DNA of 41,848 nucleotides from a virus. Below, piece after piece: positions 1 through 41,848 of this stretch. A program made the position numbers and the translations under genes. The notes beneath the pieces were generated by a model that did not search any database, was not told the DNA's origin, and worked only from the letters and a program-made list of their open reading frames with translations. The stretch lies in IMG/VR virus record IMGVR_UViG_3300035698_010703, positions 1-41,848 of that record; one strand, given 5' to 3'. The stretch's first letter is position 1, and each line of letters opens with the position of its first letter.

Positions 1-82
1 CACCGCCGCCACCGCCGCCACCGCCGCCTCCGCCCCTGCCGCCGCCTCCGCCCCTGCCGCCGCCTCCGCCGCCCGCGCCTCA
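1..82. repeat. GCC-type trinucleotide low-complexity repeat
   Basis: The first 80 bases are almost only C and G with short runs such as CCGCCGCCTCCGCCCCTGCC repeated twice. On the minus strand they encode an Ala/Glu/Gly tail. The window edge lies inside this repeat, which is a likely assembly break point. Confidence 0.85.
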
Positions 83-480
83 TTGTTCGTTCGGTCACTC
101 CCATCCAACCAGGCATCGGCCCAGGCGAGCCAGGTGGGATTGGCACAGACCTGCCTCGCGCAGAGGATCGCGAATCGCACGCGCTGCTCGGTGGTGATCT
201 CCGGTACCGCGATTCGCCGTATTGTCGTTAGCGCCACGCAGCCGACCTTCAGCCCATACTCGTCCTTCGTCACCTCCCCCTCTGCCTCCCAGAGGTGCGG
301 CGTAGCGAAATTGGCATGAATCGGGTTCAGCAATATGGCCAAGAGTGGATCGGTGTAGGCGTGCAGCCAGCCAGGGCCGCAGAGTTCGCCCTGACCGTTG
401 GCTGTGTGAGTGACGTTCGGTCCCCACCGGGTCTGGCCGTAGGTCTGGTCGTTCTTATCCGTGAGTTTGTAGAGCTTCAT
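1..480 (-). CDS. Conserved phage hypothetical protein, 3' end cut by window edge
   Basis: The reading frame starts at 480 (begins MKLYKLTDKNDQTYGQTRW) and stays open to base 1, giving at least 160 residues. The N-terminal half, with WGPN, GPGWLHAY, DPLLA and LWEAEGE, matches a small protein type common in phages that I know only as uncharacterised. After about residue 130 it turns into an Ala/Glu/Gly/Val tail encoded by GCC-rich repeats, which runs off the window. The ATG overlaps the stop of the upstream gene (TGATG), so translation is probably coupled. The function is unknown. Confidence 0.8.
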   Translation of the reverse strand, partial: MKLYKLTDKNDQTYGQTRWGPNVTHTANGQGELCGPGWLHAYTDPLLAILLNPIHANFATPHLWEAEGEVTKDEYGLKVGCVALTTIRRIAVPEITTEQRVRFAILCARQVCANPTWLAWADAWLDGSDRTNNEARAAEAAAGAEAAAGAEAAVAAVAAV

Positions 481-806
481 CACTCCCCTCCCCCCGCGTC
501 GGCGGCTTGCTGAAGTACCGCCGCGCCTGCCGTGTCGTTGTTCAACAGCAAGTCTATGAATAGTCCCAGCGTAGACGTACCGTTGTTGATCGAGAGGAAT
601 CCTAACTCGCGACGGATTCCCCGGAGCCCGGCCCGCAGCCGCTCGATCTCCTCTCGGAGTATTTGCACAGGTTCGTAATTGTCGCCAAGCCAGTCGTCGC
701 CAAGCCAGTCCCATGCCTCACGTAACTGCCTCTCCATTAGCGTCTGGTGAACGTCCCAGGGGTCTTCGCTCGCTGCTTCCATGTCGGCCATATCTCTATC
801 GTCCAT
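480..806 (-). CDS. Small acidic phage protein with leucine-rich helix
   Basis: This 108-residue protein starts at the ATG at 806, six bases after a GGAGG ribosome site that lies at the end of the upstream gene. A GTG three codons-positions upstream (809) is a weaker start. The N-terminus is Asp/Glu/Met rich, followed by a predicted coiled coil (ILREEIERLRAGLRGIRREL). The C-terminus reads AADAGGGE and its codons contain the ribosome site of the next gene. I do not recognise the family. Confidence 0.75.
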   Translation of the reverse strand: MDDRDMADMEAASEDPWDVHQTLMERQLREAWDWLGDDWLGDNYEPVQILREEIERLRAGLRGIRRELGFLSINNGTSTLGLFIDLLLNNDTAGAAVLQQAADAGGGE

Positions 807-809
807 CAC

Positions 810-1001
810 TCACCTCCCGCCGCGTTCGCGGCTTCTCGCATACCATTGCCTAATCTTGTTGCCAACCCTTGTACTCTCGCCGTCCGTCATAAACCCGTGA
901 ATGGCGAGTATGGCCTTGGCATGGACTATCAGGTCCAGCGTTGTTTTGCAGTCCCACTCGGGACAGGGTTTGTCTGGGTTCAGATTGCCTCCCGGTCTCA
1001 T
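810..1001 (-). CDS. Small phage hypothetical protein
   Basis: The 63-residue frame begins at the ATG at 1001, which overlaps the stop of the upstream gene as TGATG. It contains a PCPEWDCKTTLDLIVHAKAILAIHGFM segment (two Cys, one His) and a basic C-terminus ending RERGGR. The AGGAG ribosome site lies in the end of the upstream gene. Its place in a chain of coupled genes supports it. The function is unknown. Confidence 0.7.
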   Translation of the reverse strand: MRPGGNLNPDKPCPEWDCKTTLDLIVHAKAILAIHGFMTDGESTRVGNKIRQWYARSRERGGR

Positions 1002-1225
1002 CACTCCGCTCCTTTCGCCGCCTCGGTAAATTCCAATTCAAATACCCATGCGGTGTCACCGTTGTCGGCCATCTCCTCTTCCACGAGCTTGGCTCCCGCT
1101 GGGACTCTGGCTAGACTGGATTGGAGACTTTCCGCAGTCATCCCCATCCACACCCCGACCGCATATTGAGTGCGGACGACTCGGGTGGTGTGTCGCTCTT
1201 GAAATGATACTCGGGCTTTACGCAT
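1001..1225 (-). CDS. Small phage hypothetical protein
   Basis: This 74-residue protein begins MRKARVSFQERHTTRVVRTQ. I chose the ATG at 1225 because AAAGGAGCGGGGG precedes it at good spacing; a longer frame to 1258 runs into the upstream gene. It ends EAAKGAE, and those codons contain the ribosome site of the next gene. The middle part (ARVPAGAKLVEEEMADNGDTAWVFELEF) looks like a small beta-rich domain. I do not recognise it. Confidence 0.7.
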   Translation of the reverse strand: MRKARVSFQERHTTRVVRTQYAVGVWMGMTAESLQSSLARVPAGAKLVEEEMADNGDTAWVFELEFTEAAKGAE

Positions 1226-1529
1226 CCCCCGCTCCTTTCGCCGCGTCGGAGGCATCAAGTTTATCCTTGGCGATCAGAGCCCCAAACCTTTCAAAGGCTA
1301 TTGGATCAGAACCAAATACCACGTCCAGGATGATTCCGTGCAACCGCTTGATCTCCTCCTCGGCCTCCAGCCGCTCGTGGCCGATGTCGATAATCACACT
1401 GGCTTGTTCGTTGACCTTGGCCTCCAGCCGCTCGATCTCGGCGGTTGCATCTTCCCACCGCACCCAGGCACCATTGGGATGTTCTTCAAATCCCATGTGG
1501 GTTGCGTTGTCGAGGCAGTAGCGTTTCAT
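1218..1529 (-). CDS. Phage coiled-coil hypothetical protein
   Basis: The 103-residue protein starts MKRYCLDNATHMGFEEH at 1529, four bases inside the end of the upstream membrane peptide gene (ATGA overlap). An N-terminal Trp/Tyr-rich part is followed by a coiled coil (residues about 30-65, with IERLEAKVNEQ and AEEEIKRLHGI). It ends DAAKGAGDA, a variant of the tail shared by several genes in this operon. The function is unknown. Confidence 0.7.
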   Translation of the reverse strand: MKRYCLDNATHMGFEEHPNGAWVRWEDATAEIERLEAKVNEQASVIIDIGHERLEAEEEIKRLHGIILDVVFGSDPIAFERFGALIAKDKLDASDAAKGAGDA

Positions 1530-1630
1530 ATCGCCCTCCCAATCATAATACCAATAAAAACGAGAAGTGCCAGTAACAGCACGACCAACAAGCCGCACCC
1601 CCACGCAAATTCATCCGGTACTAGGTCCAT
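1526..1630 (-). CDS. 34-residue single-pass membrane peptide
   Basis: A short frame from the ATG at 1630 to a TGA at 1526 encodes an acidic N-terminus (MDLVPDEFAWG) and then one strongly hydrophobic segment (GLLVVLLLALLVFIGIMIG). It starts on a TGATG junction right behind GGGAGGTGAG and ends on an ATGA junction with the next gene, so both ends fit the operon exactly. It could be a holin-like, superinfection-exclusion or spanin-like peptide, but nothing shows which. Confidence 0.65.
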   Translation of the reverse strand: MDLVPDEFAWGCGLLVVLLLALLVFIGIMIGRAI

Positions 1631-2325
1631 CACTCACCTCCCGCCGCGTCTGCGGCTTCTCGTGTGTCCGCCACAACCCTCACGTTGTCTTTTAGCAGCG
1701 TGATTGTGTTTTGAAAGGCTGCCTGAAGTAACTCATCTGGTAGCTTCAGCGAGTAGACTGAGCCATTACGGGCCATTCCAGCCATCACACAATCAACAAT
1801 ATGGTCGAGTACGTCAATTAGATTCACGTCGTCAGGTACGCCGTCGGGTTTGTCGATATGGTGTCGATTCACCTTGCGGTGTCTGTCCCACCACGTCGTT
1901 TGCCTGAAACCAGTGATAAAGTCAGCGTGGAAGCCGTCAATATCGCTGATCTTATCGGTGTCATGGTGGTGTGCCGCTTCTCCTAATAGAATGCACATCA
2001 AGGCCAACCCCTCGTGAACGTCCACGATATGCTGCTTGCTCGACTCCAGTAGTGTGTTTTTATCAACCTTGCTCCAATCGCACGTCCTGGTGTCCGCTGT
2101 TGGACTTGGCTTAATTGTAATCGTGGTGTGAACCATTGCTGGGTCAAGGTCGATAACTGACGGCGGTGCTTGCTGCAGCTCCACCACCTCTTGCAGAACG
2201 GCAATCGCTTCGTTGCGATCTTCCACGATGGCCCGCAACCGCTCGATCTCGGCCTCAAGGTCAGCAATCCGAATGGATACACCTTCCTTCATTCCACGCA
2301 ACATTTCCAGTTCAAATTCGTTCAC
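1630..2325 (-). CDS. Phage protein with coiled coil and HD-like histidine-rich domain (DUF5662-like)
   Basis: This 231-residue protein starts at a GTG at 2325 (MNEFELEMLRGMKEGVSI) that overlaps the previous stop as GTGA, with AGGGGAAGA before it. Residues about 18-50 form a coiled coil. The C-terminal 140 residues carry HIVDVHEGLALM, EAAHHHDTDKISDI, GFHADF and HRKVNRHHI followed by LIDVLDHIVDCVMAGMARNG. This pattern recalls DUF5662-type phage proteins, which have conserved His/Asp and may be a metal-binding HD-like fold; that assignment is from memory. It ends EAADAAGGE. A longer frame to 2538 would cover two small upstream genes and is not used. Confidence 0.7.
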   Translation of the reverse strand: MNEFELEMLRGMKEGVSIRIADLEAEIERLRAIVEDRNEAIAVLQEVVELQQAPPSVIDLDPAMVHTTITIKPSPTADTRTCDWSKVDKNTLLESSKQHIVDVHEGLALMCILLGEAAHHHDTDKISDIDGFHADFITGFRQTTWWDRHRKVNRHHIDKPDGVPDDVNLIDVLDHIVDCVMAGMARNGSVYSLKLPDELLQAAFQNTITLLKDNVRVVADTREAADAAGGE

Positions 2326-2408
2326 TCTTCCCCTCGCTTTCCTTGGTTTCGGCCTCGGTCTCGGTTTCGGCCGATCATCGCGTTGACGATCTCGCGGGTT
2401 AGTGTCAT
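2322..2408 (-). CDS. 28-residue basic phage peptide
   Basis: The frame MTLTREIVNAMIGRNRDRGR... starts at 2408 on an ATGA junction with the upstream gene and ends on a GTGA junction with the downstream gene. It is very basic and Arg/Asn rich. Perfect coupling at both ends is the main support. The function is unknown. Confidence 0.5.
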   Translation of the reverse strand: MTLTREIVNAMIGRNRDRGRNQGKRGEE

Positions 2409-2560
2409 CCGTCGTGCTCCCCTGTTTCGTTGTGTGGCGTGTGTTCCCCATCATCACTCGCCGTGAAATGCCTCTTGGGATGCGAGCCAACCTCATATTC
2501 AACCATCGCGAGGTTTGCGACATCGACCAAGTGCTCAAGATTCCCGGCTGGAGCTAACAC
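2405..2560 (-). CDS. Short conserved phage protein (GNLEHLVDVANLAMVEY type)
   Basis: The frame opens after the stop at 2573. I take the GTG at 2560 as start, giving 51 residues that include GNLEHLVDVANLAMVEYEVG and HFTASDDGEHT. I recognise this from longer proteins of actinophages and other phages that are uncharacterised. The usual relatives have more sequence before the GNLEH motif, so this copy may be N-terminally truncated. The ribosome site is weak, and coupling to the stop 13 bases upstream seems likely. Confidence 0.6.
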   Translation of the reverse strand: MLAPAGNLEHLVDVANLAMVEYEVGSHPKRHFTASDDGEHTPHNETGEHDG

Positions 2561-2572
2561 TGGTCTGGCATT

Positions 2573-2971
2573 TCAATGCTCTTCGATTTTGAATCCGCCA
2601 CCATCTCTTACTCGTTGTAGCCTAGCCAGAAAACTCCGCAGCGGCATTGTGTCGACAAATAGCTTAAGACGATTCAGTCCCGCATTCTGTGTGTTACCAG
2701 TCCCCTTAACCTCGAAAACAATCAATTCGTCCGTATGCAGGCGGCAAACAAAATTGGGCGAGTAGCGTATGCCTGGCTTGGCTTTGCTTGTCGCTGTCGC
2801 CAGCACTGCGTCCGTTAACTGCCAGGACCACTTTTTGTACCACCACTGGACGACCGAGCCAGCGTCGATCTTCGGTTGGATAACCTCGTCGAAGAACTTC
2901 TTTTCCGTCGAGTTCATCACGCCACGTTTTTTTCGCTTGCCATAGGCTCGACGTTTCATCGGTCCTGCCAT
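2573..2971 (-). CDS. Putative PD-(D/E)XK endonuclease, DUF1064-like
   Basis: From MAGPMKRRAYGKRKKRG at 2971 the protein is 132 residues. After a basic start come WYKKWSWQLTD, RYSPNFVCRLHTDELIVFEVKG and RLKLFVDTMP. The PNF...FEVKG pattern fits the core of PD-(D/E)XK nucleases of the DUF1064 type found in phages, which are thought to act as Holliday-junction or recombination endonucleases. GAGGATG precedes the start. A longer version from a GTG at 3154, which overlaps the upstream stop as GTGA, would add 61 residues without clear family signal. Confidence 0.65.
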   Translation of the reverse strand: MAGPMKRRAYGKRKKRGVMNSTEKKFFDEVIQPKIDAGSVVQWWYKKWSWQLTDAVLATATSKAKPGIRYSPNFVCRLHTDELIVFEVKGTGNTQNAGLNRLKLFVDTMPLRSFLARLQRVRDGGGFKIEEH

Positions 2972-2987
2972 GTTTCCATCCTCTGTG

Positions 2988-3194
2988 TCAGCGGGCTGCT
3001 TGTTCAATCGGTCCTGTCCAGCCTCGTCCCCGACCCACGTGTACGTCAGCCGCTGCGCGAGATTCGTCCTCTCGCTCTGCCCTACTGGCGGTAAGCCTCC
3101 AGTGCCAGCACCCAGCATCGCAGTCGCCGTGGACCCTCCCCTGGCACTGCTCACACTCGGTTAGGGCTTCGCGTTTTCGTTTTGACGCTCCCAT
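2988..3194 (-). CDS. Possible small cysteine-rich protein
   Basis: A 68-residue frame begins MGASKRKREALTECEQC, with GAGGTG about 12 bases upstream, and overlaps the end of the upstream gene by 44 bases. It has a CxxC, then C and CxxxC with WHW, as in a small zinc-binding module. The same interval is open in the frame of the nuclease gene (GTG start at 3154), and only one of the two is likely to be real. I cannot decide which from the sequence alone. Confidence 0.35.
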   Translation of the reverse strand: MGASKRKREALTECEQCQGRVHGDCDAGCWHWRLTASRAEREDESRAAADVHVGRGRGWTGPIEQAAR

Positions 3195-3666
3195 TCTTGA
3201 CCCACACCTCATGCCACGCCTTCATTTCACGCAGGACCCGCTCCACCTCCAGATACTTAACGTACTGCTGGGCCGACATTCCCGAGAATACAATGCCCCG
3301 TGTCGGCTGCTGGGGCTCGACTCCGCATAGCAGATGTTGCCAGGGCCTCGGCAGGCGAATTGCCAGCGCCTCTTCAGCACCCAGCTCCAGCATGGAATCG
3401 TCTTCCGTATCGAACATCTCCTCCAGGCGAACGGAGACGCCACGTTCCGCATACACCTCGGCCCCCGGATGCAGGCCCAGCCTCTTCGCCACTACCAAGA
3501 CCTTTGGCTTCGGTCGAATGGCCGTTTCACATTGCCTGCACTTCTCCTCCAGGGATTCGGCAGTGAGGTCAGCGATCACCTGCTTTCCTTCGGTTGACCC
3601 ACGCAGCCACGACTTCAGTTGCGTGATAGTCTTAGGCAGCGTCGGGCCTCGTCGCTTCTGTGCCAT
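3151..3666 (-). CDS. Phage hypothetical protein, basic N-terminus
   Basis: This 171-residue protein begins MAQKRRGPTLPKTITQLKSW at 3666, behind a clear GGAGATAAG ribosome site. A CRQCETAIRPKPK segment carries a CxxC. The rest is mixed charged sequence with VLVVAKRLGLHPGAEVYAE and a C-terminal helix ending in KTKTRSPNRV. The N-terminal part could be a DNA-binding module. I do not recognise the family. Confidence 0.7.
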   Translation of the reverse strand: MAQKRRGPTLPKTITQLKSWLRGSTEGKQVIADLTAESLEEKCRQCETAIRPKPKVLVVAKRLGLHPGAEVYAERGVSVRLEEMFDTEDDSMLELGAEEALAIRLPRPWQHLLCGVEPQQPTRGIVFSGMSAQQYVKYLEVERVLREMKAWHEVWVKNGSVKTKTRSPNRV

Positions 3667-3674
3667 CTTATCTC

Positions 3675-3929
3675 CTATTGCGCACCAACCCCTAGAAATA
3701 CTGTCTCTTCGCAGCAAGCGGGGCGCTCTTTGTGGTTGTCATTTCCGCTCGCAAGCGTCGGAGTTGCCTCACCGGGTAGGGCTTTTCTCCGTACACGCTC
3801 GGCTTGCTGCTGCACCGTCGCGTCAGATGCCAAGTAGGGGCTGTAAGCGCCGCGACGGGGACGCCGTCTGCAGCTACGGTGAGTATTCTGGATGGTCTTT
3901 GTAAAACTTATCCCGCACCTTAGTGGCAC
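3675..3929 (-). CDS. Doubtful small frame before the 3666 gene
   Basis: An 84-codon frame with a GTG start at 3929 reads GAYSPYLASDATVQQQAERV and ends TVFLGVGAQ. It overlaps the 3874-3999 gene by 56 bases in another frame and has no good ribosome site. A second frame over the same bases (with YGEKPYPVRQLRRLRAEM) lacks a start codon. Either frame could be real, or the interval could be untranslated. Confidence 0.3.
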   Translation of the reverse strand: MPLRCGISFTKTIQNTHRSCRRRPRRGAYSPYLASDATVQQQAERVRRKALPGEATPTLASGNDNHKERPACCEETVFLGVGAQ

Positions 3930-3999
3930 CCTTGCCGCAGGCTGCGGCGATAATTCGCCAATGGCGGCGGGTATTTTTGCGAGTGAAGAGTGTCAGCAC
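3874..3999 (-). CDS. 41-residue basic phage peptide
   Basis: A GTG at 3999 lies behind a strong AAAGGAGGAGGA. The product begins MLTLFTRKNTRRHWRIIAAA and continues CGKGATKVRDKFYKDHPEYSP. It is basic and helix-rich, perhaps a small DNA- or RNA-binding peptide. The ribosome site can fold on itself (GGAG-GA-CTCC), so initiation may be limited. It is the first gene after the structured noncoding stretch at 4.0-4.6 kb. Confidence 0.5.
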   Translation of the reverse strand: MLTLFTRKNTRRHWRIIAAACGKGATKVRDKFYKDHPEYSP

Positions 4000-4019
4000 T
4001 TGGAGTCCTCCTCCTTTAG

Positions 4020-4101
4020 TGGTCCCGTCCGGGCTCGCACCGGAAGCAGTCGTCAACGGGTGGGGCTAACTGGTATTTGCCAGACCGATGTCTGCGGGAC
4101 C
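4020..4101 (-). ncRNA. tRNA-like domain with acceptor-like and T-arm-like helices
   Basis: The minus strand has GGTCCCG pairing perfectly with CGGGACC, followed by an unpaired A, like a 7-bp acceptor stem and base 73. Just before the 3' strand is a 5-bp stem with a 7-base loop (TCCGG TGCGAGC CCGGA), like a T arm with G instead of U at the second loop position. A 5-bp hairpin (CAGAC/GTCTG) follows the 5' strand. No canonical anticodon arm is present and the length is 82, so this is not a normal tRNA. It may be a tRNA mimic or the 3' domain of the larger RNA. Confidence 0.4.
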
Positions 4102-4107
4102 GAAAGA

Positions 4108-4175
4108 GCAGCAGGCAGCCGTCCCTGTGTTCCTGGGACTCAGCGAGAGAAAACCACCCGCTTGCTGCCTGCTGC
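4108..4175 (-). ncRNA. 12-bp closed three-way-junction domain
   Basis: A perfect 12-bp inverted repeat (4108-4119 with 4164-4175) encloses two further inverted repeats, AGCG/CGCT and GTCCC/GGGAC, which gives a compact three-way junction. No protein frame here has a ribosome site. It sits between the two other helical domains of the candidate RNA. Confidence 0.5.
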
Positions 4176-4575
4176 ACGTTAAATACGCCACACCGTGCCG
4201 TGGATGTGCTAACCGTAGCCAGACGCCTTCTGCTTCGGCCGAGTTTTATGATTCTCGTCTGCCGCAGGTTCGTCGAGCCCGGCAGATATAAGCTGGCACG
4301 GTGTATCGTTGAACCAAACCGCGAAGATGAAGAGCATCGGCGGTCCTCATGGCTTGAGAGTGAGAAGTGCCCGGCTTGTTGGTTCCGAGTGCCGGGCGAC
4401 TCGGTTGTCGCGCCCCGTAAGAAACGCAACTGTTCGCGGGGTAGGCCACCACCGCAAATTACGGAAACATTAGAAGGAGCGTCACCTCGCTGATCCCCGG
4501 ACCACCCAGCGTTCAGTCCCGATCGATGGGGGCGAGAAGGCTTTTTTTCCTGCCGGTGCTCCTTACACTTAAAAG

Positions 4576-4648
4576 TAGCGGGGGCTGGATTTGAACCAGC
4601 GATTTCCGGCTTATGAGGCCAGCGAGAATCCATCTTCTCCACCCCGCA
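4576..4648 (-). tRNA. Initiator-type tRNA-Met (CAU)
   Basis: The minus-strand sequence folds as a full cloverleaf: acceptor pairs 2-7 GCGGGG/CCCCGC; D stem GAGA/TCTC; anticodon stem CTGGC/GCCGG around loop CTCATAA (anticodon CAT); T arm GCTGG TTCAAAT CCAGC; and base 73 A. Positions 1 and 72 are T and T and do not pair. This 1-72 mismatch, the GCGGGG acceptor and the three G-C pairs next to the anticodon loop are hallmarks of bacterial initiator tRNA. The CCA end is not encoded. A sigma70-type promoter lies about 100 bases upstream. Confidence 0.88.
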
Positions 4649-4655
4649 ATGAAGG

Positions 4656-4688
4656 GAGCCCGCGCCAGCTTGGGGGCTGACCGGGCTC
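4656..4688 (-). ncRNA. Long hairpin between promoter and tRNA
   Basis: GAGCCCG pairs with CGGGCTC, and inside it GTCAGC pairs with GCTGGC (one G-U) around a CCCCAA loop, with one bulged G. This gives a 13-bp hairpin eight bases ahead of the tRNA 5' end. It may mark the processing site or be part of the larger RNA. Confidence 0.55.
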
Positions 4689-4745
4689 GTGATCGGGGCC
4701 AGTTGTCGGCGGACATGAAGCTCCGTAACCGGCAGCCGATATCGT

Positions 4746-4774
4746 ATTGTAGCACTATTCATCACTCATGTCCT
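4746..4774 (-). promoter_or_regulatory. Sigma70-type promoter for tRNA and noncoding region
   Basis: On the minus strand a -35-like AGGACA and a -10-like TACAAT are separated by exactly 17 bases. No gene starts just downstream of it; the next features are the 13-bp hairpin, the tRNA and the structured stretch. Upstream at about 4790 is a hairpin (GGTTGGC/GCCAACC) that may end the preceding transcript. Confidence 0.55.
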
Positions 4775-4836
4775 TCCCGGTTGGCTCCCAACTGCCAACC
4801 TCGATGTTTGGAGATTAGCGAGTCTGGCCGTCTCTG

Positions 4837-5160
4837 TCAAGCCCGTTTTCGCCGCTTTGCCTTAATCATCGCCTTGAGTCGCAATCGGCCTAGCGGATCG
4901 TGCCGCAGGGCCATCAGTTCGCGCACTCGCAGTCGAGCGGTACGCAGTTCGCGAGCGCCCTGGTCGATCAACTGTCCCGCGAGACTGGCTAGCCGCTCTG
5001 GCGGCAGGCCCGCGTGGAGCAGGCGGCTGATTGCCTCTCGCCCGTACGCGGTGGCCTGGATGAACTGCTCGCGTGGTACGTGGGCCGTGCAGTCTTTCGC
5101 CGCACGGGCACTGTAGCGGGTGTCCTCGACGACTGGTAGGTAGACGTTTCGCTGCCGCAT
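4837..5160 (-). CDS. Phage hypothetical protein, basic and helical
   Basis: The 107-residue protein begins MRQRNVYLPVVEDTRYSARA at 5160 behind AGAGGCGGAAACG. It is Arg/Leu/Ala rich, with SRLLHAGLPPERLASLAGQL, and ends in a basic KAMIKAKRRKRA tail. Predicted fully helical; it may bind nucleic acid. It lies 18 bases after the helicase stop and is the last protein gene before the tRNA region. The family is not recognised. Confidence 0.7.
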   Translation of the reverse strand: MRQRNVYLPVVEDTRYSARAAKDCTAHVPREQFIQATAYGREAISRLLHAGLPPERLASLAGQLIDQGARELRTARLRVRELMALRHDPLGRLRLKAMIKAKRRKRA

Positions 5161-5177
5161 CGTTTCCGCCTCTTGAG

Positions 5178-7793
5178 TTAGTAAGGTGCTTCCATTGATT
5201 CACGCTCCTCGAAAAGGTACTCGCCACCGTGATCGCCGCCCACGGTGAATGGATACAGCATGGATACCCCTCGCCCCGAGTTTTCTGATCCGAAGCGGAG
5301 CATCTGGTATCGGTGCCCGGCCACGTAGACGTGGGACGGCACGCGATGGGGTGTTCCCTGATTATTGCATAGGCCCTTGAAGATTCCGCAGCACTGCCTC
5401 CAGTTTAGGCGGGATTTTCCGGCCGTATAGAGCGATTTGACCATTAGATCGTTGACGCTCTTGGTGGTCTTCTTCTTCTCTTTGCGTTTAATCTCCTTCA
5501 GTTCCGTGCCGTCAAATTCCAACCCCTCGGCCCGTCGTTCCCTTGGGGTGGGTTCGTAGCCGCAGTTTTTGCACATGCCGCCTCGGTAGATAGCGCAATT
5601 TGCTACGATTGCGCCGTTCGCGCAGTAGCGATTGCGGGGTCCGACATTTAAGATGTCCCATACTTCAGCAACCATTGTTCGACTATTTGCTTCGGAGTCA
5701 TTCCCTTTTGCATCATGTAGGTCAGTTGGCGTTTGCTGTATTTCACAAAGGGATAGTCCTGCTTCAGCTTCGCCTGCCACGCCCACGCTCCGCGTGTCCC
5801 GTACTTTGAGAGCCAACGGTCTGCAATCTGTTTTTTGGTTAGCCCCTGTTTCCGAAGATTCGCTATTTGCGTTTCGGAATAGGTCACGAATGGATATTTC
5901 TGGTGAAACCGCACTCTCCAGGCAGAGTCTCGATTGCGCTGTTGCGTTTGCATCGTCGCCCAGCGAAGATTGCCCTCTTCGTAGTGCCCATTGTTCTCGA
6001 TTCGACCCAGTGTCCACGATCTGTTCGGTGGCAGCCCCAGATTTGCCACAATCCAGCGTACCCCTTCGGTTACCGACGGAAACCGAAACTCTATCCCACG
6101 TCCACCATAGGTTTTGTAGGCCGGGTGCTGTGGGTTTTGGCAGCGCATCCTCTGCTGATTGACCCTGTGCGCAAGCCATTCTGGGTACTCCGTGCCGTAT
6201 TTCGCAATGCAATGCTCGCACCCGCGAGGCGTGCGACGCGATATTTTGTTGAAATATCTCCATCCTCTCTTTCCGCAGAGAGAACAATCCACTTCGACTT
6301 CGAGACTGCCCTTGCTGGTCCGTGTCATACGGGTTGCTATTGTCAACGGTCCGAATTGGCGACCCACCAATTCCTCCACTAACTGGCCTGCAACCGTTAT
6401 CCTTTGCCGCTTGCGCTTCTTTCCATCCGTCATTTGTCAGTACCTCGTGATCTGGTGTGATGGTTAAACCACCCCATTCTATCGCTTCCTTGATACCATT
6501 GCAATAGGTACCGTCGTGGGTACAGAATTCAACCCCATCCCACACGCGATCACTCAGTCGCACGTCTTGAATCGGGACTTCTCCACGATCCGTCAGGATC
6601 ATCGTTCCGGCGGCAACACAGCACCTCGGGCATTCGATGGTCGGCCTAGTCCCGACTTCGCCCGCATCTTTCGTGGTGATGTCTAGCGACCATTGATGTT
6701 CATCCTCAAAAAATCCCAGGTCGCGTTTCAGATTTCCGCCGTGATCGAGAACGTAACAATCCGTTTTGCCGGGGTGCGTTCTGGAGCCACGCCCGATTGC
6801 CTGTAGCCATCTAGTCCGAGACTTCATCGCAACGCACATCTGAACACACTGTATGCCGGGGACATTAACGCCACGCTCCACGACCTGGACGTTGCAGAGG
6901 TAGTCGATCTCCGCGTCGTTCAGCCACCTGTAGATCCTCCGCCGCTCGTCGTCGTCTGTTTCGCCATCGACATAGGCTACTCGCAGCCCGGCGGCTTCCA
7001 GTTCGGCTGCCGCTTCTTTCGCGTGTGACCTGCGAGGAAAAAACCCGAGTGTCGGTCGCCCCTCCGCGAATTTCTTCCAGTCGCGCACTAGATCGCCAGA
7101 CATACCGTCCATTGCCTCGCAGACGGACTTCTTGGTAAACTCGCCGCCTCGCGTGACGAGCTCGTCGAGTTTCCCTTGGGTCGCCTGGAAATACTTGAAC
7201 GGCGCAAGAAATTCATTGTCAATCAACCATTGGGTGGCAGGCCCCTGAACGATTTCCTTGTAAATGTCCGCCAGCCCGGCGGCTTGCGGTGTCGCTGTGA
7301 GTCCGACAACGTAAGCCTCGTGCAGCCCCAGTTCTTCTCGCTTGGCATCGTGGGCTTTCAGGAACTTGGCAAACTTCGGCAGGTGAGAGTGGGTTTCGTC
7401 GCAGACCAGCAGGTCGAAAGTGAGGTCATTCTGATAGGTGTCCGCCTCAACAAACCAACTCAGCAGCGAATCAATCGACGCTACCTGAATCCTCCGACCG
7501 TAAGCCGTGTCTTTCCCTGACATCACGAGTCCGTGCGACAGGGCGGGGTGTTCTGCGAATGAATCCGCAGCGTTGTCTACGAGGCCGCGTCTATGTACGC
7601 TAAATAGGCTTTTCCCGCTCTGCTTCTCGCCGGGCTCCCTGTTGGCAGAGGCCCCTAGTATCCACTTCGCCACGCGGGTCTTGCCGTACCCTGGCGGTGC
7701 GCACATGATGACGCGACGGTGCTTCGCCAGGGCGATCCGGGTGCAGTCACGGTGGTCGGCTTGCTGGGGGTACAGAGAGGGTAGTTCGATCAT
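5178..7793 (-). CDS. Superfamily 2 DNA/RNA helicase interrupted by an intein
   Basis: The 871-residue frame contains a DEAD/DEAH-like phage helicase of the kind that opens DNA for replication. Walker A is APPGYGKT (residues 32-39), motif II CDETH, motif III GLTATPQ, and motif VI QAIGRGSRTHPG. The C-terminal part has a zinc ribbon whose Cys pairs (CPRC and CKNC) are separated by an intein of 341 residues at 392-732. Without it the host protein is 530 residues and reads IECPRC-CAIYRGGMCKNCGY. The start overlaps the previous stop (ATGA). An HNH endonuclease frame lies inside the intein DNA in another frame. Confidence 0.9.
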   Translation of the reverse strand: MIELPSLYPQQADHRDCTRIALAKHRRVIMCAPPGYGKTRVAKWILGASANREPGEKQSGKSLFSVHRRGLVDNAADSFAEHPALSHGLVMSGKDTAYGRRIQVASIDSLLSWFVEADTYQNDLTFDLLVCDETHSHLPKFAKFLKAHDAKREELGLHEAYVVGLTATPQAAGLADIYKEIVQGPATQWLIDNEFLAPFKYFQATQGKLDELVTRGGEFTKKSVCEAMDGMSGDLVRDWKKFAEGRPTLGFFPRRSHAKEAAAELEAAGLRVAYVDGETDDDERRRIYRWLNDAEIDYLCNVQVVERGVNVPGIQCVQMCVAMKSRTRWLQAIGRGSRTHPGKTDCYVLDHGGNLKRDLGFFEDEHQWSLDITTKDAGEVGTRPTIECPRCCVAAGTMILTDRGEVPIQDVRLSDRVWDGVEFCTHDGTYCNGIKEAIEWGGLTITPDHEVLTNDGWKEAQAAKDNGCRPVSGGIGGSPIRTVDNSNPYDTDQQGQSRSRSGLFSLRKERMEIFQQNIASHASRVRALHCEIRHGVPRMACAQGQSAEDALPKPTAPGLQNLWWTWDRVSVSVGNRRGTLDCGKSGAATEQIVDTGSNREQWALRRGQSSLGDDANATAQSRLCLESAVSPEISIRDLFRNANSESSETGANQKTDCRPLALKVRDTRSVGVAGEAEAGLSLCEIQQTPTDLHDAKGNDSEANSRTMVAEVWDILNVGPRNRYCANGAIVANCAIYRGGMCKNCGYEPTPRERRAEGLEFDGTELKEIKRKEKKKTTKSVNDLMVKSLYTAGKSRLNWRQCCGIFKGLCNNQGTPHRVPSHVYVAGHRYQMLRFGSENSGRGVSMLYPFTVGGDHGGEYLFEERESMEAPY
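5598..6620 (-). other. Intein in the zinc ribbon of the helicase
   Basis: The segment begins with Cys1 in block A (CVAAGTMILTDRG), then block B (GLTITPDHEVLT). It ends with block F (VWDILNVGPRNRY) and block G (ANGAIVAN) followed by Cys as the +1 residue. The usual His before the final Asn is replaced by Ala, which is tolerated in some inteins. There is no in-frame LAGLIDADG or HNH domain; between blocks B and F the frame is open but of low-information composition (rich in Ser, Arg, Glu, Asn, Gln). Insertion is between two Cys of a zinc-binding motif, a typical conserved-site choice. Confidence 0.88.
5648..6433 (-). CDS. HNH homing endonuclease nested out of frame inside the intein
   Basis: The 261-residue frame lies +1 relative to the intein. 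It has an N-terminal zinc module (C50-x2-C53 and C72-x2-C75), an HNH-type core (RMRCQNPQHPAYKTYGGRGI at about 95-114 and GRIENNGHYEEGNLRWAT at 143-160), and two tandem C-terminal helix-turn-helix repeats (about 180-213 and 227-260, both YPFV.YS...WL.KYGT). The core matches a family common in phages; the first Asp of the usual LDRID is Gly here. Its GAGG ribosome site and ATG lie in intein block B codons, and its stop lies in block F. It probably drives mobility of the intein. Confidence 0.88.
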   Translation of the reverse strand: MTDGKKRKRQRITVAGQLVEELVGRQFGPLTIATRMTRTSKGSLEVEVDCSLCGKRGWRYFNKISRRTPRGCEHCIAKYGTEYPEWLAHRVNQQRMRCQNPQHPAYKTYGGRGIEFRFPSVTEGVRWIVANLGLPPNRSWTLGRIENNGHYEEGNLRWATMQTQQRNRDSAWRVRFHQKYPFVTYSETQIANLRKQGLTKKQIADRWLSKYGTRGAWAWQAKLKQDYPFVKYSKRQLTYMMQKGMTPKQIVEQWLLKYGTS

Positions 7794-8146
7794 CCGATCA
7801 ATTTTCCTGGCGGGAGTTCGTAGTTACTGCCCTGTTTTTTCCAGAGATGCAAGCAAAACTCACAAGTGTTGACGTAGGCATCCTTCCGTGGATGGAATTG
7901 CAGCACGGTTTCCTTGTCGGCAAAAAACAGCTCTTTGGCGAATTGCATTTCATCCCAGGTCGGGCAGCGATCCACCGCACTGACACTGACGTGGTCCCAG
8001 CCCTCGCCATCAGAGGCAATGATGGCTAAGTCGCCAGTCGCCCTGGCGACCACGAAGAAGCCGTAGTTACAACCGATCCCACCAGGTCCGCCCACTGGGT
8101 GAACTCGGCGGTATTGTTCGATGCGCAGGTTTGGTTTAGGTTTCAT
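7790..8146 (-). CDS. DUF7694-like phage protein
   Basis: This 118-residue protein starts MKPKPNLRIEQYRRVHP at 8146 behind AGGAAATGAAC. It contains GCNYGFFVV, WDHVSVSAVDRCPTWDEM, DKETVLQFHP and HLWKKQGSNYELPPGKLIG. This layout (WDHVSVS..RCPTWDEM...QLHP...HLW) is the one I know from phage proteins annotated as DUF7694. The function is unknown. It overlaps the helicase start by four bases, so the two are likely made together. Confidence 0.8.
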   Translation of the reverse strand: MKPKPNLRIEQYRRVHPVGGPGGIGCNYGFFVVARATGDLAIIASDGEGWDHVSVSAVDRCPTWDEMQFAKELFFADKETVLQFHPRKDAYVNTCEFCLHLWKKQGSNYELPPGKLIG

Positions 8147-8208
8147 TGTTCATTTCCTCGATTTGCGGGTTAACGGGTGTTCTCTCATCCCGTGGCCTAG
8201 AATCCATG

Positions 8209-8949
8209 TCACTTCCAGTTTTTCGCTACTTTCAGCAGCGCCTTACATGCCGTGATCGCGTCATCGTGATACGGTCGGGCCATCATCACTTGCAGGTCAT
8301 CAAACGCCCGCATCAGGGCCTCTACTGTCTTCACTGTCTTGCTTCTCTGGGTATTGATGCGATCCTCGTCCGGGCCGCCTGTACTCTCCCCCCAGGGATG
8401 GTGGCACTTGACGCAGTCAACGAATCCCTCGTCGTCGGTGTCCCACTTGGTCCCAAGACAGTTCGGGCACTTGCCCAGATCCCCCGGCTTGTCCTTGCCA
8501 TTCCTCGGCGGCTCGGGGGTTGGCTCCTGGACATCCGTGTCGTCCGAGTCCGTTCGGCCTTCCTCTCCTGTGTCGCTATCCGGCGGGGGGGGTGGTGCTG
8601 GCGTCGATTTCTTCTTTGGGTTCGCCGCTTTTTTGGCGGCGGCTGCGGCCCCTTTCAGCGAGCCCTCCAGCATCAAAACGCCAGCCTGCTGGCGTTTTGG
8701 AAGGGCGTTCATATTCTTGGCGAACTGCATGTAAAACCTTGCAGAGCTTGCGCTTCCGTCGAATAGCCTATCGCACTCTTCCTCCCACACTCCGTGGGGT
8801 ACGGTCTTCTTTGCGGCGAGCAGTTCTTCGCCGATTTCAAGGGCATATTTTGTGGCTTCGCCAAGCGATTTCTCCACGTATCCGTGCAGCACGTTCGCCT
8901 TGCGGAAGTGGTCATGTACTTCTATTGGCAGGGTAGGTTTCTTAGACAT
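8209..8949 (-). CDS. DUF3102-like protein with Pro linker and zinc ribbon
   Basis: Starting at MSKKPTLPIEVHDHF (8949, behind AAAGGTG) the protein has 246 residues. The first 100 hold YALEIGEELLAAKKTVPHG and a region with VWEEECDRLFDGSASSARFYMQFAKN, which resembles DUF3102, a helical module seen near ParB-like proteins. Then come an Ala/Lys stretch, a PPPPPPDSD linker, a zinc ribbon (CPNC...CVKC) and a helical C-terminus. It neighbours a ParB-like gene, which fits a DNA-binding role. An 11-bp terminator-like hairpin lies inside the coding sequence at 8674-8699. Confidence 0.72.
   Translation of the reverse strand: MSKKPTLPIEVHDHFRKANVLHGYVEKSLGEATKYALEIGEELLAAKKTVPHGVWEEECDRLFDGSASSARFYMQFAKNMNALPKRQQAGVLMLEGSLKGAAAAAKKAANPKKKSTPAPPPPPDSDTGEEGRTDSDDTDVQEPTPEPPRNGKDKPGDLGKCPNCLGTKWDTDDEGFVDCVKCHHPWGESTGGPDEDRINTQRSKTVKTVEALMRAFDDLQVMMARPYHDDAITACKALLKVAKNWK
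8674..8699. repeat. Terminator-like hairpin inside a coding region
   Basis: CAAAACGCCAG and CTGGCGTTTTG form an 11-bp perfect stem around a 4-base loop, with A and T runs at both ends. It closely resembles the terminator at 20317-20342. Here it is read as codons for KRQQAGVLM in the DUF3102-like gene. Confidence 0.7.
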
Positions 8950-8989
8950 GAAACACCTTTCAAAAAACCACCCGGCCCGCCCCGCAGCG

Positions 8990-9078
8990 TAGACCAACTC
9001 GGAGCGTGAGAGTCACGCTAGAATTCCGCTGGGGGCAAGGCCGAATGATGTGTTCATCGCTTCTCCAATGTTGGTCTA
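8990..9078 (-). promoter_or_regulatory. Structured leader with possible leader peptide
   Basis: TAGACCAAC (8990-8998) and GTTGGTCTA (9070-9078) form a perfect 9-bp inverted repeat around a hairpin GCGTGA-CTC-TCACGC and a 14-codon frame (9013-9057, MNTSFGLAPSGILA) with GGAG five bases before its ATG. Upstream at about 9090-9120 are TTGACT and TAAGCT 16 bases apart, a possible promoter. The element precedes the DUF3102-like gene and looks like a translational or attenuation control. Confidence 0.4.
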
Positions 9079-9168
9079 ACTCACAGCTTACAGACTCTGT
9101 CGCGGCAGTCAAGGTCAATGGTTGTCGGGGGTGATTGGTTTGCCGATGCATGCGTGCCAGTCGCCCAT

Positions 9169-10005
9169 TTAGTCTTCTTCTTCGGCAATCATTATCGTGT
9201 CGGGCGCAGCCTGTCTCCCTGGGCCAGCCATACGGAGGCGGAGGCCAGATGCCGTGCAGGGTTCTCCCGCCACCGACTTATTCCACGCCATCGTCAGGAG
9301 CATTCGCACCATGTAGGGAGTTAATTTGCGGGCTCCGCTGTTGGTTGCCAGCCGTTGTCGAAGCCATAGGACTGCGTCTGTTTCTTCCAGGTCTTGTCCG
9401 CTCGTGAGTACCCGCCGAAACCACTTCACCATGGCGTTGTCGGCAGGGGCTATTCTGCCGCCGCCGATATACAGCACGGTCATCAGATACGATTTTGGCA
9501 GCCCCTTAATGCCGCTCGTAGTGTGTAAGGAATTGAGAATCTCCTGGTATCGCGAAGCGAACTTGATGATCTCCGTGTCAACCACATGCCCAGCGTGAAT
9601 TAGGTGATTTCCCCATAGCCCCTTGTCGTGAGCGATGATTAACCGGGAGGCCGCAGCAATTGTGGTGGCGTTTTTAATGACGCAGTGGCGGCACCACTGA
9701 GCGACGGTGCGCGACTTATTGCGGTCGACGTGACTCGCGCCGCTCGTGACTCCCCGAACGACTACGGAGGTGAAGCTGCAATTGGATTTCACGCACGCCG
9801 CCAAGCGGTGCTGGGCATCGAGAATCGAACCATCGGACGCGAAGATCACAGTCGCACCATTTAGATCCCAGCCTAGTGTCATTTCCTTGGCGTAGCACGC
9901 CACTCGAACCGGATCGATGCTACGGAAGTTGTTGGTATTGTACTTGCCGAGCCATTCCCTCGCGAGCCTTGGGGTGATAGTTTCGACGCCTGCGGTAACG
10001 GTCAT
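9169..10005 (-). CDS. ParB-like QHR-domain phage protein
   Basis: This 278-residue protein (MTVTAGVETITPRLAREWL) has TPRLAREWLGKYNTNNFRSI, ACYAKEMTLGWDLNGATVIF, DGSILDAQHRLAACV (DAQHR at 63-67) and VVRGV. These are the marks of phage and plasmid ParB/Srx-like proteins in which a substrate pocket is built around a D-G/A-Q-H-R motif. The C-terminal half is helical. Roles in the family include DNA binding and nucleotide-dependent clamp formation; the exact role here is unknown. AGGAGGAGTGTAGCT precedes the start. Confidence 0.75.
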   Translation of the reverse strand: MTVTAGVETITPRLAREWLGKYNTNNFRSIDPVRVACYAKEMTLGWDLNGATVIFASDGSILDAQHRLAACVKSNCSFTSVVVRGVTSGASHVDRNKSRTVAQWCRHCVIKNATTIAAASRLIIAHDKGLWGNHLIHAGHVVDTEIIKFASRYQEILNSLHTTSGIKGLPKSYLMTVLYIGGGRIAPADNAMVKWFRRVLTSGQDLEETDAVLWLRQRLATNSGARKLTPYMVRMLLTMAWNKSVAGEPCTASGLRLRMAGPGRQAAPDTIMIAEEED

Positions 10006-10007
10006 AG

Positions 10008-10499
10008 CTACACTCCTCCTGGGTCTTGCGGCGGTCCACCCTGGAATCCGCAGCGATTACAATGAAAAAACCAATTGCGCGAATCAGTGTCGAGTCGCTC
10101 TCTCAGGTGATCGCCACACAGCGGGCACTTGCGAGTGTCTTCGGGCTCCACTGCCCGCGGATTGTCGTCACGCACGGCGAAGCGGTCCTCACTGGCATCA
10201 CGATCACGATCACGCAGCATCCTGACGTAGTTTTTATCGAGTCGCTGCACGGTGACCTGGCGCACGTCGATGGCGAACCGATCCTGGCCGTCCGACACGC
10301 AGACGAACGGCAGGCTGATCGCCTTGATTTCCAGCGGACGCCCGTCCGCTGACATGCGGCTGGACGTGTGTCCGATGCGGCCGAGCCAATACGGCTGAAA
10401 CCCCCTATACGTCGATTGCTCTGATTCCACATCCCCTTCGTCGTAGGTTCCGGTAATCGCGATCCATTGCCCGATGTGTAGACTGTCAATTGGGGTCAT
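10008..10499 (-). CDS. Phage protein with C-terminal zinc ribbon
   Basis: The start at 10499 (MTPIDSLHIGQWIAITGTYD) overlaps the upstream stop as ATGA. The first 90 residues look beta-rich (IGQWIAITG, RPLEIKAISLPFVCV, DVRQVTVQRL), like an OB or Tudor-like fold. A charged linker follows, and a C-terminal zinc ribbon with CPLC and CNRC. It sits between NinG-like and ParB-like genes, so a nucleic-acid role is plausible but not shown. Length is 163 residues. Confidence 0.72.
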   Translation of the reverse strand: MTPIDSLHIGQWIAITGTYDEGDVESEQSTYRGFQPYWLGRIGHTSSRMSADGRPLEIKAISLPFVCVSDGQDRFAIDVRQVTVQRLDKNYVRMLRDRDRDASEDRFAVRDDNPRAVEPEDTRKCPLCGDHLRERLDTDSRNWFFHCNRCGFQGGPPQDPGGV

Positions 10500-11044
10500 T
10501 GCCCTGCCTCCATTATCCATTCTGCATTCGCCAGCCGCCGCTTGTACTCGATCCTCTTATCGACTAGCTCGTCGCGCGAGAACTGGACGATGGAGGTCTT
10601 TAGCTGCTCCAGTCGTTCGACTGCTTCCGGCCCCTGGGTCGCTAGCATCCAGAGTCTGTATCGTTGCGGTGCGCCACCTTGATAACGGTTGCAGTTGGAA
10701 CACTGGGGATGCACGCCGTCTTCCTCAAATAGAATCGCGTTGCGCCTGGAGGCCAAGAAGTGACCTGCGTGGAGTTGCTCCCCGCCAGTGCCACCCTGCC
10801 ACGGGCACACTCTGCCGCAGGTGATGCAGACGCACTGACCGATGTGGCGTAAGACCTGGGTCAGTTCGCCGTTGACGATTGCAGGTGTTGTTCCGGCGGA
10901 TTGAGCCCCTGCTTCTGCCCGTATCATTTGCTGGAAGATCGGGGCCACGAATTTGCTGATATACGTGCCGGTGGAATACTCGCGCGCCTTGTCGAGCATC
11001 CGTTGCCGGGCGCGTCGGGCTTTTTCTTCAGGTGATAGAGCCAT
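10496..11044 (-). CDS. NinG-like recombination protein
   Basis: The 182-residue protein begins MALSPEEKARRARQRMLDKA at 11044 behind AAAGGAATAGCT. It has a Cys/His cluster typical of lambda NinG (Rap): CITCG (73-77), QLHAGHFLASRRN, FEEDGVHPQCSNCNR (H112, C115, C118) and then YRLWM. NinG family proteins act with RecBCD/RecF-type recombination and branched DNA. The neighbouring YqaJ exonuclease supports a recombination role. A longer frame to 11479 overlaps the upstream gene and is rejected. Confidence 0.82.
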   Translation of the reverse strand: MALSPEEKARRARQRMLDKAREYSTGTYISKFVAPIFQQMIRAEAGAQSAGTTPAIVNGELTQVLRHIGQCVCITCGRVCPWQGGTGGEQLHAGHFLASRRNAILFEEDGVHPQCSNCNRYQGGAPQRYRLWMLATQGPEAVERLEQLKTSIVQFSRDELVDKRIEYKRRLANAEWIMEAGQ

Positions 11045-11046
11045 AG

Positions 11047-11658
11047 CTATTCCTTTTCGAGTTCGTCCTTCCGTGCCCTGTAAACTCCGCGCAACGCAGC
11101 TTGTGCTGCCTTTGATGCCGACCTCAGAACGGCACCGATCTCGTCCAGTACGTCCAGGCTCGCGGCCTTCTCGATCTGCTCGATGGCCCCATCGATGTAG
11201 GCTTGCTCCTCGACCGACACCACGGGCGGGGCATCGGTCGGCTTGTCTGGTTGTGCGGCAAGGGGCCGGATGGTAACTTCGGATCGCTTGCCCCGTGTCT
11301 TGGTCAACATGAAGGTCCGAGGGTTCTTGAGTCCAGACATGTGGCTGATCCGAATGCCACCGACCTTGACGCCTGCCCACATCACATCGGTATCGCAGAA
11401 TAGCGTCATTTGTTGCCCGGTCCACTGGGCGGGATCTTCGGTGAATACGGCGATCATCACTCGACGCATTGACTTGCACGGCTTGTACGGTTGGCGTCCC
11501 TCGATTGACACAACAATAGGCTGATCCTTGTCGCCTCGCGAGACTTTTGTGATCGTCACGGTGATCGGGCCGACCAGCAGATCATCGGCGTTAAGCTGGT
11601 CCGACTTCGGCACAATGGACGCCAGCACTTCTTCGCGCGTTGGGTCACTGTTAGTCAT
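11047..11658 (-). CDS. Recombination-module partner protein, possible ssDNA-binding role
   Basis: This 203-residue protein (MTNSDPTREEVLASIVPKSD) has LVGPITVTITKVSRGDKDQPIVV, KPCKSMRRVM, QMTLFCDTDVMWAGVKVGGIRISHM and a C-terminal helix (EQAYIDGAIEQIEKAASLDVLDEI). I know this layout as a conserved phage protein that sits beside YqaJ exonucleases. The beta-rich first half might be an OB fold. It is a candidate single-strand binding or annealing partner by position only. It overlaps the YqaJ gene end by eight bases. Confidence 0.65.
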   Translation of the reverse strand: MTNSDPTREEVLASIVPKSDQLNADDLLVGPITVTITKVSRGDKDQPIVVSIEGRQPYKPCKSMRRVMIAVFTEDPAQWTGQQMTLFCDTDVMWAGVKVGGIRISHMSGLKNPRTFMLTKTRGKRSEVTIRPLAAQPDKPTDAPPVVSVEEQAYIDGAIEQIEKAASLDVLDEIGAVLRSASKAAQAALRGVYRARKDELEKE

Positions 11659-12304
11659 CGGTAAACCTCACATTGGTTTGGGTTGGCGCGACCAGATGGT
11701 GGTGCTGTTTGCGCACCAGTCCCTCGATCCGCTTGATTTCCTGGAGTAGCAATAGCAGGCTCTCGGCTATTCTCAGTTGGTACTTCTCGTCTGGTTTTAC
11801 CCGAATGAGAAACGCCGATAGCTCCGGGTGCCAAACAAAGAAGTCACACCACTTGCGACCGCTGATCAGCAGGAGTCCCTGTACTTGCGGCTTATACTGC
11901 TGAGGGAAAATTCCCTCCGCGTGATAGCTGATAAGCGTTTCTGGTTTTGGGCATTTTATTTCCAATAGCCCGTCATCGCCCACCAGCCCGTCAGGCGAAC
12001 CGCCGTAAGCATCCGTGCCGTCCGGTAAAATGAAGCCCACTTCTTCGATCGCGCGGCCCGTCTGGAGCGTGTACGCGTGCTTCGCGTTCGGTTCGTTTTC
12101 GGTCCCCCACGTCATCCAGAAGTTCGGTTCCTGCTCGGTGTACACGCCGAGTTGTTTCGCAACTATTTTAGCCGCATAACCCGTGGCTTGTGCCGAGTAC
12201 AGCCCCTTGGCTGGCGTGCAGAATTTGCCGAACTCGCTCGCCGTTGGCCTGTTTCGCCAGTTGTCCCACTCTTCCGATTGTTGCTCGCAGGGGATAATTC
12301 TCAT
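11651..12304 (-). CDS. YqaJ-type phage exonuclease
   Basis: The 217-residue protein belongs to the YqaJ/lambda-exonuclease group of PD-(D/E)XK nucleases that resect double-stranded DNA 5'-3' for single-strand annealing. Visible marks are QQSEEWDNWRNRPTASEFGK at the N-terminus, WGTENEPNAKHAY (about 66-78), GGSPDGLVGDDGLLEIKCPKP with D105 and the E115-x-K117 pair, and QVQGLLLISGRKWCDFFVWHP. The start MRIIPCEQQS at 12304 overlaps the upstream stop. All expected catalytic residues are present. Confidence 0.88.
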   Translation of the reverse strand: MRIIPCEQQSEEWDNWRNRPTASEFGKFCTPAKGLYSAQATGYAAKIVAKQLGVYTEQEPNFWMTWGTENEPNAKHAYTLQTGRAIEEVGFILPDGTDAYGGSPDGLVGDDGLLEIKCPKPETLISYHAEGIFPQQYKPQVQGLLLISGRKWCDFFVWHPELSAFLIRVKPDEKYQLRIAESLLLLLQEIKRIEGLVRKQHHHLVAPTQTNVRFTDD

Positions 12305-12486
12305 TCGCCATCCCTCACTTTACATTGCTCGTGATGCCTCGTGAACACCTTCGCCATCGCCACCCAGCCGTCTATCGTGATTGGCAGGGCAACACGCTGG
12401 ATATCCCCACACCGCAGGCACTCCATTGCGTACGCCTTATCACCAGCCGTGGAATCGTGCGTAATAATCCAGGGTCGTTCCTTCAT
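12301..12486 (-). CDS. Small zinc-finger-like phage protein
   Basis: This 61-residue protein (MKERPWIITHDSTAGDKAYA) has a CLRC pair, then HHEQC near the end, a CxxC...HxxxC set that could bind one zinc. It starts on GAGCG before the ATG at 12486 and ends four bases into the YqaJ gene. The function is unknown. Confidence 0.68.
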   Translation of the reverse strand: MKERPWIITHDSTAGDKAYAMECLRCGDIQRVALPITIDGWVAMAKVFTRHHEQCKVRDGE

Positions 12487-12489
12487 CGC

Positions 12490-12741
12490 TCATTCTCCCC
12501 GCTGTTCCGCCAACTCTGCCGCATCCTCGACCGCTTTGAGGCCGCCGGTAGCGTCGGTAAGTTCAACGACTTTCAGCAGGGCCTTCAGCGCCCGCCGTCG
12601 TTCGATTCGGTTGGTCAGCATCTCCTTCCGCTGTCGCTTGGCCTCGGCGTCGATTGCCTCGATTTGCTCCAGATAGGCAATCTCATTGTCGAGTAGTGCG
12701 GCCTGCACGTCGTCGGCCGTCGATTCGATTGTGAGTGGCAT
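12490..12741 (-). CDS. Small coiled-coil phage protein
   Basis: The 83-residue protein begins MPLTIESTADDVQAALLDNE behind AAAAGGAACCCTGACC. Most of it is a charged helix (QIEAIDAEAKRQRKEMLTNRIERRRALKAL). The C-terminus EDAAELAEQRGE resembles the tails of other small genes in this block. A TATACT at about 12773 may be a promoter -10 for this operon part. The function is unknown. Confidence 0.68.
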   Translation of the reverse strand: MPLTIESTADDVQAALLDNEIAYLEQIEAIDAEAKRQRKEMLTNRIERRRALKALLKVVELTDATGGLKAVEDAAELAEQRGE

Positions 12742-12868
12742 GGTCAGGGTTCCTTTTAGGTTTGGTTAGAAGAGTATACGGTTTTGGTTAAAGAGTGCGG
12801 CCCCTTTTCGGTTCACGGCGGGCCGCCTACCGCGTCGTCGCAACTCACTACGGAGATGCCTCCAGTTG

Positions 12869-14350
12869 CTACTCGTCGCCCAGGTAAACTACCCGGAGGT
12901 CGCCATCGTCTATCTGCGCGCCAAAGAGAAACAGGCCCTTCTCGACGGCCAACTTGTGCAGGTTCTGCCGGTCGGAAGGCTGGAGGTCTTGCCAACACGA
13001 CTGCGGAATCGGCAGCAGTCCCGGCGATTCGAGGTGTGGCAGCAATTCACGCAAGGTGAAGTCCACCCGCTCTCCGGCTGACAATCCGTTGACCCGGTCG
13101 AACGCTGTACGACCACGATTCGGATGCTGGACGAATAGTCGCGGATTGCCGTCCACGCTGCGGATCGTCAGGTGCTGCGTGTGAAGCGACTGGGCCAACA
13201 GGTCGAATACTTGACCAGCGATGTTCTTCGCCTCGTCTGCGGCCTTCTCGGCCTGCCCGGCGGCTTCACGGTGCTTCGTTGCCCTGCCCTGGCTGATCTT
13301 CACGTCGCGGATGAGGACGCCCTGGTCGTATTCCAGCGATGTGGCGGCAACATCGGCCTGGGCGGTCGCGATGTTATCGGTGGTTGGGTAGGTCACTTTC
13401 CGGGCAGCGGTGTCTTCCAGCGCAGACACGGCCGCGGCGTGTTGCTTGGCCGTATTGAGGAATTCTACCGCGTGCTGTGCGGCTCGTTCAGCATTCACAG
13501 CTACCTCCTTCGCTTCCGCCACCTGGGCGAGAATGGCTTGCATTGCCTGCTTTTCCTTTTGCGCCATTTCGGCCGACTGCTTGACGCAATCTTCTGCGTA
13601 GGCGACAGATGAGCCTTTGTACTCTGCCTTGAGCTTCTCCAGCCGTTCCATGGCTTCGTCCGCTTCACGCTCCGCCTGCTGCCCACTCTCGCGGTCGCTT
13701 TTCCACGCCTGGAGTTGGTCCCGCGCCTCATCGCGTGCGGAACCGAGTGCTTCCAGGTCGGAAGACTGGCTGATGTCCAAGCCCTCGGGCACCACCTCCA
13801 GCGGCGCAGCGTGGGCCGCTTCCGCGTCGGCCGTGTTCTGGCTGGCTCTCGCCTGCTTGTCGTATGCCTGCTTAACCCTGGTCGCCAGTAGAACTGGGTC
13901 GTCCGACTTCTGAATTCCCAGCCCGTCGAATCCTGCCTGACCACCGGCCAGTTCGTAGTACAGTTCTGGATCGGCCTTGACTTCGCTCAGTACGGCCAGC
14001 GCTTTGATGGCGTGGGCATCGCGCACTTCCGGCGTTTTTCCGGGCGGGTCGATCAGGTCGATCAGCGAGAATTTCTCCGCGTCGATGGTATCGAGCCCGA
14101 GTTCACCTTTCCTTCTCTTGCGTCCTCCGATGGGCGCAACGACCCCGAATCCCTCGACCTTCCCGCTGAGTGCCCCGTCGTGGAGCGTCACGTCGACTTT
14201 GTGTCCACTCAGCAAGTCGATACTGGAAATCAGCGTCGTCTTGCCTGACCCTCGCTTGCCTCGGAATTCGTATCCGCCTGGCCCTTTGCTAAGGTCGATC
14301 TCGAAAGTGCCCTCGATTGGTCCGCCAGCCGTTAGTTTAATTTCGTCCAT
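12869..14350 (-). CDS. SMC/Rad50-like ATPase of phage recombination module
   Basis: The 493-residue protein has a Walker A (GKRGSGKTTL, 31-40), a long alanine/glutamate-rich coiled coil (about 165-390) and an ABC-type signature LSAGERVDFTL near residue 420. The order N-lobe, coiled coil, signature matches RecF/Rad50/SMC-type ATPases. The Walker B region after the signature (SPGLLPIPQSCWQDL) lacks the usual acidic pair, so ATP hydrolysis may be altered. Being next to a YqaJ nuclease, it may work in end processing like an SbcC partner. There are 126 bases without a gene downstream. Confidence 0.75.
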   Translation of the reverse strand: MDEIKLTAGGPIEGTFEIDLSKGPGGYEFRGKRGSGKTTLISSIDLLSGHKVDVTLHDGALSGKVEGFGVVAPIGGRKRRKGELGLDTIDAEKFSLIDLIDPPGKTPEVRDAHAIKALAVLSEVKADPELYYELAGGQAGFDGLGIQKSDDPVLLATRVKQAYDKQARASQNTADAEAAHAAPLEVVPEGLDISQSSDLEALGSARDEARDQLQAWKSDRESGQQAEREADEAMERLEKLKAEYKGSSVAYAEDCVKQSAEMAQKEKQAMQAILAQVAEAKEVAVNAERAAQHAVEFLNTAKQHAAAVSALEDTAARKVTYPTTDNIATAQADVAATSLEYDQGVLIRDVKISQGRATKHREAAGQAEKAADEAKNIAGQVFDLLAQSLHTQHLTIRSVDGNPRLFVQHPNRGRTAFDRVNGLSAGERVDFTLRELLPHLESPGLLPIPQSCWQDLQPSDRQNLHKLAVEKGLFLFGAQIDDGDLRVVYLGDE

Positions 14351-14508
14351 AGTCCTCGCGCCTCGATTCTAGGGCATCGGCCTTGTCGGCCAGTGAAAAT
14401 TTAGTGGAGGCGATCAGGTTGTCAATCGCCGTCCTTGTCTGACGGAACAGCCTCGCTAGTTCCGGCTCGTGTTCGGCCAGCTTCTCGTTAGTCGTTTGCT
14501 CTGCCATC
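14337..14508 (-). pseudogene. Small gene with a probable +1 frameshift
   Basis: From the ATG at 14508 the frame gives 28 residues (MAEQTTNEKLAEHEPE then TSEAVPSDKDGD). If one A is dropped from the AAA at about 14460, the reading continues as LARLFRQTRTAIDNLIASTK and ends after REDYGRN at 14337, overlapping the ATPase start. The joined 56-residue product looks more protein-like than the short one. It may be a sequencing error, a real break, or a recoding site. Confidence 0.4.
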
Positions 14509-14509
14509 G

Positions 14510-14764
14510 TCAATCGCCCTCGCGTTCTGCCAGCATGGCGTCAGCGATTGCCAGCTTTGTCTCAGCGAGATTGCGAATTGCCGTGCCGGAATCGCCTCGC
14601 CAATTGTTACCGTAGCGCAAATCGAGCAGGGTAATTGCCTCCACTCCCGCGTGGGCCGCGTAGAATTGGCGGAGGGACATGCCGGGCTCGCTAACTATCG
14701 TGCTGGAGCCGCATATTCGATGGCCGCTCGGGTACGCTGCCCCGCCGTCGTCTGGCCTACTCAT
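14510..14764 (-). CDS. Small conserved phage protein (MSLRQFYAAHA type)
   Basis: The 84-residue protein starts MSRPDDGGAAYPSGHRICGS at 14764, inside the last codons of the upstream gene. It has GMSLRQFYAAHAGVEAI and a C-terminal helix ETKLAIADAMLAEREGD. This GMSLRDYFAA...AYxxADAMLxxR layout is very common in phages and has no known function. Confidence 0.75.
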   Translation of the reverse strand: MSRPDDGGAAYPSGHRICGSSTIVSEPGMSLRQFYAAHAGVEAITLLDLRYGNNWRGDSGTAIRNLAETKLAIADAMLAEREGD

Positions 14765-15140
14765 CGTCGCGCCTCGCTTCCAGGGCCGCGTCATGGTCGG
14801 CCAGTGCTGTTTCGTGTGCGATCTCCTCGGCATCCTCGCAGGCTGCCATCAGCTCGTCCTCGCATTGCGCCATGGCTGCCGCTTCAGCCGCCTCGGCAAG
14901 CTCAGACCAGCCTGCAAGTGGGAAACCGGACGCGAATATAAGTGTGACTGTCGCGCCGAACAGCACGACCTCTGCCTGCTGTAGCGTCACCTCGATGTCC
15001 GAGATCCCGCCCTCCGCTGGATGACAGTCGTCGGGATCGCCGTTCACTCGCGCCGGGCGGTATGGCTCGGCGGTGTAGCTCACGTCGAACGTGAGCGTCT
15101 GACCGTCTATCAGTTCCCATGTGTAGTCAGTCGATAGCAT
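14757..15140 (-). CDS. Phage hypothetical protein, acidic helical C-terminus
   Basis: This 127-residue protein begins MLSTDYTWELIDGQTLTFDV at 15140, inside the end of the upstream gene. The first 75 residues are beta-rich (TLTFDVSYTAEPYRPARVNG, GGISDIEVTLQQAEVV). The rest is an Ala/Glu-rich helix (ELAEAAEAAAMAQCEDELMA). The function is unknown. Confidence 0.7.
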   Translation of the reverse strand: MLSTDYTWELIDGQTLTFDVSYTAEPYRPARVNGDPDDCHPAEGGISDIEVTLQQAEVVLFGATVTLIFASGFPLAGWSELAEAAEAAAMAQCEDELMAACEDAEEIAHETALADHDAALEARRDDE

Positions 15141-15318
15141 TGGATTTCGCCTTAATCCCAGCCAGGGATTGCTGGAGTGCCTGAAGGGTGAGGTGGCTGA
15201 TGTGGTAGGACAGTTCCCAATTGCCGCTGATTGACTGGCGGTTGAGGCGTTCAGTTGTGGCTTCGATCAGCCTGAGTCCCGCGTCGAGTAATTCGACCGA
15301 TACCTCTCTAGTTTCCAT
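15127..15318 (-). CDS. Small helical phage protein
   Basis: The 63-residue protein starts METREVSVELLDAGLRLIEA at 15318, behind AAGGAGCGACC, inside the last codons of csrA. It is predicted all-helical and ends IKAKSNAID. The coupling to csrA suggests joint expression. The function is unknown. Confidence 0.68.
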   Translation of the reverse strand: METREVSVELLDAGLRLIEATTERLNRQSISGNWELSYHISHLTLQALQQSLAGIKAKSNAID

Positions 15319-15484
15319 GGTCGCTCCTTGGTTCGATGTTGGCCGCGTCGTCGCGGACAATGCGGTAGTCGTCGGGAGCCTCTATGCCGATCCGAACATG
15401 GCGGGCCCTAATCCCCTCGACCGTGATCGTGATGTCGTCGCCTATCTGGATCGCTTGCCCCAGTCGCCTCGTCAAGACTAGCAT
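15308..15484 (-). CDS. csrA: Phage-encoded CsrA (RsmA) RNA-binding regulator
   Basis: The 58-residue product begins MLVLTRRLGQAIQIGDDITI and continues TVEGIRARHVRIGIEAPDDY, RIVRDDAANIEPRSDHGN. It has the family core: MLVLTR at the N-terminus, the IGDDI strand, the VRIGIEAP strand and R44 in IVRDD, which together contact GGA sites in RNA hairpin loops. CsrA dimers control translation and stability of mRNAs, so a phage copy could redirect host or phage translation. AGGGGTAGAAA precedes the start. Two hairpins lie just upstream. Confidence 0.88.
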   Translation of the reverse strand: MLVLTRRLGQAIQIGDDITITVEGIRARHVRIGIEAPDDYRIVRDDAANIEPRSDHGN

Positions 15485-15510
15485 TTTCTACCCCTGGCTG
15501 GAAATGAAAA

Positions 15511-15539
15511 GGGCACCGCCGCCTCGTGCGACGATGCCC
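15511..15539 (-). terminator. Hairpin followed by TTTT ahead of csrA
   Basis: On the minus strand GGGCATCG pairs with CGGTGCCC (one G-U pair, which would be a mismatch on the other strand) and is followed at once by TTTTCATTT. It can act as an intrinsic terminator or attenuator 27 bases before the csrA start. Confidence 0.5.
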
Positions 15540-15544
15540 ATCCG

Positions 15545-15600
15545 CGACAGCCACGTCGGGGAGTAGATCGTGATTATGTTGGTCCGTAGCGTGGCTGTCG
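15545..15600 (-). promoter_or_regulatory. 11-bp inverted repeat with GGA in the loop, upstream of csrA
   Basis: CGACAGCCACG and CGTGGCTGTCG pair perfectly over 11 bases. The 34-base loop on the minus strand contains TACGGACC, which resembles the core of a CsrA binding site. A third copy of GCGTGGCTGTC occurs at about 15735. The element may let CsrA control its own mRNA or serve as a protein binding site. Confidence 0.5.
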
Positions 15601-15767
15601 GCATCTGAAAATACCCCATTAAGATTGGCTGTCATCGCGTACAATCAGCCCGGATAGACACGAGGGAGAAAATCGCGGGTTACTACTAAAAGCTGGAGCC
15701 AATCAAGGCTCGGCCTGCGTTAGATTCGTATTGCGTGGCTGTCCGGTCGTTCATCATGTCAGGTAGT
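15601..15767. other. Intergenic stretch between csrA leader and repressor gene
   Basis: About 165 bases hold no credible gene. It contains another GCGTGGCTGTC at about 15735. It most likely holds the promoter of the csrA operon, which I cannot place with confidence. Confidence 0.4.
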
Positions 15768-16004
15768 TTAACTGTTTTGCCCTCGGGTGTCAATGTCAGC
15801 GTGCGAATGCCCACAGACGAAGCACGGCGCATCCAGCAGCTCGATGATCCGCCGCTGAGTCTCAGGTCGCGGCACTGTGCCCTGGGTCCACTGCGTGACG
15901 GTGGACGGTGAGATGCCTAGTGCCAACGCCAGTCGCCGCTGGGTCCAGCCAGCGCCGCCCAGCGCGGACTTGAGGTAATCGCCGTAGTTGGGAGTAGCAG
16001 CCAT
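15768..16004 (-). CDS. XRE/Cro-type helix-turn-helix repressor-like protein
   Basis: The 78-residue protein starts MAATPNYGDYLKSALGGAGW at 16004, behind AAAGGAACGAC. The HTH is WTQRRLALALGISPSTVTQW with TVPRPETQRRIIELL, typical of the XRE family, which binds operator DNA in phage switches. The C-terminus has an unusual CFVCGHSH Cys/His cluster that could bind a metal. It follows a strong three-way-junction RNA element. It may be a Cro/CI-like regulator or a control protein of the left operon. Confidence 0.82.
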   Translation of the reverse strand: MAATPNYGDYLKSALGGAGWTQRRLALALGISPSTVTQWTQGTVPRPETQRRIIELLDAPCFVCGHSHADIDTRGQNS

Positions 16005-16030
16005 GTCGTTCCTTTCGGGTGAATAAAAAG

Positions 16031-16106
16031 CCCGCGCCCGACCACCGGCAGCGGAGACTATTACTGCCAGTGGTCTGGTGTACCGCTCCCCAGCGGCGGG
16101 CGCGGG
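16031..16106 (-). ncRNA. Three-way-junction RNA ending in a U-tract, leader of XRE gene
   Basis: On the minus strand CCCGCGCCCG pairs with CGGGCGCGGG (10 bp). Inside are hairpin CCGCT-GGGG-AGCGG and a 10-bp hairpin CCACTGGCAG/CTGCCGGTGG (one G-U) with a 12-base loop. The outer 3' strand is followed by CTTTTTATTC and then the ribosome site of the XRE gene. The layout fits either an intrinsic terminator of a short RNA or a riboswitch-like attenuator. It does not match a riboswitch class I know. Confidence 0.65.
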
Positions 16107-16110
16107 TGTG

Positions 16111-16200
16111 TTAACGCTGAATCCCTGCCAGCCAGTTGCACCAGCAGATTGTCGCCGCAAGCGCCAGAACCAGCAAGTGAGTGAGTGTTCGCAGTTTCAT
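16111..16200 (-). CDS. 29-residue membrane peptide
   Basis: The frame MKLRTLTHLLVLALAATICW then CNWLAGIQR starts at 16200 behind GAGAGGACAAG. It has a short basic start and one hydrophobic segment with two Cys, like a signal anchor or small toxin-type peptide. It ends five bases before the three-way-junction RNA. It could be a leader peptide, a lysis-related peptide or a small toxin; none is shown. Confidence 0.55.
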   Translation of the reverse strand: MKLRTLTHLLVLALAATICWCNWLAGIQR

Positions 16201-16222
16201 CTTGTCCTCTCGAAATAAATTC

Positions 16223-16267
16223 CGTTGCGCGAGCGCCTTATCCTGTAGAAATGCAACTCGTTGCGCG
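16223..16267. promoter_or_regulatory. Two CGTTGCGCG direct repeats, possible operators
   Basis: CGTTGCGCG occurs at 16223-16231 and 16259-16267, 36 bases apart start to start, in the leader of the membrane peptide gene. The spacing is close to three and a half helical turns. They may bind the XRE protein encoded just downstream. Confidence 0.35.
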
Positions 16268-16281
16268 GCATTTGTCGCTAG

Positions 16282-16312
16282 GGGTTGGGGTTAAGTCGGG
16301 GCCGGGTCGGCT
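16282..16312. repeat. 31-bp direct repeat, copy 1
   Basis: This exact 31-bp sequence (starting GGGTTGGGGTTAAGTCGGGG) recurs at 16671-16701. Copy 1 lies between the stop of the 16656 gene and the 16200 membrane peptide gene. A regulatory role upstream of genes is possible. Confidence 0.85.
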
Positions 16313-16326
16313 AGTTAGTCGCTCCG

Positions 16327-16656
16327 TCACGACGATTGTAGGTAGGTTTCCAGCGATATTTCGCCATCGCAATCCGTCAGCCCGCTCCACTCGGCCAGGA
16401 TTGTGCTAACCTCGCCGCCTCCATCGTGGTCGGCTCCAAAATACGGGCGCACGGCACCGTGATCGTCCCGAGCATCGCCGTACTGGTCGCGGGTCATGCG
16501 ATTTGCGCGAAAGTCGATTGCCTCCTTGATCTTGTACGTCGGCGGGCACTTATTGCCGCCGACAACGATTGTCGAGCCATCCTTGAGCTTCATTCCCGCC
16601 GCAATGGCGAGTCGCTGGAGTTGTCGTCGCGTGTGGCTTCGGTCGTTTGTCGCCAT
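16327..16656 (-). CDS. Phage hypothetical protein
   Basis: This 109-residue protein begins MATNDRSHTRRQLQRLAIAA at 16656, with GAGG eight bases before. It has GMKLKDGSTIVVGGNKCPPT, FRANRMTRDQYGD and an acidic C-terminus. The 31-bp repeat copy 2 is directly upstream. The function is unknown. Confidence 0.65.
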   Translation of the reverse strand: MATNDRSHTRRQLQRLAIAAGMKLKDGSTIVVGGNKCPPTYKIKEAIDFRANRMTRDQYGDARDDHGAVRPYFGADHDGGGEVSTILAEWSGLTDCDGEISLETYLQSS

Positions 16657-16670
16657 CGTTTCGCCTCGTT

Positions 16671-16701
16671 GGGTTGGGGTTAAGTCGGGGCCGGGTCGGC
16701 T
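16671..16701. repeat. 31-bp direct repeat, copy 2
   Basis: An exact second copy of the 16282-16312 sequence, ending 15 bases upstream of the ATG at 16656. On the minus strand it is C-rich with ACTTAACCCCAACCC, so it is placed like a leader or operator. Confidence 0.85.
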
Positions 16702-16744
16702 CATTCGGCAAGCGGTGCGATTACCTGCACTCCGCTAAGCCTTT

Positions 16745-17266
16745 CTAACGAGGGAAGGGGTCTGCGCAGGTAGCCTTGGCGATAGCGGCGCGTAGTTGCG
16801 CCAGGTACGCCTCGTCTACGGCAAACGGGCTCTCTGGATCGCCCACCACCTCCACCTCACGCCGAACGGCAGCCCGGCACAGTTCCAGCAGTTCAGGGGC
16901 AGCGGAGATTAATCTCGCTTCTTGCAGGTTTTGCGGCGATGTGCCGTAGAACCTACAGACCACAAGGTCGCTGTCGTCCGCCTCGACCACCTTGAGGTGG
17001 CACTTCGGCTCATGGGGATGCCTGATGCCAGGGTAAGCCGTGATAACTGCCCAGGGGCCGGGCGTGTGTTCCGGGGGCTCACCTTCGCTAGCCTGCTCCT
17101 CCTCGACCTCGTAGATGAAGCAGCGGCACATGGGGCATTCGCCGTAGGGCACCACCCCAGTGGGGTCCAGTCGCTCGTTCAGACCCTCGCACGCATCAAG
17201 TTTGACGGTAATCTTGTCGGGGTTGGTTGTCTCAAACAGGCAGTTGTCGCAGAGGTACGTTTTCAT
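16745..17266 (-). CDS. Phage protein with zinc pairs and HTPGPW motif
   Basis: The 173-residue protein (MKTYLCDNCLFETTNPDKIT) has an N-terminal zinc ribbon (CDNC...CPMC), then HTPGPWAVITAYP and EARLISAAPELLELCRAAV. The HTPGPW...NARLIAAAPELLE pattern is widespread in phage proteins of unknown function; here it is fused to a zinc ribbon. The start at 17266 lies near a palindromic CAACTCCGGAGTT leader. Confidence 0.75.
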   Translation of the reverse strand: MKTYLCDNCLFETTNPDKITVKLDACEGLNERLDPTGVVPYGECPMCRCFIYEVEEEQASEGEPPEHTPGPWAVITAYPGIRHPHEPKCHLKVVEADDSDLVVCRFYGTSPQNLQEARLISAAPELLELCRAAVRREVEVVGDPESPFAVDEAYLAQLRAAIAKATCADPFPR

Positions 17267-17361
17267 GTTTCAACTCCGGAGTTAAAGGGGGGGGACGGTC
17301 AATATCCCCACCCCCGTGGCAGCGATCCCACGGGAGCGGAGTGCTGATCGTTCCAGATCGA
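17267..17361. other. Short intergenic spacer
   Basis: It holds a CAACTCCGGAGTTAAAG palindrome, a G-run and CCGCTGATCGATC / GATCGATCAGCGG-like inverted sequence at about 17344-17367. No gene was found. It may carry a terminator or leader. Confidence 0.4.
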
Positions 17362-18264
17362 TCAGCGGTGGTCGGCTAGTTGGCAGGCACCCGAATTCAT
17401 TTCCCGGATGTGCCGCCGGGCCGCGACCCGCACGACCAGGGCAACTCGGTGGCGATCACCATTAGCCAGTGCCAGCAGGCGATTAGGGCGATAGTGTCGG
17501 GCCGGATCGAGCTTGTGCTGACGCGCCCAGGTGGTGGAGCCAGCCAGACAATTGCCAGCCTGGACCGAATCCCGAAGGCAGACCAGCAGCCCGGTCTTGT
17601 GGGCCGCGCGGATCAGGCCCGCCTCGTGCCGTGACTTGCGTGCCACCTCGCGCCGTCGGGCGGCATTCTCTCGCAGTCTGGCAGTCAGCGACCGCAGCGT
17701 GGCGGGTTTGCCATCGACAATCAGGTCGTTACTGTCGGGATGAAAATCATCGTCGGGCCGCGCCTTGGAGGCCAGTTTGATGCCGTTGCTATCGCTCGCC
17801 CAGCGGTAGCCATGCGGAGCGCGAAACAGGTACGAGGTGCCTCGGTAATGGTATCTCAGCCCGGCGCTCGTGACCCTACCCCAGGAGCCGACCACCGGGT
17901 AGTGATCGATTTTGTGCCACGTACAGCTATTGCTGTACGTGCCGGTATCCTCATCGCGCACGGCAGTGCGTGGGTGGTCGTCCAGGGATGGGAGGGGTGA
18001 CTCCCAACTCTGGATGCGGGGGCGGGCCGCGAGGGCATCAGCCATCGCTTCGGCGCGGTGATCGGAGCCGAGGGGGATCAGGTAGCGGGACGTATCGAAC
18101 CGCTGCGCCAGCGTGGGCGGACCGAACCGGGCGGGTTGTCGCTGCTCGCGCAGTTCCATCGCGCGTTTGATCGTGCCGTGGAGCCGGCCGCTGCGGCGCA
18201 ACTCGCGGTAGTACGCGCGCCATACGGTCGGGAGGTGCCAGGAGTCGGGCCGGGTCGTCTTCAT
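17362..18264 (-). CDS. Large phage hypothetical protein
   Basis: The protein begins MKTTRPDSWHLPTVWRAYYR at 18264 and has 300 residues. It is basic, with PTLAQRFDTSRYLIPLGSDH, RVTSAGLRYHYRGTSYLFRA and a C-terminal part CLRDSVQAGNCLAGSTTWAR, RNRLLALANGDRHRVALVVR. The EDSxxAGNC...ARRH layout at the C-terminus is one I have seen in uncharacterised phage proteins. The function is unknown. Confidence 0.7.
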   Translation of the reverse strand: MKTTRPDSWHLPTVWRAYYRELRRSGRLHGTIKRAMELREQRQPARFGPPTLAQRFDTSRYLIPLGSDHRAEAMADALAARPRIQSWESPLPSLDDHPRTAVRDEDTGTYSNSCTWHKIDHYPVVGSWGRVTSAGLRYHYRGTSYLFRAPHGYRWASDSNGIKLASKARPDDDFHPDSNDLIVDGKPATLRSLTARLRENAARRREVARKSRHEAGLIRAAHKTGLLVCLRDSVQAGNCLAGSTTWARQHKLDPARHYRPNRLLALANGDRHRVALVVRVAARRHIREMNSGACQLADHR

Positions 18265-18339
18265 CTCTAGTCTCCAGTTGGGGGGAAGTGAAGTTGGTTC
18301 AACTCGCCGCTCCACATTGGAGCGGTTGGTTGAGTCACC

Positions 18340-19005
18340 TCAGCCCTCGCAGTGGTTCTCGCAGCGGCAGTCCTCATCGCATACCGGAGCCAAGGGATCG
18401 ACCGGCTGGGTCTGGTCGCGGATGTACGTCGTGGCGCGATTGGCGCTAGCCTCCGCGAACTTGGCCTCCAGGCGAACGCCCTCGGCTACCGCATCGGCCA
18501 GCAGGCCCAGCGCCAAGCCCGTGAGATACGCACCGTCTGGATCGACAATTCCGACCCAAGATGCGGCGTGATCGCTGAGTAGGATGCCGAACTGGCTCAC
18601 GCTCAAGACTAGCTCGAGCGCCGGTTCGTCGCAGTCGAAATCGGTTTCGATCTGCGCCCGAATGTCGAATCCCTCTCGCTTGCAGCGGATGCTATCGCCG
18701 GGTTTGGCATCGTCGCCAAACAGAGTCGGGAAAGCCGAGGCATCGTGCCAGTTGTCCCTGGCGTACTCGCAGGCATCCCAGGCATGTCCGGTGCCGTCGC
18801 CGCGCGTCTTGTGGGCTAGGTCGACGTAGCGGTAGTAGATCATGCCAGGGCTATCCCAGCCGCCCCCTTGATGATCATCGTACCAGCCATTCTCAGCGGG
18901 CTCGATCCGCTCGATCTCGATCAGTCCACACTCGCCATCGGACTGGTAGCTGCCGAGTCGGTACTGGGCTCCGACAGTGAGTTTGAGTTCGGTTCGCGTC
19001 TTCAT
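18340..19005 (-). CDS. Phage hypothetical protein with Cys-rich end
   Basis: This 221-residue protein (MKTRTELKLTVGAQYRLGSY) has a beta-rich first half with GLIEIERIEPAENGWYDD, a central segment SIRCKREGFDIRAQIETDFD, and a C-terminus CDEDCRCENHCEG that is Cys-rich. It follows a leader with GTCTCCAG and a G-rich stretch, as do its neighbours. The function is unknown. Confidence 0.7.
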   Translation of the reverse strand: MKTRTELKLTVGAQYRLGSYQSDGECGLIEIERIEPAENGWYDDHQGGGWDSPGMIYYRYVDLAHKTRGDGTGHAWDACEYARDNWHDASAFPTLFGDDAKPGDSIRCKREGFDIRAQIETDFDCDEPALELVLSVSQFGILLSDHAASWVGIVDPDGAYLTGLALGLLADAVAEGVRLEAKFAEASANRATTYIRDQTQPVDPLAPVCDEDCRCENHCEG

Positions 19006-19053
19006 GTCTCTTGTCTCCAGGTAAAGGGGAAAGTGGGGGAAACTACCAGGGGC

Positions 19054-19266
19054 CTAGTTGCCGCAACGAGTGTCGTCAATTTCAGCAATTTCCTGCTCGC
19101 TTGGCCGCGCGCCGTCGCACCGTTCAACGCACCGGTCGGAGTATCCGCCCTGGGATCGGCAGCCGGCGGCATGTGCGCGGCAGCATTTTTCGGCGGCGGC
19201 TATGGATCGGTGGTGATGGCCGCAGGAACCGCAAACGGGGCCGATGGCGTGGTAAGTGGTGGTCAT
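19054..19266 (-). CDS. Small Cys/His-rich phage protein
   Basis: The 70-residue protein (MTTTYHAIGPVCGSCGHHHR) has CGSCGHHH, a KCCRAHAAGC segment and further Cys residues, so a zinc-binding fold is likely. It is the first gene of the leftward block next to the divergent spacer. The function is unknown. Confidence 0.7.
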   Translation of the reverse strand: MTTTYHAIGPVCGSCGHHHRSIAAAEKCCRAHAAGCRSQGGYSDRCVERCDGARPSEQEIAEIDDTRCGN

Positions 19267-19539
19267 GTCTCAAGTCTCCTCGTGTGGGGAAGTAATGTAT
19301 CCGTCGGAACGACAGTATGAGGTCTATTCGGCAGTTCCGCAACCCCGGTATTTCCATTTCATTGCCCGAATTGACGTAACTCCTTACTGCATAACGAGAA
19401 GAAACTTTTGGAATTATGGTGCCGACCGCAGCCCATTGGACTGATCTTGCCGGGAATCCGCCGGTGGGCATAATGCCTGGGGAAGGGACGCCTAGGGGGC
19501 GGAGCCCAGCAACAGCACTCCAATCACCAGGATGGATCG
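19267..19539. promoter_or_regulatory. Divergent intergenic region between the two transcription blocks
   Basis: Genes point away from this 273-base spacer on both sides, so it should hold promoters for both. A TACATT on the minus strand at about 19295 and TTGACG at about 19371 on the plus strand are weak hexamer candidates. It is more AT-rich (for example GAAGAAACTTTTGGAATTATGG) than the surroundings. No gene was found. Confidence 0.45.
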
Positions 19540-20313
19540 ATGGCCAGCAACCAGGACGCTACCCAGGGAGAGAAGGGAAGGCCCGCAGGGCGTGAGCCTG
19601 ACTCTACAGCTAGCAATAACTCAGGCGAAACTACCCAGGGTGACAGCAGGGGGGGAGAGGATAAGGGAGGGCACGTCGCTCTGCCTGCTGATCTCTCTGC
19701 GGACCCAGCGGGTGAGCCTCGCGTACGCGTGAGTGAGAGCCGGAGCCAGGCGTCGAACCGCTGGGTCCGCGCAGGCATTTCGCTTGAGGTCGAGGCGTAC
19801 CGGGAGCAGGTGAGGGCTGAATGTTCTGCTGCTGGACTGTCCCGTCCGGTCGCCCGCGATCAGGCGTGGATACGGGCCATTGAAGCGTACCCAGCGCCGG
19901 GCATCGAGCCAGTCGAGGAGTCAGTCGAGCCGCCGGTCGAGCCGATTCAGCCGCCCCCTGAAGCCGATAGCGGCCGCGTCCTGGGCCTAGGCGATATCCC
20001 AGCCGCCTGGCCTGTCCTGCCTCCCAATGCCTCGTTGCAAGCCGAGGTGTCCTGGGTCCAGGCCTCCAGGGTAGATGTGGTCGAGTATCTCCCAACCGGC
20101 GGCACCCGGGTGAACCTGGCCCGGGCTGATCAGCCTGCGCCCAGCAAGGCGGCCCTGTCCTGGCTGGAAACGGCTGTATTATTCCCCAGCAAATTTGCCG
20201 ATGTCAGCGTGAAGGCCACCCAGGGCCAGGCCGATGATGCCGAGGCCGTACGCCGCGAGAAGCTGAGCATCAACGAGGTTCGCGGACTGCTGGCCGAGAT
20301 GGTCGGGGGCTAA
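19540..20313 (+). CDS. Possible small terminase subunit-like protein
   Basis: This 257-residue protein starts MASNQDATQGEKGRPAGREP. The first 70 residues are disordered and Gly/Ser/Asp rich, then a Pro-rich linker (VEESVEPPVEPIQPPPEADS). The C-terminal 110 residues are well formed: SLQAEVSWVQASRVDVVEYL, TRVNLARADQPAPSKAALSW, LETAVLFPSKFADVSVKATQ and a final helix VRREKLSINEVRGLLAEM. That layout recalls small-terminase-like proteins I associate with phage regions, but the match is from memory. A strong terminator follows directly. Confidence 0.5.
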   Translation: MASNQDATQGEKGRPAGREPDSTASNNSGETTQGDSRGGEDKGGHVALPADLSADPAGEPRVRVSESRSQASNRWVRAGISLEVEAYREQVRAECSAAGLSRPVARDQAWIRAIEAYPAPGIEPVEESVEPPVEPIQPPPEADSGRVLGLGDIPAAWPVLPPNASLQAEVSWVQASRVDVVEYLPTGGTRVNLARADQPAPSKAALSWLETAVLFPSKFADVSVKATQGQADDAEAVRREKLSINEVRGLLAEMVGG

Positions 20314-20316
20314 TGC

Positions 20317-20342
20317 CAAAACGCCAACTCGGTGGCGTTTTG
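20317..20342 (+). terminator. Intrinsic terminator
   Basis: CAAAACGCCA and TGGCGTTTTG form a 10-bp stem with loop ACTCGG and T/A runs on both sides, four bases after the stop codon. It can work in both directions. Confidence 0.85.
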
Positions 20343-20962
20343 CCGGGCCTCCGAACAGCCCTTAAGTGCAGGCACAGCAACACCTTACGTCCGAGGCACC
20401 CCTACCTCGACTGGGTGGCAAGGGTGCGCATCAGGCCTGCTCATAGTGCGAGTTAGCTACACTCACTAGCTACACTACCATGCACCATACACTAGCGGGC
20501 TAGGCTCAGGTGCATGCACTGATGCTTGTCGCTTATAAGTATGAGTGCATGCAACGTGCTACCCATGTGCTACCATGGGCATGGGCATGGGCACGCATCA
20601 CCATAAGCATAGGCATAGCATGGGCTTACGCATACACACGCGCTAGGCTACTGAGCTAGCGTGCGTGGCTAGCCTACCCAGTGTGGTGCGCCCTGGGCGC
20701 AGCAGCAGGGCAGCGGCAGCGCAGCAGCAGCAGCGCAGTGTGTGGTGAGCTACGCAGCGCGAGGGCAGCGCATGAGCCCAGGCAGGCAGCAGAGCCTGAG
20801 CGTGCAGCCTGGGTAGCCTGAGCGTGCATCTGGCTGGTCGGTCGCCTCGGTCGTGATCACGATCCGCGCGACCTCGATCCCGACCGGAAACCCAACCGCG
20901 ACCCCCCCCACCGGGGCCGTACCACCCTACGATATCCCTATCTGGCCGCGCTCTCATTCCAC
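20343..20962. other. Noncoding region of unusual word composition
   Basis: No credible gene lies here. From about 20440 to 20830 the sequence is built of a few words (GCAT, TGCA, CTAG, GCTA, CAGC), with TGCATGCA at 20511 and 20546, three GGGCAT units at about 20576-20594, many CTAG sites between 20460 and 20680, GCAGC runs at about 20697-20740, and a 13-bp direct repeat GCCTGAGCGTGCA at 20794 and 20816. From 20840 it changes to CG-rich sequence. It may be an origin, packaging site or protein-binding array. Confidence 0.6.
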
Positions 20963-20991
20963 TTGCCCTTCTGGGTCCATGCTGATACACT
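20963..20991 (+). promoter_or_regulatory. Phage promoter P1 with conserved spacer
   Basis: TTGCCC, 17 bases, TACACT. The spacer core GGGTCCATGCTGA is shared with P2 and P3. It lies about 200 bases upstream of the 21192 gene. Confidence 0.6.
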
Positions 20992-21191
20992 TGGTCTGTG
21001 TCCTTTGAGTTAGCTGCTGGCGAAACCTGACGGTCAATGCACGTGAACCGCTATCGAACTGTGGCCCGAGTGCAAGCCCTGAGTTGGCTCAGTGGTATAC
21101 GGGCGAAGACTTTGGTGGGTAGACAGTAACCTGCAAGGTGCGTGCCCAGCGGCTTTTTGGCAATCGGCTCGGTAACTGAAGGAGGAGTAAT
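20992..21191 (+). other. Leader between P1 and the 21192 gene
   Basis: It contains a nested hairpin region at about 21065-21110 (GCCCG/CGGGC around CTGAG-TTGG-CTCAG) and the motif CCAGCGGCTTTTTGGCAA at 21146-21163, which is repeated at 21579. GAAGGAGGAG sits just before the ATG. No gene was found. Confidence 0.5.
21146..21173 (+). repeat. CAGCGGCTTTTTGGCAA motif, copy 1
   Basis: The 18-base core CCAGCGGCTTTTTGGCAA followed by CTCGGT three bases on is repeated at 21579-21605. Here it lies 18 bases ahead of the gene start region. Its role is unknown. Confidence 0.75.
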
Positions 21192-21509
21192 ATGGGGTTG
21201 ACTACGAACCGGCAGGCATTATGTGACAGAATGGCCCATGACGTGGCTCAGATGAAGCGAGAGCGGTCTGCTAGAGTGGATGTTGCTGCGTTGGTCGGGG
21301 TGATAAGTGATGCGTACTACCGGTGTTCCCAAACGCCCACTAGGCTGCATGTTTCTCCTGAGATCCACGACAGGCTTCGTACTAGCCTTGTGGTTGAGGG
21401 CGAGGTGCCCGCGTTGGGCCGACTGATGTTTCGTCGCTGCCCTGTTGTCTTGATTTCGGACCTGGAGGGTTTCCGGTGGGTGCGTGAGCTTCCGAATACG
21501 TGGAAGTAG
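21192..21509 (+). CDS. Small phage protein, paralogue of the 22980 gene
   Basis: The 105-residue protein (MGLTTNRQALCDRMAHDVAQ) has a strong GAAGGAGGAG site. It shares with the 22980-23255 product the layout DRMxxDVxxMxxER, a Y at the centre, LxVSPxI, LxFxxCPVV and LEGFRWV at the end. The two are clear paralogues in the same block. No known function; the compact alpha/beta shape suggests a small binding protein. Confidence 0.78.
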   Translation: MGLTTNRQALCDRMAHDVAQMKRERSARVDVAALVGVISDAYYRCSQTPTRLHVSPEIHDRLRTSLVVEGEVPALGRLMFRRCPVVLISDLEGFRWVRELPNTWK

Positions 21510-21578
21510 GTCACCCAGCCTTCACGGCCCCTTTTGGTCTGCCGGTGTAGACGCCGTTTTCCTTTGCGACGGGCGATA

Positions 21579-21605
21579 CCAGCGGCTTTTTGGCAACAAC
21601 TCGGT
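21579..21605 (+). repeat. CAGCGGCTTTTTGGCAA motif, copy 2
   Basis: Second copy of the motif seen at 21146. It ends one base before the -35 of promoter P2, so it could be an upstream activator or regulator site. Confidence 0.75.
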
Positions 21606-21606
21606 C

Positions 21607-21635
21607 TTGCTTTCAGGGGTCTATGTTGATACACT
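21607..21635 (+). promoter_or_regulatory. Phage promoter P2 with conserved spacer
   Basis: TTGCTT, 17 bases, TACACT. The spacer core GGGTCTATGTTGA differs from P1 in two positions and the match continues through TACACTTG. It is about 90 bases upstream of the 21726 gene. Confidence 0.65.
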
Positions 21636-21725
21636 TGTTTGCTGGAGTTGGACTAGTCGAACTCTTTGTATCGACGATGATGATGATGAGTGAACGGTAA
21701 AGGCAACATCAACCAGGGAGAAGCC

Positions 21726-22013
21726 ATGGACCTCAATCAACCATGTTCCGCGGTCGAGAAGCCCGTCAGTCAAGTGCGGCGGGAGATGTCTAAGTTGGAG
21801 GCGAGTATTGACGATGCGGTCGAAAGGCAACAGGAGCTTCGTAACGCATTAGCACCAGTGCTACGGAATGAGCCTCCTGCGGCCGACGAAAAGGACAAGT
21901 GCCCCGAGCAGGATTCCCTGGTGGAACTAGCGGCGGAACTGCGGAATTTCAGGCGTCGAGTCGAGAGCATTGATCGAGACGCCACCAATACGCTGGACTT
22001 TTTGGAGTTGTAG
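21726..22013 (+). CDS. Small coiled-coil phage protein
   Basis: I take the ATG at 21726 (MDLNQPCSAVEKPVSQVRRE) because GGGAGAAGCC precedes it; an upstream GTG at 21690 would give MNGKGNINQGEA, similar to the start of the 22263 product. The 95-residue protein is a coiled coil (MSKLEASIDDAVERQQELRN) with VLRNEPP and a second helix. This layout (helix, PVLR, helix) is common in small phage proteins of unknown function. Confidence 0.72.
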   Translation: MDLNQPCSAVEKPVSQVRREMSKLEASIDDAVERQQELRNALAPVLRNEPPAADEKDKCPEQDSLVELAAELRNFRRRVESIDRDATNTLDFLEL

Positions 22014-22060
22014 GGTTGCTGCTGTACTGCTTTGACCCGGGTAACGATAAAGGAGAGCCG

Positions 22061-22282
22061 ATGCAACCGCCCAGTAAAGAGCAAGACCGGCAGAGGCGGT
22101 TTGCCGCTATAGGCAAGCTGCGACCGCATGGATTCTATCCGGTTGGCGGCTGGCTGTTCGTGAAGAATGGAAAATGCTACGACCTGAGCGCTGCGGACCT
22201 CGACCAGATCGAGGGGATCGAGCGTGAGGGCCTGTTCATCGTCCCGGAAGAAATGACGTGGAATGAACGGCAAGGGCGATAG
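22061..22282 (+). CDS. Small phage hypothetical protein
   Basis: The ATG at 22061 follows AAAGGAGAGCCG and gives 73 residues (MQPPSKEQDRQRRFAAIGKL). It has RPHGFYPVGGWLFVKNGKCYDL and an acidic helix. The frame extends to 22016 without a ribosome site. The function is unknown. Confidence 0.7.
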   Translation: MQPPSKEQDRQRRFAAIGKLRPHGFYPVGGWLFVKNGKCYDLSAADLDQIEGIEREGLFIVPEEMTWNERQGR

Positions 22283-22484
22283 GAATCGATCGAACTCCAA
22301 GGCCTACGCGAAGGGCTGGGATCTCATTAACTGGGTGAAGAAACCCACGTCGTCGGAAGGAGACAATCAGTTGATCTGCAACGGCAAGGTCGAGCCGTTC
22401 GGTGAGGCCATTTTCCGCCTCGCTCACCGTCGCAATCTCATTACTTTAGCGCTCCCCGTCAAAATCCTACGAGGGAAACCATGA
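22263..22484 (+). CDS. Small basic phage protein (MGKGDRNR type)
   Basis: This 73-residue protein begins MNGKGDRNRSNSKAYAKGWD and overlaps the preceding gene by 20 bases. The M-GKGDRNR-S...Y start is a frequent pattern in tiny phage proteins with no known role. The rest is VEPFGEAIFRLAHRRNLITL. It ends on an ATGA junction with the membrane peptide gene. Confidence 0.68.
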   Translation: MNGKGDRNRSNSKAYAKGWDLINWVKKPTSSEGDNQLICNGKVEPFGEAIFRLAHRRNLITLALPVKILRGKP

Positions 22485-22576
22485 AGGTCGCTGAATTCTT
22501 CTTTGTCCTCGTGGACTTGGCTCTAACTGCTGCTGTTGCTTACCTTTTCCTTCAACATTCCATTAAGATCCTCTAG
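22481..22576 (+). CDS. 31-residue membrane peptide
   Basis: The frame MKVAEFFFVLVDLALTAAVA then YLFLQHSIKIL has one hydrophobic helix. GAGGGAAACC precedes the ATG, which overlaps the previous stop as ATGA. It is a further tiny membrane peptide in this genome. Confidence 0.6.
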   Translation: MKVAEFFFVLVDLALTAAVAYLFLQHSIKIL

Positions 22577-22587
22577 GGAGATGCGTG

Positions 22588-22980
22588 ATGGATAAGGAAC
22601 GCTGCGACAAATTGCTGCTCGACTGCATGACAATGCAATTCAGCTTCAGCACAGGCGACGTGAGCGTGGACTACCGCGACGTGGTGGACCTCATCACCGA
22701 CCGCAGGGAGAGCAGGACGGAGATTAGGCGACAGGCCGAGGAGATCAAGGAACTTCGCGGTGAAGTAGAGGACAAGTCGCGTATTTGCATAGCATTACGC
22801 TTCACACTGATCGGAAGCGACAAGACTGTCGGCGAGCAGCAAGCCGAGATCGAGCGACTGCGGATGGAGCGGGATAAACTCAGCGTCTTAGCCCAGCGGT
22901 GTGCTCGTCACGTTCCTCCGAACATCTGCCTAGAATGGACGGACTTGCGCCGCGAAGCCGCCGAGAAGGGAGGTGAGTGA
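22588..22980 (+). CDS. Phage coiled-coil hypothetical protein
   Basis: The protein (MDKERCDKLLLDCMTMQFSF) has 130 residues and starts at 22588 behind AGGGAGATGCGTG. Two coiled-coil stretches lie at about 45-65 and 88-105. It ends RREAAEKGGE, the same type of tail as in the left operon, whose codons GGAGGTGAG give the ribosome site of the next gene. The function is unknown. Confidence 0.72.
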   Translation: MDKERCDKLLLDCMTMQFSFSTGDVSVDYRDVVDLITDRRESRTEIRRQAEEIKELRGEVEDKSRICIALRFTLIGSDKTVGEQQAEIERLRMERDKLSVLAQRCARHVPPNICLEWTDLRREAAEKGGE

Positions 22981-23255
22981 TGCAGGAGTTTTTAGATCGG
23001 ATGGACCGGGACGTGGAGTCGATGCGTCTTGAGCGAACGGCCGGGGCGAAGGCCGGTCCATTGCTGGAGGAGTTATCCAGCGGTTACCATCGTTTTGCTG
23101 GCGGTTCTCCGTCTAAATTGGAGGTATCGCCTGTGATCCGCGGAGAGTTGCTGGATGCATTGGAGGCGGGCGGGCGGATTGTAACTGGTGTGCTGTTATT
23201 CAAGGGTTGTCCGGTAGTGGAGGCGTTGGGGTTGGAAGGTTTCCGTTGGGTTTGA
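22980..23255 (+). CDS. Small phage protein, paralogue of the 21192 gene
   Basis: The 91-residue protein (MQEFLDRMDRDVESMRLERT) starts on a TGATG junction at 22980. It shares DRMxRDVxSMRxER, LEVSPVIRGEL, LLFKGCPVVEAL and LEGFRWV with the 21192 product. The pair points to a duplicated early gene. The function is unknown. Confidence 0.75.
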   Translation: MQEFLDRMDRDVESMRLERTAGAKAGPLLEELSSGYHRFAGGSPSKLEVSPVIRGELLDALEAGGRIVTGVLLFKGCPVVEALGLEGFRWV

Positions 23256-23268
23256 GGACTTCTAGCAT

Positions 23269-23859
23269 ATGGACATACGTATTAAGGTTAAGGCGTCGAA
23301 CGCCATCTTAGCCCGGTACGCCGACAGCATGGGCGGGGTCGCCGCAGCGTCGGAGCACCTCGGGATCAGCGCAGCCACTTTTAGTCACTGGCTGAACTTC
23401 CACTCGCAACCCTGTGTCTCGCGTCGTCCATCCGCCAAAGTCGAGCGAGTCCTCAAAATGCTAGCGAGGGAAACCGGCTGCAATATCAAGGTTATCTTCC
23501 CGCTTTCCAAGCCAGAAATGCTACTTCTGGAAAAGCCTAGGGTGTACGAGAAGCAAGTGGACATCGCGGAACTGACATACGCCGCCGAATCCACCCAGCG
23601 ACTCACCTACGATGCCGACAAGGTGGTACTCCAAGCAGAGCGACAAGAGGTGATCCAGAAAGTCCTCCGCACGCTCAACCAGAGAGATCGTATGGTAGTT
23701 GAAAGCCGCTTCGGATTAGGTGGAGAGACACCGAAGACTCTCAAAGAGGTGGCGGGGCTCATGGGGATCACGAGGGAGCGGGTGCGACAAATAGAACTCC
23801 GGGCCATCCGTAAACTCCAGCAGCCTTCCCGCAATGCCGATCTGCTGGGGCTAATATAA
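23269..23859 (+). CDS. HTH plus sigma-70 region 4 protein
   Basis: This 196-residue protein has an N-terminal HTH (GGVAAASEHLGISAATFSHW, about 22-41), a short middle domain, and a C-terminal sigma region 4 (about 127-184) with LNQRDRMVVESRFGLGGETP, TLKEVAGLMGITRERVRQIE and RAIRKLQ. Region 4 normally contacts the -35 element and the RNA polymerase beta flap. No sigma region 2 is seen, so it cannot act as a full sigma factor alone. It may redirect host polymerase to phage promoters. Promoter P3 follows seven bases after its stop. Confidence 0.82.
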   Translation: MDIRIKVKASNAILARYADSMGGVAAASEHLGISAATFSHWLNFHSQPCVSRRPSAKVERVLKMLARETGCNIKVIFPLSKPEMLLLEKPRVYEKQVDIAELTYAAESTQRLTYDADKVVLQAERQEVIQKVLRTLNQRDRMVVESRFGLGGETPKTLKEVAGLMGITRERVRQIELRAIRKLQQPSRNADLLGLI

Positions 23860-23865
23860 CTGCGA

Positions 23866-23894
23866 TTGCGGCCTGGGGTCCATGCTGGTAGGAT
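23866..23894 (+). promoter_or_regulatory. Phage promoter P3 with conserved spacer
   Basis: TTGCGG, 17 bases, TAGGAT. The spacer core GGGGTCCATGCTGG matches P1. The ATG of the next gene lies only seven bases after the -10, so the mRNA would start at or next to the start codon. Confidence 0.55.
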
Positions 23895-23900
23895 CGGGCC

Positions 23901-24110
23901 ATGACGGAAAATAGAGATACCGATCGTGAATCCACTAGCCTTTTGGAAGTTGCCGAGGCAGCGGCGGTACTGTTTCGGCCGCCCTATCGCCGTGGGAATT
24001 GCGGCATCGTGCTGCCAGAGTACCAGCAAGAGCACGACGACTTCAATCGCCTCTACAGAGCGCTGAATGACCCGGATTGTCCCGTGGAGATTGGCGAAGA
24101 GTTGACATGA
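23901..24110 (+). CDS. Small phage hypothetical protein, likely leaderless
   Basis: The 69-residue protein (MTENRDTDRESTSLLEVAEA) has no ribosome site. Instead the -10 of P3 ends seven bases before the ATG, which suggests leaderless translation. It has FRPPYRRGNCGIVLPEYQQE and an acidic C-terminus. The function is unknown. Confidence 0.68.
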   Translation: MTENRDTDRESTSLLEVAEAAAVLFRPPYRRGNCGIVLPEYQQEHDDFNRLYRALNDPDCPVEIGEELT

Positions 24111-24301
24111 TTTGCTTCGACTGCAAACGACAGGTGTGGCCGTGGCAAAGGCGTGGCATTGACAACCAAAGTCACATCGAGTGTCACCGGAGACGGATTG
24201 AGGCAGTCATTGTGCGGCACGCAATCAAGGGGAATGCGGAGATGTTGAGCTTTGCCAAGCGTGAATACGAGTTGATCGAGCGGTGTTATGCGCGCCGTTA
24301 G
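24107..24301 (+). CDS. Small CxxC phage protein
   Basis: The start at 24107 (MICFDCKRQVWPWQRRGIDN) overlaps the previous stop as ATGA. A CFDC pair and later C and H residues suggest a small zinc module. The C-terminus KREYELIERCYARR is helical. 64 residues, function unknown. Confidence 0.7.
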   Translation: MICFDCKRQVWPWQRRGIDNQSHIECHRRRIEAVIVRHAIKGNAEMLSFAKREYELIERCYARR

Positions 24302-24322
24302 CGGAAGCAGTAGGACAGGCAC

Positions 24323-24622
24323 ATGATGCGACGAGTGGCATTAAATCCCGGTGACGAGTACGGCGACCTGACGGTGGTTAACGAGGTAGAATCGTCAGGC
24401 AAGCGCCGCTTTCTGTGCCGCTGCTCTTGCGGGAATGTAAATGTCGAAGTTCGGCTGGATCATCTTCGCAGTGGGCACACGAGTAGTTGCGGGAGGTGTG
24501 GGATCGAGTGGAACGGCGAGCGGAAGACGCTTCGCCAGTGGGCCGAGGGGGCGGGATTGAAGCCGAGTACGTTCAGGGCTCGTCTCAAGATCATGGGGAT
24601 TGGGGAGGCGTTGAAGCGATGA
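24323..24622 (+). CDS. DNA-binding protein related to homing endonuclease tails
   Basis: This 99-residue protein has a GDEYGDLTVV start, a zinc-type module (CRCSCGN...CGRCG) and a C-terminal HTH (RKTLRQWAEGAGLKPSTFRA). The first part is the same kind of module found at the N-terminus of HNH endonucleases such as the one in the helicase intein (RQFGPLTIATR), and the second resembles their HTH repeats, but the HNH core is missing. It may be a remnant or a domesticated regulator. Confidence 0.7.
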   Translation: MMRRVALNPGDEYGDLTVVNEVESSGKRRFLCRCSCGNVNVEVRLDHLRSGHTSSCGRCGIEWNGERKTLRQWAEGAGLKPSTFRARLKIMGIGEALKR

Positions 24623-24891
24623 GAGAGATTGTAGTCCGCCGCACGACAATGCTGTTCACCGTCTACCCGCCGACGACGGAGTTGCTTAGCTGGCTAGACT
24701 ACGTGAAGCGGTTCAGTGAGCAGATGTCGTTCATCTTGTGGTGTCGAGTAGTTCGGAAGACTCCACGGGAACGGATAGTGGGGGATATCGAGTTCCAGAC
24801 TCGCCAGTTGAGAGCGAAGTGGCACGACAGGTCGGGCACTTCCGGTGTGATCGAGGCCACTGCGATCTGGGAGGTGAAACCCGATGGTTGA
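24619..24891 (+). CDS. Small phage hypothetical protein
   Basis: The start at 24619 (MREIVVRRTTMLFTVYPPTT) overlaps the previous stop as ATGA. The 90-residue product has SWLDYVKRFSEQMSFILWCR and is alpha/beta. It ends eight bases into the next gene. The function is unknown. Confidence 0.7.
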   Translation: MREIVVRRTTMLFTVYPPTTELLSWLDYVKRFSEQMSFILWCRVVRKTPRERIVGDIEFQTRQLRAKWHDRSGTSGVIEATAIWEVKPDG

Positions 24892-25243
24892 AATCAAAGC
24901 GGGGCCGGAACTGGACAGGGCGGTAGCGGAGGCGATTGGTTGGACGTACCGTCAGTCGAGTTCTCAGTGGGCGGAGATATTGGGGCTCGTTTGCTGGCAC
25001 GACACTGACGGCAACGAGCATCACGGGTATCCGCCAGCAGTCTCCACTGACATGAACGCAGCCCACGAGGCCGCGGAGAAGGTAGGGCTGTTCGATCGAT
25101 ACGCCCTGACCCGCCTTGGCGATGTCTGGAGAATCACTCCAGCGAAACAGGGGTTGTGGTTTGCCGATCCGGTCCTTGCTTCCGGTCCCACCCCTGCCCT
25201 GGCGATCTGTGCAGCGATTCTAAACCTGAAGGAGGCGGAATGA
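24884..25243 (+). CDS. Phage ABA-sandwich domain protein
   Basis: The 119-residue protein has VEIKAGPELDRAVAEAIGW, PPAVSTDMNAAHEAAEKVGL, LGDVWRITP and TPALAICAAILNLKE. The order IxAGxELDxxVAxxxGW, STDxxAA, ALAICxAxL is the one I know for the phage ABA-sandwich domain (PF18066-like), which is found in many phages and has no settled function. Confidence 0.78.
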   Translation: MVEIKAGPELDRAVAEAIGWTYRQSSSQWAEILGLVCWHDTDGNEHHGYPPAVSTDMNAAHEAAEKVGLFDRYALTRLGDVWRITPAKQGLWFADPVLASGPTPALAICAAILNLKEAE

Positions 25244-25326
25244 AGACCATTGAAGCATGGGATTACACTCGCAATCTTAGCGACGCAATACTCGAACTAA
25301 AGGAAAAAGAACATGCAATCACCTAA
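25240..25326 (+). CDS. 28-residue peptide
   Basis: The frame MKTIEAWDYTRNLSDAILEL then KEKEHAIT starts on an ATGA junction behind GAAGGAGGCGG. It overlaps the start of the next gene, and its AAAGGAAAAAG codons hold that gene's ribosome site. The function is unknown. Confidence 0.5.
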   Translation: MKTIEAWDYTRNLSDAILELKEKEHAIT

Positions 25327-25582
25327 TCGCGTCAACAACATTCCGCTGCTCGGGCAGCGAGAACAACAGGCCACGACCCAGATTCAAGCCGCCATCGGCC
25401 AACTTGCCATGCAACTCTATGCTCAAGTTGCAGTGGACCACATCAAAGCGCACGCCGGCTCCGAGCGTTTTGATGTGGAAGTGGAGGAGCTTCGCAGCAC
25501 TGCCAAGGACTGCATTCTGGCCGCTAAATGCTACTTCGAGGGCATTGGTATGATCGAAGTGAAGGAAGAGGAAAAAGGATAA
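25313..25582 (+). CDS. Small phage protein before terminase
   Basis: The 89-residue protein (MQSPNRVNNIPLLGQREQQA) follows AAAGGAAAAAGAAC and ends on a TAATG junction with the terminase. It is helical, with AAIGQLAMQLYAQVAVDHIK and an acidic end. By position it could be a terminase partner, but its sequence does not show this. Confidence 0.7.
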   Translation: MQSPNRVNNIPLLGQREQQATTQIQAAIGQLAMQLYAQVAVDHIKAHAGSERFDVEVEELRSTAKDCILAAKCYFEGIGMIEVKEEEKG

Positions 25583-27531
25583 TGACCGAAGCCAGCATCG
25601 CTCCTTACTACCACCACAAGCTCGCCGATGGTCGCTGGTTAATCCCGAGAGACCCGGCCAAAAACCTGGAGTGGCGTATCCGCTGCCGGGAGCGGGCGAT
25701 GGAGGATTCCAGATTTCAGGACGCTTTATGGAAGATGTGCATGGAAGACGTTCTCGCGTTTATGTCGTTTTGCTGCTACGGATATGATCCACGCGCCGCT
25801 GTCAAGGTCGTCCCATTCATTCCACTTCCACATCAGGAAGCAGTGTTCTTCGGGATGGACAAGGCGATTGACGACGCGACGAACGAACAGAAGGCCATCA
25901 CGGTCATTCTAGACAAGGCCAGGGCTCAGGGCGGCACGTTTGGCTATTTGTGGATCGATCTTCGGAGGTGGCTGCGCGATAAGATGTTTTCGGCGGGATT
26001 CGTGACACGAAACGAAACCTTGGTTGACAGCAAGACGGACTCGAACACCGTCTTGTGGAAGATTCAATGGGCGATTGACAGGCTGCCTGTCTGGATGCAG
26101 CCCAAGTACGAAAGGAATCTGGGGCAGCACACGTTTCTCAACAAGGATATCGGTTCGCTGTTGCGTGGTTATGCGGCCGGGCAGGACGTGGCGGCCGGCG
26201 GGCGATCCACGGTTTTCACCTGTGATGAATTTGGTGCCAAGGACTTCATCGCAGCAGGCAAGGACGAGGAGGTAATGGCCGCGCTCCATGATGTGTCTGA
26301 CGTTATCCGTCTTGTCTCGGCAAGATATGCGGACCAAGGCGTCTTTCACGAAGCGTGCGAAGATCCCGACATCAAACAGTCGCCCTATTACTTCGTCCTT
26401 GATTGGTGTGATCATCCTTTGCACGGGAAGCACTCCTACGTGGTTACGGACGGGAAGCCTACGGCGAGGAAGCCTGAAGACCAAGAGGCGGTCGATAAGT
26501 ATCACGCAGAGAACCCCAAGCTTCAAGCGAGGCTGGAGCGGAATGGGTTCAAGTTCAAGGGGCCGGTTCGGTCCCCATGGTACGACATGCGATGCTTGAG
26601 GCCGACCGCCACCCCTCGGCTCATTGCCAGCCAGTTGGACAGGAACCCTCGCGGCGCAGTCGGCAAATGCTTCCCGGTCGACCTTCTCGATCGGATGAAA
26701 CTCGATCACTGCAAGCCGCCTGTGTGGCAGGGCACCCCGGTGTTCGACTCGGAAACGCTCACCTTGAAGGGACTGGTCACCCGGGCGGACGGCCCGTTGA
26801 AGTTATGGTTCAGGCCGGGAATCGACAACACGCCTCCGCTGGGACCGTTCACGGCTGGCTGCGATATTGCCTCAGGCGGAGTGTCGGACTACGCGACCAA
26901 CTCCACGATGTCGGTGCTGGACGACCGGACGGGCGAGCAGGTGCTGGAGTACGCCATCAAGGGGCTGGAGCCTCGTCCGTTCGCTCGCAGGGTGGTTGGG
27001 CTGTGCATCTGGCTCCGTAACGCCCTGCTGGGCTGGGAGGACTCGGGGGTATCTGGAGGTTTCGCCAAGGAGGTCATGGAGGTCGTTTATTACGGAAATG
27101 TGTTCTTTCGTGACGTGATACAGCTTGGGTCACAGAAGAAAAGCCGTAAACCTGGCTGGCCGTGTCGCGATGCTGATAAGGCCGATATGTTCGAGCAGAT
27201 GGCCCTGGCGATGGAGACTGACCGCTTCATTCCCCGGTCGGAAGAGATGATAACGGAGTGCGGGGAGTATGAGTGGGACGGTGACAAAATCGTCCACGCA
27301 CCCACGAAAAACAGGGGTGTAACGGGCAAAAACCACGCGGATCGATCCATTGCTGCCGGTGGCTGCTGGCAGGTATTCTCGACAGACAATGCGGGGAATA
27401 GCCTTGACACGAGTGAGGAAAACAGCACAATACCGGAGTATGGGAGCTTTTTGTGGAGGGAGCAGCAAGAGCAAGGTCGTGCGAAAATAGGAAGTCCGAG
27501 GTTTGGGATAAGGGATGTGGTTGAGTGGTGA
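25582..27531 (+). CDS. terL: Terminase large subunit
   Basis: The 649-residue protein packages DNA into the prohead. The ATPase part has PLPHQEAVFFGMD, a divergent Walker A region KARAQGGTFG (112-121), and a Walker B VFTCDEFG (about 210-217). The nuclease part has GCDIASGGVSDYAT (about 426), WEDSGVSGG (about 485) and HADRSIAAGG (about 585), giving the acidic triad of RNase H-like terminase nucleases. The Walker A lacks the usual GKS/GKT but similar R/K-rich loops occur in other terminases. The start lies on a TAATG junction. Confidence 0.9.
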   Translation: MTEASIAPYYHHKLADGRWLIPRDPAKNLEWRIRCRERAMEDSRFQDALWKMCMEDVLAFMSFCCYGYDPRAAVKVVPFIPLPHQEAVFFGMDKAIDDATNEQKAITVILDKARAQGGTFGYLWIDLRRWLRDKMFSAGFVTRNETLVDSKTDSNTVLWKIQWAIDRLPVWMQPKYERNLGQHTFLNKDIGSLLRGYAAGQDVAAGGRSTVFTCDEFGAKDFIAAGKDEEVMAALHDVSDVIRLVSARYADQGVFHEACEDPDIKQSPYYFVLDWCDHPLHGKHSYVVTDGKPTARKPEDQEAVDKYHAENPKLQARLERNGFKFKGPVRSPWYDMRCLRPTATPRLIASQLDRNPRGAVGKCFPVDLLDRMKLDHCKPPVWQGTPVFDSETLTLKGLVTRADGPLKLWFRPGIDNTPPLGPFTAGCDIASGGVSDYATNSTMSVLDDRTGEQVLEYAIKGLEPRPFARRVVGLCIWLRNALLGWEDSGVSGGFAKEVMEVVYYGNVFFRDVIQLGSQKKSRKPGWPCRDADKADMFEQMALAMETDRFIPRSEEMITECGEYEWDGDKIVHAPTKNRGVTGKNHADRSIAAGGCWQVFSTDNAGNSLDTSEENSTIPEYGSFLWREQQEQGRAKIGSPRFGIRDVVEW

Positions 27532-27686
27532 TCGTTTTGCGGGGTTTATACCCAAGTGACTCCAACGCAGCCGCGTGAGGCGTGCCCGGGGTCTACGGCG
27601 CAGGGCTCGACCCTGCCGATGAATACGCAAGCGGCCCACTCAGTCCGTCCTACCATTTCAGAGGTTAAACCTGAAGGGAATGTTTA
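27532..27686 (+). other. Short intergenic region after terminase
   Basis: There is no convincing gene in 155 bases. It contains a hairpin GCAGGG-CTCGA-CCCTGC at about 27601-27617 and the palindrome AGGTTAAACCT just upstream of the next gene. Confidence 0.5.
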
Positions 27687-27881
27687 ATGATGGCAGAGTC
27701 GATCGAGGCGTTGACTGACGCGAAAATGCAAATCGTACTGAACCTGCTTCGCACTAACAGCACGGCAGATGAAGCGCTCAAGATCACACAAGCGGTCGTG
27801 AATCTAGCGAACGGAAGGAATCAGCTCCTTAACGCACCTCTGGAAGGAAGACCAACAAAGCCAAAGGGGGCCAGCGCCTAA
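27687..27881 (+). CDS. Small helical phage protein between terminase and portal
   Basis: The 64-residue protein (MMAESIEALTDAKMQIVLNL) is helical, with LKITQAVVNLANGRNQLL, and ends in a basic RPTKPKGASA. GAAGGGAATG precedes it. The ATG at 27690 is an equal choice. The function is unknown. Confidence 0.68.
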   Translation: MMAESIEALTDAKMQIVLNLLRTNSTADEALKITQAVVNLANGRNQLLNAPLEGRPTKPKGASA

Positions 27882-27945
27882 TCGGCGCTGCGCCAAAGGC
27901 TCAGGCGGATTGATCACCGCTAGATGCCCTTAACATCGCTGCCTT

Positions 27946-27988
27946 AAGGGGGCCGCGTCGAGAAAGACGCTGGCCTCCTTTTTCTTTT
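27946..27988 (+). terminator. Strong hairpin and U-tract directly before the portal gene
   Basis: GGCC-GCGTC pairs with GACGC-T-GGCC around GAGAAA with one bulged T, and is followed by TCCTTTTTCTTTT. It ends ten bases before the portal ATG. Confidence 0.7.
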
Positions 27989-27997
27989 GGTACTGCG

Positions 27998-29785
27998 ATG
28001 ATCGACCTTAGTAACGACGAAAAGCGCGGGCGGCTCTTGAAGGCCATTGAGGCATCGCGCGCCGACCTTGAGAAGTATCGTCGCGTGCGGAAGCTGATGG
28101 TCGAGCAATACTGCGGATCGTGGTACGACACCACGACACCGCAGGACGACGGCAAGATTCTGGTAAACCTACTGAACCAGACCGCCCGTATCTACACGAT
28201 AGCCTTGGCCGCGAACAACCCGCAAGTTCTGGTCTCGACCCCGCAAACGGAATCGCTGCCGTTCGCTCGCCGGTTTGAGGTCAATCTGAACAAGCTGATC
28301 TCCGACATGGCCTTAGACAAGACGTTCCGAGCTATTGTCTTGGACGCCTTTTTCTGCATCGGCTGTGGCGTGGTGATGATGCGCGACACCGACACCAGAT
28401 TCCACGGGCTCTTGGAATCCGAGGAAGACGTATGGCTCGATCCCGGTGAACCGTGGCTAAACCGAGTTTCCTTGGATGACCTGATTGTGGACATGCCCGC
28501 CAAGGAACTGTCCAAGATGCGGTACTGCGGTCACCGCTACCGGGCGGATTACGAGAAGGTCATGGATGAGCCGGGATACAACAAGAAGGTTAAAGACAAG
28601 CTCAAGCCAACCGGCCGAGAAGCATTTGACAGCACGGGAGCCACGCGGGAAATAGGACTCGATCAATCCGAAGACGATGATCTGAAGGATATGGTCTGGC
28701 TTCAGGACGTGTGGATCGCGGAGAATAAGTCGATTGTCACGATGCCGTGCGAGCAGGACTTGGAGCCGCTGATTGAACGTGAATGGGTGGGCTCTCAGGC
28801 TGGGCCGTACAAGTTCCTGTCGTTAGGGGACGTGCCGGATCGCATCGTCCCCGCCTCTCCAGCCACCAACCTGTTCGGAATGCACCTACAGCAGAATCGC
28901 CTGCACACTCGGATGGAAGCGGATTCCGACGCACACCGCGTCACGAACGTCTATCCTCCGGGCATGGAGGACGATGCACAAAAACTGCGTACCGCAGAAC
29001 GAAACGGGTGGTATCGCGCCAAGAGCCCCGAGCAAATCAAGCAGTTCGAGACGGGCGGCATCGACCAGCGAGATATGGCGATGGCGACGTTCCTCCAGGA
29101 CGAATACGACCGCTTCGCTGGCAACCTCCAGGCGATGGGCGGTCTAGGGGCGCAGTCCGCAACCGTTGGTCAAGAAGAAATGATCCACGGGCAGGTGTCC
29201 AAGAATGTCGCCGATATGCGGATGAGCGTGGTGTCGTTTGCGTCAGAGTGCATTCTCGATCTTGGACGACTGATGTGGGAGGACCAGACGCTTGAACTTC
29301 AATCGTCGGTCCCCGTGGGTAATAGCGGCATTGAGGTCGCTTCCAATTGGACTCCCGAGAACCGCATGGGTGACTTCGAGGACTACGAGTTCCGAGTGGA
29401 ACCGTACTCGATGGTCTTCAAGACGCCCGAACAGAAGTTACAAGAGCTATTTCAGGTGTTGCGAGAGCTTGCACCTCTCTGGCCAATGTTCCAGGAGTCC
29501 GGGGCGTCAATGGACGCGGAGGCCATAGTAGACGAAATTGCCCGACTGAAGAATCGGCCAGAGTTCAAGCGGTTCATCACGTTTGCCAACCCGGCCGAAA
29601 TGCTCGGTGGCGACCAGAACACAGTCAGGCAGTCGCCCGTCACGTCCAGGGAGACGGTTCGGAAGAATGTCGGAACTGGCGGGACCAAAGAGGCACGCAG
29701 TAACGCGATGATCCAGACCCTCATGGGAGGCAAACCCCAGGTCAACTCCCAGCAAGCAGCGATGCTAGGAAGGCCGCCAGCATGA
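27998..29785 (+). CDS. Portal protein
   Basis: The 595-residue protein (MIDLSNDEKRGRLLKAIEAS) has RVRKLMVEQYCGSWYDTTT, NLLNQTARIYTIALAANNPQ, FRAIVLDAFFCIGCGVVMMR, a middle part with DEYDRFAGNLQAMGGLGAQS, and a Glu/Arg-rich C-terminus. Size, position after terminase and the order of helical segments fit a podovirus portal, the 12-subunit ring for DNA entry. No ribosome site is visible between the terminator hairpin and the ATG. It overlaps the next gene by four bases. Confidence 0.85.
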   Translation: MIDLSNDEKRGRLLKAIEASRADLEKYRRVRKLMVEQYCGSWYDTTTPQDDGKILVNLLNQTARIYTIALAANNPQVLVSTPQTESLPFARRFEVNLNKLISDMALDKTFRAIVLDAFFCIGCGVVMMRDTDTRFHGLLESEEDVWLDPGEPWLNRVSLDDLIVDMPAKELSKMRYCGHRYRADYEKVMDEPGYNKKVKDKLKPTGREAFDSTGATREIGLDQSEDDDLKDMVWLQDVWIAENKSIVTMPCEQDLEPLIEREWVGSQAGPYKFLSLGDVPDRIVPASPATNLFGMHLQQNRLHTRMEADSDAHRVTNVYPPGMEDDAQKLRTAERNGWYRAKSPEQIKQFETGGIDQRDMAMATFLQDEYDRFAGNLQAMGGLGAQSATVGQEEMIHGQVSKNVADMRMSVVSFASECILDLGRLMWEDQTLELQSSVPVGNSGIEVASNWTPENRMGDFEDYEFRVEPYSMVFKTPEQKLQELFQVLRELAPLWPMFQESGASMDAEAIVDEIARLKNRPEFKRFITFANPAEMLGGDQNTVRQSPVTSRETVRKNVGTGGTKEARSNAMIQTLMGGKPQVNSQQAAMLGRPPA

Positions 29786-29988
29786 GAGAAGTCCGGCTAA
29801 ATCTATACGTGAAAGACGGCGTGTTGAAAGTGGAAGTGAATGGAATTGACCGAGAAAACAGGCTCTATGAATCCCTGAACCCGGACGGCACTTGGCGGAC
29901 GGCCAGCCTTTATCACTTAGGCCCTGATCGTGGGTTTGTGGTTTCGCAAAACCAAACTCAAGACATTGTGGGGCAACTTACGCCATGA
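29782..29988 (+). CDS. Small phage protein after portal
   Basis: The 68-residue protein (MREVRLNLYVKDGVLKVEVN) is coupled to the portal by an ATGA overlap and to the next gene in the same way. It is beta-rich with RLYESLNPDGTW. The function is unknown. Confidence 0.7.
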   Translation: MREVRLNLYVKDGVLKVEVNGIDRENRLYESLNPDGTWRTASLYHLGPDRGFVVSQNQTQDIVGQLTP

Positions 29989-30311
29989 GAAAAGCACCAG
30001 CACACTTGCGGTCGACACTATTTCTGCCGAGGATCGCGACAGCCTGCCGCGCGAACAAACCGCGGGTGTCCGAGTCAATGGGTATGCTCCCGAACCAAGT
30101 CCCCGCTGAGCGGGGGAAGCTCCAGGAGTTGAAAGACAAAGGCGAGTTGACCGGCGTAGACATTCGCGACGACGGTGCGGTCGAGTACACCTGTAACGGC
30201 GAGCAGGGTGCCCGTGGCTGGCAACGGTATCGCGGAAATAAGGTCAATTACGACGGTTCGTACAGTGATACATATACGCCAGACGATCGTTTTGGCACCA
30301 AACCAGAGTAA
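29985..30311 (+). CDS. Conserved phage head-module protein
   Basis: This 108-residue protein has an Arg-rich start, then RVSESMGMLPNQVPAERGKL, TGVDIRDDGAVEYTC and RYRGNKVNYDGSYSDTYTP. The SExxAVHPDQ...GVxxxxxxDG...DGGYSD layout is one I know from head modules of many phages, always uncharacterised. It sits between portal and scaffold. Confidence 0.72.
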   Translation: MRKAPAHLRSTLFLPRIATACRANKPRVSESMGMLPNQVPAERGKLQELKDKGELTGVDIRDDGAVEYTCNGEQGARGWQRYRGNKVNYDGSYSDTYTPDDRFGTKPE

Positions 30312-30326
30312 TTGGAGATTGACTCG

Positions 30327-31337
30327 ATGGCAATAGAAGTGCTTGATGACATCACAGCGGAAAGCAGCAAAGAGGAAGTCACTGCTTACGCTGAACAGGT
30401 GGCGACGGAAGTGGAAGAAGAACGCGCGGGCGAGCGAAAGGGCGACGCGCAGATCACTTCCGAACTCTCCGGTCAACCTGAGAACAACGAAACACCTGTC
30501 GAGACAGAGTCCGACAGCAAAACCGCTAGCGTCGAAACCGACGAGAGCGAGGATACCGGCAACGAAGGCGTGTCCTGGTTGGATGACGGCCTGAAAGCCG
30601 AGATGGCCGCGATTGGCTTCGATGAATCGGAACTTGCCGATTTCGCCAGCCGCGAAGAATTTGAGCGGGCACTGAGACTTTTCGACAAGAGCGCATTGGA
30701 TGCTGGCCGCAAGGCAATGGCCGAAAGCGAAGATGACAAAGGCCAGGCGCGCGACACAAAAGGCAAGTTTGAAAAGGCACCGGAGCCCACGGTCGACCAA
30801 AGTCCCGATACCGGGACAACGGACGGCAAGTACGAGATCACGTTGACCAATGAGGAACTGTGGGACGAGGACGTTGCAGAGGGAGTCAAGGAAGTGGCTT
30901 CCGGTCTTCGCGACCATTTCGAGTCCCGCTTTGCTGCACTTGAAGCGCAGTTTGCCCAAGTGGGCGACGACGCCGAAGAACAGCGTTTCGACAGCCTTGT
31001 TGATTCCATGGGCCATGCCGACCTGTTTGGCAAGACCGACAAGGAGTCTCCCAAGCAGCTTCAGCGGCGAGAGGATCTGGCGGTTGCAGTGAAAGCCCAG
31101 CAGATCGGCCTGGAGCAGTTGGGACGCCCAACGGAAATGACCGAGTCGTTAATCAACCGCGTGTCCCGCATGGTGTTCGCGGAAGAGCTCGGCAAGAAAG
31201 ACCTTAAACAACGAACCCGGAAGATTACCAGGCAGAGCAACGGCCGCCAGGGCGGCGGGGACACCCGGCCGCAAGACCCTCGGGTCACCCCGAGGGACGA
31301 GGCTGATCAGCTCTACAGGGAAATGGACCGAAACTAA
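30327..31337 (+). CDS. Scaffolding-like protein
   Basis: The protein (MAIEVLDDITAESSKEEVTA) has 336 residues, starting at 30327 with GGAG nine bases before; a TTG at 30312 is the alternative. It is strongly acidic in the first 180 residues (VEEERAGERKGDAQITSELS, VETDESEDTGNEGV), then helical (ASGLRDHFESRFAALEAQFA), and ends in a basic tail (KKDLKQRTRKITRQSNGRQG). An acidic disordered half with a basic C-terminal end, placed between portal and capsid genes, is the usual form of an internal scaffold. Confidence 0.72.
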   Translation: MAIEVLDDITAESSKEEVTAYAEQVATEVEEERAGERKGDAQITSELSGQPENNETPVETESDSKTASVETDESEDTGNEGVSWLDDGLKAEMAAIGFDESELADFASREEFERALRLFDKSALDAGRKAMAESEDDKGQARDTKGKFEKAPEPTVDQSPDTGTTDGKYEITLTNEELWDEDVAEGVKEVASGLRDHFESRFAALEAQFAQVGDDAEEQRFDSLVDSMGHADLFGKTDKESPKQLQRREDLAVAVKAQQIGLEQLGRPTEMTESLINRVSRMVFAEELGKKDLKQRTRKITRQSNGRQGGGDTRPQDPRVTPRDEADQLYREMDRN

Positions 31338-31353
31338 ATAAAGGAGTGGCCAC

Positions 31354-32472
31354 ATGGCACTCGGCATTGAACAAATTGACGATTTCGTTGCTGGTATCCA
31401 CCAGAAGTTTACTGGTGAAGATCGCCTGGCAGCGCAGGACATTTCCCTGCCGCTGCAAGAGTACAAGTACGCATCGCGCCTCTTCTCGGGGAACCTCAAG
31501 AAGGACGTGATGAGTACCTCGCAGTGCAAGTGGAAGATCAAGGTGGACACAAACGACAACTTCCAGGTTGTCGGACTGTACCACCGGGACTCTTCGGGTC
31601 GCGTGAACGTGCTCGAAGAAGGTGAGTTGAAGTGGGGGTTGACGACCAACAACTACCACTACGACATCGACGAAGAAATCTTCGCCACTGGCGGTCGGCA
31701 GATTTACGACTACATCGAGTCGCTTGAAGACGATTTGCTTACGTCGTTCTACAAGGGCATGGAAGACCTGATGTTTGGCCCTGGGCCGAGCAGCCCGACC
31801 CAAACCCCGTTCCCGCCGGTTTCGCTGCTATGGTGGATTACCGCCACGGACGACAGCACGACCGAGAACAACTCGGAGGAAGGGTTCGACGGTTACGAGC
31901 CTCTTGGCTGGGGATCGAACGGCGTAGGCGGGATTTCCTGCTCGACTTACGATCAGTGGCGAAATCGCACGTTCCCGTACACGAAGGTCGATCGTGCGGA
32001 CTTCGTGGAGAAGACCATCAACTCGATGGACCTTTGCCTGTTCTCTCCGCCGGTTCAGCGACCAGACATCGTGGATCAGAAGCGGCACGACTGGGAGTTG
32101 CTGACCACTCACAGTCGGCTGGCGCAAGCGCGTCAACTGTTGCAACTGGGCAACGACAATATCGGCGACGATATGGCGGCGCACAGCGGCACGGTCTACA
32201 TCCGTGGCGTCCCGCTGACCTGGGTTCCCGCCTGGACGAATGCCGCCAGTGCAAGCGCTCGTACGGATGGGATCATCACGGGTGTGAACTGGGCGACGTT
32301 CAGGGCACACTACGCCCCGGGCCGCGTCATGCGGAAGCGGAAGGCGTTCCAGCACCCCGACATGAGTAACGTCCGCGTGCGGTGCATGGACGACTCAGTG
32401 CAAATCGTGTGCTACAACCGCCGGGGGAACTTCCGGGGTTACTGCACGGAAACTGTCACGGAGACCGCGTAG
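31354..32472 (+). CDS. Major capsid protein
   Basis: This 372-residue protein follows AAAGGAGTGGCCAC and the scaffold gene. It begins MALGIEQIDDFVAGIHQKFT and has SLPLQEYKYASRLFSGNLKK, WKIKVDTNDNFQVVGLYHR, LLTSFYKGMEDLMFGPGPSS, RGVPLTWVPAWTN and MRKRKAFQHPDMSNVRVRCM. The length and position fit a HK97-fold capsid protein. The C-terminal segment YNRRGNFRGYCTET is typical of a related set of uncharacterised phage capsid proteins that I know. A terminator follows. Confidence 0.8.
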   Translation: MALGIEQIDDFVAGIHQKFTGEDRLAAQDISLPLQEYKYASRLFSGNLKKDVMSTSQCKWKIKVDTNDNFQVVGLYHRDSSGRVNVLEEGELKWGLTTNNYHYDIDEEIFATGGRQIYDYIESLEDDLLTSFYKGMEDLMFGPGPSSPTQTPFPPVSLLWWITATDDSTTENNSEEGFDGYEPLGWGSNGVGGISCSTYDQWRNRTFPYTKVDRADFVEKTINSMDLCLFSPPVQRPDIVDQKRHDWELLTTHSRLAQARQLLQLGNDNIGDDMAAHSGTVYIRGVPLTWVPAWTNAASASARTDGIITGVNWATFRAHYAPGRVMRKRKAFQHPDMSNVRVRCMDDSVQIVCYNRRGNFRGYCTETVTETA

Positions 32473-32494
32473 CCTCCTGTTGAAAGCGTCGCAC

Positions 32495-32527
32495 GGGGGC
32501 AGCGACCAAAAATAGGAGCCCCCTTTT
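32495..32527 (+). terminator. Intrinsic terminator after capsid gene
   Basis: GGGGGC and GCCCCC enclose a 17-base A-rich loop and are followed by TTTTATTT. It lies 22 bases after the stop and may lower expression of the genes behind it. Confidence 0.8.
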
Positions 32528-32611
32528 ATTTCACGCTGCGTAGCAGCACATTCAGGGACAGTACCCACCCTTAGCTGGGAAACCTCCCACTTTTTCAGAA
32601 AGAGTGCGACA

Positions 32612-33466
32612 ATGAACACTTACTTTGAAGACATGTCGACAAGATTGTTCTCGCCCAGGGTATGGGCCGGATTTGCGGCTCCGACGGCATTTGGGCCGAA
32701 CGGCAACAGCGCGACAGGGGCCAGCGGAAATCCCGCCTTCGGGTTTTTCGACGACTTCCTGACCTTTCCCGAGACCACTCTGGTCGGGCCGTACGCGAAC
32801 CTCGTTACTGCGGCTGGCACTTTGTCGAAGGTCGCGGATACGGCAGCGGCAAAGGGAGTCCTGAGTGCCACCCTCGTTGGAGACACGCAGGAAGACGAGA
32901 ATGTGCTCAAGTGGGGGTCGACGTTGTCTGCGCCGTTCTATCTCGGCGACCACGACCTTGCGTTCGAGGCCTGCCTCTCGATGTCGGCAATCACCGCAGC
33001 CAAATGGAACCTCGCCGCTGGCTTGGGTCAGGCCGACATGATTACGACGGACCTGCTGTTCACCGACGGTGACATCCTGGCAGACAAGAACTTCTGCGGG
33101 TTCGTCTCGCTGGTCGGAGAAGCTGGCGTCTTTGACGGTGCCTACAAGGCGGACGGCCAGACGTACCAGGACGGTGCAGTCAAGACGAAGCTGAACGCCC
33201 TAGCGACGTTCACGGCGGATGTCACGGTGTACAAGAAGCTCGGCATTCGCTATCGGGCTCATCCGCGGACGCTTGAGTTTTACGTGGATGGCGTGATGCC
33301 CGGAGGGCAGACCACACCGGCTCGCCTGACGGCAACGGAGATCGCCGCCGTCACGTTCCCGAACGACTCGTTCCTGGCCCCCTTCATTGGGTTCAAGGAC
33401 AGTGCCGGGAATGCAGCCTTGAACGCGCAGGTTGACTGGTGGGCCTGCGCCCAGTACGAGGCCTAG
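32612..33466 (+). CDS. Virion decoration or head-fibre-like protein
   Basis: The 284-residue protein (MNTYFEDMSTRLFSPRVWAG) has AFGFFDDFLTFPETTLVGPY, LVGDTQEDENVLKWGSTLSA, LAFEACLSMSAITAAKWNLA, KLGIRYRAHPRTLEFYVDGV and DSFLAPFIGFKDSAGNAALN. The strand pattern with a single long beta sandwich resembles lectin-like folds in phage decoration proteins. It follows the capsid gene, so a head-bound role is likely. This is inferred from position and fold impression. Confidence 0.6.
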   Translation: MNTYFEDMSTRLFSPRVWAGFAAPTAFGPNGNSATGASGNPAFGFFDDFLTFPETTLVGPYANLVTAAGTLSKVADTAAAKGVLSATLVGDTQEDENVLKWGSTLSAPFYLGDHDLAFEACLSMSAITAAKWNLAAGLGQADMITTDLLFTDGDILADKNFCGFVSLVGEAGVFDGAYKADGQTYQDGAVKTKLNALATFTADVTVYKKLGIRYRAHPRTLEFYVDGVMPGGQTTPARLTATEIAAVTFPNDSFLAPFIGFKDSAGNAALNAQVDWWACAQYEA

Positions 33467-33475
33467 GCAGGATCA

Positions 33476-33510
33476 CCGGGGGCGGGTTCGCCCGCCCCCG
33501 GCCCTCTTTT
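33476..33510 (+). terminator. Very strong intrinsic terminator
   Basis: CCGGGGGCGGG-TTCG-CCCGCCCCCGG is a perfect 11-bp stem with a UUCG tetraloop, followed by CCCTCTTTT. It separates the head genes from the adaptor and tail genes. Confidence 0.9.
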
Positions 33511-33525
33511 GGGAGGCGTTGACTA

Positions 33526-34485
33526 ATGGCTGATCCAGCCGCTATGACGGCCAGTTTTACAAGCCTTCTCGAAAGGGTTGGTCGCTTTCTGTTCGGGCAG
33601 CGATCTGGCCATGACGACAGTGAAACCGCCGACATCGAAGACTGCATCAGGGACGGGCTGCGTAGGGTCTACGCCGCGCATGACTGGTCCTTCTTTCGAC
33701 CAGTGGAAGACGTAACGACAACGGCCCCTTACGCGACCGGCACCATTGAAGTGATCGATGGCGTAGTGACGCTGACGACCGGGACGTTTCCCTCGTGGGC
33801 GGCAGCCGGGTTACTGAAGGCGGACAGCAGCTACTACTCCGTCGCCAGCCGAGACGGGGACGCGCAGATTACGCTAGACGACACAACGGTGGATATTGAC
33901 GCGGCAACAACCTACGAGTTGGGGCGTCCAGAGATTCCGATGCCCACGGCGTTCGAGGCAGTAGCCAACGACAGCGACCTGTCCTACTATCCGGGGCAGG
34001 ACGACTTGTACCCGTCAGTGCGAATGCGGCACGACCAAACGATTCGGGCGGCGCAGCAGGACGATCCGTACTACGATCGGCCGAGATTCTATTCAGTCAG
34101 GGCAGTCGAGTTCGACCCAACCGTTGGATCAAGGAAGGTACTCGCGTTTTACCCAACGCCTGACGCGGCTTACGTGCTGCGAGTGCCGATGATACTTCGC
34201 CCAGTGTTCATCGACGCGGACAACCAGTATCCCGTGGGGGGCGAAACGCTTTCGGCGGTCATCCTGGAGGCGTGTCTTTCGGCAGCGGAGCAGAACCTAG
34301 ATGAAATAGAGGGCGTTCACGAGAAGCGGCTACTGGAGTTACTTCCAGTGGCAATACGGGCGGACCAGGAACGTAGTTCGCCAACCAGTCTTGGTCCAGA
34401 TGCACCGCGTGGGCGTGCCATGTCGGACTCATTGCTTCGGAGCGCTAGGCTCGGGGCAATTAGCTTAGGAGGAGAAACATTATGA
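33526..34485 (+). CDS. Head-to-tail adaptor protein
   Basis: This 319-residue protein (MADPAAMTASFTSLLERVGR) has DIEDCIRDGLRRVYAAHDWS, EVIDGVVTLTTGTFPSWAAA, YYSVASRDGDAQITLDDTTV, a middle part with PRFYSVRAVEFDPT, and a helical end (VILEACLSAAEQNLDEIEGV). The pattern of an N-terminal helix bundle ending in W, then a beta domain with TGTFPSWA, fits adaptor/tail-completion proteins of podoviruses. It overlaps the next gene by four bases. Confidence 0.75.
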   Translation: MADPAAMTASFTSLLERVGRFLFGQRSGHDDSETADIEDCIRDGLRRVYAAHDWSFFRPVEDVTTTAPYATGTIEVIDGVVTLTTGTFPSWAAAGLLKADSSYYSVASRDGDAQITLDDTTVDIDAATTYELGRPEIPMPTAFEAVANDSDLSYYPGQDDLYPSVRMRHDQTIRAAQQDDPYYDRPRFYSVRAVEFDPTVGSRKVLAFYPTPDAAYVLRVPMILRPVFIDADNQYPVGGETLSAVILEACLSAAEQNLDEIEGVHEKRLLELLPVAIRADQERSSPTSLGPDAPRGRAMSDSLLRSARLGAISLGGETL

Positions 34486-34847
34486 TTCAAACTATTTCAA
34501 AGACCTTTACCGGCAACGGGACGAACACTATCGGCTCAAACATTCACGGCAGGATTCTCGCCGTGAAGGCAGTAGCGGATTCCAACGTCACCAACAGCTG
34601 GGACTTAACCCTTACGGGCGCGACTACTGGAATTCCAATTCTAGTAGACGCCACGGTTTCCAATAACGCTACGACGTGGTGGCATGTACGGCAGTTGGCT
34701 ACCGATGGCGCTGACGGGTCGGCTGCTACGGATGCGTTCGTGGAAATACCGATAGCGAACGAAGCAATTACGTGCGTGGCGGCAAACGCCGGCACGACTG
34801 GTGAGATTACTGTCACGGTGATTTACGACACGAGTTCACCGTACTAA
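34482..34847 (+). CDS. Small beta-rich structural protein
   Basis: The 121-residue protein (MIQTISKTFTGNGTNTIGSN) follows TTAGGAGGAGAAAC. It is rich in Thr, Ala and Val with alternating strands (ITVTVIYDTSSPY at the end), as in phage decoration or tail-tube-side proteins. Its position between adaptor and tail genes supports a virion role. Confidence 0.65.
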   Translation: MIQTISKTFTGNGTNTIGSNIHGRILAVKAVADSNVTNSWDLTLTGATTGIPILVDATVSNNATTWWHVRQLATDGADGSAATDAFVEIPIANEAITCVAANAGTTGEITVTVIYDTSSPY

Positions 34848-34910
34848 GCGTGCGTTTACCTTTAGGGTCAAGGGACTCCCCCACACCCCACTTTCACAAG
34901 GAGTAGAGTA

Positions 34911-35783
34911 ATGTCTGCACACCGAACTCTGAGCGACTTTTTCCGAGCCTTCGATCCAGTTATCGGGCCGGGACTGCTGGCCGATCCTGGCGATACCAAG
35001 ACAATCGTCATTAAGTTGTGGGGCCAAATCTGCTCCGTCGTGACTACGGCGGCCCAGACTCGCATATTAGACCAACCCACCAGGGCGGGGCTTCTGGGGG
35101 CGGTAGTCCTCGACACGGATGGCGGCGACCTGACGTTGACCGTGACTGGGGGCTACAACACTGGCGCTGACACGGCCATCGTCTACGGGACTGCTGGTGA
35201 CTTCATCGTCTTCTATTCAATCAAGGTTGGTACGTCGTACTACTGGCGGATTCTCCGCGAGTCGGGCACCGACGTGACGCTTGACACGCTGGTTCAAACG
35301 CTTCCCCTTTACCAACTTCGCGACCCAGCGGCAATCAACGCAGAGCTTCCGGCGGCTCCTGACGCCACAAGTCTTGGCATTGCAGCTACGGCTGCGGCTG
35401 CTGTGATTGGCACGACTGCAAGCACAACCACTATGTCGGAAACAGCCTACGCCGAAGTGGTCATCCCCGACAACTACAACGCTGGGGAAGCCATTACCTT
35501 GCGACTTCGCTGCAAGGTCGATGTGCTGGCCGAGGTGAGCAATACCGTCGATCCCGTTGTGAAGCTGGTCGGCGATGCTGCACTTGGGTCCGATATCTGT
35601 GCCACGGCCGCACAGACTACGACTGCCGCCTACGCCGACTACGACTTCACGATCACCGGGACAAGCCTGAGTCCAGGCGACATCTTGAACATCGTGATTA
35701 CCGCAGCGGCGAACGATACCGGCGGAACGGCCGCGTGTATTTTCAGGATGACGAAGGTCAGTCTCATTTATCCTGGAAAGTAA
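34911..35783 (+). CDS. Structural protein with beta-sandwich C-terminus
   Basis: The 290-residue protein (MSAHRTLSDFFRAFDPVIGP) has an N-terminal part with IVFYSIKVGTSYYWRIL, an Ala-rich linker (SLGIAATAAAAVIGTTAS) and a C-terminal domain AYAEVVIPDNYNAGEAITLR, LVGDAALGSDICATAAQTTT, FTITGTSLSPGDILNIVITA. This last region is like domains of receptor-binding or fibre proteins. A virion role is likely; the exact role is not known. ACAAGGAGTAGAGTA precedes it. Confidence 0.65.
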   Translation: MSAHRTLSDFFRAFDPVIGPGLLADPGDTKTIVIKLWGQICSVVTTAAQTRILDQPTRAGLLGAVVLDTDGGDLTLTVTGGYNTGADTAIVYGTAGDFIVFYSIKVGTSYYWRILRESGTDVTLDTLVQTLPLYQLRDPAAINAELPAAPDATSLGIAATAAAAVIGTTASTTTMSETAYAEVVIPDNYNAGEAITLRLRCKVDVLAEVSNTVDPVVKLVGDAALGSDICATAAQTTTAAYADYDFTITGTSLSPGDILNIVITAAANDTGGTAACIFRMTKVSLIYPGK

Positions 35784-35787
35784 CCTG

Positions 35788-36050
35788 ATGCCGCGTAATC
35801 CGCCCATGCAGATAGGTTTTCCAACACTGAGCGTAACCCGGCGGCTCGGGTTGCGCTCAGGTGGGCGGCAAAAGGAATTCGGCACACCCTGGGCGCTAAA
35901 CGTCCGTTTTGAGGGCAGTCTTACCAATAGGCTGCGAGGCAGGTCATTCACCGGCAAGGAAACATGGCCACGGTAGCGCCGATGTGACGTGTCGCATCGT
36001 GACCGCAGACACCGTCTGATTCGGTATCGGATTCGCCGTCCGCCACGTAA
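35788..36050 (+). pseudogene. Internally deleted copy of the 39769 tail gene
   Basis: The first 58 residues (MPRNPPMQIGFPTLSVTRRL ... SLTNRLRGRSFTG) match the start of the 39769-40860 product (IVFPSAGVVRRFGLR ... SLTNRLRGGSFTG). At about 35960 the DNA jumps to sequence that matches 40579-40640 of that gene (AAGGAAACATGGCCACG), then decays. The join occurs at a short shared GCA. About 600 bp of the gene are missing and the frame stops after KETWPR. It is therefore a remnant of a duplication. Confidence 0.85.
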
Positions 36051-36065
36051 CTGTGAAGGCACGAT

Positions 36066-36821
36066 ATGGACGACTTGACCATCATTTACTTGACCGTCAA
36101 CCACATGCCTCACAGGTGGGAGCAATTCCACCTGCGGCATCTGTTGTTGGCGATTGAGGATCGACCTATGGTGGTCATTTCCAAAGAGTCCATGGAGATT
36201 ACGAACTCACATGCCGAGGCGCGTCCGGCCACACAATATCTCACACAGACCGGACCGCCTTCGGCATGGAACGTATACGTGCAAATATTACGAGGAGCCG
36301 CACTGGCTGATACGAAGTACGTGGCCGTTGCTGAGGACGACACGCTTTACACGCGGCGACATTTCAGCGACTTCCGGCCACCAGATGATGCCGTTGCCTA
36401 TGATATGTCTCGCTGGTCTGTGTTCTCGTGGGTGAAGAAGCCGTCGTATTCGGCCATCCGACGGTGCGGCAATTTCACCATGATCGGCCCGCGACAACTC
36501 GTGGTAGATGCGCTGGAGGAGAGGGAAGAAAAGTACCCGAACGGCAAACGCCCTGGGTTCGCCGGGGAGATTGGCAGATCGGACGTTGAGAGGCGGCTTC
36601 ACGTAAGGCGGAATAAACTTGTGGAATGGCACTGCATTGACCCTGTCGTCAATCTGTGCCATCCCCAGGGATTGTCTCCGACTTACCAAAACGTGAAGGG
36701 GCTGGATCGGAAACCTGGCGAACTGAAAGCGTGGGACATTCCGCATTGGGGCAAGGCGGCAGGCATAGCGGCTGTTTACAACCAAGAGGTCCAGGAGCAA
36801 GGCGATGCTAACGCTAGCTGA
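36066..36821 (+). CDS. Glycosyltransferase-like protein
   Basis: The 251-residue protein (MDDLTIIYLTVNHMPHRWEQ) has a GT-A-like start, a donor-site type EDD in YVAVAEDDTLYT (90-92), a middle part with DMSRWSVFSWVKKPSYS, and an end with HCIDPVVNLCHPQGLSPTYQ. A nucleotide-sugar-dependent transferase is likely, but the family is not certain. It is the first gene of a five-gene cassette and overlaps the methyltransferase gene. Confidence 0.68.
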   Translation: MDDLTIIYLTVNHMPHRWEQFHLRHLLLAIEDRPMVVISKESMEITNSHAEARPATQYLTQTGPPSAWNVYVQILRGAALADTKYVAVAEDDTLYTRRHFSDFRPPDDAVAYDMSRWSVFSWVKKPSYSAIRRCGNFTMIGPRQLVVDALEEREEKYPNGKRPGFAGEIGRSDVERRLHVRRNKLVEWHCIDPVVNLCHPQGLSPTYQNVKGLDRKPGELKAWDIPHWGKAAGIAAVYNQEVQEQGDANAS

Positions 36822-37416
36822 TGTACTCGCAACACATTTCCGTGTCAATCGTGGCAGTGACAATATGCCGATCCTCGCCCGCGGTCGCACGAATGGCGGT
36901 AGAAAATGCCTTGCGCGTGCAATGCAAGAGATGGGTGTGAAGCGAGGCGTGGAGATTGGCACCCGCTGGGGTCATTCCGCTGAGATGTGGTGTCAGGCTA
37001 TCCCTGGCCTGGAGTTGACGTGCATCGACCCGTATGCGGTGTACCATACCAGGCGGTCGCAAGAGAAGCAGAACGATGTCTACGCTGGAGCGATGGAGAG
37101 GCTAGCACCTTACAATGTCACGATCCTTCGTGAGTTTAGCCAGAACGTGTCGGACGATTTCGATGACGGGTCGCTAGATTTCATCAACATCGACGGGGAT
37201 CACACCTTCGACGCCGTCATAATGGACATCGTCCAGTACGTCCCCAAGGTCCGCAGGGGCGGGTTGATCCTGATTCACGATTACTGTTCCTTCCAGTTGT
37301 CAGGCGTAATCAAGGCGGTCGATGCGTACACTCACTGCCACGACATTCGCCCGTGGTACGTCACCAAGGAACACGAACCGACCGCCTTCTGGCAGAAAGA
37401 CATGGAGCGAGTATGA
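36805..37416 (+). CDS. Class I SAM-dependent methyltransferase
   Basis: This 203-residue protein has the SAM-binding loop GVEIGTRWGHSAEMW (48-62), an acidic second motif LTCIDPY (71-77) and a post-I motif DFINIDGDHTFDAVIMDI (about 123-140) followed by RRGGLILIHDY. This is the Methyltransf_24 type, often used on sugars in polysaccharide gene sets. The neighbours are glycosyltransferases and a sulfotransferase. Confidence 0.85.
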   Translation: MLTLADVLATHFRVNRGSDNMPILARGRTNGGRKCLARAMQEMGVKRGVEIGTRWGHSAEMWCQAIPGLELTCIDPYAVYHTRRSQEKQNDVYAGAMERLAPYNVTILREFSQNVSDDFDDGSLDFINIDGDHTFDAVIMDIVQYVPKVRRGGLILIHDYCSFQLSGVIKAVDAYTHCHDIRPWYVTKEHEPTAFWQKDMERV

Positions 37417-38018
37417 GGCCCGAGACGGTTTCCTACATCAAGAGCCAGGAGCCCCAGATCGACGTGCTGGGGAGGTGGGTTTACTTGCCTAATGCTCGAA
37501 CGGGTTCAACGAGCATTACGGGCGGGTTGTTGTCGGATCGGGTAATCATGCACCACCGGGGAGAGAAGAACTGGGAGCGGGTGTGGGACAAGGTGATTGT
37601 GCCGAGGATTGACGAGGCGACGATCTTCACCTTTGTGCGCAATCCGTGGGACCGTGCCGTGTCGTCATGGCGGACGTTGCAGGACAAGGGACGGATCAAC
37701 CAAAGCGTGGACTTCAGTGAGTTTGTGCGAAGTGGTGCTTTAGTCGCTCCTGGATACGCTCACTTTTTCAATACGCAAATAGCGAGCTTCATTCACGGGG
37801 GGGTTGTAATCCCTGAAGTATTCATCGGGCGGCACGAAACACGGACGAAGGATTGGCGGCAGATAGCCAGCCGAATAGGCGCAGCATCGTCTTTACCGCA
37901 CCGCAACGCAACTGAGCATAAGCCCTATTGGGAGTATTACACCCCGGCGGCTGCCAAAGCCGTTGCGTGCCATTATGCCGCTGAACTGAGCATCCTCGGG
38001 TACGAGTTCGGTGAATAA
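37413..38018 (+). CDS. Sulfotransferase (PAPS-dependent family)
   Basis: The 201-residue protein starts at 37413 on an ATGA junction (MRPETVSYIKSQEPQIDVLG). The 5'-phosphosulfate loop is LPNARTGSTS (25-34) and the 3'-phosphate motif is FVRNPWDRAVSSW (74-86), as in membrane-type carbohydrate sulfotransferases (Sulfotransfer_2). It should move sulfate from PAPS to a sugar. Such genes are rare in phages. It is flanked by transferases of the same cassette. Confidence 0.82.
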   Translation: MRPETVSYIKSQEPQIDVLGRWVYLPNARTGSTSITGGLLSDRVIMHHRGEKNWERVWDKVIVPRIDEATIFTFVRNPWDRAVSSWRTLQDKGRINQSVDFSEFVRSGALVAPGYAHFFNTQIASFIHGGVVIPEVFIGRHETRTKDWRQIASRIGAASSLPHRNATEHKPYWEYYTPAAAKAVACHYAAELSILGYEFGE

Positions 38019-38019
38019 C

Positions 38020-38757
38020 ATGAGAGTTTCAATTGTCATACCAGTGCTGAATTCCCATGAAGTAGTGCGACGCCAGTTGCTGCACTTCGAGCGGATCGGT
38101 CTACCGAATGACGTTGAAGTAATTCTGATAGATGACGGCAGCGATCCGCCCATTGAAAATACGTCCACTCTGCCGGTGACGATTCACTGCACGCACGACA
38201 CGCGACCATGGACATGGGCGTTGGCCAGAAACGCCGGGGCCAGGTTAGCGACGGGCGACTACCTGCTGATGTACGACCTGGATCATATCGTGACCCTGGA
38301 GGCGATTAACTTCATACGCCGCTACAACGGGGCCAAGGTGCAATTCATACGGGAGTTCGGGGTGCTGGATGAAAATGGCAGCTTGACGCAAGACGAGACA
38401 ACACTCGTCGAGGACTACGGACTGTTGCCGGGCAAGACACTCCGAATAGGCCCGCTTCCCAACAACTTCGCAATGCGACGGACTCTATTCTGGGAATTGG
38501 GCGGATACCGGGAAGACGTGGTTGAGAAGCCGTATCCGCAAGGAGAGGATAGGTCGTTTCGGAGCAAGTGGCGAACCTACCAGAAGGAGACTGGAGCGGA
38601 AGTCTGCCCGCATCGCCCGATAATCTATGTGTTTCCCACTGGGCAGTTCTGCGGTGATGTAGACCACAATCCGAAGGGGCTGTTTCACAACCTGAGCCGG
38701 AAGACGAAACGAAATCATTGGTATCAGCAGCAACTCAAAGGGAAGGTACGTCGGTAA
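38020..38757 (+). CDS. Family 2 glycosyltransferase
   Basis: The 245-residue protein begins MRVSIVIPVLNSHEVVRRQL at 38020. The GT-A fold is clear: VSIVIPVLN, VEVILIDDGSDPP (33-44), ALARNAGARLATGDYLLMYD with DLD at 86-88, and FWELGGYREDVV. This is the GT2 family that moves a sugar from a nucleotide donor. It overlaps the next gene by one base (TAATG). Confidence 0.86.
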   Translation: MRVSIVIPVLNSHEVVRRQLLHFERIGLPNDVEVILIDDGSDPPIENTSTLPVTIHCTHDTRPWTWALARNAGARLATGDYLLMYDLDHIVTLEAINFIRRYNGAKVQFIREFGVLDENGSLTQDETTLVEDYGLLPGKTLRIGPLPNNFAMRRTLFWELGGYREDVVEKPYPQGEDRSFRSKWRTYQKETGAEVCPHRPIIYVFPTGQFCGDVDHNPKGLFHNLSRKTKRNHWYQQQLKGKVRR

Positions 38758-39749
38758 TGCCATTTGCGAAGGATCTCTCGGTAATCATCCCAGGCCGCAA
38801 TGAGCAATTCATGCGGCACACGATCGAGGATGTGTTGGCACATGCCAAGGCTGACACCGAGGTGATCGCCGTGTGTGATGCAAGCTGGCCAGAGCCGCCT
38901 GTTGTTGACCACCCGAAGGTAAAGCTGCTGCATACGACTACGCCAGTGGGCCAAAGGGCTGCGACAAACCTCGGAGCGCAACTCAGCCGTGCCAAGTACA
39001 TAATGAAGCTCGACGCTCATTGCTCTGTAGACGACGGCTTCGACGTGAAGATGATCGCGAAGATGCAACCCGACTACACGATGATTCCGAAGATGGATCG
39101 GCTTCACGTTTTTGATTGGATGTGCGAGTGTGGGGAGCGGGTTTACCAGGGAGTCAAGCCGGAAAAGTGCGAGGAATGCGGCGGAACCGACTTCACCATG
39201 GCCATGGTCTGGGCACCTCGAACACAATACCACCCCACGGTGTCCTGGCGGTTCGACAATACGCTTCACTTCCAATACTGGCGCAAGCACCATCGCCGCC
39301 CGGAGATGAGGGAGCAGGCCAAGACTGGCATCCTTGAGACGATGAGTTGCATCGGGTGCGCCTTCCTGATGGAGCGAGAGCGATTCTGGGAACTGGGCGG
39401 AATGGATGAGGGCCACGGATCGTGGGGGAATTTCGGCACAGAGCTTGCGGCGAAGGCGTGGCTGTCTGGCGGCAAGCTGGTGACGTGCATGGACACTTGG
39501 ATCGCCCACCTGTTTCGGACAGGAAACTTCTCCCAGGGGAATAACTCCAGTTGGCCCTATCCTATCTCGCAGCGTGACATCGACAAGGCCCGGAAGTATT
39601 CCAGGGAGCTTTGGCTCAATAATGCGTGGCCCAAGCAGAAGCAGCCGTTGTCATGGCTAATTGAGCACTTTGCCCCGACACCAGACTGGACGGATAGCGA
39701 CATAAAACGCCTAAAGGAACAGGAACGTGACTTTGTACCAGCCAAATAG
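38757..39749 (+). CDS. Family 2 glycosyltransferase with zinc insert
   Basis: The 330-residue protein (MPFAKDLSVIIPGRNEQFMR) has LSVIIPGRNE, TEVIAVCDASWP, YIMKLDAHCS (DAH at 86-88), a middle insert CECGERVYQG...KCEECGG (Cys 123, 125, 138, 141) like a zinc ribbon, and GCAFLMERERFWELGGMDEG as acceptor loop. The layout recalls GalNAc-type GT2 enzymes; the zinc ribbon inside the catalytic domain is unusual. It is the last gene of the cassette. Confidence 0.84.
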   Translation: MPFAKDLSVIIPGRNEQFMRHTIEDVLAHAKADTEVIAVCDASWPEPPVVDHPKVKLLHTTTPVGQRAATNLGAQLSRAKYIMKLDAHCSVDDGFDVKMIAKMQPDYTMIPKMDRLHVFDWMCECGERVYQGVKPEKCEECGGTDFTMAMVWAPRTQYHPTVSWRFDNTLHFQYWRKHHRRPEMREQAKTGILETMSCIGCAFLMERERFWELGGMDEGHGSWGNFGTELAAKAWLSGGKLVTCMDTWIAHLFRTGNFSQGNNSSWPYPISQRDIDKARKYSRELWLNNAWPKQKQPLSWLIEHFAPTPDWTDSDIKRLKEQERDFVPAK

Positions 39750-39768
39750 CACATGGGAGGTCTAGCCC

Positions 39769-40860
39769 ATGGCGCGTAGCACACCACTACAGATCGTGTT
39801 TCCATCGGCAGGTGTTGTCCGGCGGTTCGGGTTGCGCGCTGCCGCGAACACTCGGGGCGAGTTTCCAACCCCCTGGTCGCTGAACTGCCGTCTGGAGGAT
39901 AGTCTCACCAACAGGCTGAGGGGCGGATCATTCACTGGCATTTCCGCTGGAAGCCGTCCTTCGTCTATTGTCTATCGCGACCGAACCCTGACGTTTTCTG
40001 GCAATGCAATTACGGCATCTCGGGTAGGCGACAGCACGGACACCGCACTGGCATCGGATGTATCCGATATGCTCCGTCCCACCCTGTTCCAGTTCTCTGA
40101 AGCTGACGAGCAGGGCGAGACGGTGGTGTCCCTTGTTCCGCACAAGGACCAATTCCTGCTGGGATTCACGGCCTCGGAAACGTGGGTCCAGCAGGGCGAC
40201 CCTTTGAGCGGGCCGCGACGTAGGATTTCCGACCAGGTGGGAATCATCGGCGAAGATGCGTGGTGTGTGGTCCACGACACGGTGTATTTCCTTTCGTCGA
40301 GTGGACTCTATTCGATAGGCGCTGACGGAAGTGGCTTGAAGTCGCTATCGGAGGACGTGATTCCCAAGGAACTTATAGGCGTATCGGACGCGACGCTCAC
40401 TTACCAGCACTCAGACCGTGGATTATATATCCATGTTACCGGCGGCACCGACTGGTTCTACGATACGGCAAGGGAGCAGTTCTGGCCTTTCAAAGTCACG
40501 GAGACGGACAGCCATCTACTCCTGGGGCCGTTTCACTTGGGGCAAGAGCATTCCTACGGTCGCATCCTAAACCTGCAAGGAAACATGGCCACGAGTAGCG
40601 CCGACGTGACGTGGCGCATCGTGACAGCGGACACGGCAGAGGTTGCCGCAGCGAATGGGAAGCTAGCCGTAGAGGCTGCCGTGGCGGGAGGTGACTATTC
40701 CAGCTACGTGAAAACAAGTGGTGTGTGGTCGGCCGGTCGCAGCCACCTTGCTTACCCCCGCGTCAGGGCCATGTGGTTCTGTATCTGGCTGTCGGCTGAG
40801 AGCGACTGGGCGTATGAAGCAGTAGCTATGACTCGCGCACTATCAGGGAGATGGAAATGA
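39769..40860 (+). CDS. Tail nozzle/stabilisation protein (P22 gp10-like)
   Basis: This 363-residue protein (MARSTPLQIVFPSAGVVRRF) has an RPSSIVYRDRTLTF start, then repeats of strand pairs such as FLLGFTASETWVQQGDPLSG, RRISDQVGIIGEDAWCVVHD, TVYFLSSSGLYSIGADGSGL and LTYQHSDRGLYIHVTGGTDW. The repeated four-strand pattern suggests a beta-propeller, as in podovirus tail nozzle or stabilisation proteins. GGAGGTCTAGCCC precedes the ATG. A broken copy lies at 35788-36050. Confidence 0.72.
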   Translation: MARSTPLQIVFPSAGVVRRFGLRAAANTRGEFPTPWSLNCRLEDSLTNRLRGGSFTGISAGSRPSSIVYRDRTLTFSGNAITASRVGDSTDTALASDVSDMLRPTLFQFSEADEQGETVVSLVPHKDQFLLGFTASETWVQQGDPLSGPRRRISDQVGIIGEDAWCVVHDTVYFLSSSGLYSIGADGSGLKSLSEDVIPKELIGVSDATLTYQHSDRGLYIHVTGGTDWFYDTAREQFWPFKVTETDSHLLLGPFHLGQEHSYGRILNLQGNMATSSADVTWRIVTADTAEVAAANGKLAVEAAVAGGDYSSYVKTSGVWSAGRSHLAYPRVRAMWFCIWLSAESDWAYEAVAMTRALSGRWK

Positions 40861-41848
40861 CTATACCCGTTGTTCCAACGCAAGACCCAGGCCAGAGTGA
40901 ACTCGCACTACCGGATGTTTCTAATCCGTACCTGAGTGTCTGGTGGACCGCAAAGACGGTAACGGGCGTGTCCGAGAACGTCATGGGGTGGCTCGTCGCG
41001 CAGGGATGGGAGATCACCGGTGTAACCGAGGACCGAACTTCCACCCCACCTACGCTCACTTACGCGTTAGGCAAGGAGTCGCAGCAGCCCTGGCAGGTTT
41101 TGCTGAGTCTCTGTAACTCGTACACCACAGCCGCGAATAACGCACGCTGGGCCAACGAAACCCGCTACAACCAAATAGTGGCGAACTGGACCGAGATGAC
41201 ATCCAGTACGCAGTCGCATTTTGACTCCCAGATAGACGAGCAAAACACCCAGGCGGGCGTCTATCTCGATGATTTAGATATCTACATGAGCGCGATCGAG
41301 ACGCTCATAGCCGACAACACAAGCCAGCTTACTGTCGATGCCGGAACGGCGACGACCGCCTTGACGGCGATGGATGTCAAACTCGATGACTTGGAAGCAA
41401 ATGTTGATACAAATACGGCGACCGTAGAGGAATTGCTTACGGCGCAGGCCGCGTATTTGAGTAGTTTCCTGACTGACTTCGCAAGTAAGTTGACTGAACT
41501 GGACACACACTATACGAGCCACTTGGGGACGATCACGCCGCTGTTGTCCAGTGCCACCACTCAACTAGCGTCGTTCATTTCCGACCAGGCCGTGCGTTTG
41601 ACATCACTAGAAACTGAGCAGGGGGAGGCGAAAACGGCAATTGAGGAGTTGCTGTCGGATGAAGTCACGTCGTTGGCAACCCATTTGAGCGCCTATGCCA
41701 CAAAGTTAGCCGAACCGGAGGTACACGGCGACACAACGCGAGCGGAAGTCGAGGTATTGCTTACGGGTGAAGTAGCGGCATTGGCCACCCACTTAAGCGA
41801 CTATGCCACAAAGTTAGCCGAACCGGAGGCACACGGCGACACAACGCG
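40857..41848 (+). CDS. Tail fibre-like protein, right end cut by window
   Basis: The frame begins MTIPVVPTQDPGQSELALPD on an ATGA junction and stays open to the window end (at least 330 residues). After a Trp-containing head domain (YLSVWWTAKTVTGVSENVMG) it becomes long coiled coil, rich in Thr, Ala, Leu and Asp, with heptad spacing (DLDIYMSAIETLIADNTSQL, KLDDLEANVDTNTATVEELL). Two tandem 36-residue repeats lie at the end. It may form a trimeric stalk such as a tail needle or fibre. Confidence 0.72.
   Translation, partial: MTIPVVPTQDPGQSELALPDVSNPYLSVWWTAKTVTGVSENVMGWLVAQGWEITGVTEDRTSTPPTLTYALGKESQQPWQVLLSLCNSYTTAANNARWANETRYNQIVANWTEMTSSTQSHFDSQIDEQNTQAGVYLDDLDIYMSAIETLIADNTSQLTVDAGTATTALTAMDVKLDDLEANVDTNTATVEELLTAQAAYLSSFLTDFASKLTELDTHYTSHLGTITPLLSSATTQLASFISDQAVRLTSLETEQGEAKTAIEELLSDEVTSLATHLSAYATKLAEPEVHGDTTRAEVEVLLTGEVAALATHLSDYATKLAEPEAHGDTT
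41633..41848 (+). repeat. Tandem 108-bp (36-residue) repeats in fibre gene
   Basis: Two units, 41633-41740 and 41741-41848, share the sequence coding for LATHLS.YATKLAEPE.HGDT. The second unit ends exactly at the window edge. More units may follow outside the window. Confidence 0.85.

Follow-up and report, generated by a model that had tools for sequence, protein, structure and literature searches.

A putative HNH endonuclease gene nested out of frame in a phage helicase intein, and related phage inteins with the same layout

In which reading frame, and as what kind of protein, does a phage intein encode its endonuclease? The usual description has intein and homing endonuclease fused in a single polypeptide, and canonical inteins, such as PI-SceI and Mtu RecA, combine a Hint splicing domain, an endonuclease located between blocks B and F, and homing. 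The question was raised by a helicase gene in IMG/VR virus record IMGVR_UViG_3300035698_010703, of which the whole stretch of 41,848 nucleotides (hereafter the window) was analysed. A sequence-only reading had proposed an intein in this gene, with a 261-codon HNH endonuclease lying in the +1 frame over the same bases. With high probability, the locus is here considered to represent a mobile intein in which the linker contains the homing endonuclease as a gene of its own, nested in another frame. The features of the locus are collected in Table 1.

Table 1. Positions of the helicase gene, its intein and the nested HNH gene in the window
Feature	Position	Strand	Basis or remark
SSL2/RadD-like DEAD/DEAH helicase precursor (phage host gene)	5178..7793	-	871 aa including intein; 530 aa if spliced
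Intein, 341 aa	5598..6620	-	blocks A, B, F and G by sequence; profile matches
N-terminal splicing domain, block A (CVAAGTMILTDRG) to block B	6405..6620	-	alignment A1; pLDDT ~97
Block B, TPDHEVLTND	6429..6458	-	its codons contain the nested ribosome site and start
Shine-Dalgarno GAGGT in H-E-V codons of block B	6442..6446	-	8 nt upstream of nested ATG
Nested HNH-family endonuclease gene (putative), 261 aa, +1 frame of intein	5648..6433	-	PHROG, AlphaFold, viral structure library
Zinc module of HNH protein (C50, C53, C72, C75)	6200..6292	-	conservation in nested relatives
Nuclease core (RC...YGGRGI...GRIENNGHY...N...N)	5927..6145	-	near-invariant residues
Two C-terminal helical (HTH-like) repeats	5660..5920	-	repeat motif at residues 180 and 227; model helices
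Intein-frame linker over HNH gene, disordered spacer	5664..6404	-	pLDDT <50 over most; divergence in relatives
C-terminal splicing domain, block F (VWDILN) and block G (AIVAN, then C)	5598..5663	-	sequence; model
TAA stop of nested gene, within block F	5648..5650	-	overlaps D-I-L-N codons

The host gene exhibits two helicase domains (Pfam Helicase_C, 9e-13; ResIII, 2e-10) and matches the DNA helicase family PHROG 16 (1.6e-70). Its intein comprises precursor residues 392-732, running from C1 at 6620 to N341 at 5598 and followed by Cys+1, so that the boundaries given in the sequence-only reading are exact, and profile matches were obtained for both the N domain (7e-33) and the C domain (9e-11). 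The insertion point is located in the helicase zinc ribbon, between CPRC and CAIYRGGMCKNCGYE, and when the intein is taken out the exteins rejoin as IECPRC plus CAIYRGGMCKNCGYE, a zinc ribbon. The same ribbon, CPRC followed by CAIYRGGMCKNC, is present without insert in related helicases (relatives L016-L059), such as L016, where it reads IICPRCSAMRLSGPECHECGH uninterrupted, and L057, where it is likewise uninterrupted; the window intein interrupts a DNA-metabolism gene in frame, at a conserved position, and this gene has uninterrupted homologues. In block A the residues C1, L9, T10 and G13 are invariant in alignment A1, the TxxH motif of block B is TPDH in the window with T55 and H58 invariant in relatives, block F reads VWDILNVGPRNR, and the last Asn of block G (N341) is invariant among relatives. 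The AlphaFold model of the intein places the N and C splicing parts at a pLDDT of ~97 and most of the linker below 50, and the splicing-domain model has the Hint fold, matching the Ssp DnaB, Mtu RecA and gp41-1 inteins in Foldseek at E values of ~1e-4 to 1e-3. The splicing domain of the window was not reported by Pfam Intein_splicing, and the PF14890 profile gave no useful result on the window. The N and C domains share one open reading frame, which sets the element apart from split inteins and fractured genes, and the linker of ~247 codons sets it apart from mini-inteins, the true ones among the relatives having linkers of 17-56 aa. Self-excision and ligation of the window intein would be predicted.

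The nested open reading frame was confirmed at its full 261 codons in the +1 frame and sits entirely within the intein. Its protein matches PHROG 3377 (E 1e-18) and PHROG 374 (E 4e-18), and PHROG 3377, 374 and 2081 are matched by 55-58 of 58 nested relatives. The AlphaFold model reaches a pLDDT of 87 and matches BFVD phage HNH/AP2 models in the viral structure library down to 1e-10. Pfam returned no HNH hit for the protein, comparison of the model with PDB structures gave nothing below E 0.7, and no solved structure resembling the protein by sequence or by fold was found; the assignment as a putative HNH endonuclease is drawn from the PHROG families and the viral structure models. Both the zinc module and the two C-terminal repeats of the earlier description are present. 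In the zinc module, C50, C53 and C72 are conserved in 77-79 of about 79 nested relatives and C75 in 51 of 78, and the core residues R97, C98, Y109, R112, G113, R144, N147, Y151, N155 and N167 are almost invariant in relatives. The C-terminal HTH-like repeats are probably DNA-binding. Their number varies: L016 (3158-4192, alignment A4) has three by eye, the window two, and L018 and L053 one each, and this variation is perhaps a way to change the DNA target. Site-specific cleavage of the empty allele by the window protein would be predicted, with the uninterrupted zinc-ribbon codons as its target. The start and stop of the gene also fall where the sequence-only reading had them, within the codons of blocks B and F: the ATG falls in the T-N-D codons of block B (...CACGAGGTACTGACAAATGACGG...), and the Shine-Dalgarno site recurs in L006, L018-L020, L027, L040, L041 and L046.

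Relatives were pooled from IMG/VR scans with N-domain alignments, which are blind to the HNH gene, and from scans with the HNH gene; each scan comprises the best 80 loci, and the counts describe these sampled relatives rather than all inteins. Among the matches listed, 214 distinct inteins carry this splicing domain and 193 of them have a related HNH gene, located in the +1 frame in 131, in the +2 frame in 62 and in frame in none. The remaining matches listed comprise 16 mini-inteins without HNH, with linkers of 17-56 aa, and 5 unclassified inteins, at least 3 of which are cut by the contig end. When phage records were searched with the HNH and, separately, with the intein N domain, identical genes were matched in different frames. 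The nested layout was observed in isolates as well as metagenomes; named +1 examples are Streptococcus phage Javan255, Gardnerella phage AB1, Shewanella phage SFCi1, Caulobacter phage GB2A and APSE-1, and named +2 examples are EBPR siphovirus 2, Vibrio phage 97.13, Pseudomonas phage MR14, the Dhillonviruses Pubbukkers and SO-1, and the Jerseyviruses F12013 and Ent3. The host genes of the class include DNA polymerase A, at many sites, and SSL2-like helicases, and smaller groups look, from their flanks, like SNF2-type helicases, a DnaB-like helicase and a terminase. Two inteins of this class occur at different sites in the polymerase genes of L028, L029, L056, L093 and L133, and some of the double-intein polymerase genes keep both nested HNH genes. 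Nesting as a general property of this HNH family was rejected, as only 2 of 55 HNH relatives outside these inteins overlap another long open frame. The window itself harbors a second short HNH relative of ~100 codons (24314-24619, plus strand; profile E 1.7e-11), apparently free-standing. Judged from the sampled sequences, the layout is not peculiar to the window locus and is the rule in a large class of phage inteins.

Chance as the source of the open frame was rejected both by codon-draw tests and by open-frame counts among relatives and clusters. When the HNH protein was kept and its codons were drawn from the usage of the host gene, none of 1000 draws left the intein frame open; in the reverse test, with the intein-frame protein kept, the HNH frame was open in 0.8% of draws. 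The third frame of the same strand contains 18 stops. G+C at codon positions 1/2/3 is.53/.46/.61 in the HNH frame and.63/.44/.67 in the exteins, with.61/.53/.46 in the intein frame over the overlap bases, and the phage coding signature is present in the HNH frame and absent from the intein frame over the overlap. Among the matches listed, the intein frame is stop-free across the HNH gene in 185 of 185, with 0.82 expected, and by cluster (50% HNH identity) it is open in 38 of 38, with 0.23 expected, indicating that this frame is kept open.

The two frames differ in what is preserved. In 25 related pairs, differences concentrate at the third HNH codon position, with 734/617/1377 at positions 1/2/3 for the +1 pairs and 372/220/654 for the +2 pairs, and in nine Jerseyvirus sequences the variable overlap sites number 19/10/53 on HNH positions 1/2/3 (intein positions 3/1/2). 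As substitutions track the third HNH position, the HNH frame is indicated to be coding. Amino acid differences amount to 0.31 in the HNH frame versus 0.52 in the intein frame for the +1 pairs, and to 0.20 versus 0.36 for the +2 pairs, so that the intein-frame linker diverges ~1.7 times as fast as the HNH frame in the relatives. Constraint on both protein sequences was rejected on this ground, and from the earlier suggestion that 786 bases are under two-frame constraint the openness of both frames stands, but the constraint is lopsided: as read from the substitution patterns, the HNH frame is under purifying selection and the intein-frame linker would only need to stay stop-free. That the linker is dispensable is suggested by L028, which is 99.5-99.8% identical to L029 and lacks 531 nt (177 codons) of the HNH gene of its second intein, a deletion with a 4-nt repeat at its ends that removed most of the HNH gene and left the intein frame intact. 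In intein 1 of L028 and L029 (3001-3564), an HNH remnant was observed that keeps an N-terminal part and the C-terminal repeat, with the nuclease core gone and the loss in frame for the intein. The 193 nested HNH genes among the matches listed comprise 184 intact genes, 8 with in-frame deletions or truncations, 1 with a nonsense change and none with a frameshift; the absence of frameshifts is as expected if the host frame forbids them. Relatives with one of the two frames broken by stops were looked for, and among the matches listed the single nonsense copy was the only one.

These patterns bear on the most durable rival explanation, in which the nested frame is a degenerate relic whose HNH protein no longer cuts and whose overlap persists as tolerated linker. 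The window copy has G at HNH position 143, where D is present in 66 of 77 relatives, and Ala as the penultimate intein residue, where most relatives have the His that is usual, though not universal, in inteins; mini-inteins and HNH remnants are also common. However, the HNH frame appears to be under purifying selection in relatives, the zinc and core residues of the window protein are intact, its composition is coding-like, and G143 recurs in other intact relatives, which renders a relic unlikely.

For the start of the nested gene, a start signal was defined as a Shine-Dalgarno sequence of at least 5 nt followed by ATG within the first 216 nt, with expectations taken from synonymous shuffles. 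Among the matches listed, such signals were present in 67 of 124 +1 inteins (21.9 expected), in 15 of 61 +2 inteins (7.3 expected) and in 12 of 24 inteins without a full HNH (6.8 expected), some of the last being perhaps leftovers of a lost gene. By cluster, 24 of 38 have the signal against 7.2 expected, a value not reached in 200,000 simulations, and 14 of 38 have no clear start signal. The nested ATG of the +1 group is found at two fixed sites, at 145 nt (K-E-V-I codons, often AAGGAGGT) and at 187 nt (H-E-V of block B), the latter including the window, and that of the +2 group at a fixed site of 98 nt. The fixed sites and the above-chance signals together indicate that conserved splicing motifs double as ribosome sites in many members, though not in all. 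Programmed frameshifting from the intein frame, giving a fusion of N-intein and HNH instead of a free protein, might account for the clusters without a clear internal ribosome site, but two different frames are in use and the start signals are above chance at the fixed sites (145 and 187 nt in +1; 98 nt in +2), and this explanation is regarded as very improbable.

A group I intron with an HNH gene, instead of an intein, is the reading of the annotation of Sodalis phage SO-1 (gp38/gp39; NC_013600, L015 2578-3336), in which the nested HNH gene is recorded under the wording 'type I self-splicing intron', and group I introns do often carry HNH genes. Yet Rfam detected no intron family in the window or in eight related loci, SO-1 among them, every insert reads open in the host frame, the intein blocks show conservation and the model resembles solved inteins; a group I or group II intron was rejected accordingly, and hardly any likelihood is left to it. 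Weakest of all is the explanation that the HNH is normally in frame, as in the textbook arrangement and in the in-frame HNH intein reported from cyanophage CL131 (PMC6293099), and that the window represents a lone frameshift by mutation, sequencing or assembly error, since all 193 related HNH genes among the matches listed are out of frame, in two different frames, with none in frame although such homologues were looked for, and with the intein frame open through the HNH gene in all cases examined; this was rejected, in agreement with the sequence-only reading, as next to impossible.

Evidence of mobility was observed in relatives. Similarity to the F12013 polymerase gene was found in 396 phage records; 151 of them cover at least 80% of the gene, and many of the remaining records match just both flanks, at up to 94% identity. 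In the polymerases of S120 and EcoPhCCP1 the 897-nt insert is absent, and IGKA is joined directly to CELGLGYEGG in the empty allele. When Dhillonvirus is compared with Jerseyvirus, unchanged residues differ at the third codon position by 0.23-0.26 in the N domain and HNH, by 0.36 in the short C domain and by 0.55 in the exteins; the two groups resemble each other far more in the intein than in the gene that carries it, as horizontal transfer would be expected to produce. By these comparisons, the element is indicated to be mobile in relatives. Three groups of nested genes appear in the HNH tree: a +2 group (support 88), a +1 group that includes the window, and another +1 group that lies among free-standing HNH genes, indicating, at moderate support, that nesting probably arose about three times. 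For the phage of the window itself, no close relative or empty allele was found in a whole-helicase search of IMG/VR, and a search of the genome collection gave one short match. Alignment A1, run against genomes, and alignment A2, run against viral contigs, gave no conserved stretch. As no close relative was found, mobility and selection are read from relatives with at most 47% HNH identity to the window. Elsewhere in the window, a NinG/Rap-like junction nuclease (10496-11479, minus strand; PHROG 5034, 9e-18), whose start probably lies inside the longest ORF, is located near a RecE-like exonuclease (11651-12304). From 12869 to 40860, 8 of the 10 large ORFs tested have no PHROG match and only portal and head-closure proteins were recognised, suggesting that the phage is far from described groups.

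Several known systems resemble the window locus in part. The ShiLan domain (Arsenault et al. 2025, PMC11855218), in which a phage methylase insertion contains an out-of-frame HNH, is likewise a phage insertion open in the host frame with HNH in another frame, and its patchy distribution suggests homing (PMC11855218); it is devoid of any splicing domain, whether intein or intron, and is presumed to remain part of the protein, whereas the window has complete splicing blocks. The APSE-1 DNA polymerase intein (NC_000935, P45 with HNH P46) belongs to the same intein family with HNH at +1, but differs from the window in host gene and HNH clade; P46 is annotated as an overlapping CDS with an internal start, so that it covers only the later part of the HNH ORF. 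The Jerseyvirus/Dhillonvirus polymerase inteins (F12013, Ent3, Pubbukkers, SO-1) are of the same family with a nested HNH, and empty alleles exist in Jerseyvirus relatives; unlike the window, their HNH is at +2 and starts between blocks A and B. The Ent3 record annotates the intein alone, and in the neighbouring helicase (L014 4852-5222, NC_024204) it marks a different intein, one with a LAGLIDADG endonuclease. Canonical inteins (PI-SceI, Mtu RecA and that of CL131, PMC6293099) likewise have the endonuclease between blocks B and F, but as part of the intein protein, whereas in the window it is a separate gene. Gorbalenya 1998 (non-canonical inteins) and Gosselin et al. 2025 (actinobacteriophage inteins) are cited by PMC11855218 for overlapping reading frames in actinobacteriophages. 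Single cases have thus been annotated (APSE-1 P46) or misread as an intron (SO-1), and among the named phage records examined with this intein, only these two give the nested gene a separate annotation. The class was not found described in the literature searched, Gorbalenya 1998 and Gosselin et al. 2025 (bioRxiv 2025.01.02.630785) being outside that search.

For the preferred reading, a mobile intein with a nested endonuclease gene, comparison among the relatives shows both frames open across the family, selection on the HNH frame, selected start signals and mobility, and for the window copy splicing, separate translation, cleavage and homing would proceed as follows. Translation in the zero frame would yield the helicase precursor, in which the N and C splicing halves would fold across the disordered, dispensable linker and the intein would be excised. 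Ribosomes would also initiate inside the intein, at the Shine-Dalgarno sequence and ATG of block B, and would release a free HNH endonuclease that may cut intein-less helicase genes of co-infecting phages, after which the intein with its nested gene would be copied into the cut gene. Selection would then act on the HNH frame while the intein frame need only remain stop-free, and frameshift indels in the HNH gene would be purged, since these bases are also translated as part of the host protein.

Beyond the window, we lean towards the view that these elements represent a large unnamed class of phage inteins in which the endonuclease is exclusively nested in a second frame with its start signal within the splicing motifs, which arose from free-standing HNH genes on about three occasions and in two frames, and in which the tie to the host gene would select against frameshift indels, leaving decay only by in-frame deletion or nonsense. 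Standard annotation hides this layout, as the Pfam intein model misses the splicing domain and the nested gene is seldom annotated. Overlapping genes would let a free endonuclease be made without breaking the host protein, and these inteins form a natural system, with cases that can be counted, in which to study the origin and persistence of overlapping genes, as it has two frames and about three origins as well as free-standing relatives, decayed copies and empty alleles.
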